From: Bifidobacterium asteroides | GTDB taxonomy: Bacteria; Actinomycetota; Actinomycetes; Actinomycetales; Bifidobacteriaceae | Direction of reading: 5' to 3' | Length of the DNA stretch: 64,000 nucleotides | Assembly: GCF_003202695.1 (NCBI RefSeq) | Contig: NZ_QGLL01000006.1 | Span: 558,001 to 622,000 of the forward strand | Shown: piece after piece, positions 1 through 64,000 of the stretch | Layout: each line of letters opens with the position of its first letter | Numbering within the stretch: the first letter of the stretch is position 1 | Notes under the pieces: model-generated | Seen by the model: the letters and a program-made list of their open reading frames with translations, nothing else | Told to the model about the DNA's origin: nothing | Databases searched by the model: none | Position numbers and translations under genes: made by a program

Positions 1-809
1 GACTGCACCGGCCGTCCATTCCGATCACGCAATCCGCTCATTCTGGCGCTGGCATGAGCCATTCGGGCGCTGGGTACCACCACCACCCGTCCGCCTGACA
101 GGCAGATGCGGCGACAGAGATCATCGGACTGGCCAAAAGTGCCAGCCCAGGCACCAGGTCCACCCAGGTCCTTCATGGTCTGCATAGGCACCAAGGCGCC
201 AGCCAGGCTCACTGCGAAGACATCCTGACGCGCGTCATACTGCTCTTGGTCGGGCTCGTTGTCCACCACTAGACTCACCGTTCCGTGATGGTAGGCATAC
301 CGACCCACGTCTCGCAGCCCCTCGCCCTGCCAGTCATACTGCTTGGAGCCCAGCAGGGAGGCAGTGGGATTGCTGTGCCAGGTGTCAACCAGCTTATCCA
401 GACAATGCCTATCCAGCGGACGGCTGTCATCATGCAGAAGCCAAAGAGCGCGAATCCGGCCAGGCAGACGGGCGTAGCCAAGCGCCTTGTCCAGGGCATC
501 GCCGAAAGAGGATGCACCTCGCGCGCGAACCACCTGCACCTCCACCCGCGCTGGCCCATCCACCGGAAACTGCGCATAGAGAGGCTCGGCAGTGGCTCCC
601 GAGCAGTCCGCGATGACCAGGATCCGAGGCAGAAGACTCTGCCGCAAAAGAGCACGCAGGGTGTCCGGCAGGTAGGTCAGATCATGCTCGACCGTGATCA
701 CCGCAGCCACGGCATCCTCCACATGAGGACTGGCAGCAGGCGAACATTCGTTCATGACTGAAGAGAGGACCTGCCGGACATCCTGGGCTTGAGGCGCGAC
801 GAAACTCAT
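1..809 (-). CDS. Family 2 glycosyltransferase, N-terminal part (runs off the window)
   Basis: Reading the minus strand from the ATG at 809 gives an open frame of about 269 codons that leaves the window at position 1. It opens MSFVAPQAQDV and has the GT-A fold layout of family 2 glycosyltransferases: a first strand near residue 35 (AVITVEHDLTYLPDTL), an ALLRQSL helix, ILVIADCSG, and the metal/nucleotide-sugar motif LLHDDSRP near residue 122. An acceptor-side region follows with FAVSLAGALVPM and FGQSDDLCRR. Family members transfer sugars from nucleotide donors to cell-wall polysaccharide or glycolipid. The neighbouring LCP ligases suggest a role in envelope glycopolymer synthesis. That role is an inference, and the full length and C-terminal domains cannot be seen here. 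Confidence 0.8.
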   Translation of the reverse strand, partial: MSFVAPQAQDVRQVLSSVMNECSPAASPHVEDAVAAVITVEHDLTYLPDTLRALLRQSLLPRILVIADCSGATAEPLYAQFPVDGPARVEVQVVRARGASSFGDALDKALGYARLPGRIRALWLLHDDSRPLDRHCLDKLVDTWHSNPTASLLGSKQYDWQGEGLRDVGRYAYHHGTVSLVVDNEPDQEQYDARQDVFAVSLAGALVPMQTMKDLGGPGAWAGTFGQSDDLCRRICLSGGRVVVVPSARMAHASARMSGLRDRNGRPVQ

Positions 810-867
810 GCGTTCCAGTCTACGCAAACCAGGTCACCGGATGTCCCGCTAAGACACCTGCGGCGAT

Positions 868-1185
868 TCAGACTTGACGCTGTGCGCGCATCATTTTCTT
901 GTAACGGCGGCGCTCCCGTTCACTCATGCCGCCCCAGATGCCGAAGCGCTCGTCATGTTCGACGGCCCAGTCCAGGCATTGCTTACGGACGGTGCAGTCT
1001 GCGCAGACCCGTTTAGCCTCCTGAGTGGAGCCCCCCTTGCCCGGAAAGAACGCCTCCGGATCGGTCTGTGCACAGAGCGCCTCGCTCCGCCATGATGGTC
1101 CGATATTGGCTTCGAACCATTGCATCAGCGGCGTCAGCCTTTTTTTAGTTGTACTGCTGTATCGAGTGTCTATAAAACCACTCAT
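868..1185 (-). CDS. WhiB-family iron-sulfur transcriptional regulator
   Basis: This is a 105-residue protein with the WhiB signature. Four cysteines that would bind a [4Fe-4S] cluster lie in ALCAQTD, CADC and KQCLDW, followed by the GIWGGMSERERRR turn and a basic tail (RRYKKMMRAQRQ) that contacts DNA. WhiB proteins act with sigma factor region 4 as redox- or NO-sensitive regulators. The FFPGKGGS stretch between the first two cysteines resembles the WhiB2/WhmD division-regulator subgroup, but the subgroup is not certain. The ATG at 1185 is preferred because a GGGGGG-containing ribosome site lies just upstream. A GTG at 1218 would add 11 residues but falls inside a palindrome and has no ribosome site. 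The gene is divergent from the LCP gene. Confidence 0.88.
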   Translation of the reverse strand: MSGFIDTRYSSTTKKRLTPLMQWFEANIGPSWRSEALCAQTDPEAFFPGKGGSTQEAKRVCADCTVRKQCLDWAVEHDERFGIWGGMSERERRRYKKMMRAQRQV

Positions 1186-1203
1186 AGCGACCCCCCAGTC
1201 CCT

Positions 1204-1219
1204 AGTGTGTTTACACACT
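1204..1219. promoter_or_regulatory. Perfect inverted repeat in the whiB / LCP divergent region
   Basis: AGTGTGT-TT-ACACACT is a 7-bp perfect inverted repeat with a 2-bp spacer. It lies 18 bp upstream of the WhiB start and between two divergent genes, so it may be an operator. No regulator can be named from the sequence. Confidence 0.4.
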
Positions 1220-1300
1220 TTTATTACAGTCGCTGCGGGGGTCGTCTGTCAACCCATAACGCCTCTTAACGGATATGTATCGCCCAAGGAGGAGCTCCGG

Positions 1301-1372
1301 ATGGGGGTCAGACTATACTATGACTGGTTCACGCACGCGTCATCGCCATCCCGGTTCTTCCCGCCGGAATGA
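1301..1372 (+). CDS. Possible 23-codon leader ORF overlapping the LCP start
   Basis: An AAGGAGGAG ribosome site at 1286-1294 is ideally spaced (6 bp) from an ATG at 1301. That ATG opens only a 23-codon frame ending at a TGA at 1370-1372. The likely start of the LCP gene (ATG 1320) lies inside this frame in another register and is about 25 bp from the same ribosome site. It may be a translated leader or a chance frame. No function is implied by its sequence. Confidence 0.3.
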   Translation: MGVRLYYDWFTHASSPSRFFPPE

Positions 1373-2855
1373 CGCTACAGCGACAGCCGATGAGGAAGGC
1401 ATACCATTGACGTCCCCAACCAGAAAGATGGGTCTGCCCAACATCAAGGCGGGCAGGAACAGCAAGCCCCGGCACAGCGGCGGGTTCCGTAGCAGCCACC
1501 GCCTTCGCACCGGCATTTGCCTGGCCCTGACTTTCGTTCTATGCTTTATGACCTCGATGGCGGCGGCCTTCTGGACAGACATCAACGGGCACATGCACGT
1601 GCTCAAGCCCGTCAATCCCCTGACCCAAGCGCACAAGGATCCGGAAGACATCTACAAGGGCAAAACCCTGAACGTCCTAGTGCTGGGTCAGGATACCCGC
1701 GAAGGCAAGGGCAATGCGGACGTGGGCGGCAGCGGGGACGGCCTGGAGGAAAACCACCAGTCGGACACGGCCATGGTGGTCCAGATCGCCGCCGATCGCT
1801 CCTATGTGAACGTGGTCTCCATTCCCAGGGATTCCATCGTAGACGCGCCAGCCTGCACCACCAGCAAGGGCAAGACCATCCCAGCCCGACGTCAGGTCAT
1901 GTTCAACTCAATTTTCGCTGAGGGCTACAACCAAGGCGGCGACGTAACTTCAGCCGCCAGCTGCTCCCTGGCTGCAGTCCGCTCCCTGACCGGCCTGGAC
2001 ATCCAGCAGTTCGTGGTGGCCGACTTCAACGGCCTCAAGTCCATCATCGACGCTCTAGGCGGGGTCGACGTGTGCATCCCTAAGGACACGCGGGACAGCT
2101 ACACCGGCATCGATCTGAAACGCGGTCTGCACCATCTGGACGGGACCCAGGCCACCGAGTACGCCCGTATGCGCCACGGAACCAGCGCCGACGGATCGGA
2201 CATCATGCGCACCACCCGCCAGCAGTACCTGATCAAGAGCCTTGTCAACGAGGCCAAGACCGTTGATATTTATTCAGACCTGCCCAAGGCCTACCGTCTG
2301 GCCACCACGTCCATCTCCACCCTGCAGCTGAGCGAGGGGCTGGGCAGCTTCCAAACCCTACTGGGCCTGGGCAACTCGCTCAAGCATATAGACACCGCCC
2401 ATATCTACGCCCGGACCATACCTGTCAAGGAATGGCCCCTGGACCGCTACCGGGTGGTATGGACCGACCAGGCCGAAACCATATGGGACCTGCTGCGCAA
2501 AGGCGAGCCGTTGACCCAGGCCAATGAGGATGCTGGCTCGACCTCCTCGTCGGACAATCAGACCAACAGCGAGCAGAAGGCGCAAAGCACGCAGGGTGAC
2601 GTTCAGACCCAGAGCAAGAGCTCGGGCACAGGGACCAGCAGCCAGGCCCCCTCTGCATCTGCATCCGCTCAGCCCGGGCCGGATCCGAGCACAGGACTGA
2701 TCACCATGCCCGACAAGACCTTGATCGATCCGAGTACAGGCGGCATCGTGGATCCGAACGACGGTACCATCAAAGACGCGCAAACCGGACAGTACATAGG
2801 CATGGCAGACCGCTACCTTTTCGCCACGGTCTGTGCGGTTCCGGCGCAGAGATAG
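1320..2855 (+). CDS. LCP (LytR-CpsA-Psr) family cell-wall glycopolymer ligase
   Basis: LCP enzymes move undecaprenyl-linked glycopolymers onto peptidoglycan outside the membrane. The 511-residue product has a basic N-terminus, one membrane helix (ICLALTFVLCFM to about residue 85) and an LCP domain. The domain contains LNVLVLGQDTR, SDTAMVVQI, VVSIPRDS (a key Arg/Asp pair), GGVDVCIPKD, and the ATEYARMRHG and DIMRTTRQQ segments. A Ser/Gln/Thr-rich linker leads to a short C-terminal repeat-like region (TLIDPSTGGIVDPNDGTI) whose role is unknown. The start is uncertain: ATG 1275 is in frame, but 1320 is nearer to a normal N-terminus. A second LCP gene follows 73 bp later, suggesting an operon. Confidence 0.9.
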   Translation: MTGSRTRHRHPGSSRRNDATATADEEGIPLTSPTRKMGLPNIKAGRNSKPRHSGGFRSSHRLRTGICLALTFVLCFMTSMAAAFWTDINGHMHVLKPVNPLTQAHKDPEDIYKGKTLNVLVLGQDTREGKGNADVGGSGDGLEENHQSDTAMVVQIAADRSYVNVVSIPRDSIVDAPACTTSKGKTIPARRQVMFNSIFAEGYNQGGDVTSAASCSLAAVRSLTGLDIQQFVVADFNGLKSIIDALGGVDVCIPKDTRDSYTGIDLKRGLHHLDGTQATEYARMRHGTSADGSDIMRTTRQQYLIKSLVNEAKTVDIYSDLPKAYRLATTSISTLQLSEGLGSFQTLLGLGNSLKHIDTAHIYARTIPVKEWPLDRYRVVWTDQAETIWDLLRKGEPLTQANEDAGSTSSSDNQTNSEQKAQSTQGDVQTQSKSSGTGTSSQAPSASASAQPGPDPSTGLITMPDKTLIDPSTGGIVDPNDGTIKDAQTGQYIGMADRYLFATVCAVPAQR

Positions 2856-2928
2856 CCGATTAACCCCATTAGGTCGTTCAAACATGCTATTGCTTGCCTA
2901 GTTGGTCAAAGCTATGGAGGATGAAGGC

Positions 2929-4203
2929 ATGCGGACTGGTTCAGACCAAGGCGGACAAGAGCAGGAGCCACCTAGTTTCATGCCCTCCAGGCATCGCCAT
3001 CCCGAAGCCGCCCCCAACGCTCCCGCCAAATCCGCCAGGCACAGCCGCAGAAAGCAGGAGCCACCCAGCTTCTCGCCCTCCTCAAGGAGCGTGAATCAAC
3101 CGACGCGGGCTAACACAACTCGGACAGCCAGGCGCACCAGCGGCTCCTCACGGACCACGCCCAGGCCAGCTGTCCCCACTGCTCCCCGCACAAACGACTG
3201 GAGCACCAGCGGCAATCAAGGCAACCGGCGCCTGCGGACCAGTACCGCCCTGACCCGCAAGCATCCGCTACGTAGGTTCATAGCCATACTGCTGCTGGTC
3301 ATCCTGCTGGCCCTATTCGTACTGGCGGGCTGCGGCTGGTTCTGGATCAATGCCAAACTCACCCGCGAGAAAATGCTGACGGACACCCCGGGTTCTGGAG
3401 CAACCACCTGGCTTCTGCTGGGATCAGACCAGCGTGACGGCTCCCCAGGAGCCGGCCAAGACACCAGCATCACCGGTTTCCGGACCGACACCATCCTGGT
3501 GCTGACCAAGCCCCGGCATGGAGCTGCTTCCTTGATTTCAGTTCCCCGCGACTCTCTGGTCAAACAGGACGGGAACTACATGAAGATCAACGCCGTTGCA
3601 TACACATCGGGCTATACGGCTCTGACCAGCAAGATCGAGGACATTACGGGCCACAAGATCGATCATGTGGCTCTGATCCGCTTCGGAGGCCTCAGCAAGG
3701 TAGTCGATGCCATGGGTGGCATCAATCTCTGCTATGACGCGGACGTCAACGACCCCAAATCAGGCATGGTCTGGTCCAAGGGCTGCCATCAGGCCGATGG
3801 CGGCATGGCCTTGGCTTTTACCCGCATGCGCTACTCGGATCCCAAGGGTGACTTCGGGCGGGCCGAGCGGCAGCGGCAGGCCATATCGGCCATCACCTCA
3901 AAGGCTCTGCAGCCTTCGGTCTTGCTCAACCCTGTCGCAGCCAACAAGGTTCTTTCGGCAGGCCTGGATGCCCTCGTGGTGGACGAGCGCACTAACCCCA
4001 TAGACCTGGTGCGCATGGTACTGGCCTTCCGCAGCGCCAGTGGCGGGAAAGGCATTACCGGAAGCCTTTATTGGACCAACCCCAACTATTACCCCAACAG
4101 ACGGGTCGGCTCCACCGTTCTGCTGGATCAGGCCCGCAATACAGACCTGTTCAATCAGCTGATCCAGGGCAGTCACGCCCCAGGCACTGTCGGCGGCATC
4201 TAA
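2929..4203 (+). CDS. LCP family protein, second copy
   Basis: This 424-residue paralogue has a Pro/Ser/Arg-rich cytoplasmic N-terminus of about 100 residues and one membrane helix (FIAILLLVILLALFVLAG). Its extracellular LCP domain shows TWLLLGSDQRDG, TDTILVLTKP, SLISVPRDSLV, GGINLCYDADV and LAFTRMRYSDPKGDFGRAERQRQ. These include the arginines that bind the lipid pyrophosphate in the family. It differs from the first LCP protein in lacking the long C-terminal tail. Bifidobacteria and other actinobacteria carry several LCP ligases that can overlap in function. The ATG at 2929 is preferred because GGAGG lies 8 bp upstream; TTG 2902 and ATG 2914 are in frame but less well placed. Confidence 0.9.
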   Translation: MRTGSDQGGQEQEPPSFMPSRHRHPEAAPNAPAKSARHSRRKQEPPSFSPSSRSVNQPTRANTTRTARRTSGSSRTTPRPAVPTAPRTNDWSTSGNQGNRRLRTSTALTRKHPLRRFIAILLLVILLALFVLAGCGWFWINAKLTREKMLTDTPGSGATTWLLLGSDQRDGSPGAGQDTSITGFRTDTILVLTKPRHGAASLISVPRDSLVKQDGNYMKINAVAYTSGYTALTSKIEDITGHKIDHVALIRFGGLSKVVDAMGGINLCYDADVNDPKSGMVWSKGCHQADGGMALAFTRMRYSDPKGDFGRAERQRQAISAITSKALQPSVLLNPVAANKVLSAGLDALVVDERTNPIDLVRMVLAFRSASGGKGITGSLYWTNPNYYPNRRVGSTVLLDQARNTDLFNQLIQGSHAPGTVGGI

Positions 4204-4311
4204 CAGCCAGCATCAGGCACACGCTTCTCGAATCCTGCCAGCCCCATCCACATTCGACCACATTGCAGGTTCTCCCTGGCAATCAACAACGGGATCTTTC
4301 ATGCTAAGAAC

Positions 4312-6267
4312 ATGACCAAGGCCCATTCGCTAGCAAGTGCACTCCCCGCATCAGCGACAGTCGGCTCGAAGAAGTCGATGAAAAATAAGAACGACCATCT
4401 GCGCCCCGCTAATAAGCGCAGAGCCCAAGTCATTCTGACCCTGGTTGCACAGACAGCTCCAGTCTTGGCTCAAGCGGGCATGATCTGGTACGTGGTCGGC
4501 CAGGGCCGCTGGATACTCCTCCTCCTGCTGCTGCCCAGTCTGATGGGAACTCTAGCCATAGTGCTTTTAAGCCTGCTGCGAGCGCATGGTCGGCCATCGT
4601 CCTCTCCCCTTACCAGCGCACAACTGAAATACGACACAGTGTCCAATAGTGCATCCCTATCGACGAACACAGAGGACAAGGCTCGACAGGATCTGGCTGA
4701 GCTAGCCTCTGACCCTGGCCCTCAGCTTGAGTCCCGGCTGTCGGAATCAGGGGCTTCAGGACCGCACGGTCTGCTCTGGCAGAGCATCGTGCACGCTTGG
4801 CTTGCCGCATCAGGGACGACGGCACCAGCAGTCATCGGAATCCGCTCTGACCATAATCCGCTGATCATCGACTTGCCGCACGACGGGCCCCACGCTCTGG
4901 TAGCTGGTACCACAGGATCAGGCAAATCGGTCTTTCTGCAGACCTGGTGCTTGTCCCTGGCCGCCAGCCAGCCGCCGGATCGGCTCAATCTGGTCCTGCT
5001 GGACTTCAAGGGCGGTGCCGGATTCAGTCTGCTGGCGCGACTGCCGCATACCGTGGGCTGTGTGACCAATCTGGACCTGGACCGGGCCGTACGCGCATTG
5101 AACGGTCTTCAGCGGGAGTTGGAGCGGCGCCAACGCCTGGTTGCCAAAGCAGGAGTAGCAGACACTTCACTGATGGCAGATCCACCGGCACGCTTAGTAG
5201 TGGTCATCGACGAGTTTCAGGCCTTACGTCAGCTCCTGCCTGACTATCTGGACAAGCTGACTTCTCTGGCCTCTCAGGGAAGGTCCCTGGGCATGAACCT
5301 GGTAGCCTGTACCCAGCAGACCATGGGGCATGTCGGTACTCAGATGCGGGCCAATATGAACCTCGGCATCTGTCTACGGGTACGTGACCCCCTTCAGTCC
5401 AGGGAGCTACTGGGCTCCTCCTGCGCCACGGCAATCAATCCAGCATGCCCAGGTTTGGGTTTCCTCGAGCAGGGTCAGGGCCTACAGGCCTTCCGCACTT
5501 GCCCAGCGACTGACCCAAAGGCCCTGGTGGAACAGATCATAAAAGCCAATCGCTTCTGCGGCAGCCGACCGCCAGCGCCGCTCTTCTCCCATCCACTGCC
5601 AGAGCATGATCCGGCCTGCGGACATGTCCTCTGGCGGTCGGGACGGCCCTTGATACCCCTGGGACACATCGACGACGGGGTCCTGCTCCACATCTATCGG
5701 CTGCCGCTCAAAGGCCATACAGCCCTGATCGGACCGCGTGGCCGAGGCAAAAGCACTCTGCTGGCCCTTCTGGCCCGTTCCCTGCTCGCCCTGATGAAGC
5801 CGGGAGCTCAGCCAAGTCCGAACTTCGACCTGCGCATTACGCGTCGGACTGGTCAGGACTACAGCAGCAGAGACTTCCCAGGCTCGGTGCCAACACCGCC
5901 TCATAGTCGTCAGGATGGCGAACGGGAGCTGGTTTGGATTCTTGATGATGCCCAGGATCTGCTGGATCCGCTCTGCCAGGATCCTCTGGCCACTCTTCTG
6001 CAGGAGGCTTTAGAACAGGAGGACACCACTGTGATTCTCGCCGTGGATACAGCTAGCGCACTGCGAAGACCAGAACGTTTCAGACGTCGCTTGGTGTTTC
6101 CTTGTGGCGAACGCGGGACCGATCTGGCAGCTGGCATCCCCGCGGATCGGCTGGCGACCCTATCCTCCCGTACCAGTGCCATTCCTGGACGGTGTCTGAT
6201 CCTGGATGCGGGCAGCGGTATTCCACTACAGGTGTTCTCTTTAGCCGTAAAACAAATGGACCCTTGA
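4312..6267 (+). CDS. FtsK/SpoIIIE-domain ATPase, EccC/EssC-like, membrane bound
   Basis: The 651-residue protein has two adjacent N-terminal membrane helices (about residues 42-85) and a linker. A first FtsK/SpoIIIE ATPase domain has Walker A GTTGSGKS near residue 199, LVLLDFKGGAGF after it, and Walker B LVVVIDEFQ. A second, weaker nucleotide-binding domain has GPRGRGKST near residue 474 and LVWILDDAQD. This layout of two helices followed by tandem ATPases with LLDFKGG resembles the type VII secretion motors EccC/EssC more than the DNA pump FtsK, because the FtsK gamma domain is absent. No WXG100 substrate or EccB/D/E gene is in the window, so a secretion role is only a suggestion. The start at 4312 lacks a clear ribosome site; ATG 4378 is an alternative. 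Confidence 0.8.
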   Translation: MTKAHSLASALPASATVGSKKSMKNKNDHLRPANKRRAQVILTLVAQTAPVLAQAGMIWYVVGQGRWILLLLLLPSLMGTLAIVLLSLLRAHGRPSSSPLTSAQLKYDTVSNSASLSTNTEDKARQDLAELASDPGPQLESRLSESGASGPHGLLWQSIVHAWLAASGTTAPAVIGIRSDHNPLIIDLPHDGPHALVAGTTGSGKSVFLQTWCLSLAASQPPDRLNLVLLDFKGGAGFSLLARLPHTVGCVTNLDLDRAVRALNGLQRELERRQRLVAKAGVADTSLMADPPARLVVVIDEFQALRQLLPDYLDKLTSLASQGRSLGMNLVACTQQTMGHVGTQMRANMNLGICLRVRDPLQSRELLGSSCATAINPACPGLGFLEQGQGLQAFRTCPATDPKALVEQIIKANRFCGSRPPAPLFSHPLPEHDPACGHVLWRSGRPLIPLGHIDDGVLLHIYRLPLKGHTALIGPRGRGKSTLLALLARSLLALMKPGAQPSPNFDLRITRRTGQDYSSRDFPGSVPTPPHSRQDGERELVWILDDAQDLLDPLCQDPLATLLQEALEQEDTTVILAVDTASALRRPERFRRRLVFPCGERGTDLAAGIPADRLATLSSRTSAIPGRCLILDAGSGIPLQVFSLAVKQMDP

Positions 6268-6344
6268 AAAAAGTCGCTCATCGTGCTTATCTTGCATACG
6301 GTAGTGATAAATTATCGATAAAAACTTCTTGGAGGCTTAGGTAG

Positions 6345-6623
6345 ATGAGTAATGCGTTTGATTGGCGCGCCAAGGCTGCTTGCCGTGACAAGGACCCTGA
6401 GCTGTTCTTCCCAGTCGGCAACACAGGTGCGGCCTATCAGCAAATCGAGGAAGCCAAGGCCGTGTGCCGGACCTGCAAGGTCATTGACGCCTGTCTAAAG
6501 TGCGCGCTGGACACCAACCAGGATTATGGCGTCTGGGGCGGGCTGAGCGAGGACGAACGCAGGGCTCTGAAGCGTCGGGCCATGCGTGCGCGTAGATCCC
6601 AGGCCATGCAGATGCAGTCCTGA
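6345..6623 (+). CDS. whiB1: WhiB1-type iron-sulfur regulator
   Basis: This 92-residue WhiB protein has cysteines in AACRDKD, VCRTCKV and DACLKCAL, the GVWGGLSEDERR turn and a basic tail (RRAMRARRSQ). Length and layout match WhiB1/WblE, a cluster-containing regulator that binds the housekeeping sigma factor and is essential in mycobacteria. GGAGG upstream of ATG 6345 fits the start. In Mycobacterium tuberculosis whiB1 lies next to pdtaS, and the same convergent pair is seen here, which supports the assignment. A strong hairpin terminator follows. Confidence 0.9.
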   Translation: MSNAFDWRAKAACRDKDPELFFPVGNTGAAYQQIEEAKAVCRTCKVIDACLKCALDTNQDYGVWGGLSEDERRALKRRAMRARRSQAMQMQS

Positions 6624-6647
6624 TTCTTTGATTCTTTCCAGATTGCA

Positions 6648-6690
6648 AAAAGGAAGGGGCGATGGCTTAATGCCATCGCCCCTTCCTTTT
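6648..6690. terminator. Bidirectional terminator, 19-bp perfect stem
   Basis: A 19-bp perfect inverted repeat (6648-6666 and 6672-6690) with loop TTAAT has an A-run on its left arm and a T-run on its right arm. It can therefore end transcription from whiB1 on the plus strand and from the convergent kinase gene on the minus strand. Confidence 0.92.
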
Positions 6691-6743
6691 CCTGAAAAAC
6701 ACCCCCTGGCTGAAAGGCGTCCTCCGTTAAAAATCGCCCAGCC

Positions 6744-8243
6744 TCACACGTCCTGAGCCACGCGCAGCTTGATGTTGATGACCGCTCTGGTGCCCCCATC
6801 CCTGCGGGGCTCCCACTTGACCGTGCCGCCGAAGTCATTGGTAACAAAGGTATTGATGATCTGCGTGCCCAGCCCGGACCCGGTGGAACGAGCCTGGCCC
6901 TGATCCGACTCTGTGCTGTAGCCGTTGCCATCATCCTCGACCACCACATTGAGGTTGTTGCCGCCACGGCCCACCGATATGGTGATGTGACCCTCGTCAC
7001 GCCCCTCAAAGCCATGTTCGACGGCGTTGTTGACCAGTTCGGTCAGCACCAGAGACAGGGGCGTGGCATCCTGGGCGGGCATCATACCGAACTTGCCCAC
7101 GTATGAGATGGTGATATGTTGGTCGCTGGTCGTCGCCAAGTCCACGCTCATCTTCAGCAGGTTGGCGATCACCTTGTCGAAGTCGACAATCTCGTCAGCG
7201 GTCTGGCTGAGGCCCTCGTGAACTACAGCAATGGTCTGGACGCGACGCTGGGCCTCCTCCAGCTCCTTGCGGACCTCGTCGGACTTGGTGCGTCTGGCCT
7301 GCAGCCGGAGCAGGGCCGACACGGCCTGAAGGTTGTTCTTGACCCGGTGATGAATCTCCGAAATGGTCGCATCCTTGGTCTGCAGCTCCATCTCCCTGCG
7401 GCGCAGCTCCGTCACATCCCGGCAGAGCACGATGGCACCCGTTCTGCCCTGCTTGCCGTACAGGGGCAGAGAACGCATGGAGACGGCCGACCCGTTGGCA
7501 TCCAGCTCCGAGTCCACGGCCGCCTTGCCCGACAGGACCAGTGGCAGGGAGTCGGGCACTGGATCATTCTCCTTGAGCAGAGAGGTCCCGATCTCGCTCA
7601 GATACTGGCCGATCATGGTCTCCACCGAACCCAGCCTGCGGAAGCAACTGATGGCATTAGGCGAGGCATAGCGCACCACGCCGCCCGCCGTCAGCACGAA
7701 GAAACCGTCAGCCACCCTGGCGTTATGCCGCTGGTTGAGTACTGAATCCGCATAGGGAAACTCACCGCGGGTGATCATCTCGAAGAGCTCCTTGCCCGAG
7801 TTGATGCTCTCGCTCTCATAGCGGCCATTGGACTCGCGGGTGGCCATATTGGTCTCCCTGACCACCAGACCCAGGGTTCTGCCCTGGTGACGGATGGGGG
7901 CGTAAACGTCGCAGACCGTGGCGCGGCCGATGGTGCGCAGCTTGGTGGACCGCAGCACCCCCTTGGACCGCATGGCCGCCTCCAGCTCCTCGCGACGATC
8001 AGCAGAGAACTGCTCCCCAACCACGTCTTCGGTGCGCAGAGACATGACCGTGGAGGGTCGGCACTGCTCGGCCACAGTAAACTCCCCCTCACCGGTGCGC
8101 AGCAGGAGCAGCAGGTCAGCAAAGCTCAGATCGGCGATGACCTGCCAGTCGGCCACCAGATGGTGGAGCCACTCTCGGTCCTCCTCATTGCAGTCGTCGC
8201 ACGATGCCAGAATTTCGGAAAAATCAGCCATGTCCTCCATCAT
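6744..8243 (-). CDS. pdtaS: PdtaS-type sensor histidine kinase (HisKA_2)
   Basis: This 499-residue cytosolic kinase has an N-terminal GAF-like sensor starting with the WQVIADLSFADLLLLL segment typical of PdtaS, then a PAS domain around residues 185-285. A HisKA_2 dimerisation/phosphoacceptor region follows with EIHHRVKNNLQAVSALLRLQ. The HATPase domain has ELVNNAVEHGF, VVEDDGNGY and GSGLGTQIINTFV. PdtaS phosphorylates PdtaR, an ANTAR-domain antiterminator that acts on RNA; no pdtaR is in the window. There are no membrane helices. ATG 8243 has AGG 8 bp upstream; ATG 8231 (MADFSE) is possible but GGAGG is too close to it. Synteny with whiB1 matches mycobacteria. Confidence 0.9.
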   Translation of the reverse strand: MMEDMADFSEILASCDDCNEEDREWLHHLVADWQVIADLSFADLLLLLRTGEGEFTVAEQCRPSTVMSLRTEDVVGEQFSADRREELEAAMRSKGVLRSTKLRTIGRATVCDVYAPIRHQGRTLGLVVRETNMATRESNGRYESESINSGKELFEMITRGEFPYADSVLNQRHNARVADGFFVLTAGGVVRYASPNAISCFRRLGSVETMIGQYLSEIGTSLLKENDPVPDSLPLVLSGKAAVDSELDANGSAVSMRSLPLYGKQGRTGAIVLCRDVTELRRREMELQTKDATISEIHHRVKNNLQAVSALLRLQARRTKSDEVRKELEEAQRRVQTIAVVHEGLSQTADEIVDFDKVIANLLKMSVDLATTSDQHITISYVGKFGMMPAQDATPLSLVLTELVNNAVEHGFEGRDEGHITISVGRGGNNLNVVVEDDGNGYSTESDQGQARSTGSGLGTQIINTFVTNDFGGTVKWEPRRDGGTRAVINIKLRVAQDV

Positions 8244-8399
8244 ACAAAGGACCTGCAGAAGCAGACAGTCCGGTCATGCCAAGGGCGATGATGCCATGTG
8301 CGTCCAATACACGGGTCTGAGGTAGGGTTGTTCACGGATATTTCGCCCCGATGGCCGGACAAAACAAGTCCCGACCAGTCAAGGAGCTAAGGGAGGGCC

Positions 8400-9320
8400 A
8401 TGGCAATCAGGACCAGCGAGGACGGCAGACCGCCTGAAGACGAAGAGGTCGATCCCGATCTCGAGCGCCGCCGTCAACAGCGTCGTCAGGAGCTGACCTA
8501 CCTGCGCCGAGATTCAGAAGTGGCCCACGAGGCCCATCTGCAGGCCAAGGCTGATGCAGTGCGCGCCAAGGCCAAAGCCAAGGCTATGCGAATCATGACT
8601 AAGGCCGAGATCAAGGCATCACGCATTGAGGGCATCCCCGACATGGAGATCGAGCGTAAGGTCCGTTTGGATGTGCATGGTCGTCCTAAGCCCCTCCTGC
8701 GCGGCTGGATCCACGCCGTGGCCGCCCCGCTGGCCCTAGCAGCCGGCATCGTGCTGATCTGTCTGGCCCACGGCACTGGCCTCAAGCTGGCCTGCGCTGT
8801 CTTCATGGTCGCTTCACTGGCCCTCTTTGGCAACTCGGCCCTCTACCATCTGGGTGACTGGACGCCAGGTACTACGGACGTGCTGCGCCGACTGGACCAT
8901 GTCAATATCTTCCTGCTCATCGCCGGCACTTACACCCCTATCTCCTTCGCGCTTGACCCATTCTGGAGACGGATCATCATCCTGGGCATGTGGGGGGCAA
9001 GCCTAGTGGCCATGATCGTCCACGTCTTCTGGATAGAGGCTCCCCGCTGGCTGTATACCCTGGTCTATGTGGTCTTCGGAGTCTCAGGTGTGGGCTTCCT
9101 GAAGCTCTTCTGGGACTCCCCCATGGCCGGTCCGCCGGTGGTTTGGCTGATCGTGGCCGGCGGCCTGGCCTACATCCTGGGAGCCGTGGTCTACGGCCTG
9201 CGCCGACCGGACCCCTGGCCGCGGGTCTTCGGCTTCCATGAGATCTTCCACTGTGGGACGGTCATCGGCTACGCCTGCCATATCGTGGCCATCTACCTGG
9301 TGGTCTGCAATTTGCGCTGA
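8400..9320 (+). CDS. Hemolysin III / PAQR family membrane protein with charged N-terminal extension
   Basis: The C-terminal 210 residues form seven membrane helices with the HlyIII/PAQR (YqfA) motifs: FGNSALYHLGDW, LRRLDHVNIFLLIAGTYTP, and GFHEIFHCGTVIGYACHI, whose His/Asp/Ser residues form a metal site. Family members are possible hydrolases; the cellular role in bacteria is unclear and the hemolysin name is historical. Unusually, the first ~100 residues are an Arg/Lys/Glu/Ala-rich likely coiled coil (AKADAVRAKAKAKAMR) that typical ~215-residue members lack. GGGAGGG just before ATG 8400 supports the long start. Confidence 0.85.
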   Translation: MAIRTSEDGRPPEDEEVDPDLERRRQQRRQELTYLRRDSEVAHEAHLQAKADAVRAKAKAKAMRIMTKAEIKASRIEGIPDMEIERKVRLDVHGRPKPLLRGWIHAVAAPLALAAGIVLICLAHGTGLKLACAVFMVASLALFGNSALYHLGDWTPGTTDVLRRLDHVNIFLLIAGTYTPISFALDPFWRRIIILGMWGASLVAMIVHVFWIEAPRWLYTLVYVVFGVSGVGFLKLFWDSPMAGPPVVWLIVAGGLAYILGAVVYGLRRPDPWPRVFGFHEIFHCGTVIGYACHIVAIYLVVCNLR

Positions 9321-9409
9321 GCAGCTCGCCAGTCCCGTGCCTTTTGAATAAAAACATCGGTCTGCCTTAAGAATCAACCGATCATACACAGAGCACTTAC
9401 TCATAGACA

Positions 9410-9445
9410 AAGCCGCCCTTCGTCGACCATGGCGAAGAGCGGCTT
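9410..9445. terminator. Hairpin between hemolysin III gene and greA
   Basis: AAGCCGC pairs with GCGGCTT and, after one mismatch, CTTCG pairs with CGAAG, leaving a 10-nt loop. It sits between two convergent genes, but neither side has a clear T-tract. Confidence 0.5.
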
Positions 9446-9482
9446 CATTCAGGCCGGGCTGGGGCGGTGAGGGGTCGTCCCG

Positions 9483-9962
9483 CTACTTGAGGGGCCGGGC
9501 ATCCTTGACAGTGACCGAGATATCCTTGCCGTTAGGGGCCTTGTAGGTCACGGTCTGGCCCTTCTTGGCACCCATGAGGGCTGCTCCGATGGGCGACTCG
9601 GGGCTTATGACATCGTAGTCGGTGGCCACGGTCAAATCCCTGGAGCCCAATACATAGACCATTTCGCTGCCGGCCATGGTCAGGGTGACCAGGGAGCCAT
9701 TGCCCACCGTGCCGGCCTTGGGAGCCTTGAGAATCTTGGCGTTGCGCAGCTTGACGATCAGCTCGTTGATCCGCCCCTCATTCTTGCCTTGCTCCTCGCG
9801 GGCAGCCTGGTAGCCGCCGTTTTCGCTCAGATCACCCTCAGCGCGGGCAGCCGCGATACGCTCGGTAATCTCATCGCGGTACTCGCCCTGACGATGGTCA
9901 AGCTCCTCCTTAAGCTTGTCATAAGCGGCCTGTGTCAGCAGAATCGTCTTTTCCTCAGCCAT
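9483..9962 (-). CDS. greA: Transcription elongation factor GreA
   Basis: The 159-residue product has the GreA N-terminal coiled coil, whose tip carries acidic residues (ARAEGDLSENGGYQAAREEQGKNEGRI), and the C-terminal FKBP-like domain (YDVISPESPIGAALMGAKKGQTVTY). GreA enters the RNA polymerase secondary channel and triggers cleavage of backtracked transcripts. The start at 9962 is chosen because AAGGAGGAA lies just upstream of ATG GCT GAG. The frame stays open further upstream, but that extension is not typical of the family. Confidence 0.96.
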   Translation of the reverse strand: MAEEKTILLTQAAYDKLKEELDHRQGEYRDEITERIAAARAEGDLSENGGYQAAREEQGKNEGRINELIVKLRNAKILKAPKAGTVGNGSLVTLTMAGSEMVYVLGSRDLTVATDYDVISPESPIGAALMGAKKGQTVTYKAPNGKDISVTVKDARPLK

Positions 9963-10025
9963 CTGATTCCTCCTTGTTTGATCCACTTGTCTCGTGGCCC
10001 GACCTTAACTGCAAAGTCAAGGGTA

Positions 10026-10055
10026 TGAAAAAGGCGCCGGCCCTCACCGGCGCCT
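10026..10055 (-). terminator. Rho-independent terminator after the FKBP gene
   Basis: On the minus strand AGGCGCCGG pairs with CCGGCGCCT around a 6-nt loop and is followed by a run of T residues. It lies 12 bp after the FKBP stop codon. Confidence 0.9.
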
Positions 10056-10067
10056 GAAGACCCTTGT

Positions 10068-10475
10068 CTACCGTGTCGATATGATGTCGATCACGAAGAC
10101 CAGGGTATCGTCGCCGCCGATACCCGCCTGGGGCATCCCCTGACGGCCGTATCCGTACTCCGGCGGAATGGAGACCAGCAACCTGGACCCCACATTGTGG
10201 CCGGGCACCGTCTGGTCCCAGCCGCGAATGACCTGCCCCACGCCAATGCCGAAGCTGGCTGGCTGATGACGCTGGAAGCTGGAGTCGAAGACCTGATCCG
10301 AACCCCAAACGACGCCGTGATAGTTGACGGTAACGGTATCACCCTTGCGGACAACAGGCCCGTCCCCCTCGACCAGTTCCACGGCGCGCAGCCCGCTGGG
10401 TGCCGGACCATGGAAGGTTATGGTCGGCGAGGCACCGAATTCGGCGTTCACCTCGGGCATGGATTGGTCACTCAT
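10068..10475 (-). CDS. FKBP-type peptidyl-prolyl cis-trans isomerase
   Basis: This 135-residue single-domain protein catalyses proline isomerisation. It shows the FKBP core: GDTVTVNYHGVVW, VFDSSFQRHQPASFGIGVGQVIRGWDQ, and SRLLVSIPPEYGYG. No signal peptide is present, so it is probably cytosolic. AAAGGAG 6 bp before ATG 10475 fixes the start. It has its own terminator and is separated from greA, so it is probably transcribed alone. Confidence 0.95.
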   Translation of the reverse strand: MSDQSMPEVNAEFGASPTITFHGPAPSGLRAVELVEGDGPVVRKGDTVTVNYHGVVWGSDQVFDSSFQRHQPASFGIGVGQVIRGWDQTVPGHNVGSRLLVSIPPEYGYGRQGMPQAGIGGDDTLVFVIDIISTR

Positions 10476-10564
10476 CACAACTCCTTTGGTTTTCTTGCAT
10501 ACCAGCGTATCGGTTCGTCGGCCTTGTGACAAGTTGCAACACTGCCGCCAAGCCGATCATGCCT

Positions 10565-10650
10565 TGGTGCCCCGGGTGGGAATCGAACCCACAAGCCGGT
10601 GAAGGCGGCGGATTTTAAGTCCGATGCGTATACCATTTCGCCACCGGGGC
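10565..10650 (-). tRNA. tRNA-Leu (anticodon TAA)
   Basis: On the minus strand the acceptor stem GCCCCGG pairs with CCGGGGC and the gene encodes the 3' CCA. The anticodon loop is CTTAAAA, giving TAA. A long class II variable arm (GCC TTCACC GGC) and the T-arm GTGGG TTCGAAT CCCAC follow. The total of 86 nt fits a leucine tRNA. Confidence 0.95.
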
Positions 10651-10674
10651 CGTTACACATAACGCCTTAGTATA

Positions 10675-11691
10675 TCATTTGCGCAGGAGGGTCCGACCAT
10701 AGTCCAGGACCAGGCCATCCAGGAGGCCGTGCTCGCTGGCCACATAGGTTCCCGAAGCCAGCGCGCTCGGACTGGCCTGGCCTAGACGCTCCAGCAGACG
10801 GCTCCAGATCAGAGCGCCGCCGCCGATCACATCCACACGTCCGGGATGGATGGCCTTGAGCTCCCGACGCTCCTGCCGCCTCATATTCAGCACCTGATCG
10901 TCAACCCGGCGGGTCGCTTCAACCGAAATGGACTGGCCGTCGACGGCATGGCGATCGTAGATCTGGCATCCCAGAGCCAGGGCGCTCATGGTGGTAACCG
11001 TGCCGGAGACTCCGATCACACTGCCGACCTCGGCTACAGGAACCTGGTCGAAGGCCCGGTCGATCCAGCAGTCGACATCCTCAAGCGCCTGGTCGATCTG
11101 CTCCCGGCTGGGCGGATCGTCCAGCAGATGGCGCTCGGTCATCCGCACGGAGCCGATGTTCATGGAGCAGGAAGCCATGACATGGTCCGCAGGCAGATCG
11201 CTCCCGTCCCCACCCAGGACAAGCTCGGTGGAGCCACCACCCAGGTCAACCACCAGGTAGGGCGCAGGAGGCATATTAGCGCTGCCCCGCTGCTCCAGCA
11301 CACTGACCGCGCCCAAAAAACTCAGCGAGGCCTCCTGGGAGCCGCTGATGACCTCAGGCGTGACCCCTAGGATGGAGCGCACTCCCTCTTCGAAACTCTC
11401 GCGGTTGTCGGCATCTCTGGTGGCCGATGTGGCCACAAAGCGCAGGCCATTCACCGGGTGCTCCTGCAGCTGTCGGGCGAAGAGCCGACAGGCCTCAAAG
11501 GCGCGCTCCAGAGCCTGATTGGAGAAGCGGTGGTTGCGGTCCACGCCCTCCCCCAGCCGGATAACCCGCATCAGCCTGGGAGCCACCGGGTGGAGTCCCT
11601 GTCGGTCCACCTGGGCTATCAGCAGACGTATGGAATTGGTGCCGCAGTCCACGCCCGCCACCGTTACCTGATCCATGGAAGCCCCCTTCAT
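10675..11691 (-). CDS. ppx: Exopolyphosphatase / Ppx-GppA family phosphatase
   Basis: This 338-residue actin-fold phosphatase has the family P-loops VAGVDCGTNSIRLLIA at the N-terminus and YLVVDLGGGSTELVLGG in the middle, with VIGVSGTVTTM later. Family members split polyphosphate or pppGpp; actinobacterial short forms resemble Ppx1/Ppx2. ATG 11691 overlaps the DUF501 stop as ATGA with GGAG upstream, suggesting translational coupling. ATG 11676 is a second possible start, preceded by GGGGG. Confidence 0.92.
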   Translation of the reverse strand: MKGASMDQVTVAGVDCGTNSIRLLIAQVDRQGLHPVAPRLMRVIRLGEGVDRNHRFSNQALERAFEACRLFARQLQEHPVNGLRFVATSATRDADNRESFEEGVRSILGVTPEVISGSQEASLSFLGAVSVLEQRGSANMPPAPYLVVDLGGGSTELVLGGDGSDLPADHVMASCSMNIGSVRMTERHLLDDPPSREQIDQALEDVDCWIDRAFDQVPVAEVGSVIGVSGTVTTMSALALGCQIYDRHAVDGQSISVEATRRVDDQVLNMRRQERRELKAIHPGRVDVIGGGALIWSRLLERLGQASPSALASGTYVASEHGLLDGLVLDYGRTLLRK

Positions 11692-12413
11692 CGGTTCTCC
11701 TGCCGATCCTCTTGCCGGAATGCTTCAGCCCAGGGCTGGGCGCACCTGCAGAGCTGTGGGTCGAATACCGGCCGCACCAGATCCAGGACCCGGTCGCCCA
11801 GGGGATTGATCCCGGGACCCATAACCAGGGACTGGGCGGTCAGAGCATGCAGACACTTGACCCGCTTGGGCATGCCACCGGCCGAGATTCCGGCGATGCG
11901 CCCTTCATCGTCACCCAGCCGCTGGGCCAGGGCTGAGCGGAAGGCCAGATAGAGTTCATGCGCCCTGCGGTAAGAGTCGGCCAGATCCGCATTCGAACCT
12001 AACTCGGTATTCCAGTCAGCCATGATGCCATCGGCCTCCAACCGTGAGACGGCCTTGACGGCTTCAGGACTGGTCAGATAGCACGTGGTCGGAAAGGGCG
12101 TGTCATCCTCCAGCTGGGGCCGAGTGACCACAGCCAGCGGATTGCCACAGACGCAACAGGCGCCCACGGCCACCATGCCACGCGGATAGCGGCCCAGCTG
12201 CCGGTTCACGACGGCTATCTGATCTGGCGTAGCCGGAGTGGCCAGAAGCTCCTGTACACGATCTCTGACCGCTGCCAATCCTCGGTCGCTAACCAGACTG
12301 GAGACTTCGACCTCATGCTGCCCAACCTCGGACTCGACCTGGACCTTGTCTGCGGCTTGAGATTCCACTGCTGGCTGGGGCCGTCCCTGGGCCTTGATCA
12401 CGCCTGACCTCAT
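11688..12413 (-). CDS. DUF501 domain protein
   Basis: The ~241-residue product contains the DUF501 core: VNRQLGRYPRGMVAVGACCVCGNPLAVVTRPQL, FPTTCYLTSPEAVKAVSRLE, and GMPKRVKCLHALTAQSLVMG with clustered cysteines and histidines that could bind metal. Its biochemical function is unknown, but it is almost always encoded between ftsB and ppx in actinobacteria, as here. The first ~70 residues are poorly conserved and charged. ATG 12413 has AGGA upstream; the frame is open to 12464 with a possible ATG at 12446. Confidence 0.85.
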   Translation of the reverse strand: MRSGVIKAQGRPQPAVESQAADKVQVESEVGQHEVEVSSLVSDRGLAAVRDRVQELLATPATPDQIAVVNRQLGRYPRGMVAVGACCVCGNPLAVVTRPQLEDDTPFPTTCYLTSPEAVKAVSRLEADGIMADWNTELGSNADLADSYRRAHELYLAFRSALAQRLGDDEGRIAGISAGGMPKRVKCLHALTAQSLVMGPGINPLGDRVLDLVRPVFDPQLCRCAQPWAEAFRQEDRQENR

Positions 12414-12482
12414 CTTTCCTGATTGTTTTGCTGCTGCGATGTTCATTAACCGCTGGGGCGACAAAATCCGAGCCTTCGGAGT

Positions 12483-13079
12483 TCACTGCGCTCCCCCGCC
12501 ATCGGATGGAGAAGGGCCACCAGAACCACCTGGACTGCTGGAACCGCTCGGACTAGCTGATCCGCTCGGACTGGCGGATCCTTTCTGACTGGTTCCGTCG
12601 CCAGAATGCTGGCCCGCACTCCCTTTGCTCCTATTGGCAGCCGGATCCTGATCGGCTTTGGCGAAGGAATAGGCCATCTCCTGATACCAGGGCAGGGAGT
12701 TCTTCCTGGGAGCCCTGACCCCCTTGCTTCCGGCTTCGTCCTTGTCTTTGCTGCCCGTAACCGCCTCCGGATGCAAGACCCGGATGGCCTCCTCGTCAGG
12801 GAAGACGAATCCCAGCCGATCCCGGGCCTGGGCGGTTACATAGGCCTTGTCGTCCCAACGCCGGATCTGGTTCTCCAGGTCACGCTTATGCTCGACAAGC
12901 TGGGCCTGTTGGTTGCGCAGACCGTTGAGCTCGGAAAGATTTATGGCATAGGCATGGAAGGTCGAGACCAGTTGGATCAGCCCCAAAGCCACGATGATGA
13001 CCGCTACAAAGAACGTGATGGGTCCCGACGACCACCTGTCTGTCCGCCGATCGACGTCGCTTCGTTTGTTCTCGGTCAT
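12483..13079 (-). CDS. ftsB: FtsB/DivIC septum formation initiator
   Basis: This ~198-residue bitopic protein belongs to the divisome, where FtsB/DivIC joins FtsL and FtsQ. It has a short charged cytoplasmic end, one membrane helix (ITFFVAVIIVALGLIQLV) and an extracytoplasmic coiled coil (LRNQQAQLVEHKRDLENQIRRW). The conserved YVTAQARDRLGFVFPDE segment follows. The C-terminal ~60 residues are a Ser/Gly/Pro-rich repeat-like tail (GSASPSGSASPSG), likely unstructured. Position between eno and DUF501 is the standard actinobacterial order. Confidence 0.92.
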   Translation of the reverse strand: MTENKRSDVDRRTDRWSSGPITFFVAVIIVALGLIQLVSTFHAYAINLSELNGLRNQQAQLVEHKRDLENQIRRWDDKAYVTAQARDRLGFVFPDEEAIRVLHPEAVTGSKDKDEAGSKGVRAPRKNSLPWYQEMAYSFAKADQDPAANRSKGSAGQHSGDGTSQKGSASPSGSASPSGSSSPGGSGGPSPSDGGGAQ

Positions 13080-13085
13080 ACTCAC

Positions 13086-13122
13086 AAAAATACCCGCGGC
13101 AGCCGACGCGGACCGCCACGGG
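13086..13122 (-). terminator. Terminator between eno and ftsB
   Basis: On the minus strand CCCGTGGC pairs with GCCGCGGG (one G-T wobble) around a 14-nt loop, followed by TATTTTT. The T-run ends only about 7 bp before the ftsB ATG, so it may attenuate readthrough from eno into the division gene. Confidence 0.65.
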
Positions 13123-13181
13123 TGAAAAGACTGCCCTGTCGGGTCAAAACCTGCGAAGGCTCCGATCCGGCCGGCAAGGCC

Positions 13182-14510
<1,329 letters not shown>

Positions 14511-14520
14511 TTACAGAATA

Positions 14521-17500
14521 CTAGTTTTGTTGGACGGGCGAGGGACCCGCTGGCGTGCCATCATCGGAGGACTTGGGCAGCCCCCAGGCAAGGTCGTCCA
14601 GCAGGGTGTCCACCCAGGCGGTCATGGCCGCTGAATCCATGGGTCCCGAACCCAGCGAGCCCGCGAAGGGCGCCAGAATCAGCAGGGTCTGCGTCACTGG
14701 GCGGTACTGGCTGCCCTTGTATATTCGTGCGATCCTGGCCTGGAGAGAGTCGGGCATGGTTACGGGTCTGATGCGCACCCTGGAGCCCTGGGAGGCGATC
14801 TCCGCTATGCCCAAGGAGCGAGCCTTGGCGCGCAGCCTGGCTACAGCGAAGAGGGTGTCGAACTGGGCAGGCGGACGACCGTAGCGGTCAGTCAGCTCCT
14901 CGTGCAGGTCGCGCAGATCCTGCTCGTTGCGGGCCGAGGCCAGCTTGCGGTAGGCCTCCAGACGCAGCTTGTCCGAATCGATGTAGTCCACCGGAATGGA
15001 GGCCTCAAGAGGTAGGTCGATGCTGACGGTGACCGGCTCTGTCCGCCCGGGCTCCTTGTACTCTTCCACAGCTTCAGAAACCATGCGCACGTAAAGATCG
15101 AAGCCGACTCCCTCGATATGGCCGGACTGCTCGTCGCCCAGCAGGTTGCCGGTTCCGCGTAGCTCCAGGTCCTTCATGGCCACATCGTAGCCGGACCCCA
15201 GCGCCGTGTTCTGCGCGATGGTGGCCAGCCGATCGTGGGCGGTCTGGGTCATGGGCTTGCTGGGGTCGTAGAGGAAGTAGGCGTAGGCGCGCTCCCGGCC
15301 GCGTCCCACCCGGCCGCGCAGCTGGTGAAGCTGGGAGAGTCCGAAGCGGTCTGCCCGGTCCACTATCAGCGTGTTGGCGTTGGGGATATCCAGGCCGGTC
15401 TCGACGATGGTAGTGCAGACCAGCACATCGATGTCCCGGTGCCAGAAGTCACGAATGACCCCGTCCAGCTGCTTCTCCCCCATCTTGCCGTGGGCCACGC
15501 CCACCTTGGCCTCGGGGACCAGCGTCTGCACTTTGGCTGAGACCTTGCCGATGTCCTCCACCCGGTTGTGGATGTAGAAGATCTGGCCCCCGCGCAGGAG
15601 CTCTCGGCGAATGGCTGCAGTCACCTGGGCATCCTCGTAGGCGCCCACATAAGTCAGCACCGGCAGACGGTCCTCAGGGGGCGTAGCCAGCGTGGACATC
15701 TCACGGATGCCGGTCACCGCCATCTCCAGGGTGCGCGGAATAGGCGTAGCCGACAGGGACAGGACGTCAACGTTGGTCCGCATGGCCTTGAGGGTCTCCT
15801 TGGCCTCCACGCCGAAGCGCTGCTCCTCGTCGACGATCATCAGGCCCAGATCCTTGAAACGGATGCGCGGGTTGAGCAGCTTGTGGGTGCCGATGACTAC
15901 ATCCACGGCCCCGCTGGACAGGCCCTCCATGGTGGCTTGGTTCTCCTTGGCGGTCTGGAAGCGGCTCATGGCTGCTACATCCACCGGGAATCCTGCAAAC
16001 CGCTCAGTAAAGGTCTGATAGTGCTGCTGGACCAGCAAGGTCGTGGGCACCAGAACCACCACCTGCTTGCCATCCTGAACGGCCTTAAAGGCGGCACGGA
16101 TGGCTATTTCGGTTTTGCCGAAGCCTACATCACCGCAAATCAAGCGGTCCATGGGCACGGGCTTCTCCATATCGGCCTTGACATCGTCGATGGCCGTCAG
16201 CTGGTCCGGAGTCTCCTGGTAGGGGAAGGCGTCCTCCAACTCCTTCTGCCAAGGAGTATCCGGGCTGAAGGCGAAGCCCTTGGTGCGCTGCCGGGCCGAA
16301 TAAAGCTTGACCAGGCCCTGGGCGATCTTATGGACATGCTTGCGGGCCTTGGCCTTGGTGGCCGACCAGTCGGATCCGCCCAACTTGTTGAGTCTCGGGA
16401 TCTCGGCGCCGATGTAGCGGCTGACCTGGTCCAGCTGGTCGGCAGGCACGAAGAGCTTATCTGGAGGGGCGTTGCGCTTGGAGGGGGCGTACTCCAGGAC
16501 CAAGTACTCCCGGCTGCCCTTGCTTGGGCCTACGCCCACGCTGCGCTGGCGCATGCCCAGGAAACGGCCGATGCCATGCTGGTCGTGGACCACATAGTCG
16601 CCGGGCTTGAGCTCGTCCAGGTCGATGGCCTTGCGTCGACGGTTGGAGGTCTTGCTTCCGGCAGCCACGCTGGTGCGCCCGGTCAGGTCACGCTCGGTCA
16701 GCAGGGCCAGATGGGCAGACTGGTCCACGAAGCCGTCGACGGCCAGGGAGCGGTGGTACTCCACCCCGACGACCCCCGTGGTCTGCACGGCCCGACGCAG
16801 ACGGCTCAGCGTTCCTTGGGCCGGAGCGGTGACTACAACCCGATCGCCGTGCTCCAGCAGGGAGGCGATGCCCGATGCGGCCCGATCCTCGTCGCCGCGG
16901 TACTGGTCCGGTGCCAGAGCATCCAGACGCTCGGCCCCCTCCCGATCCGGGTCCACCGACAGGTCGGTCAGCTTCCAGACCTCTCCCTTGCGGTACTCCA
17001 GTGAAGCGATGACCTCGTCGTAGTCCAGGAAACTGGCCCTGTCGAAGCTGATGGGTGCACCCGAGCCCTGCCCGGAGGCCGCCACATGCCAACTGGCGGC
17101 CAGGAACTCGTTGGCGGTCTTGACCAGGTCTTGGGCGGAGCGGGCCAGCAGCTGTGGCTCAGACAGCAGAATCAGAGCGCCCTCGGGCAACATGGATCCT
17201 ACCGGCACCAGGTCGTCGACCAGGGCAGGCAGGAGGGATTCCATGCCCTCCACCGGAATGGCTTCGGCGATGGACTCCAGCATGTCATCGGCGTTGGGGA
17301 TGCTCCCGATCAGGCAGCGAGCGCGGGCGCGGACCTGGTCGGTCAGCTGCAGCTCGCGGCAGGGCGGCGCCCAGATCCGGTCCAGATCGGGGCCGTAGGT
17401 TCGTTGATCTGAGGCGTGGAAGCTGCGGATAGTGTCCACTTCGTCGCCAAAGAACTCGATGCGCACCGGGTGAGCCATGGTGGGAACAAAGACGTCAAGG

Positions 17501-18144
17501 ATGCCGCCTCGGACGGCGAACTGGCCACGCTCCATGACCAGATCCACGCGGGTGTAAGCGTTGCGAACCAGGGCCTGGACGGCCTGATCCAGAGGCAGCT
17601 CCTGGCCACGCAGGAAGACCAGGGGCTTCACATCCTGCAGACCCTTCACCACCGGCTGCAGCAGGGAGCGCACAGGCATGACCAAAATGCGGATGGGTCC
17701 AAAATCAGGATCGTCCTGAACAGGATGGGCCAGCCGCCTGAAGACGGCCATTCGTGAGGCCACGGTGTCTGCCCGGGGCGAGAGCCGCTCATGAGGCAGG
17801 GTCTCCCAGGAGCGCAGCAGAGCCACGTCAGCAGGATCGCCCCCATACCAGGAGCGGACGGCGCCGCTCATCTCCTGAGCGTCACGTTCAGAAGGGACCA
17901 CCAGGACGACTGGGGCACGCCCGGCTGCGGCTGCTGCCAAGGCTGGCCTGATGCCCTGAGGAGCTTGAACCATGAGGGGGATATCAGTGTCCTCCGCAGG
18001 CTGGGAGTCTCCTTTGACCAATCTGGCGAAGGCAGCATCCGTCTGAAGAGCGTCCAGGAGAGGATGCAAGGGCCCATTCAGGGATTCCTGGGGCTCTGCC
18101 TTCTTGCCGGCCTCCTGCCCTGACCGGGTATCCTCATCGACCAT
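14521..18144 (-). CDS. mfd: Transcription-repair coupling factor Mfd
   Basis: The 1207-residue ATPase removes RNA polymerase stalled at DNA lesions and recruits UvrA. It has the UvrB-like N-terminal region (APVVLVVPSERDAQ, AVRGGILDVFVP), the RNA-polymerase-interacting domain (DYVVHDQHGIGRFLGM), then a RecG-like superfamily 2 helicase with Walker A GDVGFGKTE, DEEQRFGV and LSATPIPRTL. Motif VI region QLRGRVGRGRERAYAYF and the C-terminal TRCF domain follow. ATG 18144 lies 11 bp inside the end of pth, so the two are probably co-transcribed. Confidence 0.97.
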   Translation of the reverse strand: MVDEDTRSGQEAGKKAEPQESLNGPLHPLLDALQTDAAFARLVKGDSQPAEDTDIPLMVQAPQGIRPALAAAAAGRAPVVLVVPSERDAQEMSGAVRSWYGGDPADVALLRSWETLPHERLSPRADTVASRMAVFRRLAHPVQDDPDFGPIRILVMPVRSLLQPVVKGLQDVKPLVFLRGQELPLDQAVQALVRNAYTRVDLVMERGQFAVRGGILDVFVPTMAHPVRIEFFGDEVDTIRSFHASDQRTYGPDLDRIWAPPCRELQLTDQVRARARCLIGSIPNADDMLESIAEAIPVEGMESLLPALVDDLVPVGSMLPEGALILLSEPQLLARSAQDLVKTANEFLAASWHVAASGQGSGAPISFDRASFLDYDEVIASLEYRKGEVWKLTDLSVDPDREGAERLDALAPDQYRGDEDRAASGIASLLEHGDRVVVTAPAQGTLSRLRRAVQTTGVVGVEYHRSLAVDGFVDQSAHLALLTERDLTGRTSVAAGSKTSNRRRKAIDLDELKPGDYVVHDQHGIGRFLGMRQRSVGVGPSKGSREYLVLEYAPSKRNAPPDKLFVPADQLDQVSRYIGAEIPRLNKLGGSDWSATKAKARKHVHKIAQGLVKLYSARQRTKGFAFSPDTPWQKELEDAFPYQETPDQLTAIDDVKADMEKPVPMDRLICGDVGFGKTEIAIRAAFKAVQDGKQVVVLVPTTLLVQQHYQTFTERFAGFPVDVAAMSRFQTAKENQATMEGLSSGAVDVVIGTHKLLNPRIRFKDLGLMIVDEEQRFGVEAKETLKAMRTNVDVLSLSATPIPRTLEMAVTGIREMSTLATPPEDRLPVLTYVGAYEDAQVTAAIRRELLRGGQIFYIHNRVEDIGKVSAKVQTLVPEAKVGVAHGKMGEKQLDGVIRDFWHRDIDVLVCTTIVETGLDIPNANTLIVDRADRFGLSQLHQLRGRVGRGRERAYAYFLYDPSKPMTQTAHDRLATIAQNTALGSGYDVAMKDLELRGTGNLLGDEQSGHIEGVGFDLYVRMVSEAVEEYKEPGRTEPVTVSIDLPLEASIPVDYIDSDKLRLEAYRKLASARNEQDLRDLHEELTDRYGRPPAQFDTLFAVARLRAKARSLGIAEIASQGSRVRIRPVTMPDSLQARIARIYKGSQYRPVTQTLLILAPFAGSLGSGPMDSAAMTAWVDTLLDDLAWGLPKSSDDGTPAGPSPVQQN

Positions 18145-18733
18145 TGAACTGCTCCTGAGCCTGGCTGAGGCCCTTGGTGATCACGGTTTCTGCGGCATCA
18201 GCGCCATCTGCCAAAAACTCAGGCAGACGCTTGCGCTGATCGCCGGCAAAAGTGCCCAGAACCCAGTCCACGGTACGCCTATGGGCATCCGGACCTCCTC
18301 GGACATGCCCCACGCCCATGCGGACCCGGGCGTAGACGTTGCTGCCCAGTGAGCGATCGATGGAGCGGATGCCGTTGTGCCCGCCCGAGGATCCGCCGGC
18401 CTTGACCTTGATTCGGCCGAACTCCAGATCCATATCGTCATGGATGACCACGACCCGGCTAACTGGTATGTGATAGTAAGAGCAAATGGAGGCCAGAGCA
18501 TCGCCCGAGTCGTTCATGAAGGTGAGCGGCTTAGTCAGGAAGAAAGCCGTGCGATGTCCGTCGAGATCCAGGGTGCCGCGGCCCAGCAGAGCCAGACCCT
18601 TGTGGTCGCGCATGTTGACCGACCATCGTTCGGCCAGCAGATCGGCGCACATGAAGCCCATGTTGTGCCTGGTGCCCTTATACTCGTCACCCGGGTTGCC
18701 CAGTCCGGCTATCAGCCAGAAATCGGATGCCAT
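18134..18733 (-). CDS. pth: Peptidyl-tRNA hydrolase
   Basis: The 199-residue enzyme releases tRNA from dropped peptidyl-tRNA. It has the signature LIAGLGNPGDEYKGTRHNMGF containing the catalytic His and Asn, then FLTKPLTFMNDSG, VVVIHDDMDLEFGRIKVK and GGSSGGHNGIRSI. ATG 18733 is chosen because AGGAGGT lies 9 bp upstream and the homologous N-terminus starts there. The frame is open to 18925, but that part is not family-like. Confidence 0.97.
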   Translation of the reverse strand: MASDFWLIAGLGNPGDEYKGTRHNMGFMCADLLAERWSVNMRDHKGLALLGRGTLDLDGHRTAFFLTKPLTFMNDSGDALASICSYYHIPVSRVVVIHDDMDLEFGRIKVKAGGSSGGHNGIRSIDRSLGSNVYARVRMGVGHVRGGPDAHRRTVDWVLGTFAGDQRKRLPEFLADGADAAETVITKGLSQAQEQFNGR

Positions 18734-18773
18734 GTAGGTGATACCTCCTGCTCTCAAACGCGACGGTGAGATT

Positions 18774-19304
18774 CTACACAGGCTCCCCGACCCCGTTTCG
18801 CTCAAGGGACAGGCTCCAGTAGGAGACGTCATGCAGGACGAACCGGTCCCAGGCGGCTTGATGAAGAAGGCCGAATCGGCTGAAACCGAACCGATGCAGC
18901 AGTGCCTTGGAGGCCGAATTGTCATCGAAGATGATGGCCACGGCCAGACGCATGCCCTCCTGTTGGGCGCGCTCCAGCAGGGAAAGGACCATCAGGGCGC
19001 CCAGGCCACGTCCACGGCTGTCGCGATCCACGTAGTAGCTCAGCTCGCAGGTCTCCTGGTAGCCGGGACGATCGTAGTAGGCCGACAGGGAGCCGAAGGC
19101 CAGCACCTTGCCCTCCTGCTCCAGGACCAGGACCGGATGGCCCTGGTCCGGATCGTGGGCCAGCCACCATTCCAGGCGCTGATCCAAGCTGACCTGAGCA
19201 GTATCCGCTGTGGAACCGCCATCCATGACCGCCTGATTATAGATGGCGGTGACCGCCCCCAGGTCCCCGCGACGGCAGAGCCGGATGAGCGGAATGGCGC
19301 TCAC
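18774..19304 (-). CDS. GNAT-family N-acetyltransferase
   Basis: The 176-residue protein has the GNAT acetyl-CoA fold: IRLCRRGDLGAVTAIYNQAV at the start, the motif A loop SRGRGLGALMVLSLLERAQQEG, and a later NSASKALLHRFGFSRFG segment. This arrangement resembles phosphinothricin/methionine sulfoximine-type acetyltransferases, but the substrate cannot be read from sequence. The GTG start overlaps the UPF0182 stop codon as GTGA, so it is likely translated from the same message. Confidence 0.85.
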   Translation of the reverse strand: MSAIPLIRLCRRGDLGAVTAIYNQAVMDGGSTADTAQVSLDQRLEWWLAHDPDQGHPVLVLEQEGKVLAFGSLSAYYDRPGYQETCELSYYVDRDSRGRGLGALMVLSLLERAQQEGMRLAVAIIFDDNSASKALLHRFGFSRFGLLHQAAWDRFVLHDVSYWSLSLERNGVGEPV

Positions 19305-22300
19305 TTGTTGCCGCCCTCCTGGTCGGAGGCCTCCTTAAGGGCTTCACGCAGACGGTTCTGCGCCTCGCCGTAAGCGCTGAAGTCGCCCTTCTTCAGGGCG
19401 GCATCGCCATCGCTCATGGCCTGATTGGCCTTGTCCAAGGCCTGTTTCAAAGCCTGCCCTCCTGTCGCCGACGCCCCGCCGGGCCCGGCGGTCTTGTCCG
19501 GGGCCTGCCCGGATTGCTTGCTCTGGTCAGCATCGGAATTGGTGCGTCCTGTGTTGTCGGCATCGCCGGCCGATGCACCCGAGTTGCCCTGGAAGGTCTT
19601 GTCAAGGGCCGCATCAAGGGTGGCCGAGGAGGAGACCTTGTCTCCAAAGGCCACCAAGACCCGCTTGAGCAGGGGGAAGCTGGTGGCGCCGCTGGACTGG
19701 ACGTAGACCGGCTGGATGTAGATCAGTCCGCCGCCTATGGGCAGGGTCAGCAGGTTGCCGCGTTTGACCTTGGTGGACCCGGACTGGAGCAGATTGAGCT
19801 CGGTGGAGACCGCAGCATCCGAGTTGAAGTTGTTCTGCGCCTGCCCAGGGCCAGGCACATTGGAATTCTTGGGCAGCTCCATCAGCCGGATGGTCCCGTA
19901 GTCCGGGCCTATCACCCCCTTGGTCGACCCGGCGTCGGAATCCACAGACAGGAACCCGGTCAGAATCTCCCTGGTGGAAGTGCCGGCGGGGATGAAGGTG
20001 GAGGTCAGCGAGAAAGCGGGCTTGTCAGTCCCCGGGGTCTGCAGGGTCAGATAGTAGGGAGGCTGCTTGACCCCGGCCTTCTGCTCCTTGCTGGTGCCGG
20101 TCGGATCCACGGGGGTCTGCCAGAAGTCCTCGCCGGAGAAGAACTGGCTGGCCGAGTTGACGTGGTACTGGGAAAGGAGCTGGCGCTGCACCTTGAACAG
20201 GCTCTCCGGGTAGCGCATATGGCTCATCAGATCGCCCGAGATGGACGAGAGCGGCTTGAACTGGCCGGGGAAGACCTTCTGCCAGGCCTTGAGCACCGGA
20301 TCCTGGGCATCCCAGGCATACAGGTCCACCGAACCGTCATAGGCATCGACTGTAGCCTTGACGGAGTTACGGATGTAATTGGCTTTTTGAGAGCCCAGGC
20401 CTTTGACGGCCTCGGAGCTCAGGGTGGTCGTGTCCTGGGTGATGGGCCCCAGATCCACCTTCTGGGAGTAGGGATAGGCATCAGAGGTGGTATAGCCGTC
20501 CACGATCCACTTGACCCGGCCGTCTACCACAGCCGGGTAAACGCGCCCGTCCAGGGTCAGATATGGTGCGACCTGGGCCACGCGCTCCTTGGGCGAACGG
20601 TTGTAGAGGATCTGCGAGTCGGGAGTGACGCGATCCGAAAAGAGGATCTGGTCGGATCCAAAGCGGATGGCGTAGAGGACCCGGGACAGGAAGTTACCCA
20701 CCGAGGGGCCGCCGTTGCCCTTGAACGTATTGGTGGCTCCCTTAGAGCCGGTGGGATAGTCGAATTCCCAGCCTGATGAACCCTGGGGCGCACCGACGAT
20801 GGAGTACTCGGGTGCGTTGGGCGAGAAGTAGATTCGTGGCTCGTAGTGTTGGCTGTCGGTCAGCTTGCCCCTGGTGGGGATGTCCTGCTCGAAGAACTCG
20901 GGCTGTCCGTCCGGAGTGACCTTGTTGCCGTAGGCGGCCACGATGCCGTAGCCGTGGGTGAAGACCGTGTGGTCATTGACCCAATTGCGGTTGTCGTTGC
21001 CCTCCAGGTCCAGCTCGCGGGCCCCGATGACCGTATCCTGGCTGACTCCGTCAATATCGTACTTGTCGACAGCCAGGGTGTCTTCGAAGGTGTAGTACTG
21101 CTTGGACTGCTGCAGCTGACGGAAGGTGGGAGAAACCACCTGGGGGTCCAGCAGACGAATCTGTGCGGTGGTCTCCGCATCCCGGGAGAGCGCACCCGAC
21201 TGAACCTCGGTGGTGGCATCATAGGCTTCGGTCTTGAGCTTATCCAGCCCATAGGCCTTGGCGGTGGCGGCGATGTTGCGCTGGATGAAGACGGATTCCA
21301 TTTCCTGAGCGTTGGGATTGACTCGGAAGCGCTGGACCAACGCCGGCCAGAAAACAGTCAGCAGCAGGGACAGCACAATGGTGACGGCCACAGCAAGGGC
21401 CGGAATCCGCCACTGCTTGACGGCCGACCCTAGCGATCCTGCACGGACACGGCCTGGTTCCAGAGTACGTGACCTCAGAATCCAGACGGCCAGGATTATA
21501 CCCAGCAGGGCCAGAACCACGGCCATGATCAGCGTGACAGGTATGGCTGCCTTGACTGAGGTGTAGGAGGCACCAGTGATCCGATCGCCCTCCTCAGTCA
21601 GCCTGCCGAAGACGCCCAGGGCCGTGTCGCCGGCCCAGACCAGCATGAACAGGAGCAGCCAAACGGCCACCTGCCTGCGGGCGGAACGAGTCATCTCCAG
21701 AATGCCTCGACCGTGCACGGGCATGGTCAGTCGAATACCGCCCATGAGGAAGTTAGTGACCAGGCTGAAGACCGTAGCCGCCAACAGCATCATCAGCAGG
21801 GAGGAGACCAGCAGCTGGAGGCCGGGCAGGATGAAGACATAGAAGCCGGTGTCCAAGCCGAACTGGGGGTCGCGCGCCCCGAAGGACTGGGCGTTGAAGA
21901 GCAGAAGCACCTGCTTCCAGTCAGCGTTGAACTGAAAACCAAAGAAGACACCGACAACCAGGGAGACCACCACGGCCACCTTGAGCGCCTTGCGTGAAGA
22001 GACTCCCTTGCCTACCTCAATCAGATCGCCCCTGACCCTGATAGTGGACCCGTCGGGCGAATCGGGACGGCTGCGGATGGCCAGGAAGGCCGAGAGCAGG
22101 GTCACCGCGGCCAGCAACAGGGCGTAGGCCAGCCACAGGCCCACCTTGATGCCCAACTGGGTCCAGACAATCCGTACCGCCCCCAGCTGGGAAAACCACA
22201 TGACATCGGTGATGAAGCGGCTGAGCCCGAACAGGAGCAGGAGGACGACCAGGACAGCGGCGACAGCCACGGCTAGAATCCGCGTGCCGCGGGAAGGTCC

Positions 22301-22507
22301 GTCATTGCCCTTCTTTCGAGAAGTCAACCGGGGGTCACCGGTTCCTGGGAAGCGGGAACGGGGCGTGCCGCCGGACCCTTGGCCGGGACCCTCCCCATCG
22401 GTTTGCACGTGCAGGATGACCGGGTCGTCGTCATTGCGACGCCGGCCTGGTCCGCCTGGACCGCCCTCAGGGTCGAACATGGATCCGAAGAAATCAAAGA
22501 ATGACAT
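19301..22507 (-). CDS. UPF0182 large membrane protein
   Basis: This 1068-residue protein is typical of UPF0182, a family common in actinobacteria. After a Gly/Pro/Arg-rich cytoplasmic start come about seven membrane helices (residues ~80-390). A long extracellular region follows with conserved segments such as RFRVNPNAQEMESVFIQRNI, WVNDHTVFTHGYGIVAAYGN and HMRYPESLFKVQRQLLSQYH. The C-terminal ~150 residues are Ser/Gly/Asp-rich and end in a charged helix (QALDKANQAMSDGDAALKKG). Molecular function is unknown. Confidence 0.93.
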   Translation of the reverse strand: MSFFDFFGSMFDPEGGPGGPGRRRNDDDPVILHVQTDGEGPGQGSGGTPRSRFPGTGDPRLTSRKKGNDGPSRGTRILAVAVAAVLVVLLLLFGLSRFITDVMWFSQLGAVRIVWTQLGIKVGLWLAYALLLAAVTLLSAFLAIRSRPDSPDGSTIRVRGDLIEVGKGVSSRKALKVAVVVSLVVGVFFGFQFNADWKQVLLLFNAQSFGARDPQFGLDTGFYVFILPGLQLLVSSLLMMLLAATVFSLVTNFLMGGIRLTMPVHGRGILEMTRSARRQVAVWLLLFMLVWAGDTALGVFGRLTEEGDRITGASYTSVKAAIPVTLIMAVVLALLGIILAVWILRSRTLEPGRVRAGSLGSAVKQWRIPALAVAVTIVLSLLLTVFWPALVQRFRVNPNAQEMESVFIQRNIAATAKAYGLDKLKTEAYDATTEVQSGALSRDAETTAQIRLLDPQVVSPTFRQLQQSKQYYTFEDTLAVDKYDIDGVSQDTVIGARELDLEGNDNRNWVNDHTVFTHGYGIVAAYGNKVTPDGQPEFFEQDIPTRGKLTDSQHYEPRIYFSPNAPEYSIVGAPQGSSGWEFDYPTGSKGATNTFKGNGGPSVGNFLSRVLYAIRFGSDQILFSDRVTPDSQILYNRSPKERVAQVAPYLTLDGRVYPAVVDGRVKWIVDGYTTSDAYPYSQKVDLGPITQDTTTLSSEAVKGLGSQKANYIRNSVKATVDAYDGSVDLYAWDAQDPVLKAWQKVFPGQFKPLSSISGDLMSHMRYPESLFKVQRQLLSQYHVNSASQFFSGEDFWQTPVDPTGTSKEQKAGVKQPPYYLTLQTPGTDKPAFSLTSTFIPAGTSTREILTGFLSVDSDAGSTKGVIGPDYGTIRLMELPKNSNVPGPGQAQNNFNSDAAVSTELNLLQSGSTKVKRGNLLTLPIGGGLIYIQPVYVQSSGATSFPLLKRVLVAFGDKVSSSATLDAALDKTFQGNSGASAGDADNTGRTNSDADQSKQSGQAPDKTAGPGGASATGGQALKQALDKANQAMSDGDAALKKGDFSAYGEAQNRLREALKEASDQEGGNK

Positions 22508-22516
22508 GTACCTAGC

Positions 22517-23680
22517 CTACATGAGATGGCGGTCTTGGATGGCTTGCCGGTAGACCTCCTCCACCTGATCGGCCACCGTGGTCACGTCGTAACGGGCCAA
22601 GAGCGCCAGCTGGTCATGGCGCACATTCCGCCTCCAGGAGGGGTCCCCCAGAGCCTGAGCGATTCGCCGGGCCAGCAGTTCGGGGGTGTTGGGCGAATCG
22701 ACGGGCACCAAAGCCCGCTCATCGCCCATCAGGGTGGACCGGTAGCCGGGATTATCCCCAGCCAGCACCGGAGCCGTGCCCGAGGCGATGGCCTCCAGCA
22801 GGACGATGCCGAAGGACTCGCCCCCGGTGGAGGGAAAGACGGTCAGATCGGATGAGGCCAGCAGGGCGGGCTTGTCCTTCTCGTCCACAAAACCAGGGAA
22901 GGCCACCGGGGTGCGCAGGGCTGCGGCATTTCGACGGCAGTCCTCCAGCAGCGGCCCTTTGCCGGCCATGGTCACATGCAGGCCTTCGGGCAGGATGCCG
23001 TACCGCTCCCCCGCCTTAAGGGCTGAAAGCAGGATCCCCGCCCCCTTGCGGGCCACGAACCGCCCCAGAAAGACCAGATGCGGCCCATGGCCGTGCAGGC
23101 GCGCTACCCCTTGGTCGCCAGCGGCCTGTCGGGCCCGGCGCAGGGCAGCCACGTCCACGGGGTTGGCCACCACCCTGCTGGGCACACCGGCAGTCTGCCG
23201 GGCATAGCTGGCCGCCACAGGCGAGACTGCAATGACCCTGTCGACGCGCCTGTGGGTCCTGCGGTTGATCATCCCCAGCAGCCGACCGCCCAGCAACTGC
23301 AGGTTTCCTGTGGGTGCGATGTGATAGGTGGCCACCAGTGCTGTTGCCGGGTTCGCGGCACGGATGACCCGCCCGGCCAGGAAGGGGCTGTAGGGGGCCT
23401 GAACGTGCAGCAGGTCGAAGTGCCCGGCCTCCAGGACCCGGCGGATGGGCGCCTTGGGCGCTGGCAGAGGTATGCGCATCCTGTTGCCGTTGAAGGAGAC
23501 CATGACGTTGCGGGACAGGGAGTGAACCCCGTCAACCGGCGGATGGGCGGTCTGACCGACCAGATACTGGACCCTGTGACCCCGCTTGCCCAGCTCCCGT
23601 CCCAGGGTCAGAATGTGTTGCTGGACCCCGTCAAACACATCCAGGGTGTCATCGAAGATGAATCCGATGCTGAGCGTCAC
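22517..23680 (-). CDS. Family 4 (GT-B) glycosyltransferase
   Basis: The 387-residue product has the two Rossmann domains of GT4 enzymes. The N-terminal half begins LSIGFIFDDTLDVFDGVQQHI, with HVQAPYSPF and VIAVSPVAASYAR. The C-terminal donor-binding half has LVFLGRFVARKGAGILLSAL, VTMAGKGPLL, and FPSTGGESFGIVLLEAIASGTAPVLAGDNPG, which includes the EX7E-type donor motif. Members such as PimA-like mannosyltransferases act on lipids or polysaccharide; the acceptor is unknown here. The GTG at 23680 overlaps the upstream stop as GTGA, so translation is coupled to the flavoprotein gene. The frame is open further upstream but reads as low-complexity shadow of that gene. Confidence 0.88.
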   Translation of the reverse strand: MTLSIGFIFDDTLDVFDGVQQHILTLGRELGKRGHRVQYLVGQTAHPPVDGVHSLSRNVMVSFNGNRMRIPLPAPKAPIRRVLEAGHFDLLHVQAPYSPFLAGRVIRAANPATALVATYHIAPTGNLQLLGGRLLGMINRRTHRRVDRVIAVSPVAASYARQTAGVPSRVVANPVDVAALRRARQAAGDQGVARLHGHGPHLVFLGRFVARKGAGILLSALKAGERYGILPEGLHVTMAGKGPLLEDCRRNAAALRTPVAFPGFVDEKDKPALLASSDLTVFPSTGGESFGIVLLEAIASGTAPVLAGDNPGYRSTLMGDERALVPVDSPNTPELLARRIAQALGDPSWRRNVRHDQLALLARYDVTTVADQVEEVYRQAIQDRHLM

Positions 23681-24309
23681 TGAGCGTCCTGGCCTGCTCC
23701 GGGCTCGGTCCCTGCGGCCAGTCGACGACCCTTGAGGGCCAGGGCCACCAGGTGCCGGTCGGCGGCCTCCCGCGCCTCCTGTTCGTCGTTGCCCGAGTCC
23801 AGATTGTCCACATAGATGGTCTCCACCTGAGCAACCTGGCAATACTTGAGGAAGGTCTGCCTACGCAGCTGGTTGTCCAGGGCCTCCCCGATGCCGCTGG
23901 ACTGGTACCATTCCTTGTCTCCGCCGGTCAGCATAACGAGCTCCACACGGCGCCCGGCCAGGGCTCCGGGAGTTCCATCAGCGTTGTAGGCGAAGCCCCG
24001 GCAGATGACGCGGTCGATAAAGCCCTTCATGATGGCAGGCATGCTGTACCAGTAGACGGGGAAGACCAGGGCCAGTACATCCGCATCCTTGATGCGCTCC
24101 TGCATAGCCTGCGCATCCTCGGGCATAGGTCCTTGGCCCAGGTAGTGGGTCCTGTCCTCCATGCCGAAGACGGGATTGAACCCTTCGGCGCAAAGGTCAA
24201 TCAACTCGGTGCGAGCCCCGCCCTCGGCCGCCCCGTCCAGCAGGGCGTTGCCCGCCGCATCGGTCAGACTCTTGGGTTCGGGGTTGGCCGTGACTGCCAC
24301 GATCTTCAT
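23677..24309 (-). CDS. NAD(P)H-dependent flavin/quinone reductase, flavodoxin fold
   Basis: This 210-residue protein starts MKIVAVTANPEPKSLT and has the flavodoxin-like NQO/MdaB layout, with a phosphate-binding first loop, FPVYWYSMPAIMKGFIDRVICRGFAYN and LVMLTGGDKEWYQ. Family members use FMN or FAD to pass two electrons from NAD(P)H to quinones or other acceptors. AAGGAG 9 bp upstream of ATG 24309 sets the start. It is first in a two-gene unit with the glycosyltransferase. Confidence 0.87.
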   Translation of the reverse strand: MKIVAVTANPEPKSLTDAAGNALLDGAAEGGARTELIDLCAEGFNPVFGMEDRTHYLGQGPMPEDAQAMQERIKDADVLALVFPVYWYSMPAIMKGFIDRVICRGFAYNADGTPGALAGRRVELVMLTGGDKEWYQSSGIGEALDNQLRRQTFLKYCQVAQVETIYVDNLDSGNDEQEAREAADRHLVALALKGRRLAAGTEPGAGQDAQ

Positions 24310-24412
24310 AGGGATTCGCTCCTTACATTTCATTTCGCGCCTGCACCGACTGCATACAGACCCTTGTCATTGTCAGTCCTGGCAAGGACGGCAACGCCGG
24401 TTTGGCAAATGC

Positions 24413-24441
24413 TTGACACTGCTCCTAGGCCCATCTATGTT
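24413..24441 (+). promoter_or_regulatory. Promoter of the riboswitch-ABC transporter unit
   Basis: A consensus -35 TTGACA (24413-24418) and a -10 TATGTT (24436-24441) are separated by exactly 17 bp. Transcription would start near 24448, directly before the candidate riboswitch. Confidence 0.75.
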
Positions 24442-24447
24442 ATTGCG

Positions 24448-24598
24448 TGGTCGGTAGGTGAAGCTACCGCATGGACAAGGCATGCTGCCGCAAAGTGGTG
24501 GAGACACCCCGCGCAGGTCAACAGTCCCCGTCGGATCAAGGCAGGGACTAATGCAGGGCCAAATACCATGCGAAGCCGAAGCTTGAACGATGACAATG
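24448..24598 (+). promoter_or_regulatory. Candidate M-box (ykoK) magnesium riboswitch
   Basis: The leader carries, in order, the conserved blocks I know from the M-box. They are GGTAG-GTGAAG-CTACC (24453-24468), a GCATG/CATGC stem (24469-24485), CTGCCGC, a GGTG-GAGA-CACC hairpin (24497-24508), GGTCAACAG (24516-24524), and AGTCCC (24523-24528) pairing with GGGACT (24544-24549) around GTCGGATCAAGGC. A downstream helix near AATGCAGGGCC follows. M-box RNAs sense Mg2+ and usually shut off Mg2+ transporter genes. The match is by eye only. No classic T-run terminator follows, so control might act on the ribosome site at 24661-24669. Confidence 0.72.
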
Positions 24599-24674
24599 GT
24601 CGGCCCAGGGCCGATCGCTACGCCGTCTTCGAGGCTGCCGACAGGGATGTTCCGCACCTTGGAGGGAGGCCATC

Positions 24675-26438
24675 GTGAATACTGTCGCACTGCCAGGAAT
24701 GCTCCGTTCTCCACTGAACGACGACCGCAGCCAGGCATCGCGCTCCACCCGCATATGGACGGGCCTGGCCGTAGCCATAGGCGCACTGGTCCTGCTGGGG
24801 GCCCTGGCCTATCTGCTGCCCGCCTTGGGCGCCCCCATCGGCCCCGCCGGCGTTCCCTCGCACGTTTCCACGGACCCGTCCAACCTGCCCTACTACGCGC
24901 TGCGCTCCCTCTTCCGCATGTTTACAGCCCTGATCATCTCCCTGGTCTTCGCCTTCCTCTATGGACTGGCCGCCGCACGCTCACGCCGCCTGGGCGCGGT
25001 GCTCATCCCCCTGCTGGACATTCTGCAGTCGGTGCCCGTCCTGGGCTTCCTGTCAGCCACCATCTCCATCTGGCTGGTCCTCTTCCCCGGGTCCATCATG
25101 GGCGTGGAGGCGGCCTCCATCTTCGCCATCTTCACCAGCCAGGCCTGGAACATGGCCTTCTCCTTCTATAACTCGCTGACCAGCGAGCCTGCCGACCTGG
25201 ACGAGGCGGTAAGGCTGATGCGCCTGACCCGCTGGCAGCGCTTCTGGAAGCTGGACGTACCAAACGCCATGATTCCCCTGCTCTGGAACTGCATGATGAG
25301 CATGGGCGGCGGCTGGTTCTTCCTGACCGCTTCCGAGATGATCTCGGTCAACAACAGGACCCTGGCCCTGCCCGGCATTGGTTCCTTCGTTGAGGAGGCC
25401 ACCGCCGAGCAGGATCTGGGCAAGGTGGGGCTGGCCATCCTGACCATGATCGTTGTGGTCCTATTGATTGACTTCCTGCTCTGGAAGCCATTGACCGCCT
25501 GGGCCGAGAAGTTCCGCTACACCAGCAGCCAGTCCACCGAGCCCCGGCGCAGTCTGGTGCTGACGGTCATTCGCCTGTCCGGAGTCAAGGACCTCTTGAG
25601 TCTGATAGGCCATCCGCTAGCCGACCTGCTGGACCGAATCACCCGCCCTCTGGGCCGCACCGGAGCACGGTGGAGCCGTGACGCCGAGCGCAGGCGAGCA
25701 TGCGACCTTGTCTGGTGGGTCTGCCTGGCCCTGATTGGCTTGTGGGGGCTCTGGCAGCTGGATCGTCTGGTAATCCGCCCGCTGGGCCTGGGCGAGGTCG
25801 GGCATGTCTTCCAGCTGGGCCTGCTGACCTTCCTGCGAGTGCTGATCCTGATGGTGGTCTGCACGATTGTCTGGGTCCCGATAGGCGCCCTGATCGGCAT
25901 GGATCCGCGCATCTCCCGTTACCTGCAGCCCCTGGTGCAGATTCTGGCCTCCTTCCCGGCCAACTTCATCTTCCCCTTCGTCACCATGATCTTCATCGTC
26001 TGGCGGATCGACATCAACTGGGGAAGCATCCTGCTCATGGCCCTGGGCACCCAGTGGTACATCCTCTTCAACGTCATCGCCGGAGCCTCGGCCATTCCCG
26101 ACGACCTGCTGGAGATGTCGCGCAGCCTGGGCCAGAACCGCTGGCAGCGATGGAAGACTCTGATCCTGCCGGCTCTGTTCGGATCCTGGTGCACCGGCGG
26201 CATCACAGCGGCCGGCGGGGCCTGGAACGCCTCCATCGTCTCCGAGGTGGTCTCCTACGGCAAAACCGAGCTGACGGCCAAGGGCCTGGGTGCCTACATC
26301 GCCCAGGTGACCACCACCGGCGACACCCCCCGAATCATCCTGGGGGTGGCCGTCATGAGCATCTTCGTGGTCCTGGCCGACCGGTTCTTCTGGTCTCCCC
26401 TGCAATCACTGGCACAACGGCGCTATTCCCTGACATGA
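24675..26438 (+). CDS. ABC transporter permease, duplicated (COG4986-like, NitT/TauT superfamily)
   Basis: The 587-residue integral membrane protein contains two binding-protein-dependent permease domains in one chain, each with an EAA loop: EPADLDEAVRLMRLTRWQRFWKLD near residue 175 and IPDDLLEMSRSLGQNRWQRWKTL near residue 475. Database names for this family often say anion, nitrate or sulfonate transport, but substrates are mostly unproven. The gene is 3' to a candidate Mg2+ riboswitch and pairs with an ATPase 20 bp downstream, while no substrate-binding protein is encoded. GGAGGGAGG 5 bp before GTG 24675 sets the start. I infer a transport role tied to Mg2+ status. Confidence 0.88.
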   Translation: MNTVALPGMLRSPLNDDRSQASRSTRIWTGLAVAIGALVLLGALAYLLPALGAPIGPAGVPSHVSTDPSNLPYYALRSLFRMFTALIISLVFAFLYGLAAARSRRLGAVLIPLLDILQSVPVLGFLSATISIWLVLFPGSIMGVEAASIFAIFTSQAWNMAFSFYNSLTSEPADLDEAVRLMRLTRWQRFWKLDVPNAMIPLLWNCMMSMGGGWFFLTASEMISVNNRTLALPGIGSFVEEATAEQDLGKVGLAILTMIVVVLLIDFLLWKPLTAWAEKFRYTSSQSTEPRRSLVLTVIRLSGVKDLLSLIGHPLADLLDRITRPLGRTGARWSRDAERRRACDLVWWVCLALIGLWGLWQLDRLVIRPLGLGEVGHVFQLGLLTFLRVLILMVVCTIVWVPIGALIGMDPRISRYLQPLVQILASFPANFIFPFVTMIFIVWRIDINWGSILLMALGTQWYILFNVIAGASAIPDDLLEMSRSLGQNRWQRWKTLILPALFGSWCTGGITAAGGAWNASIVSEVVSYGKTELTAKGLGAYIAQVTTTGDTPRIILGVAVMSIFVVLADRFFWSPLQSLAQRRYSLT

Positions 26439-26458
26439 GAAGTCTGAGAGGTTCGACA

Positions 26459-27811
26459 ATGACCAAGATCAATTCCAACGGGATCATCACGGCCGAGCAC
26501 GTGACCAAAACCTACCAGTCCGACAAGGGTGCAGAGCTGACCGTCCTGGACAACATCGACTTCACCCTGCACGAGGGCGAGGTGGTGGCCATCTTGGGCC
26601 GTTCCGGCGCCGGCAAGTCCACCCTGCTGCGCATCCTGGCCGGCTTGGTCCCAGCCAGCAAGGGCAACGTCGAATACCGGGGCAAGCAGCTGGAAGGACC
26701 CAACCCCGGCGTGGCCCTGGTCTTCCAGAGCTTTGCTCTGATGCCCTGGCTGACCGTCAAAGACAACGTCGAACTGGGCCTGCAGGCCCGCGGCATACCC
26801 AGGAAGGAGCGGGAGAAACTCTCCCTGGCTGCCATCGATGCCATCGGCCTTGACGGCTTTGAAAGCGCCTACCCCAAGGAGCTCTCCGGCGGCATGCGCC
26901 AGCGCGTAGGCATTGCCCGGGCCCTGGTTCTCAAGCCGGATGCCCTCTTCATGGACGAGCCCTTCTCGGCCCTGGACGTGCTGACTGCCGAGAATCTTCG
27001 CCAGGAGGTCCTCAAGGTCTGGTCTGAGGAGGCTGGCAGCGTCAAGTCGGTCCTGATCGTCACCCACAACATCGAGGAGGCCGTGGAGATGGCCGACCGG
27101 GTCCTGGTCCTGGACTCGCATCCCGGCCGGGTTATCGCCAATGTGCCCATCAACCTGGACAGGCCCCGGGACAAGCAGTCCGACCTCTTTCAGTCCTGCG
27201 TGGACTACCTCTACTCCATCCTGACCGGTCAGCGCGACAGCGAGGACATCCGCCGCCGTCTGCAGACCAAGGTGCGCAACCGTCAGGCCGTGCGGGACTC
27301 GGTGCGGGACGAGGACACCGCCGAGCGCAACCTTCCCGACGCCACCCCCGGCGGTCTGGCTGGTCTGGCCGATGTCATGGTCAACCAGCCCAACGGCATG
27401 GACCTGGCCGACCTGGCCGCCAAGCTCTCCTTCGAGGTGGACGACCTCTTCCCCCTGATCGACGCCGGGCTCATGCTGGGCATCTTCCAGGCGGACAACG
27501 GGCACGTCAGGCTGACCGACCAGGGCCGGGTCTGGCACGATGCCGACATCCTGGAGAGCAAGGAGATGTTCTCACGCATGCTGATGAATCATGTTCCGCT
27601 GATCCGCATCATCGACCGGGCTCTGAAGAACAGCGACGACAAGAGTCTGCACGGCTCCCTGATCCTGGACCTGCTACGGGCCCACCACTCGGACAGGGAG
27701 GCCGTCCAGCAGTTCGACACCGCCATCACCTGGGGCCGCTACGGCGAGCTTTTCGACTACGATGCCGACGACGACCGGCTGACCCTGGACCCGGAGAACC
27801 ACGCCGAGTGA
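26459..27811 (+). CDS. ABC transporter ATPase with AAA-associated C-terminal domain (COG4754-like)
   Basis: The 450-residue protein has a NitT/TauT-type ABC ATPase in the first ~250 residues: Walker A GRSGAGKST, Q-loop VFQSFALMPW, signature LSGGMRQRVGIARAL, Walker B ALFMDEPFSALD and the His switch VTHNIEEAVEMADR. The C-terminal ~150 residues form the AAA-associated domain of this subfamily, which looks like a winged-helix regulatory module (LADLAAKLSFEVDDLFPLIDAGLML). It partners with the duplicated permease upstream. GAGAGG before ATG 26459 marks the start. Confidence 0.9.
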   Translation: MTKINSNGIITAEHVTKTYQSDKGAELTVLDNIDFTLHEGEVVAILGRSGAGKSTLLRILAGLVPASKGNVEYRGKQLEGPNPGVALVFQSFALMPWLTVKDNVELGLQARGIPRKEREKLSLAAIDAIGLDGFESAYPKELSGGMRQRVGIARALVLKPDALFMDEPFSALDVLTAENLRQEVLKVWSEEAGSVKSVLIVTHNIEEAVEMADRVLVLDSHPGRVIANVPINLDRPRDKQSDLFQSCVDYLYSILTGQRDSEDIRRRLQTKVRNRQAVRDSVRDEDTAERNLPDATPGGLAGLADVMVNQPNGMDLADLAAKLSFEVDDLFPLIDAGLMLGIFQADNGHVRLTDQGRVWHDADILESKEMFSRMLMNHVPLIRIIDRALKNSDDKSLHGSLILDLLRAHHSDREAVQQFDTAITWGRYGELFDYDADDDRLTLDPENHAE

Positions 27812-27856
27812 GCAGCTACGGCCGTTGCAGTCCTCTTCCGCTCCTAGAATGAGCCT

Positions 27857-27918
27857 CGGGCGATGGAACCCGCCCGGGGTTTGAGCCCCGAACCGCAAAC
27901 TGCTGATAGTTCCTGCAC
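27857..27918 (+). promoter_or_regulatory. Fluoride riboswitch (crcB motif)
   Basis: The leader shows GGGCG (27858-27862) pairing with CGCCC (27871-27875) around the conserved GATGG, a GGGG/CCCC hairpin (27876-27889), the AACCGC and GCTGATA blocks, and a long-range GGAAC (27865-27869)/GTTCC (27909-27913) pairing followed by TGCACT. This reproduces the fluoride riboswitch pseudoknot. It lies upstream of two crcB genes, the usual target. A possible -10 TAGAAT sits at 27845-27850. Confidence 0.88.
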
Positions 27919-28009
27919 TATGATTCGACGACCCCGTCTGCGGGCCGGGTGCAGGCGCATGCCATCCAGCCCGACCCCCGGATGCTGATCCGTCAGGAAC
28001 CGAGATCCA

Positions 28010-28471
28010 ATGACTCAACCCCTTACAGAAGCCGCAGAATCTCAGCGACTCGAACCCGATATGGCCACGACTCTGGTCGTAATTCTAGGGGGAGCTCTAG
28101 GCACCGGCTGTCGATACGCCCTGAGCCTGCTGCCGGGCCAGAGCGGTCCACTGCATCCGGGAACCCTCCTGGCCAATTTGATCGCCTGCGCAGGCTACGC
28201 CCTCCTGACCGCCTTCCTGGCCGAGCTGCCAAAAAGCGCACACGCGCGCCGAATTCAGTTGACCAATAAGGGCCTGGGTATGGGCTTGTGCGGTGGGCTA
28301 TCGACCATGTCCACTCTCTCGCTGGAACTGGTCCAGGGTTTCTCTGGCAGTCGAGTCCAGGCAACAGCCACCTACCTGTTCATCTCCTTTGCCGGAGGCC
28401 TGCTGGTCTCCTGGGCCATGGCCACGCTAGGAGCGCATATGGCCGCACATATGCAGGCGGGTTCGCGATGA
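28010..28471 (+). CDS. crcB1: Fluoride channel CrcB/Fluc, first subunit
   Basis: The 153-residue protein has four membrane helices and the Fluc landmarks GGALGTGCRYALSLL, TLLANLIACAGYALL with the pore-helix Asn, and GMGLCGGLSTMSTLSLELV. In most Fluc channels the last motif reads TTFSTF, with two phenylalanines lining the fluoride path; here both are replaced (Met and Leu). An internal ATG at 28061 could give a shorter product. The stop overlaps the next start as ATGA, typical of heterodimeric Fluc pairs with opposite membrane orientation. Confidence 0.92.
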   Translation: MTQPLTEAAESQRLEPDMATTLVVILGGALGTGCRYALSLLPGQSGPLHPGTLLANLIACAGYALLTAFLAELPKSAHARRIQLTNKGLGMGLCGGLSTMSTLSLELVQGFSGSRVQATATYLFISFAGGLLVSWAMATLGAHMAAHMQAGSR

Positions 28472-28842
28472 CCGCCACATTGCTGATCTGCCTGTGCGGC
28501 GGTTTGGGTGCCGGACTGCGCTACTTGTTGGACACCCTGATCAAGGCCCGCTGGCAGGTGGATCTGCCCTTGTCGACCATGATCATCAACCTGCTGGCCG
28601 GTTTGGCTGCGGGACTGGTGGCCGCCCTGGCCGCCTTCCACGGACTGCCCGCCTGGGGACGGATGCTACTGGCCACAGGCCTGCTAGGGGGATTCTCCAC
28701 TTTTTCGACGGCTGTCAACGAGGCGCTGGCCCTGGCTCGGCAGAGACGGAACCTGGCAGCCCTAGGCTATCTGGCAGCATCCATCTTTCTGCCGCCGCTG
28801 CTTACGACCACCAGCTTTCTGATGGCTGGACCAGGCCTTTAG
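28468..28842 (+). CDS. crcB2: Fluoride channel CrcB/Fluc, second subunit
   Basis: This 124-residue, four-helix protein shows GGLGAGLRYLLDTLIK, STMIINLLAGLAAGL and LLATGLLGGFSTFSTAVNEAL. It keeps the first phenylalanine of the Phe box (STF) and lacks the second. With the first subunit it should form an antiparallel heterodimer that lets fluoride leave the cytoplasm. Start is at ATG 28468, inside the last codons of the upstream gene, with AGGCGGG-like sequence before it. Confidence 0.93.
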   Translation: MTATLLICLCGGLGAGLRYLLDTLIKARWQVDLPLSTMIINLLAGLAAGLVAALAAFHGLPAWGRMLLATGLLGGFSTFSTAVNEALALARQRRNLAALGYLAASIFLPPLLTTTSFLMAGPGL

Positions 28843-28892
28843 AGACCAGGTCTTGACCGGTCAAGCTCGCCCAGCAGGAAAGGAGCCCAAAA

Positions 28893-29900
28893 TCAGGCGC
28901 GAGCCGGTTCCGGACGACCCTGGGCGGAGTCGGCGGCAATCCCCAACCGGTCATCATGCCGACGCCACCAAGCGGACAGGACCGAGCCGGAGATGTTGTG
29001 CCAGACGCTGAAGAATGTGGAGGGGATGGCCACAATCGGGTCGGTGGCGAAGGCTTGCAGGGCCAGGGTTGCACCCAGTCCTGAATCCTGCATGCCCACT
29101 TCGAAGGTGATGGCCTTCTGCTGGGCATAGCGGAACCCCTTCGGATAGATGCGGTACATGAGCCTGCTGAAGAGGAAGCCCAGCCCATACCCGCACAGGT
29201 TGTGAAGCATGACCACTGGCAGGACCAGGGCGGTGGCGGCGGTGAAGAGCTTGGCATGGTTGACGGAGACGACCACGCCGATGATGACCAGGATGGCGAT
29301 CTGCGAGACCGCCGGCAGGGCCACGGTCACTTTCTTCACCTTCTCCTTGAAGAAGGCATGGACGGCCAGACCCAGAGCGATGGGAATGAGCACCACCTCA
29401 AGGGCGGTCAGGAAGAGCTGCTTGGTGGGAATGGCCACATACTGACTGGCCAGCAGGCTCATCAGCATGGGGATCATGAATGGTGCGCACAGGGTGGAAA
29501 GCAGGCCTATGGACACGTCCAGGGCCACGTCGCCACGCGACAGGTAGGACATGACGTTGGAGGAGGTCCCCGAGGGGCAGCAGCCCACCAGGATAACTCC
29601 CACGGCGATCATGCCGTCCAGGCGGAAGATGCGGCAGAGCAGCACGGCCAGCAGGGGCATGATCAGGTAATGGGCTATGGTGCCCACGATGACCATGAGC
29701 GGCATCTTGACGATTCGCTTGAAATCGTCAAGGCTCAGGGTCAGGCCCATGCCGAAGAGAATAATGCTCAGGAAGTAGTTGGTGTAGCTGCGGGCCCAAA
29801 TGCTAATCTGCGGAACAAAGAAGTTGATGGCGGCCCAAACTAGGACCACTAGGATGAACCATTTAGTCAACCAGTCACTGAATCGCTGCACCTTTTGCAT
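28893..29900 (-). CDS. Bile acid:sodium symporter (BASS) family protein
   Basis: The 335-residue membrane protein has about ten helices and the BASS-type motifs: YFLSIILFGMGLTLSLDDFKRI, VGCCPSGTSSNVMSYLSRGDVALDV with the crossover region, and KAITFEVGMQDSGLGATLAL with a second conserved Glu/Gly region. These sites bind Na+ in characterised members. Real substrates include pantoate, pyruvate and other organic anions as well as bile acids, so substrate is open. The ATG at 29900 has AGGA just upstream. Transcribed convergently with the crcB pair. Confidence 0.9.
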   Translation of the reverse strand: MQKVQRFSDWLTKWFILVVLVWAAINFFVPQISIWARSYTNYFLSIILFGMGLTLSLDDFKRIVKMPLMVIVGTIAHYLIMPLLAVLLCRIFRLDGMIAVGVILVGCCPSGTSSNVMSYLSRGDVALDVSIGLLSTLCAPFMIPMLMSLLASQYVAIPTKQLFLTALEVVLIPIALGLAVHAFFKEKVKKVTVALPAVSQIAILVIIGVVVSVNHAKLFTAATALVLPVVMLHNLCGYGLGFLFSRLMYRIYPKGFRYAQQKAITFEVGMQDSGLGATLALQAFATDPIVAIPSTFFSVWHNISGSVLSAWWRRHDDRLGIAADSAQGRPEPARA

Positions 29901-30021
29901 GATTCCTGACCACTTCCTCTCGATAGTTCTCTCTGTGGTAGAGCAAAGGTAGAAAACCGAAGGCAGACACGACGGCGAATGGTCACATTTTGGACGAGGC
30001 TGTTCCTGCAATAAATGGAAT

Positions 30022-30821
30022 TCACTTGACCTGAACGGGAGTGTCGGCGGGCACAGCCTGCATGCTCCACAGGGCATCGGGTACCGTCAACCGAATGCAG
30101 CCGTGGAACCCGGGTCGGATGCCCAGCATATGGCTTCCTCCTTGATACAGCTACCGCTGGAATCAGTGGAAACCGAGTGGAGGAGAAAGACCCCTTGGTT
30201 CAGAAAGCTGGTGTAGTAGCGGGCGCCCGTCCCCTCGCTGGGATCGTAGAAGTGGTCGCCGCGCTCGGCCTGGATGCGGAAGCTGCTCCTGCGCGTGGAA
30301 TCATCTATGCCCGTTAGGCATGCATGATGAGAGCAGGTCAGACCCATCACGTACGCACACCCGCTGGTCCTGAAGGCTGACCGCCAGGGAGAGGCCGGGG
30401 TGGGCCGCAGGATTCAGGTAATCGACCTGCTGCGAAGGCTCGTCCAATCAACAGGACAGGCAGATTTGCCAGCCGGGTCAGTCTTCTGAACATTTGTCTG
30501 CCGCTTTGCTGGCTTCTTCGTCGCTGATGAAAAGGAGAAGGCGGATTTGCCGGGATGCTGCGTCTTGGGAAATCGTCTCGCAAAACAGTGGATCTGCTAG
30601 AAGCGCTCGCAGCTGCGATTCGTTCAGCATGGGCCGCATCCACCGGCTGGCTCAGGTTGGCGATCAGGACTGTCAGCAGCAGCGTCAACAGAGCGGTTGT
30701 CACTACTACAGGAGTGCTGCTGGACAGGGTCCAGCAGCCAACTGAGCATGGCAAGCACACGCCGCTTAAGGCGTTTGCTCTCCAATCCCCAGACAGCCAT
30801 ATCCTTCCCCTTCGTCGCCAT
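30022..30821 (-). pseudogene. L,D-transpeptidase (YkuD) remnant with several frameshifts
   Basis: The minus strand carries pieces of one enzyme spread over different frames. They are an N-terminal segment with MAVWGLESKRLKRR, a membrane helix (TPVVVTTALLTLLLTVLIANL), then LNPAAHPGLSLAVSLQDQRV, then STRRSSFRIQAERGDHFYDPSEGTGARYYTSF, and finally HGCIRLTVPDALW with the catalytic HGC motif, ending PADTPVQVK at a TGA (30022-30024). L,D-transpeptidases crosslink peptidoglycan outside the membrane. At least three frame changes break the gene, so it is either a pseudogene or a stretch with sequencing errors. Confidence 0.8.
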
Positions 30822-30875
30822 TGAACGAACATCTATGCACAGCTCATTTTAGCGGCAGAAGAAGCCAGCAGGGAC

Positions 30876-31676
30876 TCAGCCTTTCAACACCTGCCTGCCC
30901 CAATCCGCTAGTAGGTCGCAAACCAGAGCGGTCTGCTCGATCTGCACATTGTGGCCGGCACGGTCCAACGCCGAGTAGGAGGCCCGAGGGAAGCGACAGG
31001 CCAGGTCGAACTGATCCAGGTAGCCCACATGGTCGTCCTGACGGCCGCAGACGAAGAGCACAGGAGCTATGAAGCCGGACCAGACCTGGTCGAAGTCCAT
31101 ATCCAGCTGGTAGTGCCCCTCCATTCGCGCCACCGTGTCGGCATCGGCCGAACGAATGCCGGGCATAATGGTGCGTTGGTAAGCATCCAAATGCTTCCGG
31201 GACTCAACCACGGCCATCTGCCGGTAGGCATGCCTGGTGAATTCGTCCACGTCGGCCAGGCCTTGGTCGTCCCGGACCAACACCTGACGCGGGGGCAGGC
31301 GCCTGTGGGCGGTCACCGGATCGACCACCGAGGAGAGCAGGGCCATCCCCCGGCAGCGATCCAAACGACCGGCGGCGGCATGGCGGCTGAGCAGCCCACC
31401 CAGGGAGTTGCCCACCAGGGCGAAGGAGCCGCCGCCGCTGAAAATGTCCACCTGGTCATCCAGCCACCGGGCCAGACCGTCCAGGTCGAGGATGGACGGG
31501 TCGGGCGGCGTACGGCCGAAACCGGGCTGGTCCAGATAGATCCGCTCGAAACCGCCCACCCGTTCGAAGACGGGATCCAGGTCGTCGAAGATGTGATGGT
31601 CCACGCCGGACCCATGCACGAAAATCAGCGGCAGCCCATGGCCCCGGCGAATGGCGAACCCGGGCTTGGCGCTCAC
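30876..31676 (-). CDS. Alpha/beta-fold hydrolase
   Basis: The 266-residue product has the full alpha/beta hydrolase triad: nucleophile Ser91 in GNSLGG, an Asp at 214-215 in VCGRQDDHV, and His242 in DRAGHNVQIE. An oxyanion segment LIFVHGSGVDHH is near residue 20. Substrate is unknown; candidates are esters or C-C bonds as in MhpC-like hydrolases. The GTG start overlaps the ychF stop as GTGA, so it is probably translated from the ychF message. Confidence 0.9.
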   Translation of the reverse strand: MSAKPGFAIRRGHGLPLIFVHGSGVDHHIFDDLDPVFERVGGFERIYLDQPGFGRTPPDPSILDLDGLARWLDDQVDIFSGGGSFALVGNSLGGLLSRHAAAGRLDRCRGMALLSSVVDPVTAHRRLPPRQVLVRDDQGLADVDEFTRHAYRQMAVVESRKHLDAYQRTIMPGIRSADADTVARMEGHYQLDMDFDQVWSGFIAPVLFVCGRQDDHVGYLDQFDLACRFPRASYSALDRAGHNVQIEQTALVCDLLADWGRQVLKG

Positions 31677-32779
31677 TTCTTGGAACCGGAGGGAATGCCG
31701 GTCTTGAACTCCACGATGTCGCCGTCCTGCATGATGTAGTCCTTGCCCTCAAGGCGCATCTTGCCCTCCTCGCGCACCTTGGCATAGGACCCGTCGGCGG
31801 CCACGAAGTCGTCATAGGAGACCACCTCGGCCTTGATGAAGCCCTTCTCGAAGTCGGTGTGGATGACCCCCGCGGCCTGGGGGGCGGTCCAGCCCTTGTG
31901 AATCTGCCAGGCGCGCACCTCCTTGACCCCGGCGGTCAGGAAGGTCTGCAGACCAAGGATGTCGAAGCCCACCCGGGCCAGCTGGTCCAGGCCTGACTCC
32001 TTGAGTCCGGCATCGGTCAGCATCTCGCGGGCGTCGGTCTCGTCCAACTCGGTCAGCTCGGACTCGAACTGGGCGTTCAGGAAGATGGCGGGTGCGGGAG
32101 CCACGGAATCGGCCAGCTGCTTCTTCATGTCCTCGTTCTGCAGCTCGTCGTCGTCCACGTTGAAGACGTAGATGAAGGGCTTGGCAGTCATCAGATGCAG
32201 GTCGTAGAGCTCGTCCTTGTCGATGTCCCCGGCCTGGGTCGCCTGGTCGATGGTCCGCCCCTGGCCCAGAATCTCCTTGGCCTTGCGGACGGTGTCCAGG
32301 TAGGCGGACTTGATCTTGCCGCCGCGCTGGTCCTTCTCCAGCTTGGGCAGGGCTTTGTCGATGGTCTGCATGTCAGCCAGGATCAGCTCGGTGTTGATGG
32401 TGTCGATGTCGTCGGCTGGATCCACCTTGCCGTTGACGTGGACGATGTCGTCATCATTGAAGGCGCGGACCACCTCGCAGATGGCGTCGGCCTCGCGGAT
32501 GTTGGCCAGGAATTGATTGCCCAGCCCCTCTCCCTCCGAGGCCCCCTTGACGATGCCGGCGATGTCCACGAAGGTGACCGTGGCGGGCACGATCTTGTCC
32601 GTGTGGACCAGCTTGGCCAGAACGGGCAGCCGGTCGTCGGGCAGCGGCACGATGCCGGTATTCGGCTCGATAGTGGCGAAGGGGTAGTTCTCCGCCAGAA
32701 CGTTGTTGCGGGTGAGGGCGTTGAAGAGTGTGGACTTGCCAACGTTGGGCAGTCCGACGATTCCTATGGTTAACGACAT
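31673..32779 (-). CDS. ychF: Ribosome-associated ATPase YchF/EngD (OLA1 family)
   Basis: This Obg-like ATPase of about 368 residues shows G1 [14 protein letters not shown], switch [22 protein letters not shown] and the Obg-family G4 region altered to prefer ATP ([11 protein letters not shown]). The C-terminal TGS domain ends in [20 protein letters not shown]. YchF binds ribosomes and modulates stress responses. ATG 32779 is preferred; a GTG two codons upstream is possible. Confidence 0.96.
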
Positions 32780-32835
32780 ATCCACCAGTCTATTGCCCGG
32801 ACTGCCCCGGCGTGGCTCCCCTTAGAGCAGCAGGC

Positions 32836-33639
32836 TCAGTCGTCGCGCTCCACCGCATCGATGGCCTCGATGACCGCTCCACGGAAGCCGTGCTTCTCCA
32901 GGGAGGCGACGCCCTTGATCGTGGTTCCGCCCGGCGAGCAGACCGCGTCCTTCATGGCCCCGGGATTGGTGCCGGTGGCCAGGTAGAGGGCTCCAGTCCC
33001 CTGAACCATACGCGCCGCCAGCCGGTAGGCCGCCTGCCTGGACAGCCCATGCTCCACCCCGGCATCGGCCAGGGCCTCCATATACATGGCCGTGTAGGCG
33101 GGCGCACATCCGGCGATGGTCGTACCCACCGAGACCTGCTCCCGGGGCAACCGTTCAACCATGGCCACCGGGTCGAAGACCTCGGTGAAAAGCTCACGCT
33201 GTTGATCCGTCAGGGTATCGTCCTCCTGGGTGACCAGAATCCCCTGCCCTACAGAAATGGGGGTGTTGGGGATGGCGCAGATCAGGTGGGTGCCTTCTTC
33301 AAGGATGTCGGCATAGTCCTCAAGGGTCATGCCGCCCACCACGGACAGGACCATACGGTCCGGATCAGCCAACTCATGACGGATGGGTTCGCAGACCTGA
33401 GCCACCTGCCCCGGTTTGACGGCCAGAATCACCAGATCGGCGGCCGCAGCTACCTCGGTGCCGGAGTGCATGGGCCGCACTCCCAGTTGCGCCGCCCGCT
33501 CCACCAGTCGGTCATAGTGGGCCGCACAGGCCACAATCCGGCCGCCGGGGAGCACGCCCGCGTCGACCAGGCCCTGGGCCATAGCCTGGGCCATGTTGCC
33601 GTATCCGATGAATCCGAGAGTCAATGAGTCCGTGTTCAT
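32836..33639 (-). CDS. proC: Pyrroline-5-carboxylate reductase
   Basis: The 267-residue enzyme makes proline by NAD(P)H reduction of pyrroline-5-carboxylate. It has the N-terminal Rossmann loop LGFIGYGNMAQAMAQGL, VILAVKPGQVAQV, VVGGMTLEDYADIL, IPNTPISVGQG and the C-terminal dimerisation region with CSPGGTTIKGVASLEKHGFRGAVIEAIDA, which is the ProC signature. It lies 10 bp after the proline iminopeptidase gene, linking proline release and synthesis in one transcript. Confidence 0.96.
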   Translation of the reverse strand: MNTDSLTLGFIGYGNMAQAMAQGLVDAGVLPGGRIVACAAHYDRLVERAAQLGVRPMHSGTEVAAAADLVILAVKPGQVAQVCEPIRHELADPDRMVLSVVGGMTLEDYADILEEGTHLICAIPNTPISVGQGILVTQEDDTLTDQQRELFTEVFDPVAMVERLPREQVSVGTTIAGCAPAYTAMYMEALADAGVEHGLSRQAAYRLAARMVQGTGALYLATGTNPGAMKDAVCSPGGTTIKGVASLEKHGFRGAVIEAIDAVERDD

Positions 33640-33649
33640 GCTCTCAAGT

Positions 33650-35029
33650 CTAGCCTCGCGCCGGGAAGAGCCCCTCTAGATCGCCGCGCTCCAGGGCCAG
33701 CTTGTAGAGGTGGGAGAAGACCTTGTCCCCGTGCAGGCCGTCGTGCTCGAACTCGTTGGTCACCCAGGCATGGGCGTGGCCCACGCGGGAGAGGGTGTCC
33801 AGCTGGAGCTCGGAGGGCACGTAGAGGTCGTCGGCATAGACCGCGGCCTGCAGGGGAACCTGATTGTCGGCCAGACGGGCGGGATCGTACAGGTGGCCCC
33901 AGGAGCCCTCCTCCATAAGCAGACTGACTGCCGGACCGAAGGGACGCAGGGCCGACTCCTGCTCGAACATCCAAGGGAAGATCACCTCCCCGGTGAACAT
34001 GAGCGGGCGGGCAGCAGTATCGAATTCAGGGCGGGCATCGCGCACCCGCTGCCCGGCCCAGCGCAGGGGGCCGCAGTCCCCGTCAGCGTAGATGAACTCC
34101 TGCAGAGGCCAGTAGAGCGGGCTGACCGTCGTGGCCGCCCGCACCTCCTCCAGGAAGGTCTGCGACAGGGTCGCCCGGGAACCGACAGCACCGGAAACGG
34201 GCAGGCTGCCGTCGCCCTCCGAGAAGGCCGTGTCCAGCAACCAGTGGAGGCGCTCGAAACCGCCGCTCTTGCCCAGGTCGGCGCCTAAAGTCTGCAGCCG
34301 CTCCACGCTCAGTGGGTCGCCGCCGGGCAGGACCACATCGCCCTGGGCCAGCCGGTCGGCAATGGCTGCTACACGTTTTTGGTCCCCCGGATAGCGCTGG
34401 TAAAAGATTTGGGACCTCTGGGCCATTTTGGTGAAGGTATGAGAGTAAAGCTCATAAGCATCAGTGGGGATGTGCGGAACGCCCCCAGCAGTGAAGGCCG
34501 CAGCCAGCCCCTGGGGGAAGTTCGACAGGTAGGCCATGGTCAGAAAACCGCCGAAGCTCTGCCCCAGTGCCACCCAGGGTTGACCGGCGAAGACCGTGCG
34601 ACGCAGATGCTCAAAGTCCCGGATGATGGAGTCCGCCAGGAAATGCTTCAGATAGTCGGCCTGGGCTTGGGGCTGACCTAAGGAGGCCATGGTAGAGCCG
34701 TCAATGGCGCTGGACCGGCCCGTACCCCGCTGGTCGGGCAGAACAATGCGGAAGTGGCGCAGGGCCTCGGGCATCCACCCGTCGGCACTGGCGCTCAGCG
34801 GCCGCGGTGCCCCATACCCGGGTCCGCCCTGCAGGTAGACCAGCAGCGGCAAGTCGTCGTGGACATGTTCGGGGGCACAGACCACGCGGTAGAAGCAGCG
34901 GATGACCGCCTGGTCCGAATCATCTTCGGCTCGCCAGATGCCAGGTTCACTGCCCGCCCAGTCCAGGGGAACGGGGATGGACCCCTCACGGACGTAGAGT
35001 CCCGGCAGATAGTATCCCTGGTTGATCAT
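33650..35029 (-). CDS. pip: Proline iminopeptidase (peptidase family S33)
   Basis: The 459-residue protein removes N-terminal proline from peptides. It has the S33 layout: oxyanion motif YLQGGPGYGAPRP, VLPDQRGTGRSS, nucleophile Ser158 in ALGQSFGGFLTMAYL, and the catalytic His in NEFEHDGLHGDKVFSHLYKL near the C-terminus. No signal peptide is seen, so it probably acts on imported peptides. GGAGC upstream of ATG 35029 supports the start; the frame stays open upstream but without family resemblance. It precedes proC. Confidence 0.93.
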   Translation of the reverse strand: MINQGYYLPGLYVREGSIPVPLDWAGSEPGIWRAEDDSDQAVIRCFYRVVCAPEHVHDDLPLLVYLQGGPGYGAPRPLSASADGWMPEALRHFRIVLPDQRGTGRSSAIDGSTMASLGQPQAQADYLKHFLADSIIRDFEHLRRTVFAGQPWVALGQSFGGFLTMAYLSNFPQGLAAAFTAGGVPHIPTDAYELYSHTFTKMAQRSQIFYQRYPGDQKRVAAIADRLAQGDVVLPGGDPLSVERLQTLGADLGKSGGFERLHWLLDTAFSEGDGSLPVSGAVGSRATLSQTFLEEVRAATTVSPLYWPLQEFIYADGDCGPLRWAGQRVRDARPEFDTAARPLMFTGEVIFPWMFEQESALRPFGPAVSLLMEEGSWGHLYDPARLADNQVPLQAAVYADDLYVPSELQLDTLSRVGHAHAWVTNEFEHDGLHGDKVFSHLYKLALERGDLEGLFPARG

Positions 35030-35463
35030 GCGCTGGCTCCTTTCTTTTCGATCAGTTGGGTTTATTGTCGTCGGGCGGTTGGACCTGGCTTGTGTGTTGT
35101 TTTTCCGGATAGCACGGTAGATGCAGCGATGCTTTGGAACTGGTCGGATTTTGTTGTGGCCTGTTTGGCCGGCGCGATGTCCGCTAACGCGGATGCTCCT
35201 GTGCTCACCCCCTCCCAAAGGGAGCCGACGCACTTCGCGCGCCCGCCACGCTCCTGTAAGCAGCCGCTTCCTGCTAAGCATTTAGCCTCGCCTGACTTCA
35301 CCCATAGCCAAGCCTCGACTGGCCATGCTGTGAAAGTTGCGGTATCGTTACCGCACTGATATAACTGAAGCCTGTCAGAACCGTTCGCCTCCCCATGGCA
35401 GCGGTCAGGCAACCGCCAAGGTCGGCAGTCCGGCCCGGCGGCCGTCCACTTCGACGAAAGGCC
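35030..35463. other. Intergenic region between pip and the LacI regulator
   Basis: The 434 bp separate two divergent genes and must hold promoters for both. Apart from the operator-like palindrome at 35338-35355 I recognise nothing; no convincing coding frame or RNA motif is present. Confidence 0.6.
35338..35355. promoter_or_regulatory. LacI-family operator-like palindrome
   Basis: TGCGGTA-TCGT-TACCGCA is an inverted repeat with 7-bp perfect arms and a central CG, the usual form of LacI/GalR operators. It lies 109 bp before the LacI-family start, so autoregulation is likely. Confidence 0.65.
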
Positions 35464-36501
35464 ATGATGGCGTACGCGACGATCAGGGATGTGGCCCAAC
35501 GGGCCGGTGTCTCCGTATCGACGGTCTCCCGAGCCCTCAACGACTCCGGGCGAATCTCCCCCGCCACACGACAGCGCATCAACCAGGTCATCCACGACTT
35601 GCACTACGTGCCGGACTCCCGCGCCCGGTCCATGCACTCCGCTCACTCGCGCACCATCGGCCTGCTCATCCCGGACATCCGTAACTCCTACTTCGCGGAC
35701 CTGGCCTATCTGATCCAAGGCCAGCTGCTCAACCATGGCTTCCAGACCCTGATCTGCACCTCCACCCAGGATGATTCTGGCGAGGACCGAGCTCAGGTGC
35801 GCAACCTGCTGGGACAGCACATCGACGGTGCCATCATCGTGCCTGGACCGCGTTCCTCGCGCACCCTGGAGGAGCTGACCAGACGCGGATTGCCGCTGGT
35901 CTGCGTGGACAGGGCTGCCGAAGATGCCGCCGGACGCGGCGGGCGGACCATCCCCTGTGTGGACGCCGACCCTGAGTCCGGGCTCAGGCAGGCCCTTGAG
36001 GATCTGCACGCTCATGGCCACCGACGCATCACCCTGGTGCCCGGACCCCTCAAGGAATCGGCCACCTTTCGGGAGCGCCTGGACGTATACCACAATCTGC
36101 TGGCAGGCTTAGAGGGCATGGACGACCCGCTGGCCGACGAGGCTGAGCCCGGCACCTTCGACCCCGATATGATCGACCTCTGGGCCCGGCAGGGAATCAC
36201 CGGAGTGCTCTTCGGGTCCTCACTGGATGCCATACGCGCCATAAAGACAGCCCAGTCCCGAGGAATCAGCATCGGGACGGACCTGTCCATGATCACCTTC
36301 GACGATCTGCCGGTCTTCCGCCTCCTGACCCCGGCCGTGTCGACCATCTCCCAGCAGATCGACGTCATGGGGACCCGCTGCGTGGACATGCTCCTGCAGC
36401 TGATGGCGGGCTCGCCGGTGCGATCGGTCCGGCTGCGGACCAGCTACCGCCACTGCGCCTCGGTAGGCCGCCCGCCCGCGCACACCGGTCAGGATCCCTG
36501 A
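35464..36501 (+). CDS. LacI-family transcriptional regulator
   Basis: The 345-residue repressor starts with the LacI helix-turn-helix (TIRDVAQRAGVSVSTVSRALN) and hinge (HDLHYVPDSRARSM). A periplasmic-binding-protein-like effector domain follows: TIGLLIPDIRNSYFADLAYL, GAIIVPGPRSS, LHAHGHRRITLVPGP, GVLFGSSLDAIRAI, SMITFDDLPVFRLLTPAVST. The ribokinase gene 54 bp downstream points to a ribose-like or nucleoside-sugar effector, as with RbsR, but this is inferred from context. AAAGG precedes ATG 35464; a second ATG follows immediately. Confidence 0.92.
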   Translation: MMAYATIRDVAQRAGVSVSTVSRALNDSGRISPATRQRINQVIHDLHYVPDSRARSMHSAHSRTIGLLIPDIRNSYFADLAYLIQGQLLNHGFQTLICTSTQDDSGEDRAQVRNLLGQHIDGAIIVPGPRSSRTLEELTRRGLPLVCVDRAAEDAAGRGGRTIPCVDADPESGLRQALEDLHAHGHRRITLVPGPLKESATFRERLDVYHNLLAGLEGMDDPLADEAEPGTFDPDMIDLWARQGITGVLFGSSLDAIRAIKTAQSRGISIGTDLSMITFDDLPVFRLLTPAVSTISQQIDVMGTRCVDMLLQLMAGSPVRSVRLRTSYRHCASVGRPPAHTGQDP

Positions 36502-36555
36502 ACCTTTCACAGCGCGATCATCAAGGCGAACAAGCTCATCAAGGAACGGAGAAAC

Positions 36556-37539
36556 ATGATTCAAGATATGGCGGCAGCACCCGAGCAGGTGCTCAAGGGA
36601 CTGGACACCATCAAGGGATCCATCTCGGTGGTCGGTTCCATGAATGCGGACTACACGGTCAACACCGACCGGCTGCCCAAGCCAGGCGAGACCATCAACG
36701 GAGGTCCCCTGCAGGTGCTGCCCGGGGGCAAGTCGGCCAACCAGGCAGCGACTGCGGCCCGCATCGGTGCCCAGGTCAGGCTCTTCGGGGCAGTCGGATC
36801 CGATTCCAACGCCGACTTCCTGCTGGGGCAACTGGGAAACGCCGGGGTGGACGTCTCCCATGTGATGACCGTGCCCGGAGCCAGCGGAACCACAGTCATC
36901 ACCGTAGACGCGCGCGGCGAGAATACCATCGTCTACTCCCCCGGCTCCAACGGCAAGGTGGATGTGGACTACGCCCACCGCTCCCGCCAGGCTCTGACCT
37001 CGGCCAAGGTGCTGGGCCTGTGCCTGGAGAGCCCCATCGAAACAGTCACTGAAGCCGCACGCATGAGCCACGAGGCCGGCATGACCGTGCTGCTCAACGA
37101 CTCCCCCTTCCGCGCCGACCTGCCCGCCGACCTGATCGCCAACTCGGACCTGATTCTGGTCAACGAGCATGAGATGGCCCAGCTGCTGGGCATCGAGGAG
37201 CCCGAGGACGGCGACTGGCTCGGAACCGACTGGGACCGGATCAACCAGACCATGCAGGACTTTGGGTTCCGCCGGGCCATCGTCACTCTGGGCGGCGAGG
37301 GATCCATAGTGCTGGACCAGGGCCAGACCTACCGGATCCACGCCGTGCATGTTGATGCCGTGGACACCACCGGCTGTGGGGACGCCTTCATGGGCACCGT
37401 GCTGGCCGGTCTGGCCTCCGACATGACCCTGGTGCAGGCCGCCCAGCTGGCCTCCTACGTCTCCGCCTACGCCGCCACCGGGCAGGGCGCGCAGGCCTCC
37501 TACGGGACGGCCGAGCAGATCCGGCTGCGATTCTCCTGA
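36556..37539 (+). CDS. rbsK: Ribokinase (PfkB family)
   Basis: The 327-residue kinase has the PfkB motifs: substrate-binding VVGSMNADYTVNTDRLPKPGET, the first PfkB signature GGKSANQAATAARIGAQVRLFGAVGSD, GENTIVYSPGSN, and the ATP-side signature VDTTGCGDAFMGTVLAGL with the catalytic Asp. These match ribokinase, which phosphorylates ribose at C5. A ~20-residue N-terminal extension is unusual. ACGGAG before ATG 36556 fits. No ribose transporter is in the window. Confidence 0.9.
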   Translation: MIQDMAAAPEQVLKGLDTIKGSISVVGSMNADYTVNTDRLPKPGETINGGPLQVLPGGKSANQAATAARIGAQVRLFGAVGSDSNADFLLGQLGNAGVDVSHVMTVPGASGTTVITVDARGENTIVYSPGSNGKVDVDYAHRSRQALTSAKVLGLCLESPIETVTEAARMSHEAGMTVLLNDSPFRADLPADLIANSDLILVNEHEMAQLLGIEEPEDGDWLGTDWDRINQTMQDFGFRRAIVTLGGEGSIVLDQGQTYRIHAVHVDAVDTTGCGDAFMGTVLAGLASDMTLVQAAQLASYVSAYAATGQGAQASYGTAEQIRLRFS

Positions 37540-37616
37540 GTCTGAGCGTTCGGGGTCGAGCCACCAGGATTCGGACAATCAGACAAGTAGAGCGCTTTTG
37601 ACCCCATCCCCGCATT

Positions 37617-37665
37617 GTCAGGCCGACGAACCGTTGCAGAATAGACGACGGAACGTCGGCCTGAC
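37617..37665. repeat. Long-stem inverted repeat after rbsK
   Basis: GTCAGGCCGACG and CGTCGGCCTGAC form a perfect 12-bp stem, extended by CCGT/ACGG inside. No T-run follows, so it may be a factor-dependent terminator, an RNA hairpin or a protein-binding site. Confidence 0.55.
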
Positions 37666-37811
37666 TGGCATCTACGAGCACTTGGGAGGGATGCCCGTCG
37701 ACTGTCGGATGCCCCACTGCTAGCTCGATTGTCTCGGTCCGGAACCTCATTCGATCACATCATTCCTCGGACTGATGGCACCGCCCGCGACCCCCGAATA
37801 TTGTTGATTCC

Positions 37812-40556
37812 ATGAATGCAGTCAGCCGAACAGCGCAGCGACCGATCACCAGGTCCAACAATCGAATGTTGCTGACTGACGCCCTCTTTGCCATCGCTCT
37901 GTTTCTGCTGGTGAGCGGCTCCAGCGCCAATCTGAGAGATGGAGCCCTGATCCCATTGCAGGAAAACCTAATCCTGATGTGGACGGCCCTGCTCATAGCC
38001 CCTGTCGTTATCCGTCGCCGATTCCCCGATCTAGCAGCCGGACTCTTCGTCGCTGTGGCTCTGGCTCAGCTCCTGTTAGGGCCTGCCATCATGCTCTCCG
38101 ATGCAGTCTGCCTGGTGATGGTCTATTCCTGTATGCTCTACGGACGTCCATCCTTGCGTCGACTCTACCTGACCGTGGCCTGGGTCATGACGCCCCTATC
38201 CTGCCTTATCTTCACATTGGTCGATTTGGGGTTTCTGCCTCCGGGCAAGACGCAGCCGGACCACACCTCAATGTTGCCGACCTCATTCAAAGATCTGGCA
38301 ATCACCTTCCTATCGAATTTTCTGATCGAGGGGCTTCTGCTGCTCATAGCCATCGTTGCAGCCTACTGGACGCGGACCAGACAGGATGCTCTCGGCGAGG
38401 CCCGGCGACGCAACCACGCCTTGGCGCTGCAGGCAGAAAAAAGCGCATCCCTATCTGCCAGCGCTGAACGGGCCCGCATAGCGCGTGACATGCACGATGT
38501 CGTCGCCCACACTCTGTCCATTGTCATTGTGCAGGCAGATGCCGGCAGGTACGCAGCCACTGGCAATGCCGAGCTGGCACTCAAGACCATGCGCACCATC
38601 GATCAAGAGAGCCGTCGTGCCTTACGTGAGCTGAGCTCGCTCTTCGGCAAACTCAAGGCTCCAACCAATTTGGCGCCCGACACCAGCCAAAAGACAGCGG
38701 TTTCCCCTCCCAGTCAACACCCATTTTCCCCACAACCAACGGACCCAGCCCATATCCAGCTCCCTGACCAATCCCAAGCAAGTGCCCAAACCACGAACGC
38801 TCATGTTCGCAATTCAGTTGATGCAGAACGCGCTCAACCAATTCAAGTCAGCGGCTGCCCTCCCACAATTAAAGAGGCTCGAACCGCAAACACTGCCAAG
38901 GCCAACGTTGATACGCCAGACAATGCACATACTTGGCCCTCGGCTGCCACATCTTCAAGCAACCCGCCGACCAGCTACGGATCATGGACAGACCTGATAG
39001 AAACCGCCCGACTCGCTCAACCAGAATCCCGATTCAGCCGACGCATTGAAGGCCGACCCTGCCCAGAAAAGTTGGATCGCAGCCACGCCTTAACTGCCTA
39101 CCGGGTCCTTCAAGAAGCCTTGACCAATATCCGCAAGCATGCCGTTCCGGCTTCAAACGTGCTGATCGAAGAACAGTGGCTCACGGACGGTCTGAGCCTT
39201 GCCATCGACGACCACCCGTTCGACCATGCCCCTACCAATTCAGACTCTCCGCCGCAGATGGAACAACCCGAGCATTCAGGTTTTGGCCTTTTAGGGATGC
39301 GCGAACGGCTGACTTCTCTGGGAGGCAACCTTCAAGCTGGTCCCAAACCAGAAGGCGGTTACCACCTCCAGGCGTGGATTCCTTTTGCCGCTCAGCCAAA
39401 ATCCGAACCCGAGGCGGGGATACATGCGAATCGACAAGCTCAATGGTCCCTCCACTCGATTGTCTCCACGCTCTTCATTTGGTTTCAACGCCACCCATTG
39501 ACAGCCGACCTGGGTTTGGTGATCGGACTCGTATTGGTAGAGAATCCAGGTCAAGCTCTTGCTATAGCACCTGTCACTCCCCAGTATGATCCGAGTCGGC
39601 CAGGAAGAATCATCGCCACGCTAAGTCTCGCTTTGCCTCTGATTGTGCGCAGGGTCCGTCCCGGTATTTGCGCCGTTATAGTAGCTGCAGTCGCCGCCCT
39701 GCTGCTGCTCTTCTCACCTTGGCTGCCAGAAGCTGCAGTCTCGTCACCAATCGCCGTCTATTCGGCAATGGTTTACGGTAAAAACACCACCAGACGCTGG
39801 GTTCCGTTCGCGGTCATCACGGATATGGTTTTATGGGCTGTTAGATGTGCAGTCAATAACCAAGGGTGCCCCACCATTTTGTCCTACTTGGCAGAAGGAC
39901 CAGAAGAGCCATCTTTTTCTGCATCCCATTTAACGCTTTTCATAGTGATGGCCGCACCGGCCTTGATCTGTCTGCTGACCATTCTGATTGCCTCCCGCCG
40001 ACGCACCCGTGGTTCGGTCCTGCTCCTCCAGCAGGAACGCGAGCGCGCGCTGAGCCAGACCCTGCAGGAAAGCCAGGCTCTAGCCGCCAATCAAGAGCGG
40101 GAACTTATCGGCGCCACCATGCAGGTAGAGGTGGCTGCCACACTGAATACAGTCATTGCATCCACCAGCAAAGCCATCGCCGAGTTGAACGATTACCAAG
40201 TCAAGGGAGTAGACCCTCCACCAGAGCAGGTAGCGCAAGCCTTCGGCGACATTGCGAGCCAAGGACGCCAGGCCCTGGCTCGAATGCGCCAACTGCTCAC
40301 AATCCTGCGTCACAGTTCCAGCACCGATTTGCATTCAAACACTGACATCACCGATAACCCAAACAAGAGCCTCAATTCATACAGGAACCAGATGGACAAG
40401 CCCACCCACAAGACCACACCTTTGCCGGCCCTTCACCCAGCCAAACCTCTGCCAGTAGATCTTGATGATCAGCTTGACGACCGTCCACAAGATTCGCAAC
40501 AGGATAAGGAACCAGAGTATGTCCAATCGGACCAGCCGGACCAATCGGACTCCTGA
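37812..40556 (+). CDS. Fused double histidine kinase: NarL-type kinase plus degenerate second sensor half
   Basis: The 914-residue protein has two consecutive kinase-like units. Unit 1 has about five or six membrane helices (residues ~20-195), a HisKA_3 region with the phospho-accepting His228 in ERARIARDMHDVVAHTLS, a ~140-residue Pro/Gln/Ser/Thr-rich insertion, then a HATPase domain with AYRVLQEALTNIRKHA and GFGLLGMRERLTSLGG (about 425-520). Unit 2 repeats membrane helices (~545-735) and a DHp-like coiled coil (QERELIGATMQVEVAATLNTVI), but the histidine is lost and no HATPase follows. The tail is acidic, Gln-rich and probably disordered. Partner is the response regulator 336 bp downstream. 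Start has a weak ribosome site. Confidence 0.85.
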   Translation: MNAVSRTAQRPITRSNNRMLLTDALFAIALFLLVSGSSANLRDGALIPLQENLILMWTALLIAPVVIRRRFPDLAAGLFVAVALAQLLLGPAIMLSDAVCLVMVYSCMLYGRPSLRRLYLTVAWVMTPLSCLIFTLVDLGFLPPGKTQPDHTSMLPTSFKDLAITFLSNFLIEGLLLLIAIVAAYWTRTRQDALGEARRRNHALALQAEKSASLSASAERARIARDMHDVVAHTLSIVIVQADAGRYAATGNAELALKTMRTIDQESRRALRELSSLFGKLKAPTNLAPDTSQKTAVSPPSQHPFSPQPTDPAHIQLPDQSQASAQTTNAHVRNSVDAERAQPIQVSGCPPTIKEARTANTAKANVDTPDNAHTWPSAATSSSNPPTSYGSWTDLIETARLAQPESRFSRRIEGRPCPEKLDRSHALTAYRVLQEALTNIRKHAVPASNVLIEEQWLTDGLSLAIDDHPFDHAPTNSDSPPQMEQPEHSGFGLLGMRERLTSLGGNLQAGPKPEGGYHLQAWIPFAAQPKSEPEAGIHANRQAQWSLHSIVSTLFIWFQRHPLTADLGLVIGLVLVENPGQALAIAPVTPQYDPSRPGRIIATLSLALPLIVRRVRPGICAVIVAAVAALLLLFSPWLPEAAVSSPIAVYSAMVYGKNTTRRWVPFAVITDMVLWAVRCAVNNQGCPTILSYLAEGPEEPSFSASHLTLFIVMAAPALICLLTILIASRRRTRGSVLLLQQERERALSQTLQESQALAANQERELIGATMQVEVAATLNTVIASTSKAIAELNDYQVKGVDPPPEQVAQAFGDIASQGRQALARMRQLLTILRHSSSTDLHSNTDITDNPNKSLNSYRNQMDKPTHKTTPLPALHPAKPLPVDLDDQLDDRPQDSQQDKEPEYVQSDQPDQSDS

Positions 40557-40892
40557 CATAGGCGTTCTTGATAATGAACATCTCCTATGGACAGCACACA
40601 GGAAAATGATCATGTCAAGTAATCATCAGCACACTCGAAAAATTGAGCACCCCATGAACTACGCACCCGAAGATTCGTCACTCCGGGAATTGATTGGTGA
40701 CGAGCATAACTTCACCAGTTGAAAGTCTTTCTGACGATAGTCGCTTAGCCAGCAATTACTCAGACAACAATCAATCAGACAGCGATTACCCTGGCTCCGA
40801 ATTGAATCCAGTCGTAATTCCTCGCAACACTCAACTCAGATAAAATCGGATAGTGGCGCTGGCCATCATCTAACGGAAAGAAGCAGGCAGTC
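40557..40892. other. Intergenic region between kinase and response regulator
   Basis: The 336 bp are A+T-richer than the neighbours. Small open frames exist but none has a good ribosome site or family resemblance. It may hold a separate promoter for the regulator gene. Confidence 0.5.
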
Positions 40893-41582
40893 ATGGAACG
40901 GACCGAACCCATCAACGTTGCAATCGTGGATGACCAGGATCTGGTCCGTGCCGGTTTTGCCATGGTCATCGGCTCCCAGGATGACATGACCGTGGTCGGC
41001 CAAGGCGCAGACGGCGAGCAAGCAGTAGATCTGGCCTCACGCCTGCGGCCTGATGTGATCCTCATGGACGTTCGCATGCCCGGCATGGATGGTTTGGCAG
41101 CCACCCGCCAGATCACTGCTTTGTCACCTGACCGCCCGGAGCCCAGGGTCATTGTGCTGACCACCTTTGATCTTGACGAATACGTCATGGCTGCTATAAA
41201 AGCCGGCGCATCAGGATTTCTGCTCAAGGATACCGAACCTGAAACCCTGTTATCCTCCATCCGTACAGTCCACCAGGGCAATGCGATCATCGCCCCTTCG
41301 GCTACAAAACGACTGATAGAACACATGGCCCACGACATGCCAGCGGCCGAATCCATGCCATCGGAATCAACCTATCGCGATCCCGAAGCGGACCTGCTCA
41401 CTGATCGCGAGCTGCAGGTCCTGATTCACATAGCCCAAGGCCTGAGCAACCAGGAGATTGCTGACAATCTGGGGATCTCACTGCCCACAGTGAAAACCCA
41501 TGTCACTCATATTCTTCAGAAAATCAATGCCCGCGACCGCGTCCAAGCAGTGGTCTTCGCTTACGAAAACCATCTGGTATGA
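40893..41582 (+). CDS. NarL/FixJ-family response regulator
   Basis: The 229-residue regulator has a receiver domain with the acidic pair in VAIVDDQDLVR, phospho-acceptor Asp59 in ILMDVRMPGMDG, the Thr in VLTTFD and Lys in LLKDTEP. A C-terminal LuxR-type helix-turn-helix follows (LTDRELQVLIHIAQGLSNQEIADNLGISLPTVKTHV). HisKA_3 kinases like the upstream gene pair with such regulators. The converging ABC exporter gene ends 19 bp away and is the nearest likely target. Confidence 0.95.
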   Translation: MERTEPINVAIVDDQDLVRAGFAMVIGSQDDMTVVGQGADGEQAVDLASRLRPDVILMDVRMPGMDGLAATRQITALSPDRPEPRVIVLTTFDLDEYVMAAIKAGASGFLLKDTEPETLLSSIRTVHQGNAIIAPSATKRLIEHMAHDMPAAESMPSESTYRDPEADLLTDRELQVLIHIAQGLSNQEIADNLGISLPTVKTHVTHILQKINARDRVQAVVFAYENHLV

Positions 41583-41601
41583 ACACGGCCATCAGTCAGC
41601 A

Positions 41602-44271
41602 TCAATCGTCACTGAGCGCCTCAATGGGTGAAACCTTGACTGCCTCCCTGGCTGGCAGCACACTGGCTGCCACCGCAGCCAGCAAGGCCACTGGCAGTAT
41701 CAGCGCAAAAGCCGACCATGGCACGGTGAAGGTCACAGATCCTAAAGGCACAAAGACCTGATAAGCTCCTATCCACCCGAATAGCATTCCTAGAATGATT
41801 CCAGCCAAACTGGCTCCTAGGGCAATCATGCAGGCTTCGACTCCCAAGGATCGGCGAACCTGGCCGCTGCTCATGCCGATTGCCCTGAGCGTGGCGGTCT
41901 CACGACGGCGTTCCAGCACCGACATCATCAAAGTGTTGGAGACCCCTATCAGGGCGATAATGACCGCAACGCCCAGCAAGGCCACCATGATCGCCAACAA
42001 GGAATCGATTCTTTCGCCCCATAGCCTCTTTTGCGTCAGCCCACCGCTGATAGCTATGTCGTCATGCTCTCCGACAGCCTGACGTATGTCATCCAAGAGC
42101 AGTGCGGCATCGCGATCTCCCTGCGTCCTGATCCAGATTTCATGCGTCTCGGTGTTTATCCCAGCGACATTCCGGGAGTCCGTAATTGCGTAGACGCCAC
42201 TGGTATCCAGCCGGCCGAATCCGGCAAAGACCCCAGTCAATGTTCTTTCTGCAACTGCCTCTTTTCCACGTTCATCGTCCGCCTGAGGATCAGCTATCGA
42301 CAACTTCAACTGACTTCCATCCCGGTAACCGGAATGCTTGGAAATCGTTCTGGTCGATACCAGCAGCGCATCCGACCTTTGCATACCTGGACCCAGATCG
42401 GCATCAAGCACATGCCTTATCCGTGAAGCATCCAAGGCATAGACAGTCATGGAATCTTGTGAGGGGCCTCCTGACTCGACCTTGGCATTGAATCGCTGCA
42501 CCAGCTCTGCATCAGCAACACCTTGAATACGCTCAATGTCCCGCACATTTTTCTTGTTCAGCCCCTGACCAGATATTTCAATATCCAAGGAATAACGCTG
42601 ATCAATATCCTTGGCCAAGGTCCGTTTAGTGGTTGCCGCACCCGTAGCCAGAGTGGAGACCAGGGTAACGCCGATCAGGAGAGCAACACCTGTGGCAGCG
42701 ACTCGTGAGGGATTGCAAGCGATATTCGCCACTCCAACCTTGCAAGATGGTCCAATCCGGGACACAGGCCTACCCAGGCAACGCAGAAGAGCTGGAATCC
42801 ACCGACGCGCACCGATCAGCGCACCCAGGAAAATCAGCAAAACACCAAATACCGCGAGACCTAGCAAGAGTTCCTGCTGATTACTGGTCTTGACTGTATC
42901 GCCGGTGTTTGTCCTGACTAGCTCCCTGACGCGCCCAGAGGACCAGATCACGAACGCTATGCCAATGACCTCCAGCAGGATGCTGATCAGCAGACCGGTC
43001 CGTTTCCTGCTTCCTCGCTCCTGATGATCCACTGGCTGCAGGGCTTCAAGCGGTCTGACCCTGATAGCCGTACGCGTAGACCCAAAGGCAGCCACCAAGG
43101 TTGCCAGAACGCCAAGCGCAAACGGAACCAGAAGAGCAGCAGGAGTAAGCAGAAGTGCAAGCTTCATGGTGCCCGAATGCAAACCGAGGCAACCGGCAAG
43201 GCCCATCAAACCCATGGCCAGCAGGATGCCTAACAAGGACGATATGACACCAAGAAGCAGGGCCTGCTGCAGCACGCCTACCCTGATTTGCCGTCGATCC
43301 GCGCCAATAACCCTCAACAGGGCCAGATATCTGCGCTGTCTGGCCACCATGATCTGGAAGGTGTTGGCAATCACCAAGGCAGCCACCACCATGGCCAGCA
43401 CACCGAAAGTCATGAGGAAGACAGTCATGATGTTCACACCATTGCCGGTCTGCTCACTGAGCAGCCTGTCCTCCATGGCGCGACGATCCTCCAGCCGGTA
43501 TCCGTCGGGAACGTATCGGCTGATCTCATGCAGAGTGTTCTGGAGGTCCTTGCCTTGACCATCAACCTCCAGATAGATGTTTTCCACAGGAAGGGACTCC
43601 GGTCCAACCATTCTCGCCTTAGTCAGCAGACGATCAATCCGAGATCTCGTCAGCACCACAGCTCCGCCGAAGTCGTCGTACTGTCCACCATGGCTCTTGC
43701 AGATGCCTGAGATGGTCAAGTCCACAGTGCCTTGGTGGACAAGGCTTTCTTTATTTGAAGAATCCGGAGCACTGTCACTTCCTGGCAGCATCAACGGGGA
43801 TAGATGGAGGCGCACCTTATCCCCGAGGCGCGCCCGGAGCCTATCGGCGATGGAACGTGGGAGTACAACCTGATCGTCTGAATCCGGCCATTGTCCCCGA
43901 TCCAAATCGATAGGCATGAGCTCCTGCCTGGCACCCATAATCGCCAGAATCCCCTTGCTGGACTGACCGTTTGCTTCCGTATCCACCATGAGGTTGACAT
44001 CGGGGCGCAGACCACGAACCCCCTGCAGTTTCGACAACCCCCTGCTATCGAACTCGTCGAACAGAATTGGCTTGTCCTGATCCCTTCTGGCTGTCACAGC
44101 ATAATTGGCTTGGCCGGCATCCATGCTGATCTCGTGACGCATGGAGGCATTCGCCACGTTGCCAAAAAGAAGTGTCAGGCACATAAAGAGGGTGCCGATC
44201 ACGATGGCCAGACCAGCCGGCATCATCATTCGTGCATCGCGCTTCATCATCGTACGGGTTATCCGCCACAC
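41602..44271 (-). CDS. FtsX-like ABC exporter permease (two FtsX domains)
   Basis: The 889-residue membrane protein starts with one helix (MMMPAGLAIVIGTLFMCLTLLFG), a large extracellular MacB-like region, three helices of the first FtsX domain (~295-410), a second extracellular part, and a C-terminal FtsX domain (SNTLMMSVLERRRETATLRAIGMSSGQVRRSL). This long two-domain form works with a MacB/LolD-type ATPase to drive export or mechanotransmission, often of antimicrobial peptides or lipids. GTG 44271 with AGGGGG upstream begins 10 bp after the ATPase gene. A decayed copy lies at 45.3-46.0 kb. Confidence 0.9.
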   Translation of the reverse strand: MWRITRTMMKRDARMMMPAGLAIVIGTLFMCLTLLFGNVANASMRHEISMDAGQANYAVTARRDQDKPILFDEFDSRGLSKLQGVRGLRPDVNLMVDTEANGQSSKGILAIMGARQELMPIDLDRGQWPDSDDQVVLPRSIADRLRARLGDKVRLHLSPLMLPGSDSAPDSSNKESLVHQGTVDLTISGICKSHGGQYDDFGGAVVLTRSRIDRLLTKARMVGPESLPVENIYLEVDGQGKDLQNTLHEISRYVPDGYRLEDRRAMEDRLLSEQTGNGVNIMTVFLMTFGVLAMVVAALVIANTFQIMVARQRRYLALLRVIGADRRQIRVGVLQQALLLGVISSLLGILLAMGLMGLAGCLGLHSGTMKLALLLTPAALLVPFALGVLATLVAAFGSTRTAIRVRPLEALQPVDHQERGSRKRTGLLISILLEVIGIAFVIWSSGRVRELVRTNTGDTVKTSNQQELLLGLAVFGVLLIFLGALIGARRWIPALLRCLGRPVSRIGPSCKVGVANIACNPSRVAATGVALLIGVTLVSTLATGAATTKRTLAKDIDQRYSLDIEISGQGLNKKNVRDIERIQGVADAELVQRFNAKVESGGPSQDSMTVYALDASRIRHVLDADLGPGMQRSDALLVSTRTISKHSGYRDGSQLKLSIADPQADDERGKEAVAERTLTGVFAGFGRLDTSGVYAITDSRNVAGINTETHEIWIRTQGDRDAALLLDDIRQAVGEHDDIAISGGLTQKRLWGERIDSLLAIMVALLGVAVIIALIGVSNTLMMSVLERRRETATLRAIGMSSGQVRRSLGVEACMIALGASLAGIILGMLFGWIGAYQVFVPLGSVTFTVPWSAFALILPVALLAAVAASVLPAREAVKVSPIEALSDD

Positions 44272-44281
44272 AATGCACCCC

Positions 44282-45166
44282 CTAGTCCTGTACCTGGGAA
44301 TAGTCAGCAGCGCCAGCCGAAACTTGTTCAGCCAGAAGATCGTTCATGGCTTTCACCGTCGGATCCTGTCGGTCCGCAACGATCTGTCCGTCGGCAAAGA
44401 CCAGCGCACGGTCGGCATAGGATGCGGCATAGGCATCATGGGTGACCATGATGACGGTCTGGTTCAACTCGCGTACGGAATCGCGCAGGAACTTCAGAAC
44501 ACCAGTGCTGGCGGCCAGGTCCAGGTTCCCCGTCGGTTCATCCGCGAAGACCAGACCGGGTTTGGTTATCAGTGCTCTGGCGATGGCGACCCGCTGCTGC
44601 TGTCCCCCGGATAATTCACCGGGAAGATGGTTCAGCCTCTCCGACAAACCCAGCGTCTCTACCAGCTGCTCCATCCACGGGGTGTCAGGCCGAATGCCGT
44701 CCAGTACCAGCGGCATGAGGATGTTCTGTTTGGCCGTAAACATAGGCAGCAGGTTGAAGCTCTGGAAGATGAATCCCAGATGTCGCCGCCTGATCAGGGT
44801 CAGCTGACGGTCGTCCAGTCGTGTCAGGTCGACTCGGCCAGCCTGATCGATCGATGAATGATGACGATGTCTGCTCTTCGGCTGCAGAAGATCAGCGGCC
44901 ATATAGACATGGCCAGAGGTGACAGTATCCAGACCGGCTAGAACGTGCATGAGCGTTGACTTGCCCGAACCTGAAGGGCCCATGATAGCCGTGAACCGGC
45001 CTTGCTCGAAATTCACGTCGATTCCGCGAAGAGCATGGACAGCATTCGAACCTTGCCCATAATCCTTGGTCAGCTGCCTGGCGCTGACGGCCGGTGGTCC
45101 CGCGACGCGTTGGCCTGCTCTGTCTATTAGTCCTTGTGAAGACGAAGTATCCGCTTTGTGCTGCAT
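44282..45166 (-). CDS. MacB/LolD-type ABC exporter ATPase
   Basis: The 294-residue ATPase has Walker A MGPSGSGKST, Q-loop FIFQSFNLLPM, signature LSGGQQQRVAIARAL, Walker B LVFADEPTGNLD and the His switch VTHDAYAASYADR. A ~25-residue His/Arg/Ser-rich insertion (PKSRHRHHSS) lies between Walker A and the Q-loop where family members are short. AAGGAGCACC before ATG 45166 sets the start; the frame continues to 45268 without family resemblance. It forms an operon with the FtsX-like permease. Confidence 0.93.
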   Translation of the reverse strand: MQHKADTSSSQGLIDRAGQRVAGPPAVSARQLTKDYGQGSNAVHALRGIDVNFEQGRFTAIMGPSGSGKSTLMHVLAGLDTVTSGHVYMAADLLQPKSRHRHHSSIDQAGRVDLTRLDDRQLTLIRRRHLGFIFQSFNLLPMFTAKQNILMPLVLDGIRPDTPWMEQLVETLGLSERLNHLPGELSGGQQQRVAIARALITKPGLVFADEPTGNLDLAASTGVLKFLRDSVRELNQTVIMVTHDAYAASYADRALVFADGQIVADRQDPTVKAMNDLLAEQVSAGAADYSQVQD

Positions 45167-45270
45167 GGTGCTCCTTATCCGCGAGGAAGCCTTTCTCCCG
45201 TCAGCTTCCGACCCTATGCGGCTATCGACTGCCGCGATATGGTCCCTAGGAGCGATGAAAGCAATCATCC

Positions 45271-46002
45271 TTACGGATGACTGTGCTGAAGAATTCGTCC
45301 TGTTAGGCGGGCATCATCCAAATCAACGCGGGGTGGCGGGGATGGACACCTGCGGAGATGAAGAACATCATGTTCGACACAAGAGACATGAGACTCAAGA
45401 CATGGAACCATCAGGCCAAAGGTCAGGGGCTTCGATATGAACCTGCCCGCAACCTGGTCAGCGCTGGCCTGCCGTTTCGGCCCAAGGTCCTCGGAAATAT
45501 ACAGCATGTTAGGCGACAGGTTCAGATTCACCTGGTCACCCAGGGAGAGCCTGAGCCTGAGCCTGGACACCAGCCGGCCCGGGTAAGACCACTTGGTCAT
45601 CTGCGCGAGGCCAGGATCCCTTGGACAGACCGACCGGCATCAGTGATGAATCCGTCACAGGAATGGCGATTACGCTCTCGCTCTTGATCTTGCCTGCGCG
45701 GACATCCGCCATGAGCTGGGCATCGGATCTGACTGTGTGAACGCCTGGGACTTTTGCCAGCTCCTCGGTTCTGAAGTCCTTCACCCTTTTCTGATCTGAA
45801 TTGCTGTTTTCCGCGGGGATGATGGCGCAGTTGGCCTGGCAGCATCGGAAGAGACCATACGCCGCATGGAAATGTCCATGGTGTTGCCGAAGAGGAAGGT
45901 CATGGCAATAAACAGTGTTCCGACGACTACGGCGATGCCGGCGGGAACCATCATGCCCAAGTCATGCCGCATCATTTTCCTGGCAGCAAACCACATGAGC
46001 AT
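45271..46002 (-). pseudogene. Decayed and truncated FtsX-like permease
   Basis: The first codons read MMRHDLGMMVPAGIAVVVGTLFIAMTFLFGN, closely matching the start of the intact permease. Later pieces in other frames read KDFRTEELAKVPGV, LMPVGLSKGSWPRADDQVVLP and LSLGDQVNLNLSP, each with a counterpart in the intact copy in the same order. At least two frame changes occur and the similarity ends after about 210 residues, so roughly three quarters of the gene is missing. Confidence 0.85.
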
Positions 46003-46056
46003 TCCCCCTAGCGACCAGCAGCCGAGTTAGCTGTAGCTGCGGGGGCCATGACTTCC

Positions 46057-46896
46057 TCAGGGAGCAAGGCGTTCATGGAATCCACTGGGGCTGTCCTGGT
46101 CTGCCACGATTCGACCACCCGCAAATACCAAAGCCAGGTCGGCAAAGGAAGCTGCAAAAAACATCATGCGTAACCATGATGATGGTCTGTCCCAGCTCGC
46201 GGACCGAATCCCGCAGGAAGCTGAGCACCTCGGTCGAGGAGGCCGTATCCAGGTTTCCAACGGGCTCGTCCGCAAAGACAATGGAAGGTTTGGTGATGAA
46301 GGCCCTGGCGATGGCCACACGTTGCTGCTGACCACCCGAAAGCTCGCTGGGCCGGTGGGTCAACCTCTCCTCCAAGCCTAGGGTCTTGGCCAGAACGCTC
46401 AGCCAGGTTGTGTCTGGCTTGGCCCCATCCAGGATCAGGGGGATGAGTATATTCTGCCTAGCCGTAAACATGGGTAGCAGGTTAAAGCTCTGGAAAATAA
46501 AGCCTAGGCTCTGGCGCCTCAAGAGAGTCAGCTGATTGTCATTGAGCGTGGTCAGGTCGACCACCCCCTCTGCCCTCCACGACGGTTGGCCCGCCTGCCT
46601 TTCACCCTTTCGGCATCGGCCCCGTTCAGGTAGACATGTCCGGAGGTAGCGGTGTCCAAGCCGGCCAGGGTTTGCATGAGAGTGGACTTGCCCGAGCCGG
46701 AGGGGCCCATGATGACCGTGAACCTGCCCCGCTCGAATTCAACATCCACGCCGCGCAGGATATGGACCAGGTTTTCCCCACTCCCGTAGTCCTTGATCAG
46801 CCCCTGGGTCTTGATGGCCACCTGGGCGATCTGCTTCGATTCGCCCGCACCAGACGAGGGATCGGAAGGCGCCCTTGTCTTTGCTCCATGCTTCAT
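46057..46896 (-). pseudogene. Frameshifted MacB/LolD-type ABC ATPase
   Basis: Three consecutive pieces restore a full ATPase: an N-terminal part with MGPSGSGKST, a middle part from VDLTTLNDNQ to VTHDVF with FIFQSFNLLPM, LSGGQQQRVAIARAF and FADEPVGNLD, and an end piece FAASFADLALVFAGGRIVAD. The first break falls in a run of five G (about 46562-46566 on the plus strand as C) and the second in a run of six T. It is a paralogue of the intact ATPase at 44.3-45.2 kb and lacks the His-rich insertion. Confidence 0.87.
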
Positions 46897-47044
46897 GCCC
46901 TTGTCTTATTCACCCGAACATCACACTCAGCCAGTCAGGCGCTGCCTGCAACCGGAAAATGAGGGGAGGAGGCATATACCAAAGATGCCCATCGAAACGT
47001 AATGAGGTTTCGACAGGCACCTTCTGTTTTCTCACCTTCTCGGT

Positions 47045-47063
47045 CGTATATCACGCATATACG
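47045..47063. repeat. Inverted repeat downstream of metY
   Basis: CGTATAT-CACGC-ATATACG forms a 7-bp perfect hairpin and flanking GGTC/GACC could extend it. It lies 28 bp after the metY stop but has no T-run, so a terminator role is uncertain. Confidence 0.4.
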
Positions 47064-47090
47064 TGACCAGGAAGGAAGTATGATTGCCGG

Positions 47091-48410
47091 TTACTTGGCC
47101 AGACCGGACTCCTTCAATGCCTGGAAGGCACCCTTGAGATCATCCAGAATGTCCTCGATGTTCTCCGTGCCGATGGAGAGCCGGATGGTGCCGGGATGGA
47201 TGGCCTGATCCTCCAGCTCCTCCGGCGTCTCCTGGGAGTGGGTGGTCGATGCCGGATGGATGGCCAGGGACTTCACATCAGCCACGTTGGCCAGCAGGGA
47301 GAAAAGATGCAAGTTGTTGATGAAGACCCTGGCCGCATCCTTGCCGCCCTTCAGATCGAAGGTGAAGATGGAGCCAGCCCCGTTCGGGAAGTACCGCTTA
47401 TAGAGCTCGTGATCGGGGCGTCCCTCGATGGCCGGGTGGCTGACCGACTCCACCTCCGGCACGGTCTGAAGATAATCCACCACCTTCAGGGCGTTCTCAA
47501 CGTGGCGCTCAACCCTCAGCGAGAGCGTCTCGGTCCCCTGCAGGAGGAGGAAGGCTGCAAAGGGCGAGATGACGGCGCCGGTGTCACGCAGGAGGATGGC
47601 GCGAATGCGGGTGACGAAGGCCGCAGCCCCCAGATCCTGGTAGAAGCGCAGACCGTGGTAGCTGGGGTCGGGTTCGGTCAAGGTGGGGAACTTGCCGGGT
47701 ACTGCCGCCCAGTCGAACTGGCCGCCTTCCACGACGACCCCGCCCAGGGTGGTGCCATGGCCGCCGATGAACTTGGTGGCCGATTCCACGACGATGTCAG
47801 CTCCGTGCTCCAGCGGCCGGAACAGGTAAGGAGTGGCGAAGGTGTTGTCGACGATCACCGGCAGGTTGTGGTCATGGGCGATCTTGGAGATGGCCTCGAA
47901 GTCGGGCAGATCGGCGTTGGGGTTGCCGAAGGTCTCGAAGAAGACCAGCTTGGTGTTGTCCTGGATGGCCGACCCGAAGTTGGACGGGTCCGAAGGATCC
48001 ACGAAGGTGGTCTCGACACCGTCGCGAGGCAAGGTGTGCTTGAGGAGGTTGAAAGTGCCACCGTAGATGTTCTTGGAGGACACGATATGGTCCCCGGTCT
48101 GGGTGATGTTCCGGAAGGCATACTCCACAGCGGCGGCCCCCGAAGCCACAGCCAAGCCTGCAGTGCCGTCTTCCAGGGCGGCGATCCTGTCTTCGAACAC
48201 CCCTTGGGTTGAGTTGGTCAGACGGCCGTAAATGTTGCCCGGGTCCTTCAGCGCGAACCGGGCCTCGGCGTGGTCGAAGTTGTGAAATACGTAGCTGGTG
48301 GTGGCGTAAATCGGCACGGCCCGAGAATCAGTGGCGGGGTCGGCCTGCTCCTGGCCCACATGGAGCTGAAGCGTCTCGAAATGGTACTTGTGCGGGTTCT
48401 GGTCGGTCAT
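47091..48410 (-). CDS. metY: O-acetylhomoserine sulfhydrylase (MetY-like, PLP enzyme)
   Basis: The 439-residue enzyme uses pyridoxal phosphate to add sulfide to O-acetylhomoserine, giving homocysteine for methionine synthesis. Family landmarks: [71 protein letters not shown], and the PLP-binding lysine in [15 protein letters not shown]. Length of about 430 with the SRAVPIY start fits MetY rather than shorter MetB/MetC. AGGAATCGAC precedes ATG 48410. No SAM or T-box leader motif is evident upstream. The divergent neighbour makes the PLP cofactor. Confidence 0.93.
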
Positions 48411-48697
48411 GTCGATTCCTATCTGTTCCTGACGGATAAAGCGCCTGCGGGTGATTCATCCTCGTCCAAGTTCTTGACTGCGACCATAAGCGGCCCAAGC
48501 CCACCAGTTCAAGCCGGAAAGGACTTTTCGGTATCGTCCTTTTTTATAACAGCTTCCAAAAGGTTGAAAGCGGGCCTTTTTCATCTCGATATTCCACACG
48601 CGGCGGTGCCCGTTTAACCCCTCCGCTGTAGAGTCGAGTAAGCAACGGAGAAGGCTCCGCTGCGAACAGCCTCAGCAGGCATGAAGGAGTTCAAGAG

Positions 48698-49594
48698 ATG
48701 GCCGGACAGACGGACGATCAGAACAGGCTCTACCAGCGCGACAGCAAGTACATCCCCCGAGTCGCCGCTGTGCATGACATGTGCGGGTATGGCAAATGCT
48801 CGCTGACGGCCGCCATTCCCATCCTTTCGGCAGCAGGATGCGACGTTTGCCCGGTGCCCACCGCCCTGTTCAGCGCGCACACCATGTTCAAGGACTACAC
48901 CTTCCATGACACCACCGAGATGCTGCCGGGATACCTGGATGCCTGGCAGAAGGAGGGCGTCGAACTGGACGGAATCTACAGCGGGTTCCTGGGCAGCGCC
49001 GAGCAGGTCGACATTATTCAGCGCATGTATCGGGAATACCCCAAGGCCCTGCGGCTGGTCGACCCGGTCATGGGCGACGGCGGATCCATGTATCCCACCT
49101 ACACCGAGGAAATGTGCCGGGCCGTGACCAATCTGGTCGATGGGGCCGACCTGCTCATGCCCAACTTGACCGAGGTCAGCCTGCTGACCGGCATCGACTA
49201 TGAAGGCCAGGACCTCGACGATGCCCAGGTTGGCGAGCGTCTGGGCCGCCTGCTGGACATGGGCGCGAAAAACGTCATCATCAAGGGCATCGACCGGAAG
49301 GATGGCAAGCTGCGCAACTTCGTGGCCTCAGCAGATCATGGTGGAGTCAGCGAGCGCACCGAACTGGTCCATGACAAGCTGCCCTTCATGATCCACGGAA
49401 CCGGCGATGCCTTTGCCTCCAGCCTCTGCGGGGCGCTCTTTGCAGGACGAGGCTTGGCCGATGCCGCTCGGATCGCCGGCGAATTCGTCCGCTCGGCCAT
49501 GCAGCATACACGCAATCAACCCGACTATCAGCAGCGCGGGGTCAGCTTCGAGCTGGATCTGGGGCAGATGACCGCTCTGATGCAGGAGCAGTGA
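48698..49594 (+). CDS. Pyridoxal/pyridoxamine kinase (PdxK/PdxY family)
   Basis: The 298-residue ribokinase-like enzyme phosphorylates vitamin B6 vitamers to make PLP. It shows VAAVHDMCGYGKCSLTAAIPIL at the N-terminus, PVPTALFSAHT, GIYSGFLGSAEQ, LVDPVMGDGGSMYPTYT, LLMPNLTEVSLLTG and the ATP/catalytic loop IHGTGDAFASSL with the base Asp. AAGGAG upstream of ATG 48698 fits. It is divergent from metY, a PLP-dependent enzyme. Confidence 0.9.
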   Translation: MAGQTDDQNRLYQRDSKYIPRVAAVHDMCGYGKCSLTAAIPILSAAGCDVCPVPTALFSAHTMFKDYTFHDTTEMLPGYLDAWQKEGVELDGIYSGFLGSAEQVDIIQRMYREYPKALRLVDPVMGDGGSMYPTYTEEMCRAVTNLVDGADLLMPNLTEVSLLTGIDYEGQDLDDAQVGERLGRLLDMGAKNVIIKGIDRKDGKLRNFVASADHGGVSERTELVHDKLPFMIHGTGDAFASSLCGALFAGRGLADAARIAGEFVRSAMQHTRNQPDYQQRGVSFELDLGQMTALMQEQ

Positions 49595-50110
49595 TTACAA
49601 GGTCGCTGAAAGTGACTTAAGAGTCTGGGCACTTGTCAAGCATGAGAGACCAAGGTGGATGAACAGAAACCCAGGCGCCTCAATCACCGCATTCCTGCCA
49701 GCCAAATACCAAATACGCAGTCGACTAGGTGACATATCAGTCAAAGAGCAAGCCAGTCACAGCAGACCGGAATACATTGCCAGCGAATTCGCCGGCGGTG
49801 CCTTCCGGTCTCTTTATTTATGTTCTTTTAGCTGACTGCTTACCTGCCCCTATGCTTATTCGCTTTTCTTTGTGCTACCTTTTCTGCCTTCTAGATTTCT
49901 GTTTCTTTGATTTCTGTTTTCGTCTTTGTGTCGGTTCTTTTGCACCTCCTCGCCTCTGCCGCCCTTGTCTGACATAGAGATACGCGCAATGCACGCAACG
50001 TCGGCATCGTAAATCCACTCGTTCATCCACTATCGTGTGCGCGCAAACTCATTCGACCACATGCCTGGTTCGACTGGTCACGGACTTCCTTTCAGTGGTC
50101 TTCTAGAAAT
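49595..50110. other. Intergenic region between pyridoxal kinase and yraN
   Basis: The 516 bp contain no convincing gene. A strongly T/C-biased tract on the plus strand occupies about 49795-49975; it could not be assigned to a known terminator, RNA or repeat. The end nearest yraN probably carries its promoter. Confidence 0.5.
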
Positions 50111-50839
50111 ATGGACACACAAGCACTGATCAGACCAACCAATCACCACACTGTCATCAACGACAGGGGCGACAGAAGAGATACTGACGCTATGGCCATA
50201 GACCCATCGGTTGCGCAGCCTATAAGCCCTCTGCCCGATTCCATAGGATCTGCCGACAACCCAGAAATCATCCAACCTTGCAGGACCACATCAGGTACAA
50301 GCAAGCATAAATCTATCGACATGGAGCTAGCAGATGTTGAACGACAGATCAGGGTCAATGGCATAAACAGCCAAAAGCTCGGACGATTGGGCGAAGACTA
50401 CGCCTGCCAGTGGCTGCGACAACGAAATTGGAGAATCTTAGCCCGAAATTGGAGAAACAGGTTCGGCGAGCTGGACATCATCGCTCTGGATCCCGAGGCG
50501 GTTCTGGTCTTTGTAGAGGTCAAGACCAGGCGCACCGGACGCTTCGGATCCCCAGAGCAAGCTGTCAGCCCGCGCAAACAGTCCCACCTGCGTCGCGCAG
50601 CAGTCCAATGGCTGATCAGCCACGACCGAGATCCCCACGCACAGCATCGTGGCACCCGCTTCGATGTCATCAGTCTGTCAGTCAAGTCTGATCCTGCCAG
50701 AAGCATGTATTCCGAAGGATCCTATCCCTCGGCTTCCTGTCAGACATTCAACAAGGCTGTCCGAGGATCCAACCGCTCAGGCAGGGGCGGGTGGAATCCG
50801 GGATCAGTCTTCCTTAAACATACCAGAGAGGCCTTCTGA
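50111..50839 (+). CDS. yraN: YraN / UPF0102 family nuclease-fold protein
   Basis: Residues ~85-205 form the UPF0102 domain with a PD-(D/E)XK-type core: LGRLGEDYACQWLRQRNWRIL, GELDIIALDPEAVLVFVEVKTR and GSPEQAVSPRKQSHLRRAAVQWL. Its biological role is unsettled; a DNA-processing role is suggested by context. The ~80-residue N-terminal and ~35-residue C-terminal extensions are low-complexity and unusual for a ~120-residue family. ATG 50111 has no clear ribosome site, so a downstream ATG at about 50321 (MELADVE) is possible. Its TGA overlaps the comM ATG. Confidence 0.87.
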   Translation: MDTQALIRPTNHHTVINDRGDRRDTDAMAIDPSVAQPISPLPDSIGSADNPEIIQPCRTTSGTSKHKSIDMELADVERQIRVNGINSQKLGRLGEDYACQWLRQRNWRILARNWRNRFGELDIIALDPEAVLVFVEVKTRRTGRFGSPEQAVSPRKQSHLRRAAVQWLISHDRDPHAQHRGTRFDVISLSVKSDPARSMYSEGSYPSASCQTFNKAVRGSNRSGRGGWNPGSVFLKHTREAF

Positions 50840-52425
50840 TGCGTCTTGGATCAGCTAATTCTGTGGGATTGATAGGCCTCAAGGCCTTCCTCATCCACGT
50901 GCAGTCCTTCATCTCCCCAGGTCTGCCGTACTTCTCCATTATCGGCCTGCCGGATACCTCCCTGTCGGAGTCGCGGGAACGGGTCAAATCCGCGTGCTCA
51001 GCCTGCGGATTCCGTTGGCCGCAGACCAGGGTCACCGTCAACATGTCCCCTGCTTCAAAGCCCAAGCATGGCTCATCGCACGATTTGGCCATTGCGACCA
51101 GCGTCCTCGAGGCAGGCGGTGCGCTTCCGACAGATGGTCTGGATCATACGGTCATCCTGGGCGAACTCAACCTGGATGGCACGATTCTGCCCATCAACGG
51201 TCTGCTGCCCATTCTGACGCAGGCCAGGTCCCAGGGGATCACACGGGCTTTCGTCCCTGCAGACAACCTTGACGAAGCTCATCTGGTACCCGATATTGAG
51301 GTCGTGGGACTACGCCACCTGGGCCAGCTCATCCAGGCCTTGGGTGGGCGAAGCAGGATCGCCATCTCCGAAGCAGACACTCGTCAAGACTCTGATAAGT
51401 CAACCGCCATAGCGAGTGTGCATTCCAGTAACTCAGGTCATGAAGACAACTCCCCCGCCAATGCCGACCCATCTCCGCCCAAGCCGGACATGGCTGACGT
51501 AATCGGCCAAGAGGAGACCAAGTGGGCCATGATGGTGGCTGCAGCCGGCGGTCACCACATGCTCATGGTCGGCCCTCCAGGAGCCGGCAAAAGCATGCTG
51601 GCTGAACGGCTTCCCAGCATCATGCCCGCCTTGGACGCTGTTCAACAGCTGGAAGTGGCCTCCATTCGATCCCTGTGCGGCACGCTGAGCCAATATGGGA
51701 TCTCCGATGTGCCGCCTTTCGAGGCTCCTCATCATACGATCTCCATGGCGGCCATGGTTGGAGGCGGCGCCGGACTGGCCACCCCCGGTGCCATCACTCG
51801 TGCCCACCGCGGCGTCCTCTTCATGGATGAGGCTCCGGAATTCTCCCCAAGGGTGATCCAATCCCTGCGTGAGCCCTTGGAGATCGGGCGAATCTTCTTG
51901 TCCCGGGCCAAGGGCAGCACCACCTTCCCGGCTCGTTTCCAGCTGGTCATGGCCGCCAACCCCTGCCCTTGCGGGTACGGATACGGCACCGGCGAGCGCT
52001 GCACCTGCACGCCCCGCGAGCGCCTCCGCTACTGGAACAGGCTGTCCGGACCAATCATGGACCGCATCGACATCCAGACCACGGTCCCCCCGGTGACCGG
52101 CCCCGGATTCGACGACCACCGTCCACGCCAGCACAGCGCTCAGATCCGCCAGCGTGTGACCCGCGCCCGCCAGACGGCAAAAGAGCGTTTTCACAAGCAA
52201 GGTTGGACCTGCAACGCTCAGATCAGCGGCGAATGGCTGCGTCAGAACACGTCAGCCAAGGCACGTTCGGTCGTCGATCAGGCCCTGCGCAGGCAGCGGA
52301 TCAGCCTGCGAGGTGCCGACCGCACCATGCGCCTGGCGTGGACTCTGGCAGACCTGGACGGACGGACCAGCCCCGGTGCCGACGATGTGACCACCGGCAT
52401 CCTGCTCAGAACAAGGGCCGTCTGA
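50839..52425 (+). CDS. comM: ComM/YifB Mg-chelatase-like AAA+ ATPase
   Basis: The 528-residue protein has the N-terminal Lon-protease-like domain (ISPGLPYFSIIGLPDTSLSESRERVKSA, DLAIATSVL), then an AAA+ module with Walker A VGPPGAGKSML, Walker B GVLFMDEAPEFSPRVIQSLREPLE, sensor region FQLVMAANPCPCG with a CPCGYGYGTGERCTC cysteine cluster. A C-terminal Mg_chelatase domain follows (ARQTAKERFHKQG). ComM helicases drive branch migration during natural transformation. The start overlaps the yraN stop; dprA follows one base after its stop. Confidence 0.95.
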   Translation: MRLGSANSVGLIGLKAFLIHVQSFISPGLPYFSIIGLPDTSLSESRERVKSACSACGFRWPQTRVTVNMSPASKPKHGSSHDLAIATSVLEAGGALPTDGLDHTVILGELNLDGTILPINGLLPILTQARSQGITRAFVPADNLDEAHLVPDIEVVGLRHLGQLIQALGGRSRIAISEADTRQDSDKSTAIASVHSSNSGHEDNSPANADPSPPKPDMADVIGQEETKWAMMVAAAGGHHMLMVGPPGAGKSMLAERLPSIMPALDAVQQLEVASIRSLCGTLSQYGISDVPPFEAPHHTISMAAMVGGGAGLATPGAITRAHRGVLFMDEAPEFSPRVIQSLREPLEIGRIFLSRAKGSTTFPARFQLVMAANPCPCGYGYGTGERCTCTPRERLRYWNRLSGPIMDRIDIQTTVPPVTGPGFDDHRPRQHSAQIRQRVTRARQTAKERFHKQGWTCNAQISGEWLRQNTSAKARSVVDQALRRQRISLRGADRTMRLAWTLADLDGRTSPGADDVTTGILLRTRAV

Positions 52426-52426
52426 G

Positions 52427-54088
52427 ATGGCCCAACCCATGATGAAGACTATGCCTGACGACCAGCCGCGGCCGATGACCATGGTCGAAAGCGACTGGCT
52501 TACCAGGACCGTGTTGACTCTAGCGGCAGATGGTCCCGATGCTTTTATGATTGCCTGTCTTCTGGGCTCGGACCAGGCGGCCGATCTTTGTCGAAATCTG
52601 ATCGAACTAAGAGCGCCAAACCAGGCCGGGACTGACGGCCCTCATGATGCTGCTCGCACGAGACTGGATGAACGCTTTCTGAAGGGGACGGCTCGGTGGG
52701 GACGACAAACGAACCCCGAGGACCTCATCCGGTTCCACAAGATCAGCAACTCCTGGCGGAGACGCCTGACACCCTTGCTTGCCATGGACACCGACCAGGT
52801 GCGGACCATGATGACTGGCGGTGGCCGATTCTGGGTGATGACCCCAAGCGATCCCTGCTGGCCAGGCCAGGTGGATGACCTGGCACGCCGCTCCGACTGG
52901 GCCCCTCCCCTCTGCCTGTGGGGGCAAGGCAATCCCGAAACATTGATCTGCTGTGACCGACCCTTGGCCGTGGTCGGGTCAAGGACATGTGACGAGTATG
53001 GTCGGTCCACTGCTCACCAGATAGCCAGGAAGGCTGCTGGCGAAGGCCACCTGGTCGTCTCCGGCGGGGCCATGGGCACGGATGCCGCCGCCCACTGGGG
53101 AGCCCTGGCTGCCGGTGGCGGACGCACGGTCGCCGTTTTTGCCGGAGGCTTGCTGCACATGGGTCCCAAGCGCAACAGCCGTCTGTTCGAAAACATCGAG
53201 GCAGATGGCGGCACACTGATCAGCGAACTACCGCCCGGAACCATCCCCGAGGCGCGTCGGTTCCTGCTACGCAACCGGATCATCGCCGCCCTGGCCTCCG
53301 ACATCGTAGTGGCACAGGCACGGCACAGATCAGGCGCGTTGAACACAGCCAACTGGGGTGTCGAGCTGGGTCGTCGCGTACTGGCCGCTCCTGGCAGAAT
53401 CGATCAACCGGAAAACACCGGCTGCAACCGGCTCATCCATGAGGGCAAGGCGGAGCTACTCCTGTCTGCATCCGACATCCGAGACATTTGCCACCCTGCC
53501 CATGGACCGGTTCACCCCAGCAAGTTCGTCCGTCAAGAAGTCTCCGCTTCAGTCGATAACGCCGAATCACGCGGTAATCAAACGAACAGGCATAACGCGC
53601 GACGCACACCGACGATTGGTTCGGATCATCCGAACCAGACCATAAACGGCGGTCAACCGGGCCCAACCGTGCTCAAACAATCCCGGACTGATAGAGACGA
53701 ACCTTCAACCCACTCTCAGCACAGAGAGGATTATTCAACCCAGCCATCAAATCCGGGAACTGACAGTGAATACAAAAAAGCAGATGACGAGTGCCTAACC
53801 AAGGAAGAGGCAACCGTGCTGGCGGCTATCAGCACCTGCCAGCGTCGAAATGGTCCGCCCATGACGGGACAGCTTCGCGCTGAGCTGGCCGATCAGGGAC
53901 ATGAGTTCTCCGTCAGGCATCTGATGCAACTGCTGGGATCCCTGGAGATTCGTGGTCTGATCAACATGCAGGACGGATGCGTCGTAGCTGAGCACCTGAA
54001 GAATCAGGCCTGCCAGCGGCAACGATCCAAATCCACCACCCAGCCGTCTGCACCAGCCGATTCATCGGTACTCGGAGGAACAAAATGA
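52427..54088 (+). CDS. dprA: DNA processing protein DprA
   Basis: The 553-residue protein protects incoming single-stranded DNA and loads RecA. The Rossmann core shows PLAVVGSRTCDEYGRSTAHQI, LVVSGGAMGTDAAAHWGALA, TVAVFAGGLLHMGPKRN, LISELPPG and FLLRNRIIAALASDIVVAQARHRSGALNTANWGVELGR. A ~110-residue polar, low-complexity linker follows and then a winged helix (ATVLAAISTCQRRNGPPMTGQL, LGSLEIRGLINMQDG). It is much longer than typical DprA (~300-400) because of the linker. Its last ~85 bp overlap the convergent alkyltransferase-like gene. Confidence 0.93.
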   Translation: MAQPMMKTMPDDQPRPMTMVESDWLTRTVLTLAADGPDAFMIACLLGSDQAADLCRNLIELRAPNQAGTDGPHDAARTRLDERFLKGTARWGRQTNPEDLIRFHKISNSWRRRLTPLLAMDTDQVRTMMTGGGRFWVMTPSDPCWPGQVDDLARRSDWAPPLCLWGQGNPETLICCDRPLAVVGSRTCDEYGRSTAHQIARKAAGEGHLVVSGGAMGTDAAAHWGALAAGGGRTVAVFAGGLLHMGPKRNSRLFENIEADGGTLISELPPGTIPEARRFLLRNRIIAALASDIVVAQARHRSGALNTANWGVELGRRVLAAPGRIDQPENTGCNRLIHEGKAELLLSASDIRDICHPAHGPVHPSKFVRQEVSASVDNAESRGNQTNRHNARRTPTIGSDHPNQTINGGQPGPTVLKQSRTDRDEPSTHSQHREDYSTQPSNPGTDSEYKKADDECLTKEEATVLAAISTCQRRNGPPMTGQLRAELADQGHEFSVRHLMQLLGSLEIRGLINMQDGCVVAEHLKNQACQRQRSKSTTQPSAPADSSVLGGTK

Positions 54089-54348
54089 ACGCCCTCATCC
54101 TCCAGCAGCCGACGCTGACGTTCAGGACCGCCAAAGGCGAATCCCGGTGCCAGAGAACCATCGCGGAAGACCACGCGATGACAGGGAATCACCCCGGGTT
54201 CAGGGTTGTCATGAAGCGCATAACCTACGAACCTGGCGTTGCGCGGGTGACCAGTCAAGGATGCGACCTGACCGTAGGTGGCCACCTTGCCGCGAGGGAT
54301 CCGCCTGACGACCTGATACACATGCTGGGAGAAGGAAAGTTCGGTCAT
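54004..54348 (-). CDS. O6-alkylguanine-DNA alkyltransferase-like protein (MGMT domain)
   Basis: The 114-residue protein is the C-terminal MGMT domain alone: FSQHVYQVVRRIPRGKVATYGQVASLTG, the Arg finger region in PRNARFVGYALHDNPEP, and the active-site PCHRVV with Cys56. Because the Cys is kept it could transfer alkyl groups from DNA to itself, unlike alkyltransferase-like proteins with Trp there. It lacks the N-terminal half found in Ogt. Start may be ATG 54348 or, three residues earlier, 54357. It overlaps the end of dprA tail to tail. Confidence 0.88.
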   Translation of the reverse strand: MTELSFSQHVYQVVRRIPRGKVATYGQVASLTGHPRNARFVGYALHDNPEPGVIPCHRVVFRDGSLAPGFAFGGPERQRRLLEDEGVHFVPPSTDESAGADGWVVDLDRCRWQA

Positions 54349-54426
54349 AAGACCCATTCTGCCCGCGCAAGCAGACATGGGCTGGAAGGGACGCCACTAT
54401 CAACGGGTCGTGACAGTATCGTTGGT

Positions 54427-56328
54427 ATGAATCCGCAGAAGGTCAAAAACCGCTATGATGCCGTCATCGTCGGAGCCGGAGCAGCCGGGCTGTCAACCGC
54501 TCTGGGACTGTACAGGGCTCTGGAGGGCAACAGAAGCAAGAGCGGCTTATCTCCAAAGGTCCTCGTCGTCTCCAAGTTACAGCCCCTGCGGTCCCACACC
54601 GGCTCAGCAGAGGGTGGCATCGCGGCCAGTCTGGGCAATCAGGAGAAAGATGACTGGCATTGGCACTACTACGACACCATCAAGGGCAGCGACTGGCTGG
54701 CTGACCAGGATGCCGTGCGGATTCTGGCCGAGCAGGCCCCGGGCATCATCATCGAACTGGAGCATGACGGAGTGGCCTTCTCAAGGACTGAAGACGGGCA
54801 CATCGCCCAGAGGAAGTTTGGCGGCCATACCGCCGATTATGGTGGCCACCCAGTCAGGAGAGCAGCCTATGCAGCCGACCGTATCGGCCACCAGATCCTG
54901 CACGCCCTGTGGCAGCAGTGCCTGCGTCTGGGAGTCGAGTTCGCTGAGGAATGGTATGTGACCGATCTGGTCGTCGACCCCCCTGCTGATGAGGAAACCG
55001 GCGGCCAGGCCCGCGGACTGATCGTCCTGGACACCCACGCCGGCAAGCTGCAAGCCATCCAAGCCGACAATATCGTCCTGTGCACGGGCGGGGCCGGCCG
55101 ACTCTTCCATACGACCTCCAACTCCTGGGATCTGACCGGTGACGGCATGGCGCTCGCCCTGCAGGCCGGCCTGCAGCTGGAGGATGTGGAGTTCATCCAA
55201 TTCCATCCCACCGGCCTGGGCCACACCGGCATCCTGCTGTCGGAGGCCTCCCGCGCAGAAGGCGGCGTGCTCAGGAACAGTCAGGGCCGGGCCTTCATGC
55301 AGGACTATGCGCCGGGACACGGCGACCTGGCCGCCAGGGATGTGGTCAGCCGTTCCATCATGGCCGAAATTGATGCAGGTCGCGGGGTAGCCGATCCATC
55401 GGACCCGGACGGGCCTCATGATTGCGTCTGGCTGGACATGACCAGCATTGACGGCCAGCGCATGACTGCCCTGCTCCCCCAGGTCACCGAGACCATCCAT
55501 CGCTACGCCCACCTGGATCCCACTGTGGACATGGTTCCGGTCAAACCCACCGCTCACTACACCATGGGAGGCATCCCCATTACCGATCGTGGCCGCGTCT
55601 ACCGCTGGCAGAATGGCCACCGTCGAATCATCGACAGACTGTTCGCCGCCGGGGAATGCTCCTGTGTCAGCGTTCACGGAGCCAACCGACTGGGCGGCAA
55701 CTCCCTGCTGGACGCCTGCCTCTTTGGCACCAGGACCGGGCAGACCATCGCCGCGGTCATATCCAAAGCCGACGAGCTAAACGACATGACCGACACGTCT
55801 CCGCTCACACAAGCTCTGCAAAAGCGTCAGGCCTTCCTGGACGAGTTGCTGACTGGCGCGAGTGAAGCCAAGCCCTCAGAACCAGCATTGGCTGACGACC
55901 AAGGCGAAGCCTCCGACCCCGGTGATGAAGCCAGCCTGAACAACCCTTATGCGCTGATGGGTCGATTGGGACGGCTGATGGAGGAGGCCGTTGCCGTCCG
56001 ATGCGATCAGGGCAGCATTGAAAAGGGTTTGCTCGGTCTGGATCAACTGGAAGCTGATGCAAAACAGCTGCGTGCGCACAGTGAGACAGCAGTACTCAAC
56101 CAGGAAGTCACCGCCATCATGGAGGTGGACAACCTGCTGACACTGGCCCGGGCTGTGTTGAATGCCAGCCTACAACGTCAGGAGTCCCGCGGCGCCCTAT
56201 ATCGCAGCGATTATCCGCGGCGCGATGACGAACACTATCTGGCTCACACCATGATCGATGCAAAGGAAGACGTCTCCTGGCAGCCTGTTCATATCGTCGA
56301 CATGCCTCCCAAGGGCCGCAGCTACTGA
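54427..56328 (+). CDS. sdhA: Succinate dehydrogenase/fumarate reductase flavoprotein subunit
   Basis: The ~633-residue subunit has the FAD-binding loop YDAVIVGAGAAGLSTALGL, the covalent-flavin histidine region LRSHTGSAEGGIAASLGN, DDWHWHYYDTIKGSDWLADQDAV, the substrate region IQFHPTGLGHTGILLSEASRAEGG, AHYTMGGIPI and AAGECSCVSVHGANRLGGNSLLD. These match SdhA/FrdA rather than NadB because an iron-sulfur subunit gene follows. ATG 54427 is chosen from homology; the open frame extends to 54085 but that part is antisense to the alkyltransferase gene. A ~40-residue acidic insertion (SEAKPSEPALADDQGEASDP) interrupts the C-terminal domain. Confidence 0.92.
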   Translation: MNPQKVKNRYDAVIVGAGAAGLSTALGLYRALEGNRSKSGLSPKVLVVSKLQPLRSHTGSAEGGIAASLGNQEKDDWHWHYYDTIKGSDWLADQDAVRILAEQAPGIIIELEHDGVAFSRTEDGHIAQRKFGGHTADYGGHPVRRAAYAADRIGHQILHALWQQCLRLGVEFAEEWYVTDLVVDPPADEETGGQARGLIVLDTHAGKLQAIQADNIVLCTGGAGRLFHTTSNSWDLTGDGMALALQAGLQLEDVEFIQFHPTGLGHTGILLSEASRAEGGVLRNSQGRAFMQDYAPGHGDLAARDVVSRSIMAEIDAGRGVADPSDPDGPHDCVWLDMTSIDGQRMTALLPQVTETIHRYAHLDPTVDMVPVKPTAHYTMGGIPITDRGRVYRWQNGHRRIIDRLFAAGECSCVSVHGANRLGGNSLLDACLFGTRTGQTIAAVISKADELNDMTDTSPLTQALQKRQAFLDELLTGASEAKPSEPALADDQGEASDPGDEASLNNPYALMGRLGRLMEEAVAVRCDQGSIEKGLLGLDQLEADAKQLRAHSETAVLNQEVTAIMEVDNLLTLARAVLNASLQRQESRGALYRSDYPRRDDEHYLAHTMIDAKEDVSWQPVHIVDMPPKGRSY

Positions 56329-56470
56329 TGGACTCCGATTATGGACTCTGAACCCAAACTGGTCAGACAGGCACCTGTTCGACACCGATCCTGGTCAGTC
56401 AGGGATTAGGATGGAGTCCGCGCATATCAATGGGCATCGGGCCATATCCCGAGCAAGGACAGGAGCAACC

Positions 56471-57610
56471 GTGACATCACAGTCCACCGGCTCAGACGGA
56501 TCCAAGGCACCCGCACCGGACCGCGATCCCCGTCCTGTGACCTTCCGAATAGCCCGGTTCACCCCACGACCTCAATCAGAGCGTCCGGCACGAACCAACC
56601 CATTCGCCAAGAGCAACCCCTTTGCCACGGCTGGCAACCGACGGGCCCGAGGCCGCCGCTGGACGCAGGAGTACACGATCCGCATTGCCCCACAGCGCAC
56701 TGTTCTGGATGCCCTTTTGCAGATCAAGCGGGAGGTGGACCCCACACTGAACTTCCGGTACTCCTGCGGACATGGCATGTGCGGATCGGATGCCGTGCTC
56801 ATCAACGGCCGCCCGGATCTGCTCTGCACTGCCACCATCGCCGACTGCCTTTCCGCATCCAAAACCATGCCGAACGTATACGCCACACCCGGTGTAGCTA
56901 ATGGAAATTCGCAGGCTCAGCAGCCTCCAGCCTTCCGCCGCACCGGCACAGCGACCACCGCAACGGCCGTATCCACGTCAGCATCGCACTCAGATTCAGT
57001 CCCAGACTCAACGGCCACAAACTTCTCGGCTACAGATCCTACGGAAACCGGAACCGCTACAAAAGCTACAAGCCATACTGACACACCACATCCTACAGAA
57101 ACATCAGGCTATGCAGAATCTTCAGTAGTAGAGATCCGCCCACTTCCCGGCTTCACTCCCCTCAGAGACCTGATAGTGGACACCGATGCCATGTTTGAGC
57201 AGATTAGACGCTTCAAGCCTTATCTGCTCAATGATGATTCCTCTGCTGATAGCAGCCAAGCAGCCCAGACAAAGGCAGCCAAGGCAGAACCAGCGTCGGA
57301 ATACCGGCAAACCCCGGAAGAGCTGGCCCGGTATGAGCTGCTCAGCACCTGCATCGCCTGCGGACTCTGCCAGGGGGCCTGCCCCATTTATGCGGGCGGT
57401 GAGGCCTTCGCCGGCCCGGCAGCCATGATCGCAGCGGCTCGATTCATCAACGATTCCCGCGACAGCCATCGGCAGGAACGTCTTGAGGCCATTGACCAGG
57501 TGGACGGAATCCAGGCTTGCCAGTCCATACGGGCCTGCACCCGACCCTGCCCCCGAGGGATCGACGTGGGCGAAGAGATGTGGAAGCTGGTCGAAGCCGT
57601 CAAGGAGTAG
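56471..57610 (+). CDS. sdhB: Succinate dehydrogenase/fumarate reductase iron-sulfur subunit with low-complexity insertion
   Basis: The 379-residue subunit carries the [2Fe-2S] site YSCGHGMCGSD with Asp as third ligand, as in E. coli SdhB, and LLC. Later cluster motifs are CIACGLCQGACPI and CQSIRACTRPCPRGI for the [4Fe-4S]/[3Fe-4S] centres. Two features are unusual: a ~75-residue basic/Pro-rich N-terminus and a Thr/Ser-rich insertion of ~85 residues (about 140-225) between the domains, so it is far longer than the usual ~240-260. GTG 56471 with AGGAG 5 bp upstream is the best start. No SdhC/SdhD gene is adjacent. Confidence 0.9.
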   Translation: MTSQSTGSDGSKAPAPDRDPRPVTFRIARFTPRPQSERPARTNPFAKSNPFATAGNRRARGRRWTQEYTIRIAPQRTVLDALLQIKREVDPTLNFRYSCGHGMCGSDAVLINGRPDLLCTATIADCLSASKTMPNVYATPGVANGNSQAQQPPAFRRTGTATTATAVSTSASHSDSVPDSTATNFSATDPTETGTATKATSHTDTPHPTETSGYAESSVVEIRPLPGFTPLRDLIVDTDAMFEQIRRFKPYLLNDDSSADSSQAAQTKAAKAEPASEYRQTPEELARYELLSTCIACGLCQGACPIYAGGEAFAGPAAMIAAARFINDSRDSHRQERLEAIDQVDGIQACQSIRACTRPCPRGIDVGEEMWKLVEAVKE

Positions 57611-57674
57611 CCAAGCTCATGCCCACACAGGTCAACAAGAGCCGGCGACAGGCTTGTGCCCTCTAGTCGTTACC

Positions 57675-58361
57675 ATGGTTAGCATGGACAAAACCTCGTA
57701 CAACAACATCGCCAGAGGATGGGAATTCGCCGAGGCAAGCGCTCTGAACGTCGAATCCGACAGGTTGCAGACCTTGCGAGACAAGGCTACAGAGGCCGGA
57801 TTCGCCCAATGTTCCCGGTCTCAAGGCGCCTTCCTGCAGTTCCTGGCCGGCCGGAACGCTCCGGCTTCCATCATTCTGGTAGGCAACGGCTCCGTGGTCG
57901 AAGCCCTGCGCCTAATGACGGGCCTGCATGGTCATGGCCAGTTCACCGCCGTTGACTCCACAGCCCAAGGCACCTCGCTGGTCAAGAAAATTTTCGCTGG
58001 CATGGAGAAAGTCCATCCAGGCATGAGGCTGCGGGCGGTCAACGCGGCTGCCCGAACCTACTTCCCCAAGCTCAACCCCAGCGACTACGACCTTATCGTC
58101 GTCTCAGGCAATGGGGACAACTACCAGCAGGTTATGGACCAGGCCCCGCGCCTGCTCAAGGACCGGGGACAGCTGATCTTCACGGATGCCTTTGACCTGC
58201 TGGAGAATCCAGACAAGGGCGGCGTGCTCAACCCGGCCAATAGATCCGCCAAAACGACCACCTTACGCACCATCATGGAGGTCATAGGCAAAGACCACGC
58301 CTGGGAATCCTGCCTGCTGCCCATCGGCACGGGCATGATCATGGCCACCCGCGCCCACTGA
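57675..58361 (+). CDS. SAM-dependent O-methyltransferase family protein
   Basis: The ~228-residue protein resembles class I O-methyltransferases of the COG4122 group: ASIILVGNGSVVEALRLM in place of the usual glycine-rich SAM loop, HGQFTAVDSTAQG with the ribose-binding acidic residue, DYDLIVVSGNGDNYQQVMDQAPRLLKDRGQLIFTDAF. The SAM motif is diverged and the substrate is unknown. ATG 57675 and ATG 57684 are both possible and neither has a good ribosome site, so the message may be leaderless. Confidence 0.78.
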   Translation: MVSMDKTSYNNIARGWEFAEASALNVESDRLQTLRDKATEAGFAQCSRSQGAFLQFLAGRNAPASIILVGNGSVVEALRLMTGLHGHGQFTAVDSTAQGTSLVKKIFAGMEKVHPGMRLRAVNAAARTYFPKLNPSDYDLIVVSGNGDNYQQVMDQAPRLLKDRGQLIFTDAFDLLENPDKGGVLNPANRSAKTTTLRTIMEVIGKDHAWESCLLPIGTGMIMATRAH

Positions 58362-58379
58362 CTGCCGCGCACCTATTAT

Positions 58380-59147
58380 TCAGGCACGGTGACGCAAGAT
58401 GGCTTCGACAGCCTCATCCGGATCATCAGTGCGGATGACCAGATCGGGGTCCAGCTCAGAAATCATGCCCCGCTGCTTCACCGTGTCCGAAATCCAGTCA
58501 AAGAGCCCCTGCCAGTAAGCCCTGTCGAAGAGGACGATGGGCATGCTGGGTGCCTTATGTGTTTGGACCAGGGTCAGCACCTCAAACATCTCATCCAGGG
58601 TACCGAACCCACCGGGGCAGACGATGATGCCCGAGGAATATTTCATGAACATCATCTTGCGTACGAAGAAGTAGCGGAAGGTGATGCCCAGATTCACCCA
58701 GCGGTTGAGTCCCTGCTCCATGGGCAATTCGATGCCCAGACCGACGGACTTGCCACCGACCTCAGCGGCGCCCTTGTTGGCCGCCTCCATGATGCCAGGC
58801 CCTCCCCCGGTAATGACTGCCATACCGGCCTTGGCCAAGTCGCCGCCCATCTTGCGCGCAGCGGCATAGTTAGGATCCTCCCTGCCGGTCCGAGCGGAAC
58901 CAAAGATGGCGGCTGCCGGCCCCAGCTCCGCCAATGCACCGAACCCGTCGACGAACTCGGCCTGGATGCGCAGCACCCGCCAAGGATCCATATGCAGCCA
59001 GTCCGTGTCACCGCCCGATGAGAGCAAACCAGCATTGGCGTCCGCCTCAGGAATCATGGGCCCGCGCATAATGACCGGACCGCTGTGGTAGGTCCTGCCC
59101 AGGTCCGGACCCTCGTCGTCATTGTGATTGTCAACCATATCCGCCAT
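58380..59147 (-). CDS. LOG-family (TIGR00730) Rossmann protein
   Basis: The 255-residue product has the LOG signature PGGFGTLDEMFE plus AAIFGSARTGREDPNY, AVITGGGPGIMEAANKGA and the Arg in FRYFFVRKMMF. Family members are nucleoside 5'-monophosphate phosphoribohydrolases, first known for releasing cytokinins and active on nucleotides such as AMP. GAAGGA upstream of ATG 59147 supports the start. Bacterial role is not established. Confidence 0.92.
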   Translation of the reverse strand: MADMVDNHNDDEGPDLGRTYHSGPVIMRGPMIPEADANAGLLSSGGDTDWLHMDPWRVLRIQAEFVDGFGALAELGPAAAIFGSARTGREDPNYAAARKMGGDLAKAGMAVITGGGPGIMEAANKGAAEVGGKSVGLGIELPMEQGLNRWVNLGITFRYFFVRKMMFMKYSSGIIVCPGGFGTLDEMFEVLTLVQTHKAPSMPIVLFDRAYWQGLFDWISDTVKQRGMISELDPDLVIRTDDPDEAVEAILRHRA

Positions 59148-59382
59148 GTACGCATTCCTTCATCGGGCCCCAATCCGAAGGACCCGCTCGATCCTGTTCC
59201 GGCTCTCATGATAGCGGCCCCCGCCGCCCGGCTGACAGCAAGGTAGCCATCGGCACTCGACTATTCAGAATGCTGTCTGCCTAGGCAGAGCTCACCCGGA
59301 ATACGAACCATTGAGCCAAGTTTCTTGCTTCCGTGCTTTACGGTTCTGTTGGATAACTATCAAGGCAGATCTGAATATTCGG

Positions 59383-60735
59383 CTACATCTCAAACTTCAT
59401 CTGCGCTGAACCAGTCATATTAACTTCCTTCAGTGAAGCTGTTTGCGCGAATTGGCTCAATTCCATCTCGGCATGGGCATAGGGAAATGAGACCCGCAAC
59501 TGGCAGGTTCCCTTTTTACTTCTCGCGCCGAAATGCGCGTACGATACGCCGCCTTCAGGCGGAACCTGGCGGTAATGGCGTGATGTCTGCAATACGGTGA
59601 GGCATCCCGCATATTCTCCGTCAAGCCAGACTTGGATTGTCGGCCAGCCTTTGTACTTACCTGTTTTGATGAATCCATGCAGCAATCTCACCCAGACCTC
59701 GTCACTGGTGGAGAATCGGTTAAACAGGTCCTGATGCTTTGCCGCACCCGACACACCAACGGTCTGCCACTTATCTATACCCTCTACGATGCACTGACCA
59801 TCGGGACGCTGATTGCATGGGCGATGCACACCTCTCCCCTTGAAACGCCGGGACTGCCTAGGCTGCTTCAATGCCGTAGAAGCACTGGCTGAAGAAGTTG
59901 ACGCATTGAGAACAGTAGTGAACCCACCGCCTAGCCCGCTCATATACCGGCGCATCCATTCAAAGCACTCCTGAGTCTGCGCGGCGTCAGACAATGCACG
60001 ATGCTCCTCGTTCTCTGCGATGTCGAATCTGCGAATAAGATCCTGCAGCCGGTGGTGCTTCTCCTGGGGAAACAAAGCTCGGCTCATTTGTAAGGTATCC
60101 ATGCACACTGGGCCGGGCATGGTATACTCCACTCGTGCACTCTCAGCTTCGAAAAACCTCATATCGAAGCGCAAATTATGACCTACAACAGGGTCGTCGC
60201 CGACCCAGGACCAGAACAAAGGCAACACATCGCCGATCTTCGGCTGACCGTCCAGCATGGCATCAGTAATGCCAGTCAATTCGACAATCCTGCTGTCCAA
60301 ACTCCTGCCGGGATCAACCAAGGTATCGAAACTGTCGACAATGCTCCGGCCGCGAACCTTCACTGCCCCGATCTCGATGATCTGATCCATCTGTGCACGC
60401 AGACCCGTCGTCTCGGTATCAAGCACCACATAATCCACAGGCAAGCCGTCATCGTTGTCGGCAGGTTTCGCATTATCGTTCAAAGGAACCAGCTCGTCAG
60501 CGGGCCGTTTTGCATGTTTTCCTCTCGGACCATGCCTTTTCTTAGCGGTTGGGCTTATATGCTCATTTCCGAGGTCTTGAGTCTTCTGTTTATGCGCCAT
60601 CGCATACAGCACTACCAACAGAATGATAACCGCAATACTGATTCCTGAGATCACCGGATGCATGATGATCACACCAAGCACTGCAAGAATGACAATACCC
60701 AGCAACGTGCCCTTGTCATTCTTCCTTTTCCTCAC
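59383..60735 (-). CDS. Membrane-anchored DEDDh exonuclease with C-terminal domain
   Basis: The 450-residue protein starts with two closely spaced membrane helices (residues ~10-46), then a basic linker. A DnaQ-like exonuclease follows (~100-270) with all DEDDh residues: YVVLDTETTG, VVGHNLRFDMRFF and EHRALSDAAQT. After a Ser/Ala-rich linker comes a ~140-residue domain (VWVRLLHGFIKTGKYKGWPTIQVWLDGEYAGCLTVLQTSRHY) that I cannot name with confidence. DnaQ-family enzymes trim 3' ends of DNA or RNA; anchoring one to the membrane is unusual. ATG is at 60735. Confidence 0.85.
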   Translation of the reverse strand: MRKRKNDKGTLLGIVILAVLGVIIMHPVISGISIAVIILLVVLYAMAHKQKTQDLGNEHISPTAKKRHGPRGKHAKRPADELVPLNDNAKPADNDDGLPVDYVVLDTETTGLRAQMDQIIEIGAVKVRGRSIVDSFDTLVDPGRSLDSRIVELTGITDAMLDGQPKIGDVLPLFWSWVGDDPVVGHNLRFDMRFFEAESARVEYTMPGPVCMDTLQMSRALFPQEKHHRLQDLIRRFDIAENEEHRALSDAAQTQECFEWMRRYMSGLGGGFTTVLNASTSSASASTALKQPRQSRRFKGRGVHRPCNQRPDGQCIVEGIDKWQTVGVSGAAKHQDLFNRFSTSDEVWVRLLHGFIKTGKYKGWPTIQVWLDGEYAGCLTVLQTSRHYRQVPPEGGVSYAHFGARSKKGTCQLRVSFPYAHAEMELSQFAQTASLKEVNMTGSAQMKFEM

Positions 60736-61643
60736 GCTTGATAAGCTACACCGCAGCCTGGAAACCCATCAACATTATTCGGATTCCCTCTATCAGTGCG
60801 TGTAAACATCAACGGACACCTTTGCAGGGAACGAAGAGCATGACTCATGCAAGGTCCAGTGTGAATGTATCGCTTTCTGCATAAGTTCGCTCACTTACAA
60901 CATGCCATAATCAAGTAACTCGGCAAAACGATACTGAACATCGACCGGCAGTAACTGATGCGTCGCTTATATGTCTTTGCTAGGACTGCTGAAAACAAAC
61001 TTACCTTTGAAACAAATTCTTGAACATTCCCATTGCTTCCCTGTCCGCTATAACTTCTGCAGCAGAAGATGTGGGGGGAAATATATAATGCGGGGTGACT
61101 CTGCATCAAACCTTAAACATACTGAATACAGTACTTTTCGTATATTCTGACCCAGTAAGCAGCAAGCGCCCTGAAAACGGTAGGGCTTTAAGGTAAATAG
61201 GCTTAACTTTAATGTCACAGCAGACATATCAATCCTGCCGCGCAAACACCTCTTTGATAAAAAAGACTCGATCTATCGTCTGATGACTTTCCCATTCAAG
61301 CATCTAATCAACAACATCGTCTGCTCTTCAAATAACTGACAGATTGACAGCACATTGACTCTAAAAAGTATAAGGACGAATCACGCTCAAACTTTCGAGC
61401 AAGGGGACCCTATTTTGCAATTTATCAATCCAATCAAATACCTGTCCACAGGAGCTATGTGCAAAAGCAACGCTAACGAATTGTTTCCAAACTTGGAGCT
61501 GTTTTCCACGGTATTCGATTAGCATCGTAAACCCGTCATCTCTGTGACCTACAGGAGGGGGGCTGATATGAATGCCGACTTCAATCTCACTTAGGCCTGC
61601 ATGATATTCTATTGCCGTTCACTGAGGACGAGAGGAAGCGCAA
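60736..61643. other. A+T-rich gene-poor region
   Basis: About 900 bp are clearly richer in A+T than the rest. Small open frames exist (for example 60891-61109 and 61048-61245 on the minus strand) but none has a recognisable domain or good ribosome site. A short leader-like frame at 61568-61594 has a strong ribosome site. Confidence 0.55.
61568..61594 (+). CDS. Possible 8-codon leader ORF
   Basis: AGGAGG (61553-61558) within a G-rich stretch lies 9 bp before an ATG opening MNADFNLT and a stop. It precedes the lipoprotein gene by 49 bp and may be a leader or a broken gene start. Confidence 0.25.
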   Translation: MNADFNLT

Positions 61644-62114
61644 ATGCGTAAGGGCATAGCGGCTACAGTAGCCGCAATAGTCATGTTGATAGGCTTGTCA
61701 TCCTGCGGAGGAAATTCTTCAACAAGCTCGGATGCAAGAAAGCAAACGAACAGTTCACAAGGGGAGCCCAGGAAAACGAACAAAGCTCCACAACCGGCCG
61801 ATCTAACAGGGACATGGAAGCAGACAAACGGTTCCGATAAAGACCACTACCAGCAGGCAACGGTGACCGCTGATAGCATAGAAATCAATTGGGTGAGCCC
61901 CGACACCACCAGCCTATATTGGTCCGGCAGCTTCACCCCGCCCACCACCGCCGGCGGCTACTCTTGGACCAGCCAGGGAAACAAGGACAAAATGTCGCAG
62001 AGCTTGCTCGCCTCACAGGACGACACCAAAGATTTCACGTATGAAAACGGTGAAATCACCTACAAGGCCAGCGCGATGGGCACCACAACCACCGTTCACC
62101 TCAAGAAGCAGTAA
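61644..62114 (+). CDS. Small secreted lipoprotein
   Basis: The 156-residue protein has a lipoprotein signal (RKGIAATVAAIVMLIGLSSC with lipidated Cys21), a Ser/Thr/Asn/Lys-rich spacer and a compact C-terminal domain beginning LTGTWKQTNGSDKDHYQQAT and ending TTTTVHLKKQ, probably a small beta-barrel. Similar small lipoproteins occur in bifidobacteria, but the role is unknown. AGAGGAAG before ATG 61644 fits. Confidence 0.8.
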   Translation: MRKGIAATVAAIVMLIGLSSCGGNSSTSSDARKQTNSSQGEPRKTNKAPQPADLTGTWKQTNGSDKDHYQQATVTADSIEINWVSPDTTSLYWSGSFTPPTTAGGYSWTSQGNKDKMSQSLLASQDDTKDFTYENGEITYKASAMGTTTTVHLKKQ

Positions 62115-62129
62115 AAAATATCTGTATAG

Positions 62130-62138
62130 CCCCCCCCC
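62130..62138 (+). repeat. C9 homopolymer
   Basis: Nine consecutive C residues lie 16 bp after the lipoprotein stop. Such tracts slip during replication and sequencing; here it is outside any gene. Confidence 0.7.
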
Positions 62139-62207
62139 TCAACTTCTACCCAAGAAATGTCATACAAAAGCGTATTTCTGAGGTGCGATCTGCTTTTCCT
62201 ATGCAAG

Positions 62208-62873
62208 TCAGGTCATGTTAAAGATGTGAATCAGAATCCAGACGATACCTGCACCCAGAGAGAATCCAACGGCAGAAGTCACACAGAAATTGATGACCGG
62301 CCCCACAATCGGATGGGACTTGAACGCCTGGCTGTAGTATCGATTTCCAGGCATGAGCCACTTTCGTTCAAAGCGGGTTCGTTTACTACGGTCCACTTCC
62401 TCGCCAGACAGAAAGGCCTTGATCTCCCGATAGGTCTGCACATCATTGCGGGCTTTAATCTGCTCGATGTACGCGGCAGCTATGATACCCAAAATGCCCG
62501 TTATCAGAGCCAAGGCAAGCGTGGCATACAGAATCACATCTGACTTATTCAACTTCAAATAGAAAGTAAATCCGACGATAAGGGTCAAAAACATGAAGAC
62601 CGTGAGAATTCCACAGACCAAGCCGAGTCGGCGAAGGTTTTTAGTTTCCGAATCAATGCTCTTATCCATGATGTCGAGATCTCCTCTGATCAGTTGGTCA
62701 ATGGTCACATCGAAGAGGTTGGACAGGAGGAGCAGGTTCTGCACGTCCGGGTAGGTGCGATCGTTCTCCCAGTTGGATATGGTCTGGCGGGACACAAATA
62801 TCCTCCCCGCAAGATCGTCCTGGGACATGCCCCGCTCCGAGCGATACCGGCGAATCTGATTGCCCAGTTCCAT
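62208..62873 (-). CDS. Membrane-bound XRE-family regulator
   Basis: The 221-residue protein has an N-terminal Cro/C1-type helix-turn-helix (IRRYRSERGMSQDDLAGRIFVSRQTISNWENDRTYPD) and three or four membrane helices: LVCGILTVFMFLTLIVGFTFYL, VILYATLALALITGILGII and VINFCVTSAVGFSLGAGIVWILI. Such fusions act as membrane-tethered repressors responding to envelope cues. ATG 62873 has AGGGG just upstream; the frame continues to 62945. It faces the lipoprotein gene. Confidence 0.85.
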   Translation of the reverse strand: MELGNQIRRYRSERGMSQDDLAGRIFVSRQTISNWENDRTYPDVQNLLLLSNLFDVTIDQLIRGDLDIMDKSIDSETKNLRRLGLVCGILTVFMFLTLIVGFTFYLKLNKSDVILYATLALALITGILGIIAAAYIEQIKARNDVQTYREIKAFLSGEEVDRSKRTRFERKWLMPGNRYYSQAFKSHPIVGPVINFCVTSAVGFSLGAGIVWILIHIFNMT

Positions 62874-64000
62874 ACCCCTGCCACTCGCTTTCCCTGACCA
62901 TCGTTCGCTAACCGATGTTGGTTGATGACTATGTGGTTGCATCATCGTGACCTGCGCAAGTCCGACCCCCTCAAGCTATCAACACAAGCTCTCACCCAGC
63001 AAAAATTCCCCCGCCAAAAGTCTTTGACATCCTCATTTTTCAAGGATTATCAGCATGGCTCAACCAAAATGAAGGCTGGAGAAGCACCTCAGACGGGTTA
63101 TCAACGCCACACCAATCACACTCGCCTCACGTTGCCGATTGCCAAGCCCTATGTATTGTCATGCAATTAAGCCATCCAAAGATAAGAAGGTATAGCCAGT
63201 GGGACAAGACCCGGTCATACTCCCCATGATCCACGAGTGGCATCGAAGGATTAAGTCAACTGATGCGCTTCACGATTGGAAATCGGCCATCGGCTCCGCG
63301 GCAAGACTTGACGGATCCGGTCCGTAGATACTCATCGGCATGGATTAGGGTCCTATCCTGGAAATGGCAGCCACTTACCAAGGCGACTCTAAGAAGTCAA
63401 CTTGGGTAGGTGGCTTATATACCACGCCATGACACCGGCATCAGACAATGCTATAAGAGAGTTCAGAACAACTTTGAATTGACCAAGGAGCAGACGGGAA
63501 TCAACAGCTGTATCGAGGTGGATAACCAGATGTTCAACACCATGGTGTCCAGAAACCCCGGCCGGGACTTGCACTGTTCTATTTCATTGACACAGGCTCT
63601 TTTGGCCGAGCGAGCTTCGCAGCAGCACGTTTCACCGTTTGTACCAGATGATCGAATGCCTCAGAATACGACGGAGTATCCTCCCTTGAAAGTCGGATTC
63701 AGGAGGAAATTGCAGGACATCGAGCCGTAGAGCGGGGAGATCCTCTGCCTTCTCAGAACCGGGTGAATACAGGCCAGGCCGCGCCAACCGTCCTTCCATG
63801 CCAGCCGGGACAGGACATCCGCACTGGATGATGCAGTAGCGCCAACGACCGATCCAAGCTGCGGGGAACGGCAGGACGAACAATATCAGAGCCTCCTGCC
63901 TGTCACCAGTAACCAGCATCAGCCAATAGACTGTATCCAAGATGCTTCCAACTACTCAATACGCGCCCATGCAACGCTGCAGGGGAAGATGTCCAAAACT
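62874..64000. other. Gene-poor right end of window
   Basis: Over 1.1 kb no full gene is recognised. Short frames exist on both strands (for example 63389-63574 and 63632-63940, minus), and a 30-residue minus-strand stretch ending RAAAKLARPKEPVSMK near 63576 looks protein-like, so the region may hold gene remnants. Nothing can be named. Confidence 0.5.

Follow-up and report, generated by a model that had tools for sequence, protein, structure and literature searches.

The question raised by this locus of Bifidobacterium asteroides is what an ABC transporter of a type usually labelled an anion transporter does behind an RNA leader that resembles a magnesium sensor. The window (the whole stretch of 64,000 nucleotides analysed) contains the following features.

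24413..24441, + strand: sigma-70-like promoter TTGACA-17-TATGTT (10/12 matches; TTGACA invariant in relatives)
24443..24601, + strand: M-box (ykoK leader) Mg2+ riboswitch aptamer (RF00380, covariation)
24598..24616, + strand: hairpin directly 3' of the aptamer and overlapping its 3' end, without a U-run after it
24622..24670, + strand: hairpin able to hide the Shine-Dalgarno sequence, candidate translational platform
24675..26438, + strand: duplicated ABC permease, COG4986-like, 587 aa, GTG start (PF00528, two stretches)
26459..27811, + strand: ABC ATPase, 450 aa, with a C-terminal AAA_assoc_C domain (PF00005 and PF09821)

The sequence-only reading had proposed an M-box at the leader and a search with RF00380 as its check. 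The search returned a significant match over the full model (positions 1-169; 93.7 bits against a gathering threshold of 44; E 2.3e-19), ending 73 nt before the permease gene, and this was the single M-box found in the genome. We aligned 13 Bifidobacteriaceae M-boxes and found that 96.2% of pair cells were kept and that 13 of 45 pairs had changed on both sides. Four of five covariation measures were reached by only 0-1 of 500 shuffles, and the fifth, 'further pair types', by 390 of 500. The secondary structure is thus upheld by covariation in these 13 related sequences, and the M-box before the permease and ATPase genes is real. That the transporter answers to Mg2+, also proposed beforehand, is near certain from the RNA family.

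The proposed promoter was likewise found directly before the leader. It was the sole sigma-70-like site in 3.8 kb, and the match is weak alone because 0.5 such sites are expected by shuffles; an alignment of the window with nine relatives, the majority of them very close to it, showed no change in TTGACA. The Shine-Dalgarno sequence of the permease gene (GGAGGGAGG, 24661-24669) lies within the second hairpin. This hairpin folded no better than shuffles (z -1.3), nor did the whole leader (z -1.4), and its covariation was not significant, 243 of 500 shuffles pairing equally well, so it is put forward as a candidate platform. The covariation signal of the first hairpin was not above shuffles either. 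An alternative pairing of the aptamer 3' strand with the anti-Shine-Dalgarno strand came to -98.9 kcal/mol and the free fold to -105.5 kcal/mol, a comparison that is not informative. An intrinsic terminator was considered as the platform and rejected: the sites listed for the leader include nothing like a terminator, and both hairpins are without a U-run. A hairpin covering the ribosome site would suit the leader better, and the available part of PMC12810186 describes a precedent for such an M-box platform in Mycobacterium tuberculosis.

The two BPD_transp_1 stretches of the permease and the ABC_tran and AAA_assoc_C domains of the ATPase bore out the earlier description of a duplicated NitT/TauT-type permease with its ATPase. 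The pair is a NitT/TauT-like type I ABC importer by its domains, and the two fused permease halves with a PF09821 ATPase place it in the COG4986/AAA_assoc_C type, COG4986 being presumably the family of the permease. The COG4986 number was taken from the available part of PMC5746004. Pfam searches found only PF00528 on the permease, and ABC_tran, AAA_assoc_C and general P-loop models on the ATPase; no homology to CorA, MgtE, MgtA or Nramp was found in either protein. CorA, MgtE, MgtA/B and the Nramp-related NRMT proteins, which do the same presumed job, belong to unrelated families. The window permease is 97% identical to those of B. apousia and B. mizhiense.

The AlphaFold2 model of the permease has two like halves, and fold comparison matched it to CmpB, NrtB and FbpBC, the match with FbpBC chain A covering both halves, so that the modelled permease has an importer fold. 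FbpBC takes up iron, delivered by a binding protein. This ferric-ion importer of Thermus thermophilus (9j4r) shares 13% identity with the window permease. Mg2+ transporters were absent from the VIA-align list for the model, an absence that excludes nothing. No Mg2+ site was singled out from the conserved acidic permease residues: two of them, E524 and D477, correspond to residues of CmpB and NrtB (bicarbonate/nitrate permeases), E480 matches none there, and E145 and E221 fall outside the alignment with them.

These relatives bring in a first alternative, in which the operon is Mg2+-regulated and carries another solute, such as a substitute cation (a polyamine, for instance), a complex of an anion that chelates Mg2+ (citrate, phosphate) or an anion taken up alongside Mg2+. 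The closest solved relatives of the permease by sequence are the anion permeases CmpB and NrtB, and the best-scoring NCBIfam models, for nitrate, SaoP, taurine and choline permeases, stay far under their cut-offs (ntrB 74.6 vs 209.05; TauC 57.5 vs 342), as does the sulfonate model SsuC (30.7 vs 347). Organic-solute and anion importers of this ABC class need a solute-binding protein, whereas the Pfam search found no binding-protein gene in the window's operon and a solute-binding protein in only one of 30 scanned neighbour proteins at other loci, a scan that covered linked genes. NrtB and CmpB (8w9m, 9u9z) are single-domain permeases of binding-protein anion transporters; the window transporter differs in its fused halves, its lack of an adjoining binding-protein gene and its M-box leader. 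M-boxes also precede non-transporter genes, namely isoleucyl-tRNA-synthetase-like genes at two of the surveyed loci (L041 and L043) and, according to the available part of PMC12810186, pe20 of M. tuberculosis. On the other hand, the neighbours identified at homologous loci, in a list that is not exhaustive, are Mg2+ importers or Mg2+-starvation genes, and five genomes with the permease are without CorA, MgtE, Nramp or MgtA. Taken together, we consider transport of another solute unlikely, and Mg2+ itself the probable substrate.

Among 121 Bifidobacteriaceae genomes we found 27 M-boxes, every one of which precedes this permease, while 13 of the 40 permease-bearing genomes had none even with a lineage model (R1). 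Degenerate M-boxes were looked for with R1 before M-box-less permeases at 17 loci (15 distinct, since L074 and L075 repeat L021 and L025), and none was found. In the same scan R1 gave 157-160 bits on two loci of its training set; outside the lineage it is weak, with 25-33 bits on M-boxes scored 120-136 by Rfam. No MgtE over the cut-off was present in the 121 genomes. CorA was missing from 25 of them, 20 of which have MgtA-type ATPases; in the other five, which are Gardnerella-type and belong to the M-box-less permease carriers, this transporter was the only one found among the Mg2+ families searched. The genome of the window also encodes CorA and Nramp, so that the ABC transporter need not be its main Mg2+ route.

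The suggested check for the same leader before homologous transporters found it in further genera and phyla. In the 79 best-scoring named homologous loci, with flanks fetched up to 3.5 kb, an M-box or a MgtC, MgtA, Nramp or MgtE gene was found at 30 loci and no such link at 49. One of these four genes lay within 1.5 kb at 17 of the 79 loci, compared to 0 of 30 SsuC-like controls. The loci span seven phyla; M-boxes beside the transporter occur in three, and the Mg2+ link is seen in three and weakly in a fourth. MgtA and MgtC genes stand in same-strand runs with the transporter, and in the window's phylum M-boxes precede one MgtE gene and two Nramp genes. In one genome (G095) the MgtA and MgtC genes behind the operon may be broken, since each stretch matches in two frames. 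MgtC itself is not known to be a transporter. The transporter is probably a Mg2+ importer, because it stands under a Mg2+-sensing M-box and beside known Mg2+ genes in several groups. These neighbours strengthen the earlier proposal, in which a misnamed family takes up Mg2+ or a ligand linked to it; that proposal continues to be a reading from context.

In another alternative the M-box would sense metals broadly and the transporter would import Mn2+, Co2+ or Ni2+, which would agree with the Nramp genes beside it in Streptomyces and in a MAG of Acidimicrobiia; a mycobacterial M-box branch stands before genes labelled manganese transporters in the available part of PMC12810186. MgtA, MgtC and MgtE are Mg2+ genes, however, and the only further metal riboswitches over gathering score in the 79 loci were fluoride switches at two Bifidobacterium loci. 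M-box-controlled Nramp relatives, moreover, are often Mg2+ transporters of the NRMT type. Another metal as the substrate therefore appears most improbable to us.

The bare M-box association is already known: the available part of PMC5746004 (published 2017) links an M-box to COG4986 at Bbr_0406-0407 of B. breve UCC2003, which has the same arrangement and family as the window locus, and suggests metal ion homeostasis. That part covers one strain, with no cross-genus comparison, Mg-gene neighbours or claim of Mg2+ import, and the window belongs to another Bifidobacterium lineage. PMC3766115 counts 48 M-boxes, its available part not naming COG4986, and 'magnesium ABC transporter' was a label on mgtA genes in the cases examined. 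What is new is the breadth across genera and phyla. The main text of the B. breve TraDIS paper (PMC5514069) does not mention essentiality of Bbr_0406-0407.

Bbr_0406-0407 also bring in bile, against which the transporter could protect by bile salt efflux or damage repair, the M-box only reporting bile-caused Mg2+ loss. In the work of Ruiz and colleagues, Lactococcus expressing these genes reportedly survived bile better. The available part of PMC13368793 cites Ruiz et al. 2012b for them in the bile salt stress response, and that of PMC3872040 lists B. breve ABC-type and MDR transporters under the same reference. Homologues with M-boxes or Mg2+ genes occur, however, in soil and water genera that include Nocardia, Streptomyces and Citrifermentans, and the permease is modelled with an importer fold. 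Bile detergents may also strip or chelate divalent cations, so that Mg2+ import could itself protect. We regard a bile-protection transporter as very unlikely.

We therefore favour a probable Mg2+-repressed ABC importer of Mg2+ without an adjoining binding-protein gene, the substrate being read from context. What we observe is the M-box, its association with the family in three phyla and several genera, and established Mg2+ genes nearby; we infer the Mg2+ substrate, the direction, the stoichiometry and the translational switch. The locus would be a Mg2+-starvation operon. In ample Mg2+ the M-box would fold, the downstream hairpin would cover the ribosome-binding site of the permease gene and no transporter would be made, whereas in low Mg2+ the leader would refold and both proteins would be produced. 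One importer, driven by ATP, may consist of the fused pair of permease halves plus two copies of the ATPase; it would take up Mg2+ as the free ion or as a simple complex, with no gene for a dedicated binding protein alongside.

For the family as a whole, we lean slightly towards COG4986/AAA_assoc_C transporters being a further class of bacterial Mg2+ importer, the first one built on the ABC plan, that does without a dedicated binding protein and is the sole recognisable Mg2+ importer in some Gardnerella-type genomes. If so, a widespread family labelled 'anion' or 'nitrate/taurine' transporter would get a new functional name, and bacterial Mg2+ uptake would gain an ATP-driven ABC route. The part that Bbr_0406-0407 reportedly play under bile stress would have a simple explanation, and Mg2+ supply would become testable in bifidobacteria and Gardnerella, some of which are without CorA.

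The whole window was searched with cmscan, and we found a full-model match to RF00380, the Rfam model of the M-box (ykoK leader), at 93.7 bits (gathering score 44). No other M-box was found in the window's 1.93 Mb genome, and this match confirms the M-box that the sequence-only reading had called ahead of the ABC transporter. That reading had also placed the transcription start directly at the leader, which agrees with a consensus promoter ending at 24441, so that transcription would begin with the first bases of the aptamer; the TTGACA is unchanged across the window and nine aligned relatives. The elements of the region are as follows:

24443-24601 (+), M-box
24598-24616, first hairpin after the aptamer
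24622-24670, second hairpin, which pairs the Shine-Dalgarno sequence (24661-24669)
27850-27922 (+), fluoride riboswitch
28010-28471, crcB gene, downstream of the fluoride riboswitch

In a consensus fold from 13 Bifidobacteriaceae M-boxes, 13 of 45 pairs showed changes on both sides. None of 500 shuffles equalled the observed paired cells, the cells changed on both sides or the covariation score; a single shuffle had as many pairs with changes on both sides, and 390 had as many further pair types. Because no U-run was found 3' of the leader hairpins, we propose a translational switch as the expression platform, in which the second hairpin would hide the Shine-Dalgarno sequence. A translational switch with Rho has been shown for an Mtb M-box (PMC12810186). 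The platform pairing is mostly kept among relatives (92.5% of cells), its covariation is no greater than in shuffles, and the folds of the leader and of the platform are likewise no better than those of shuffled sequences. The fluoride riboswitch (RF01734, 37.5 bits, gathering score 34) lies directly after the ATPase gene, so that neighbouring operons are each headed by an ion riboswitch; a second frame at 28288-28842 appears crcB-like by eye, and a fluoride riboswitch likewise occurs in L071, L083 and L038.

Among 121 Bifidobacteriaceae genomes, the M-box was found in 27 and the permease (E 1e-20 or better) in 40, each confined to two of the 16 genera surveyed. Each of the 27 M-boxes precedes a permease gene on its own strand, with the permease match beginning 74 to 614 nt away. 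Since these genomes are related, this represents the kept arrangement of a single lineage, not 27 independent events. The remaining 13 permease loci gave no M-box above the gathering score and none with R1, an M-box model from this lineage. In G095 (L150, 2399-10064), one strand carries in order an M-box, the permease, the ATPase, an 850-aa MgtA-type frame above the TIGR01524 MgtA cut-off (657.7 against 610.75) and an MgtC-like stretch; the MgtA start and MgtC each match also in a second frame, so both genes may be broken there.

A scan of named genomes gave at least 580 relatives, the best 80 of which were kept as 79 distinct loci. Because only the best-scoring were retained, the set is no random sample; some of its members also duplicate genomes among the 121. 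The Rfam scan of all 79 (best 80 of at least 580) detected an M-box in 17, upstream on the same strand in 16: six of ten Bifidobacteriaceae, five Nocardia, three Tsukamurella, an Anaerolineae MAG (L119) and Citrifermentans bremense (L146). The same leader, which the sequence-only reading had proposed to look for before homologous transporters, is thus present in several genera. The gene order in those Nocardia and Tsukamurella loci is M-box, MgtC, permease, ATPase, with MgtC verified by Pfam in L087 and L098. In Streptomyces orinoci (L084), the operon is flanked by two M-boxes, one pointing away toward a frame matching the MgtC C-terminal domain and the other preceding an Nramp gene.

We looked for magnesium genes beside the transporter with tblastn, taking MgtA, MgtC, Nramp, MgtE and CorA as queries (E 1e-8; flanks up to 3.5 kb, shorter at contig ends). 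Within this best-80-of-at-least-580 set, 22 of 79 loci carried such a gene and 30 carried one and/or an M-box; the weaker members of the former count, L137 (Nramp, 33-35% identity) and L149 (MgtE, 30%), are its only Pseudomonadota loci. All six neighbouring P-type ATPases, at 786 to 1069 bits, exceeded the cut-off of TIGR01524. The order in L086 and L096 is MgtA, MgtC, permease, ATPase; L080 has the ATPase on the opposite strand. The fetched flanks of the other 49 of the 79 showed no magnesium link, and these 49 include every cyanobacterial locus and nearly all of the Burkholderiaceae loci. As controls we used 30 SsuC-like permease loci from Actinomycetota, none above the SsuC cut-off. A magnesium gene lay within 1.5 kb in 17 of the 79 best-scoring loci and in 0 of 30 controls (Fisher p 0.003, a guide only, since all controls belong to a single phylum, the cases span several, and relatedness among loci breaks independence); 20 of the control loci were scanned for an M-box and none had one. 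Sensor kinases of two-component systems lie near the permease in a Burkholderia (L128, 1290-2603) and a Pseudomonas (L141, 1166-2458) and may be candidates for local low-Mg2+ control.

Across 396 Actinomycetota genomes, 34 had an M-box, 16 the permease (E 1e-60 or better) and three both (G000, G408 and G497); the M-box adjoins the permease in two of these three, in G408 at about 350 nt on the same strand. We fetched 20 other Actinomycetota M-box loci (L039-L058) and scanned a downstream gene in ten. Four encoded MgtE_N, CBS and PRC domains, their stretch holding no transporter domain; one encoded an MgtE that includes the transporter domain, two encoded Nramp and two an isoleucyl-tRNA-synthetase-like protein, and one had no match. 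The synthetase-like gene lies some 750-830 nt beyond the M-box in L041 and L043, whose M-boxes resemble the mycobacterial rv1535-type branch (PMC12810186). A quick-method, midpoint-rooted tree of 99 permeases requires at least five changes of the M-box label among labelled rows, and the label occurs in Actinomycetota, Chloroflexota and Thermodesulfobacteriota. This spread fits an old magnesium link rather than a Bifidobacterium quirk; other histories are possible, given strong gene exchange among bacteria.

The closest relatives of the window are bee-gut species and many homologues come from soil or water bacteria, which makes bile unlikely as the general substrate. A bile-stress role has been reported for Bbr_0406-0407, the B. 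breve UCC2003 genes of this family (as cited in PMC13368793), and bile-caused Mg2+ loss could link the bile-stress and Mg2+ reports. Bottacini et al. (2017; PMC5746004) located an M-box within the expressed 5'-UTR of these genes, mentioned COG4986 and proposed a role in metal ion homeostasis. Searches for a ykoK leader with an ABC transporter permease, an M-box in Bifidobacterium, or COG4986 found no second paper. "Magnesium ABC transporter" was a label for mgtA where checked, and none of the titles listed treated the family as a Mg2+ importer, subscription papers and preprints being largely outside reach. A 2022 review names four classes of prokaryotic Mg2+ transporter and contains no word starting with ABC (PMC9276622). 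The B. breve case is already published; the literature searched held no report of the cross-phylum magnesium context or of the CorA complement.

The transporter pairs an ATPase with a permease made of two fused halves, and no gene for a binding protein lies alongside. Of 30 neighbour proteins from other loci, the scan identified one as a binding protein, in the Cyanobium locus L097 (738-3268), where genes for it and an MscS-type channel lie directly upstream of the permease. From its regulation, gene company and phyletic pattern, we infer that the transporter probably imports Mg2+ directly. The sequence-only reading held for the RNA and for the direction of its Mg2+ argument. A Mg2+-linked ligand or a polyamine is a possible cargo that would account for the regulation equally well.

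Of the 121 Bifidobacteriaceae genomes, CorA was found in 96 and Nramp in 78. No MgtE passed its cut-off in any of them, the 12 matches being weak. At 1e-100, 31 genomes had an MgtA-type ATPase, 21 of them above cut-off. MgtA-type matches occurred in 20 of the 25 CorA-less genomes (17 above cut-off, three weaker), several of these 20 being incomplete. The full match lists of the other five CorA-less genomes, the Gardnerella-type G069, G075, G091, G103 and G104 (L021, L023, L025, L027 and L028), each 99% complete and carrying the permease, gave no CorA, Nramp, MgtA or MgtE match; their best single P-type stretches scored 210.8-212.5 bits, and the longest stretch pairs sum to about 400, below 610.75. 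Among the families searched, these five have no candidate Mg2+ importer other than this transporter. Their permease has no M-box, which is present in two other Gardnerella loci (L073 and L076). If the transporter is the sole Mg2+ importer in those five genomes, its steady expression would make sense.
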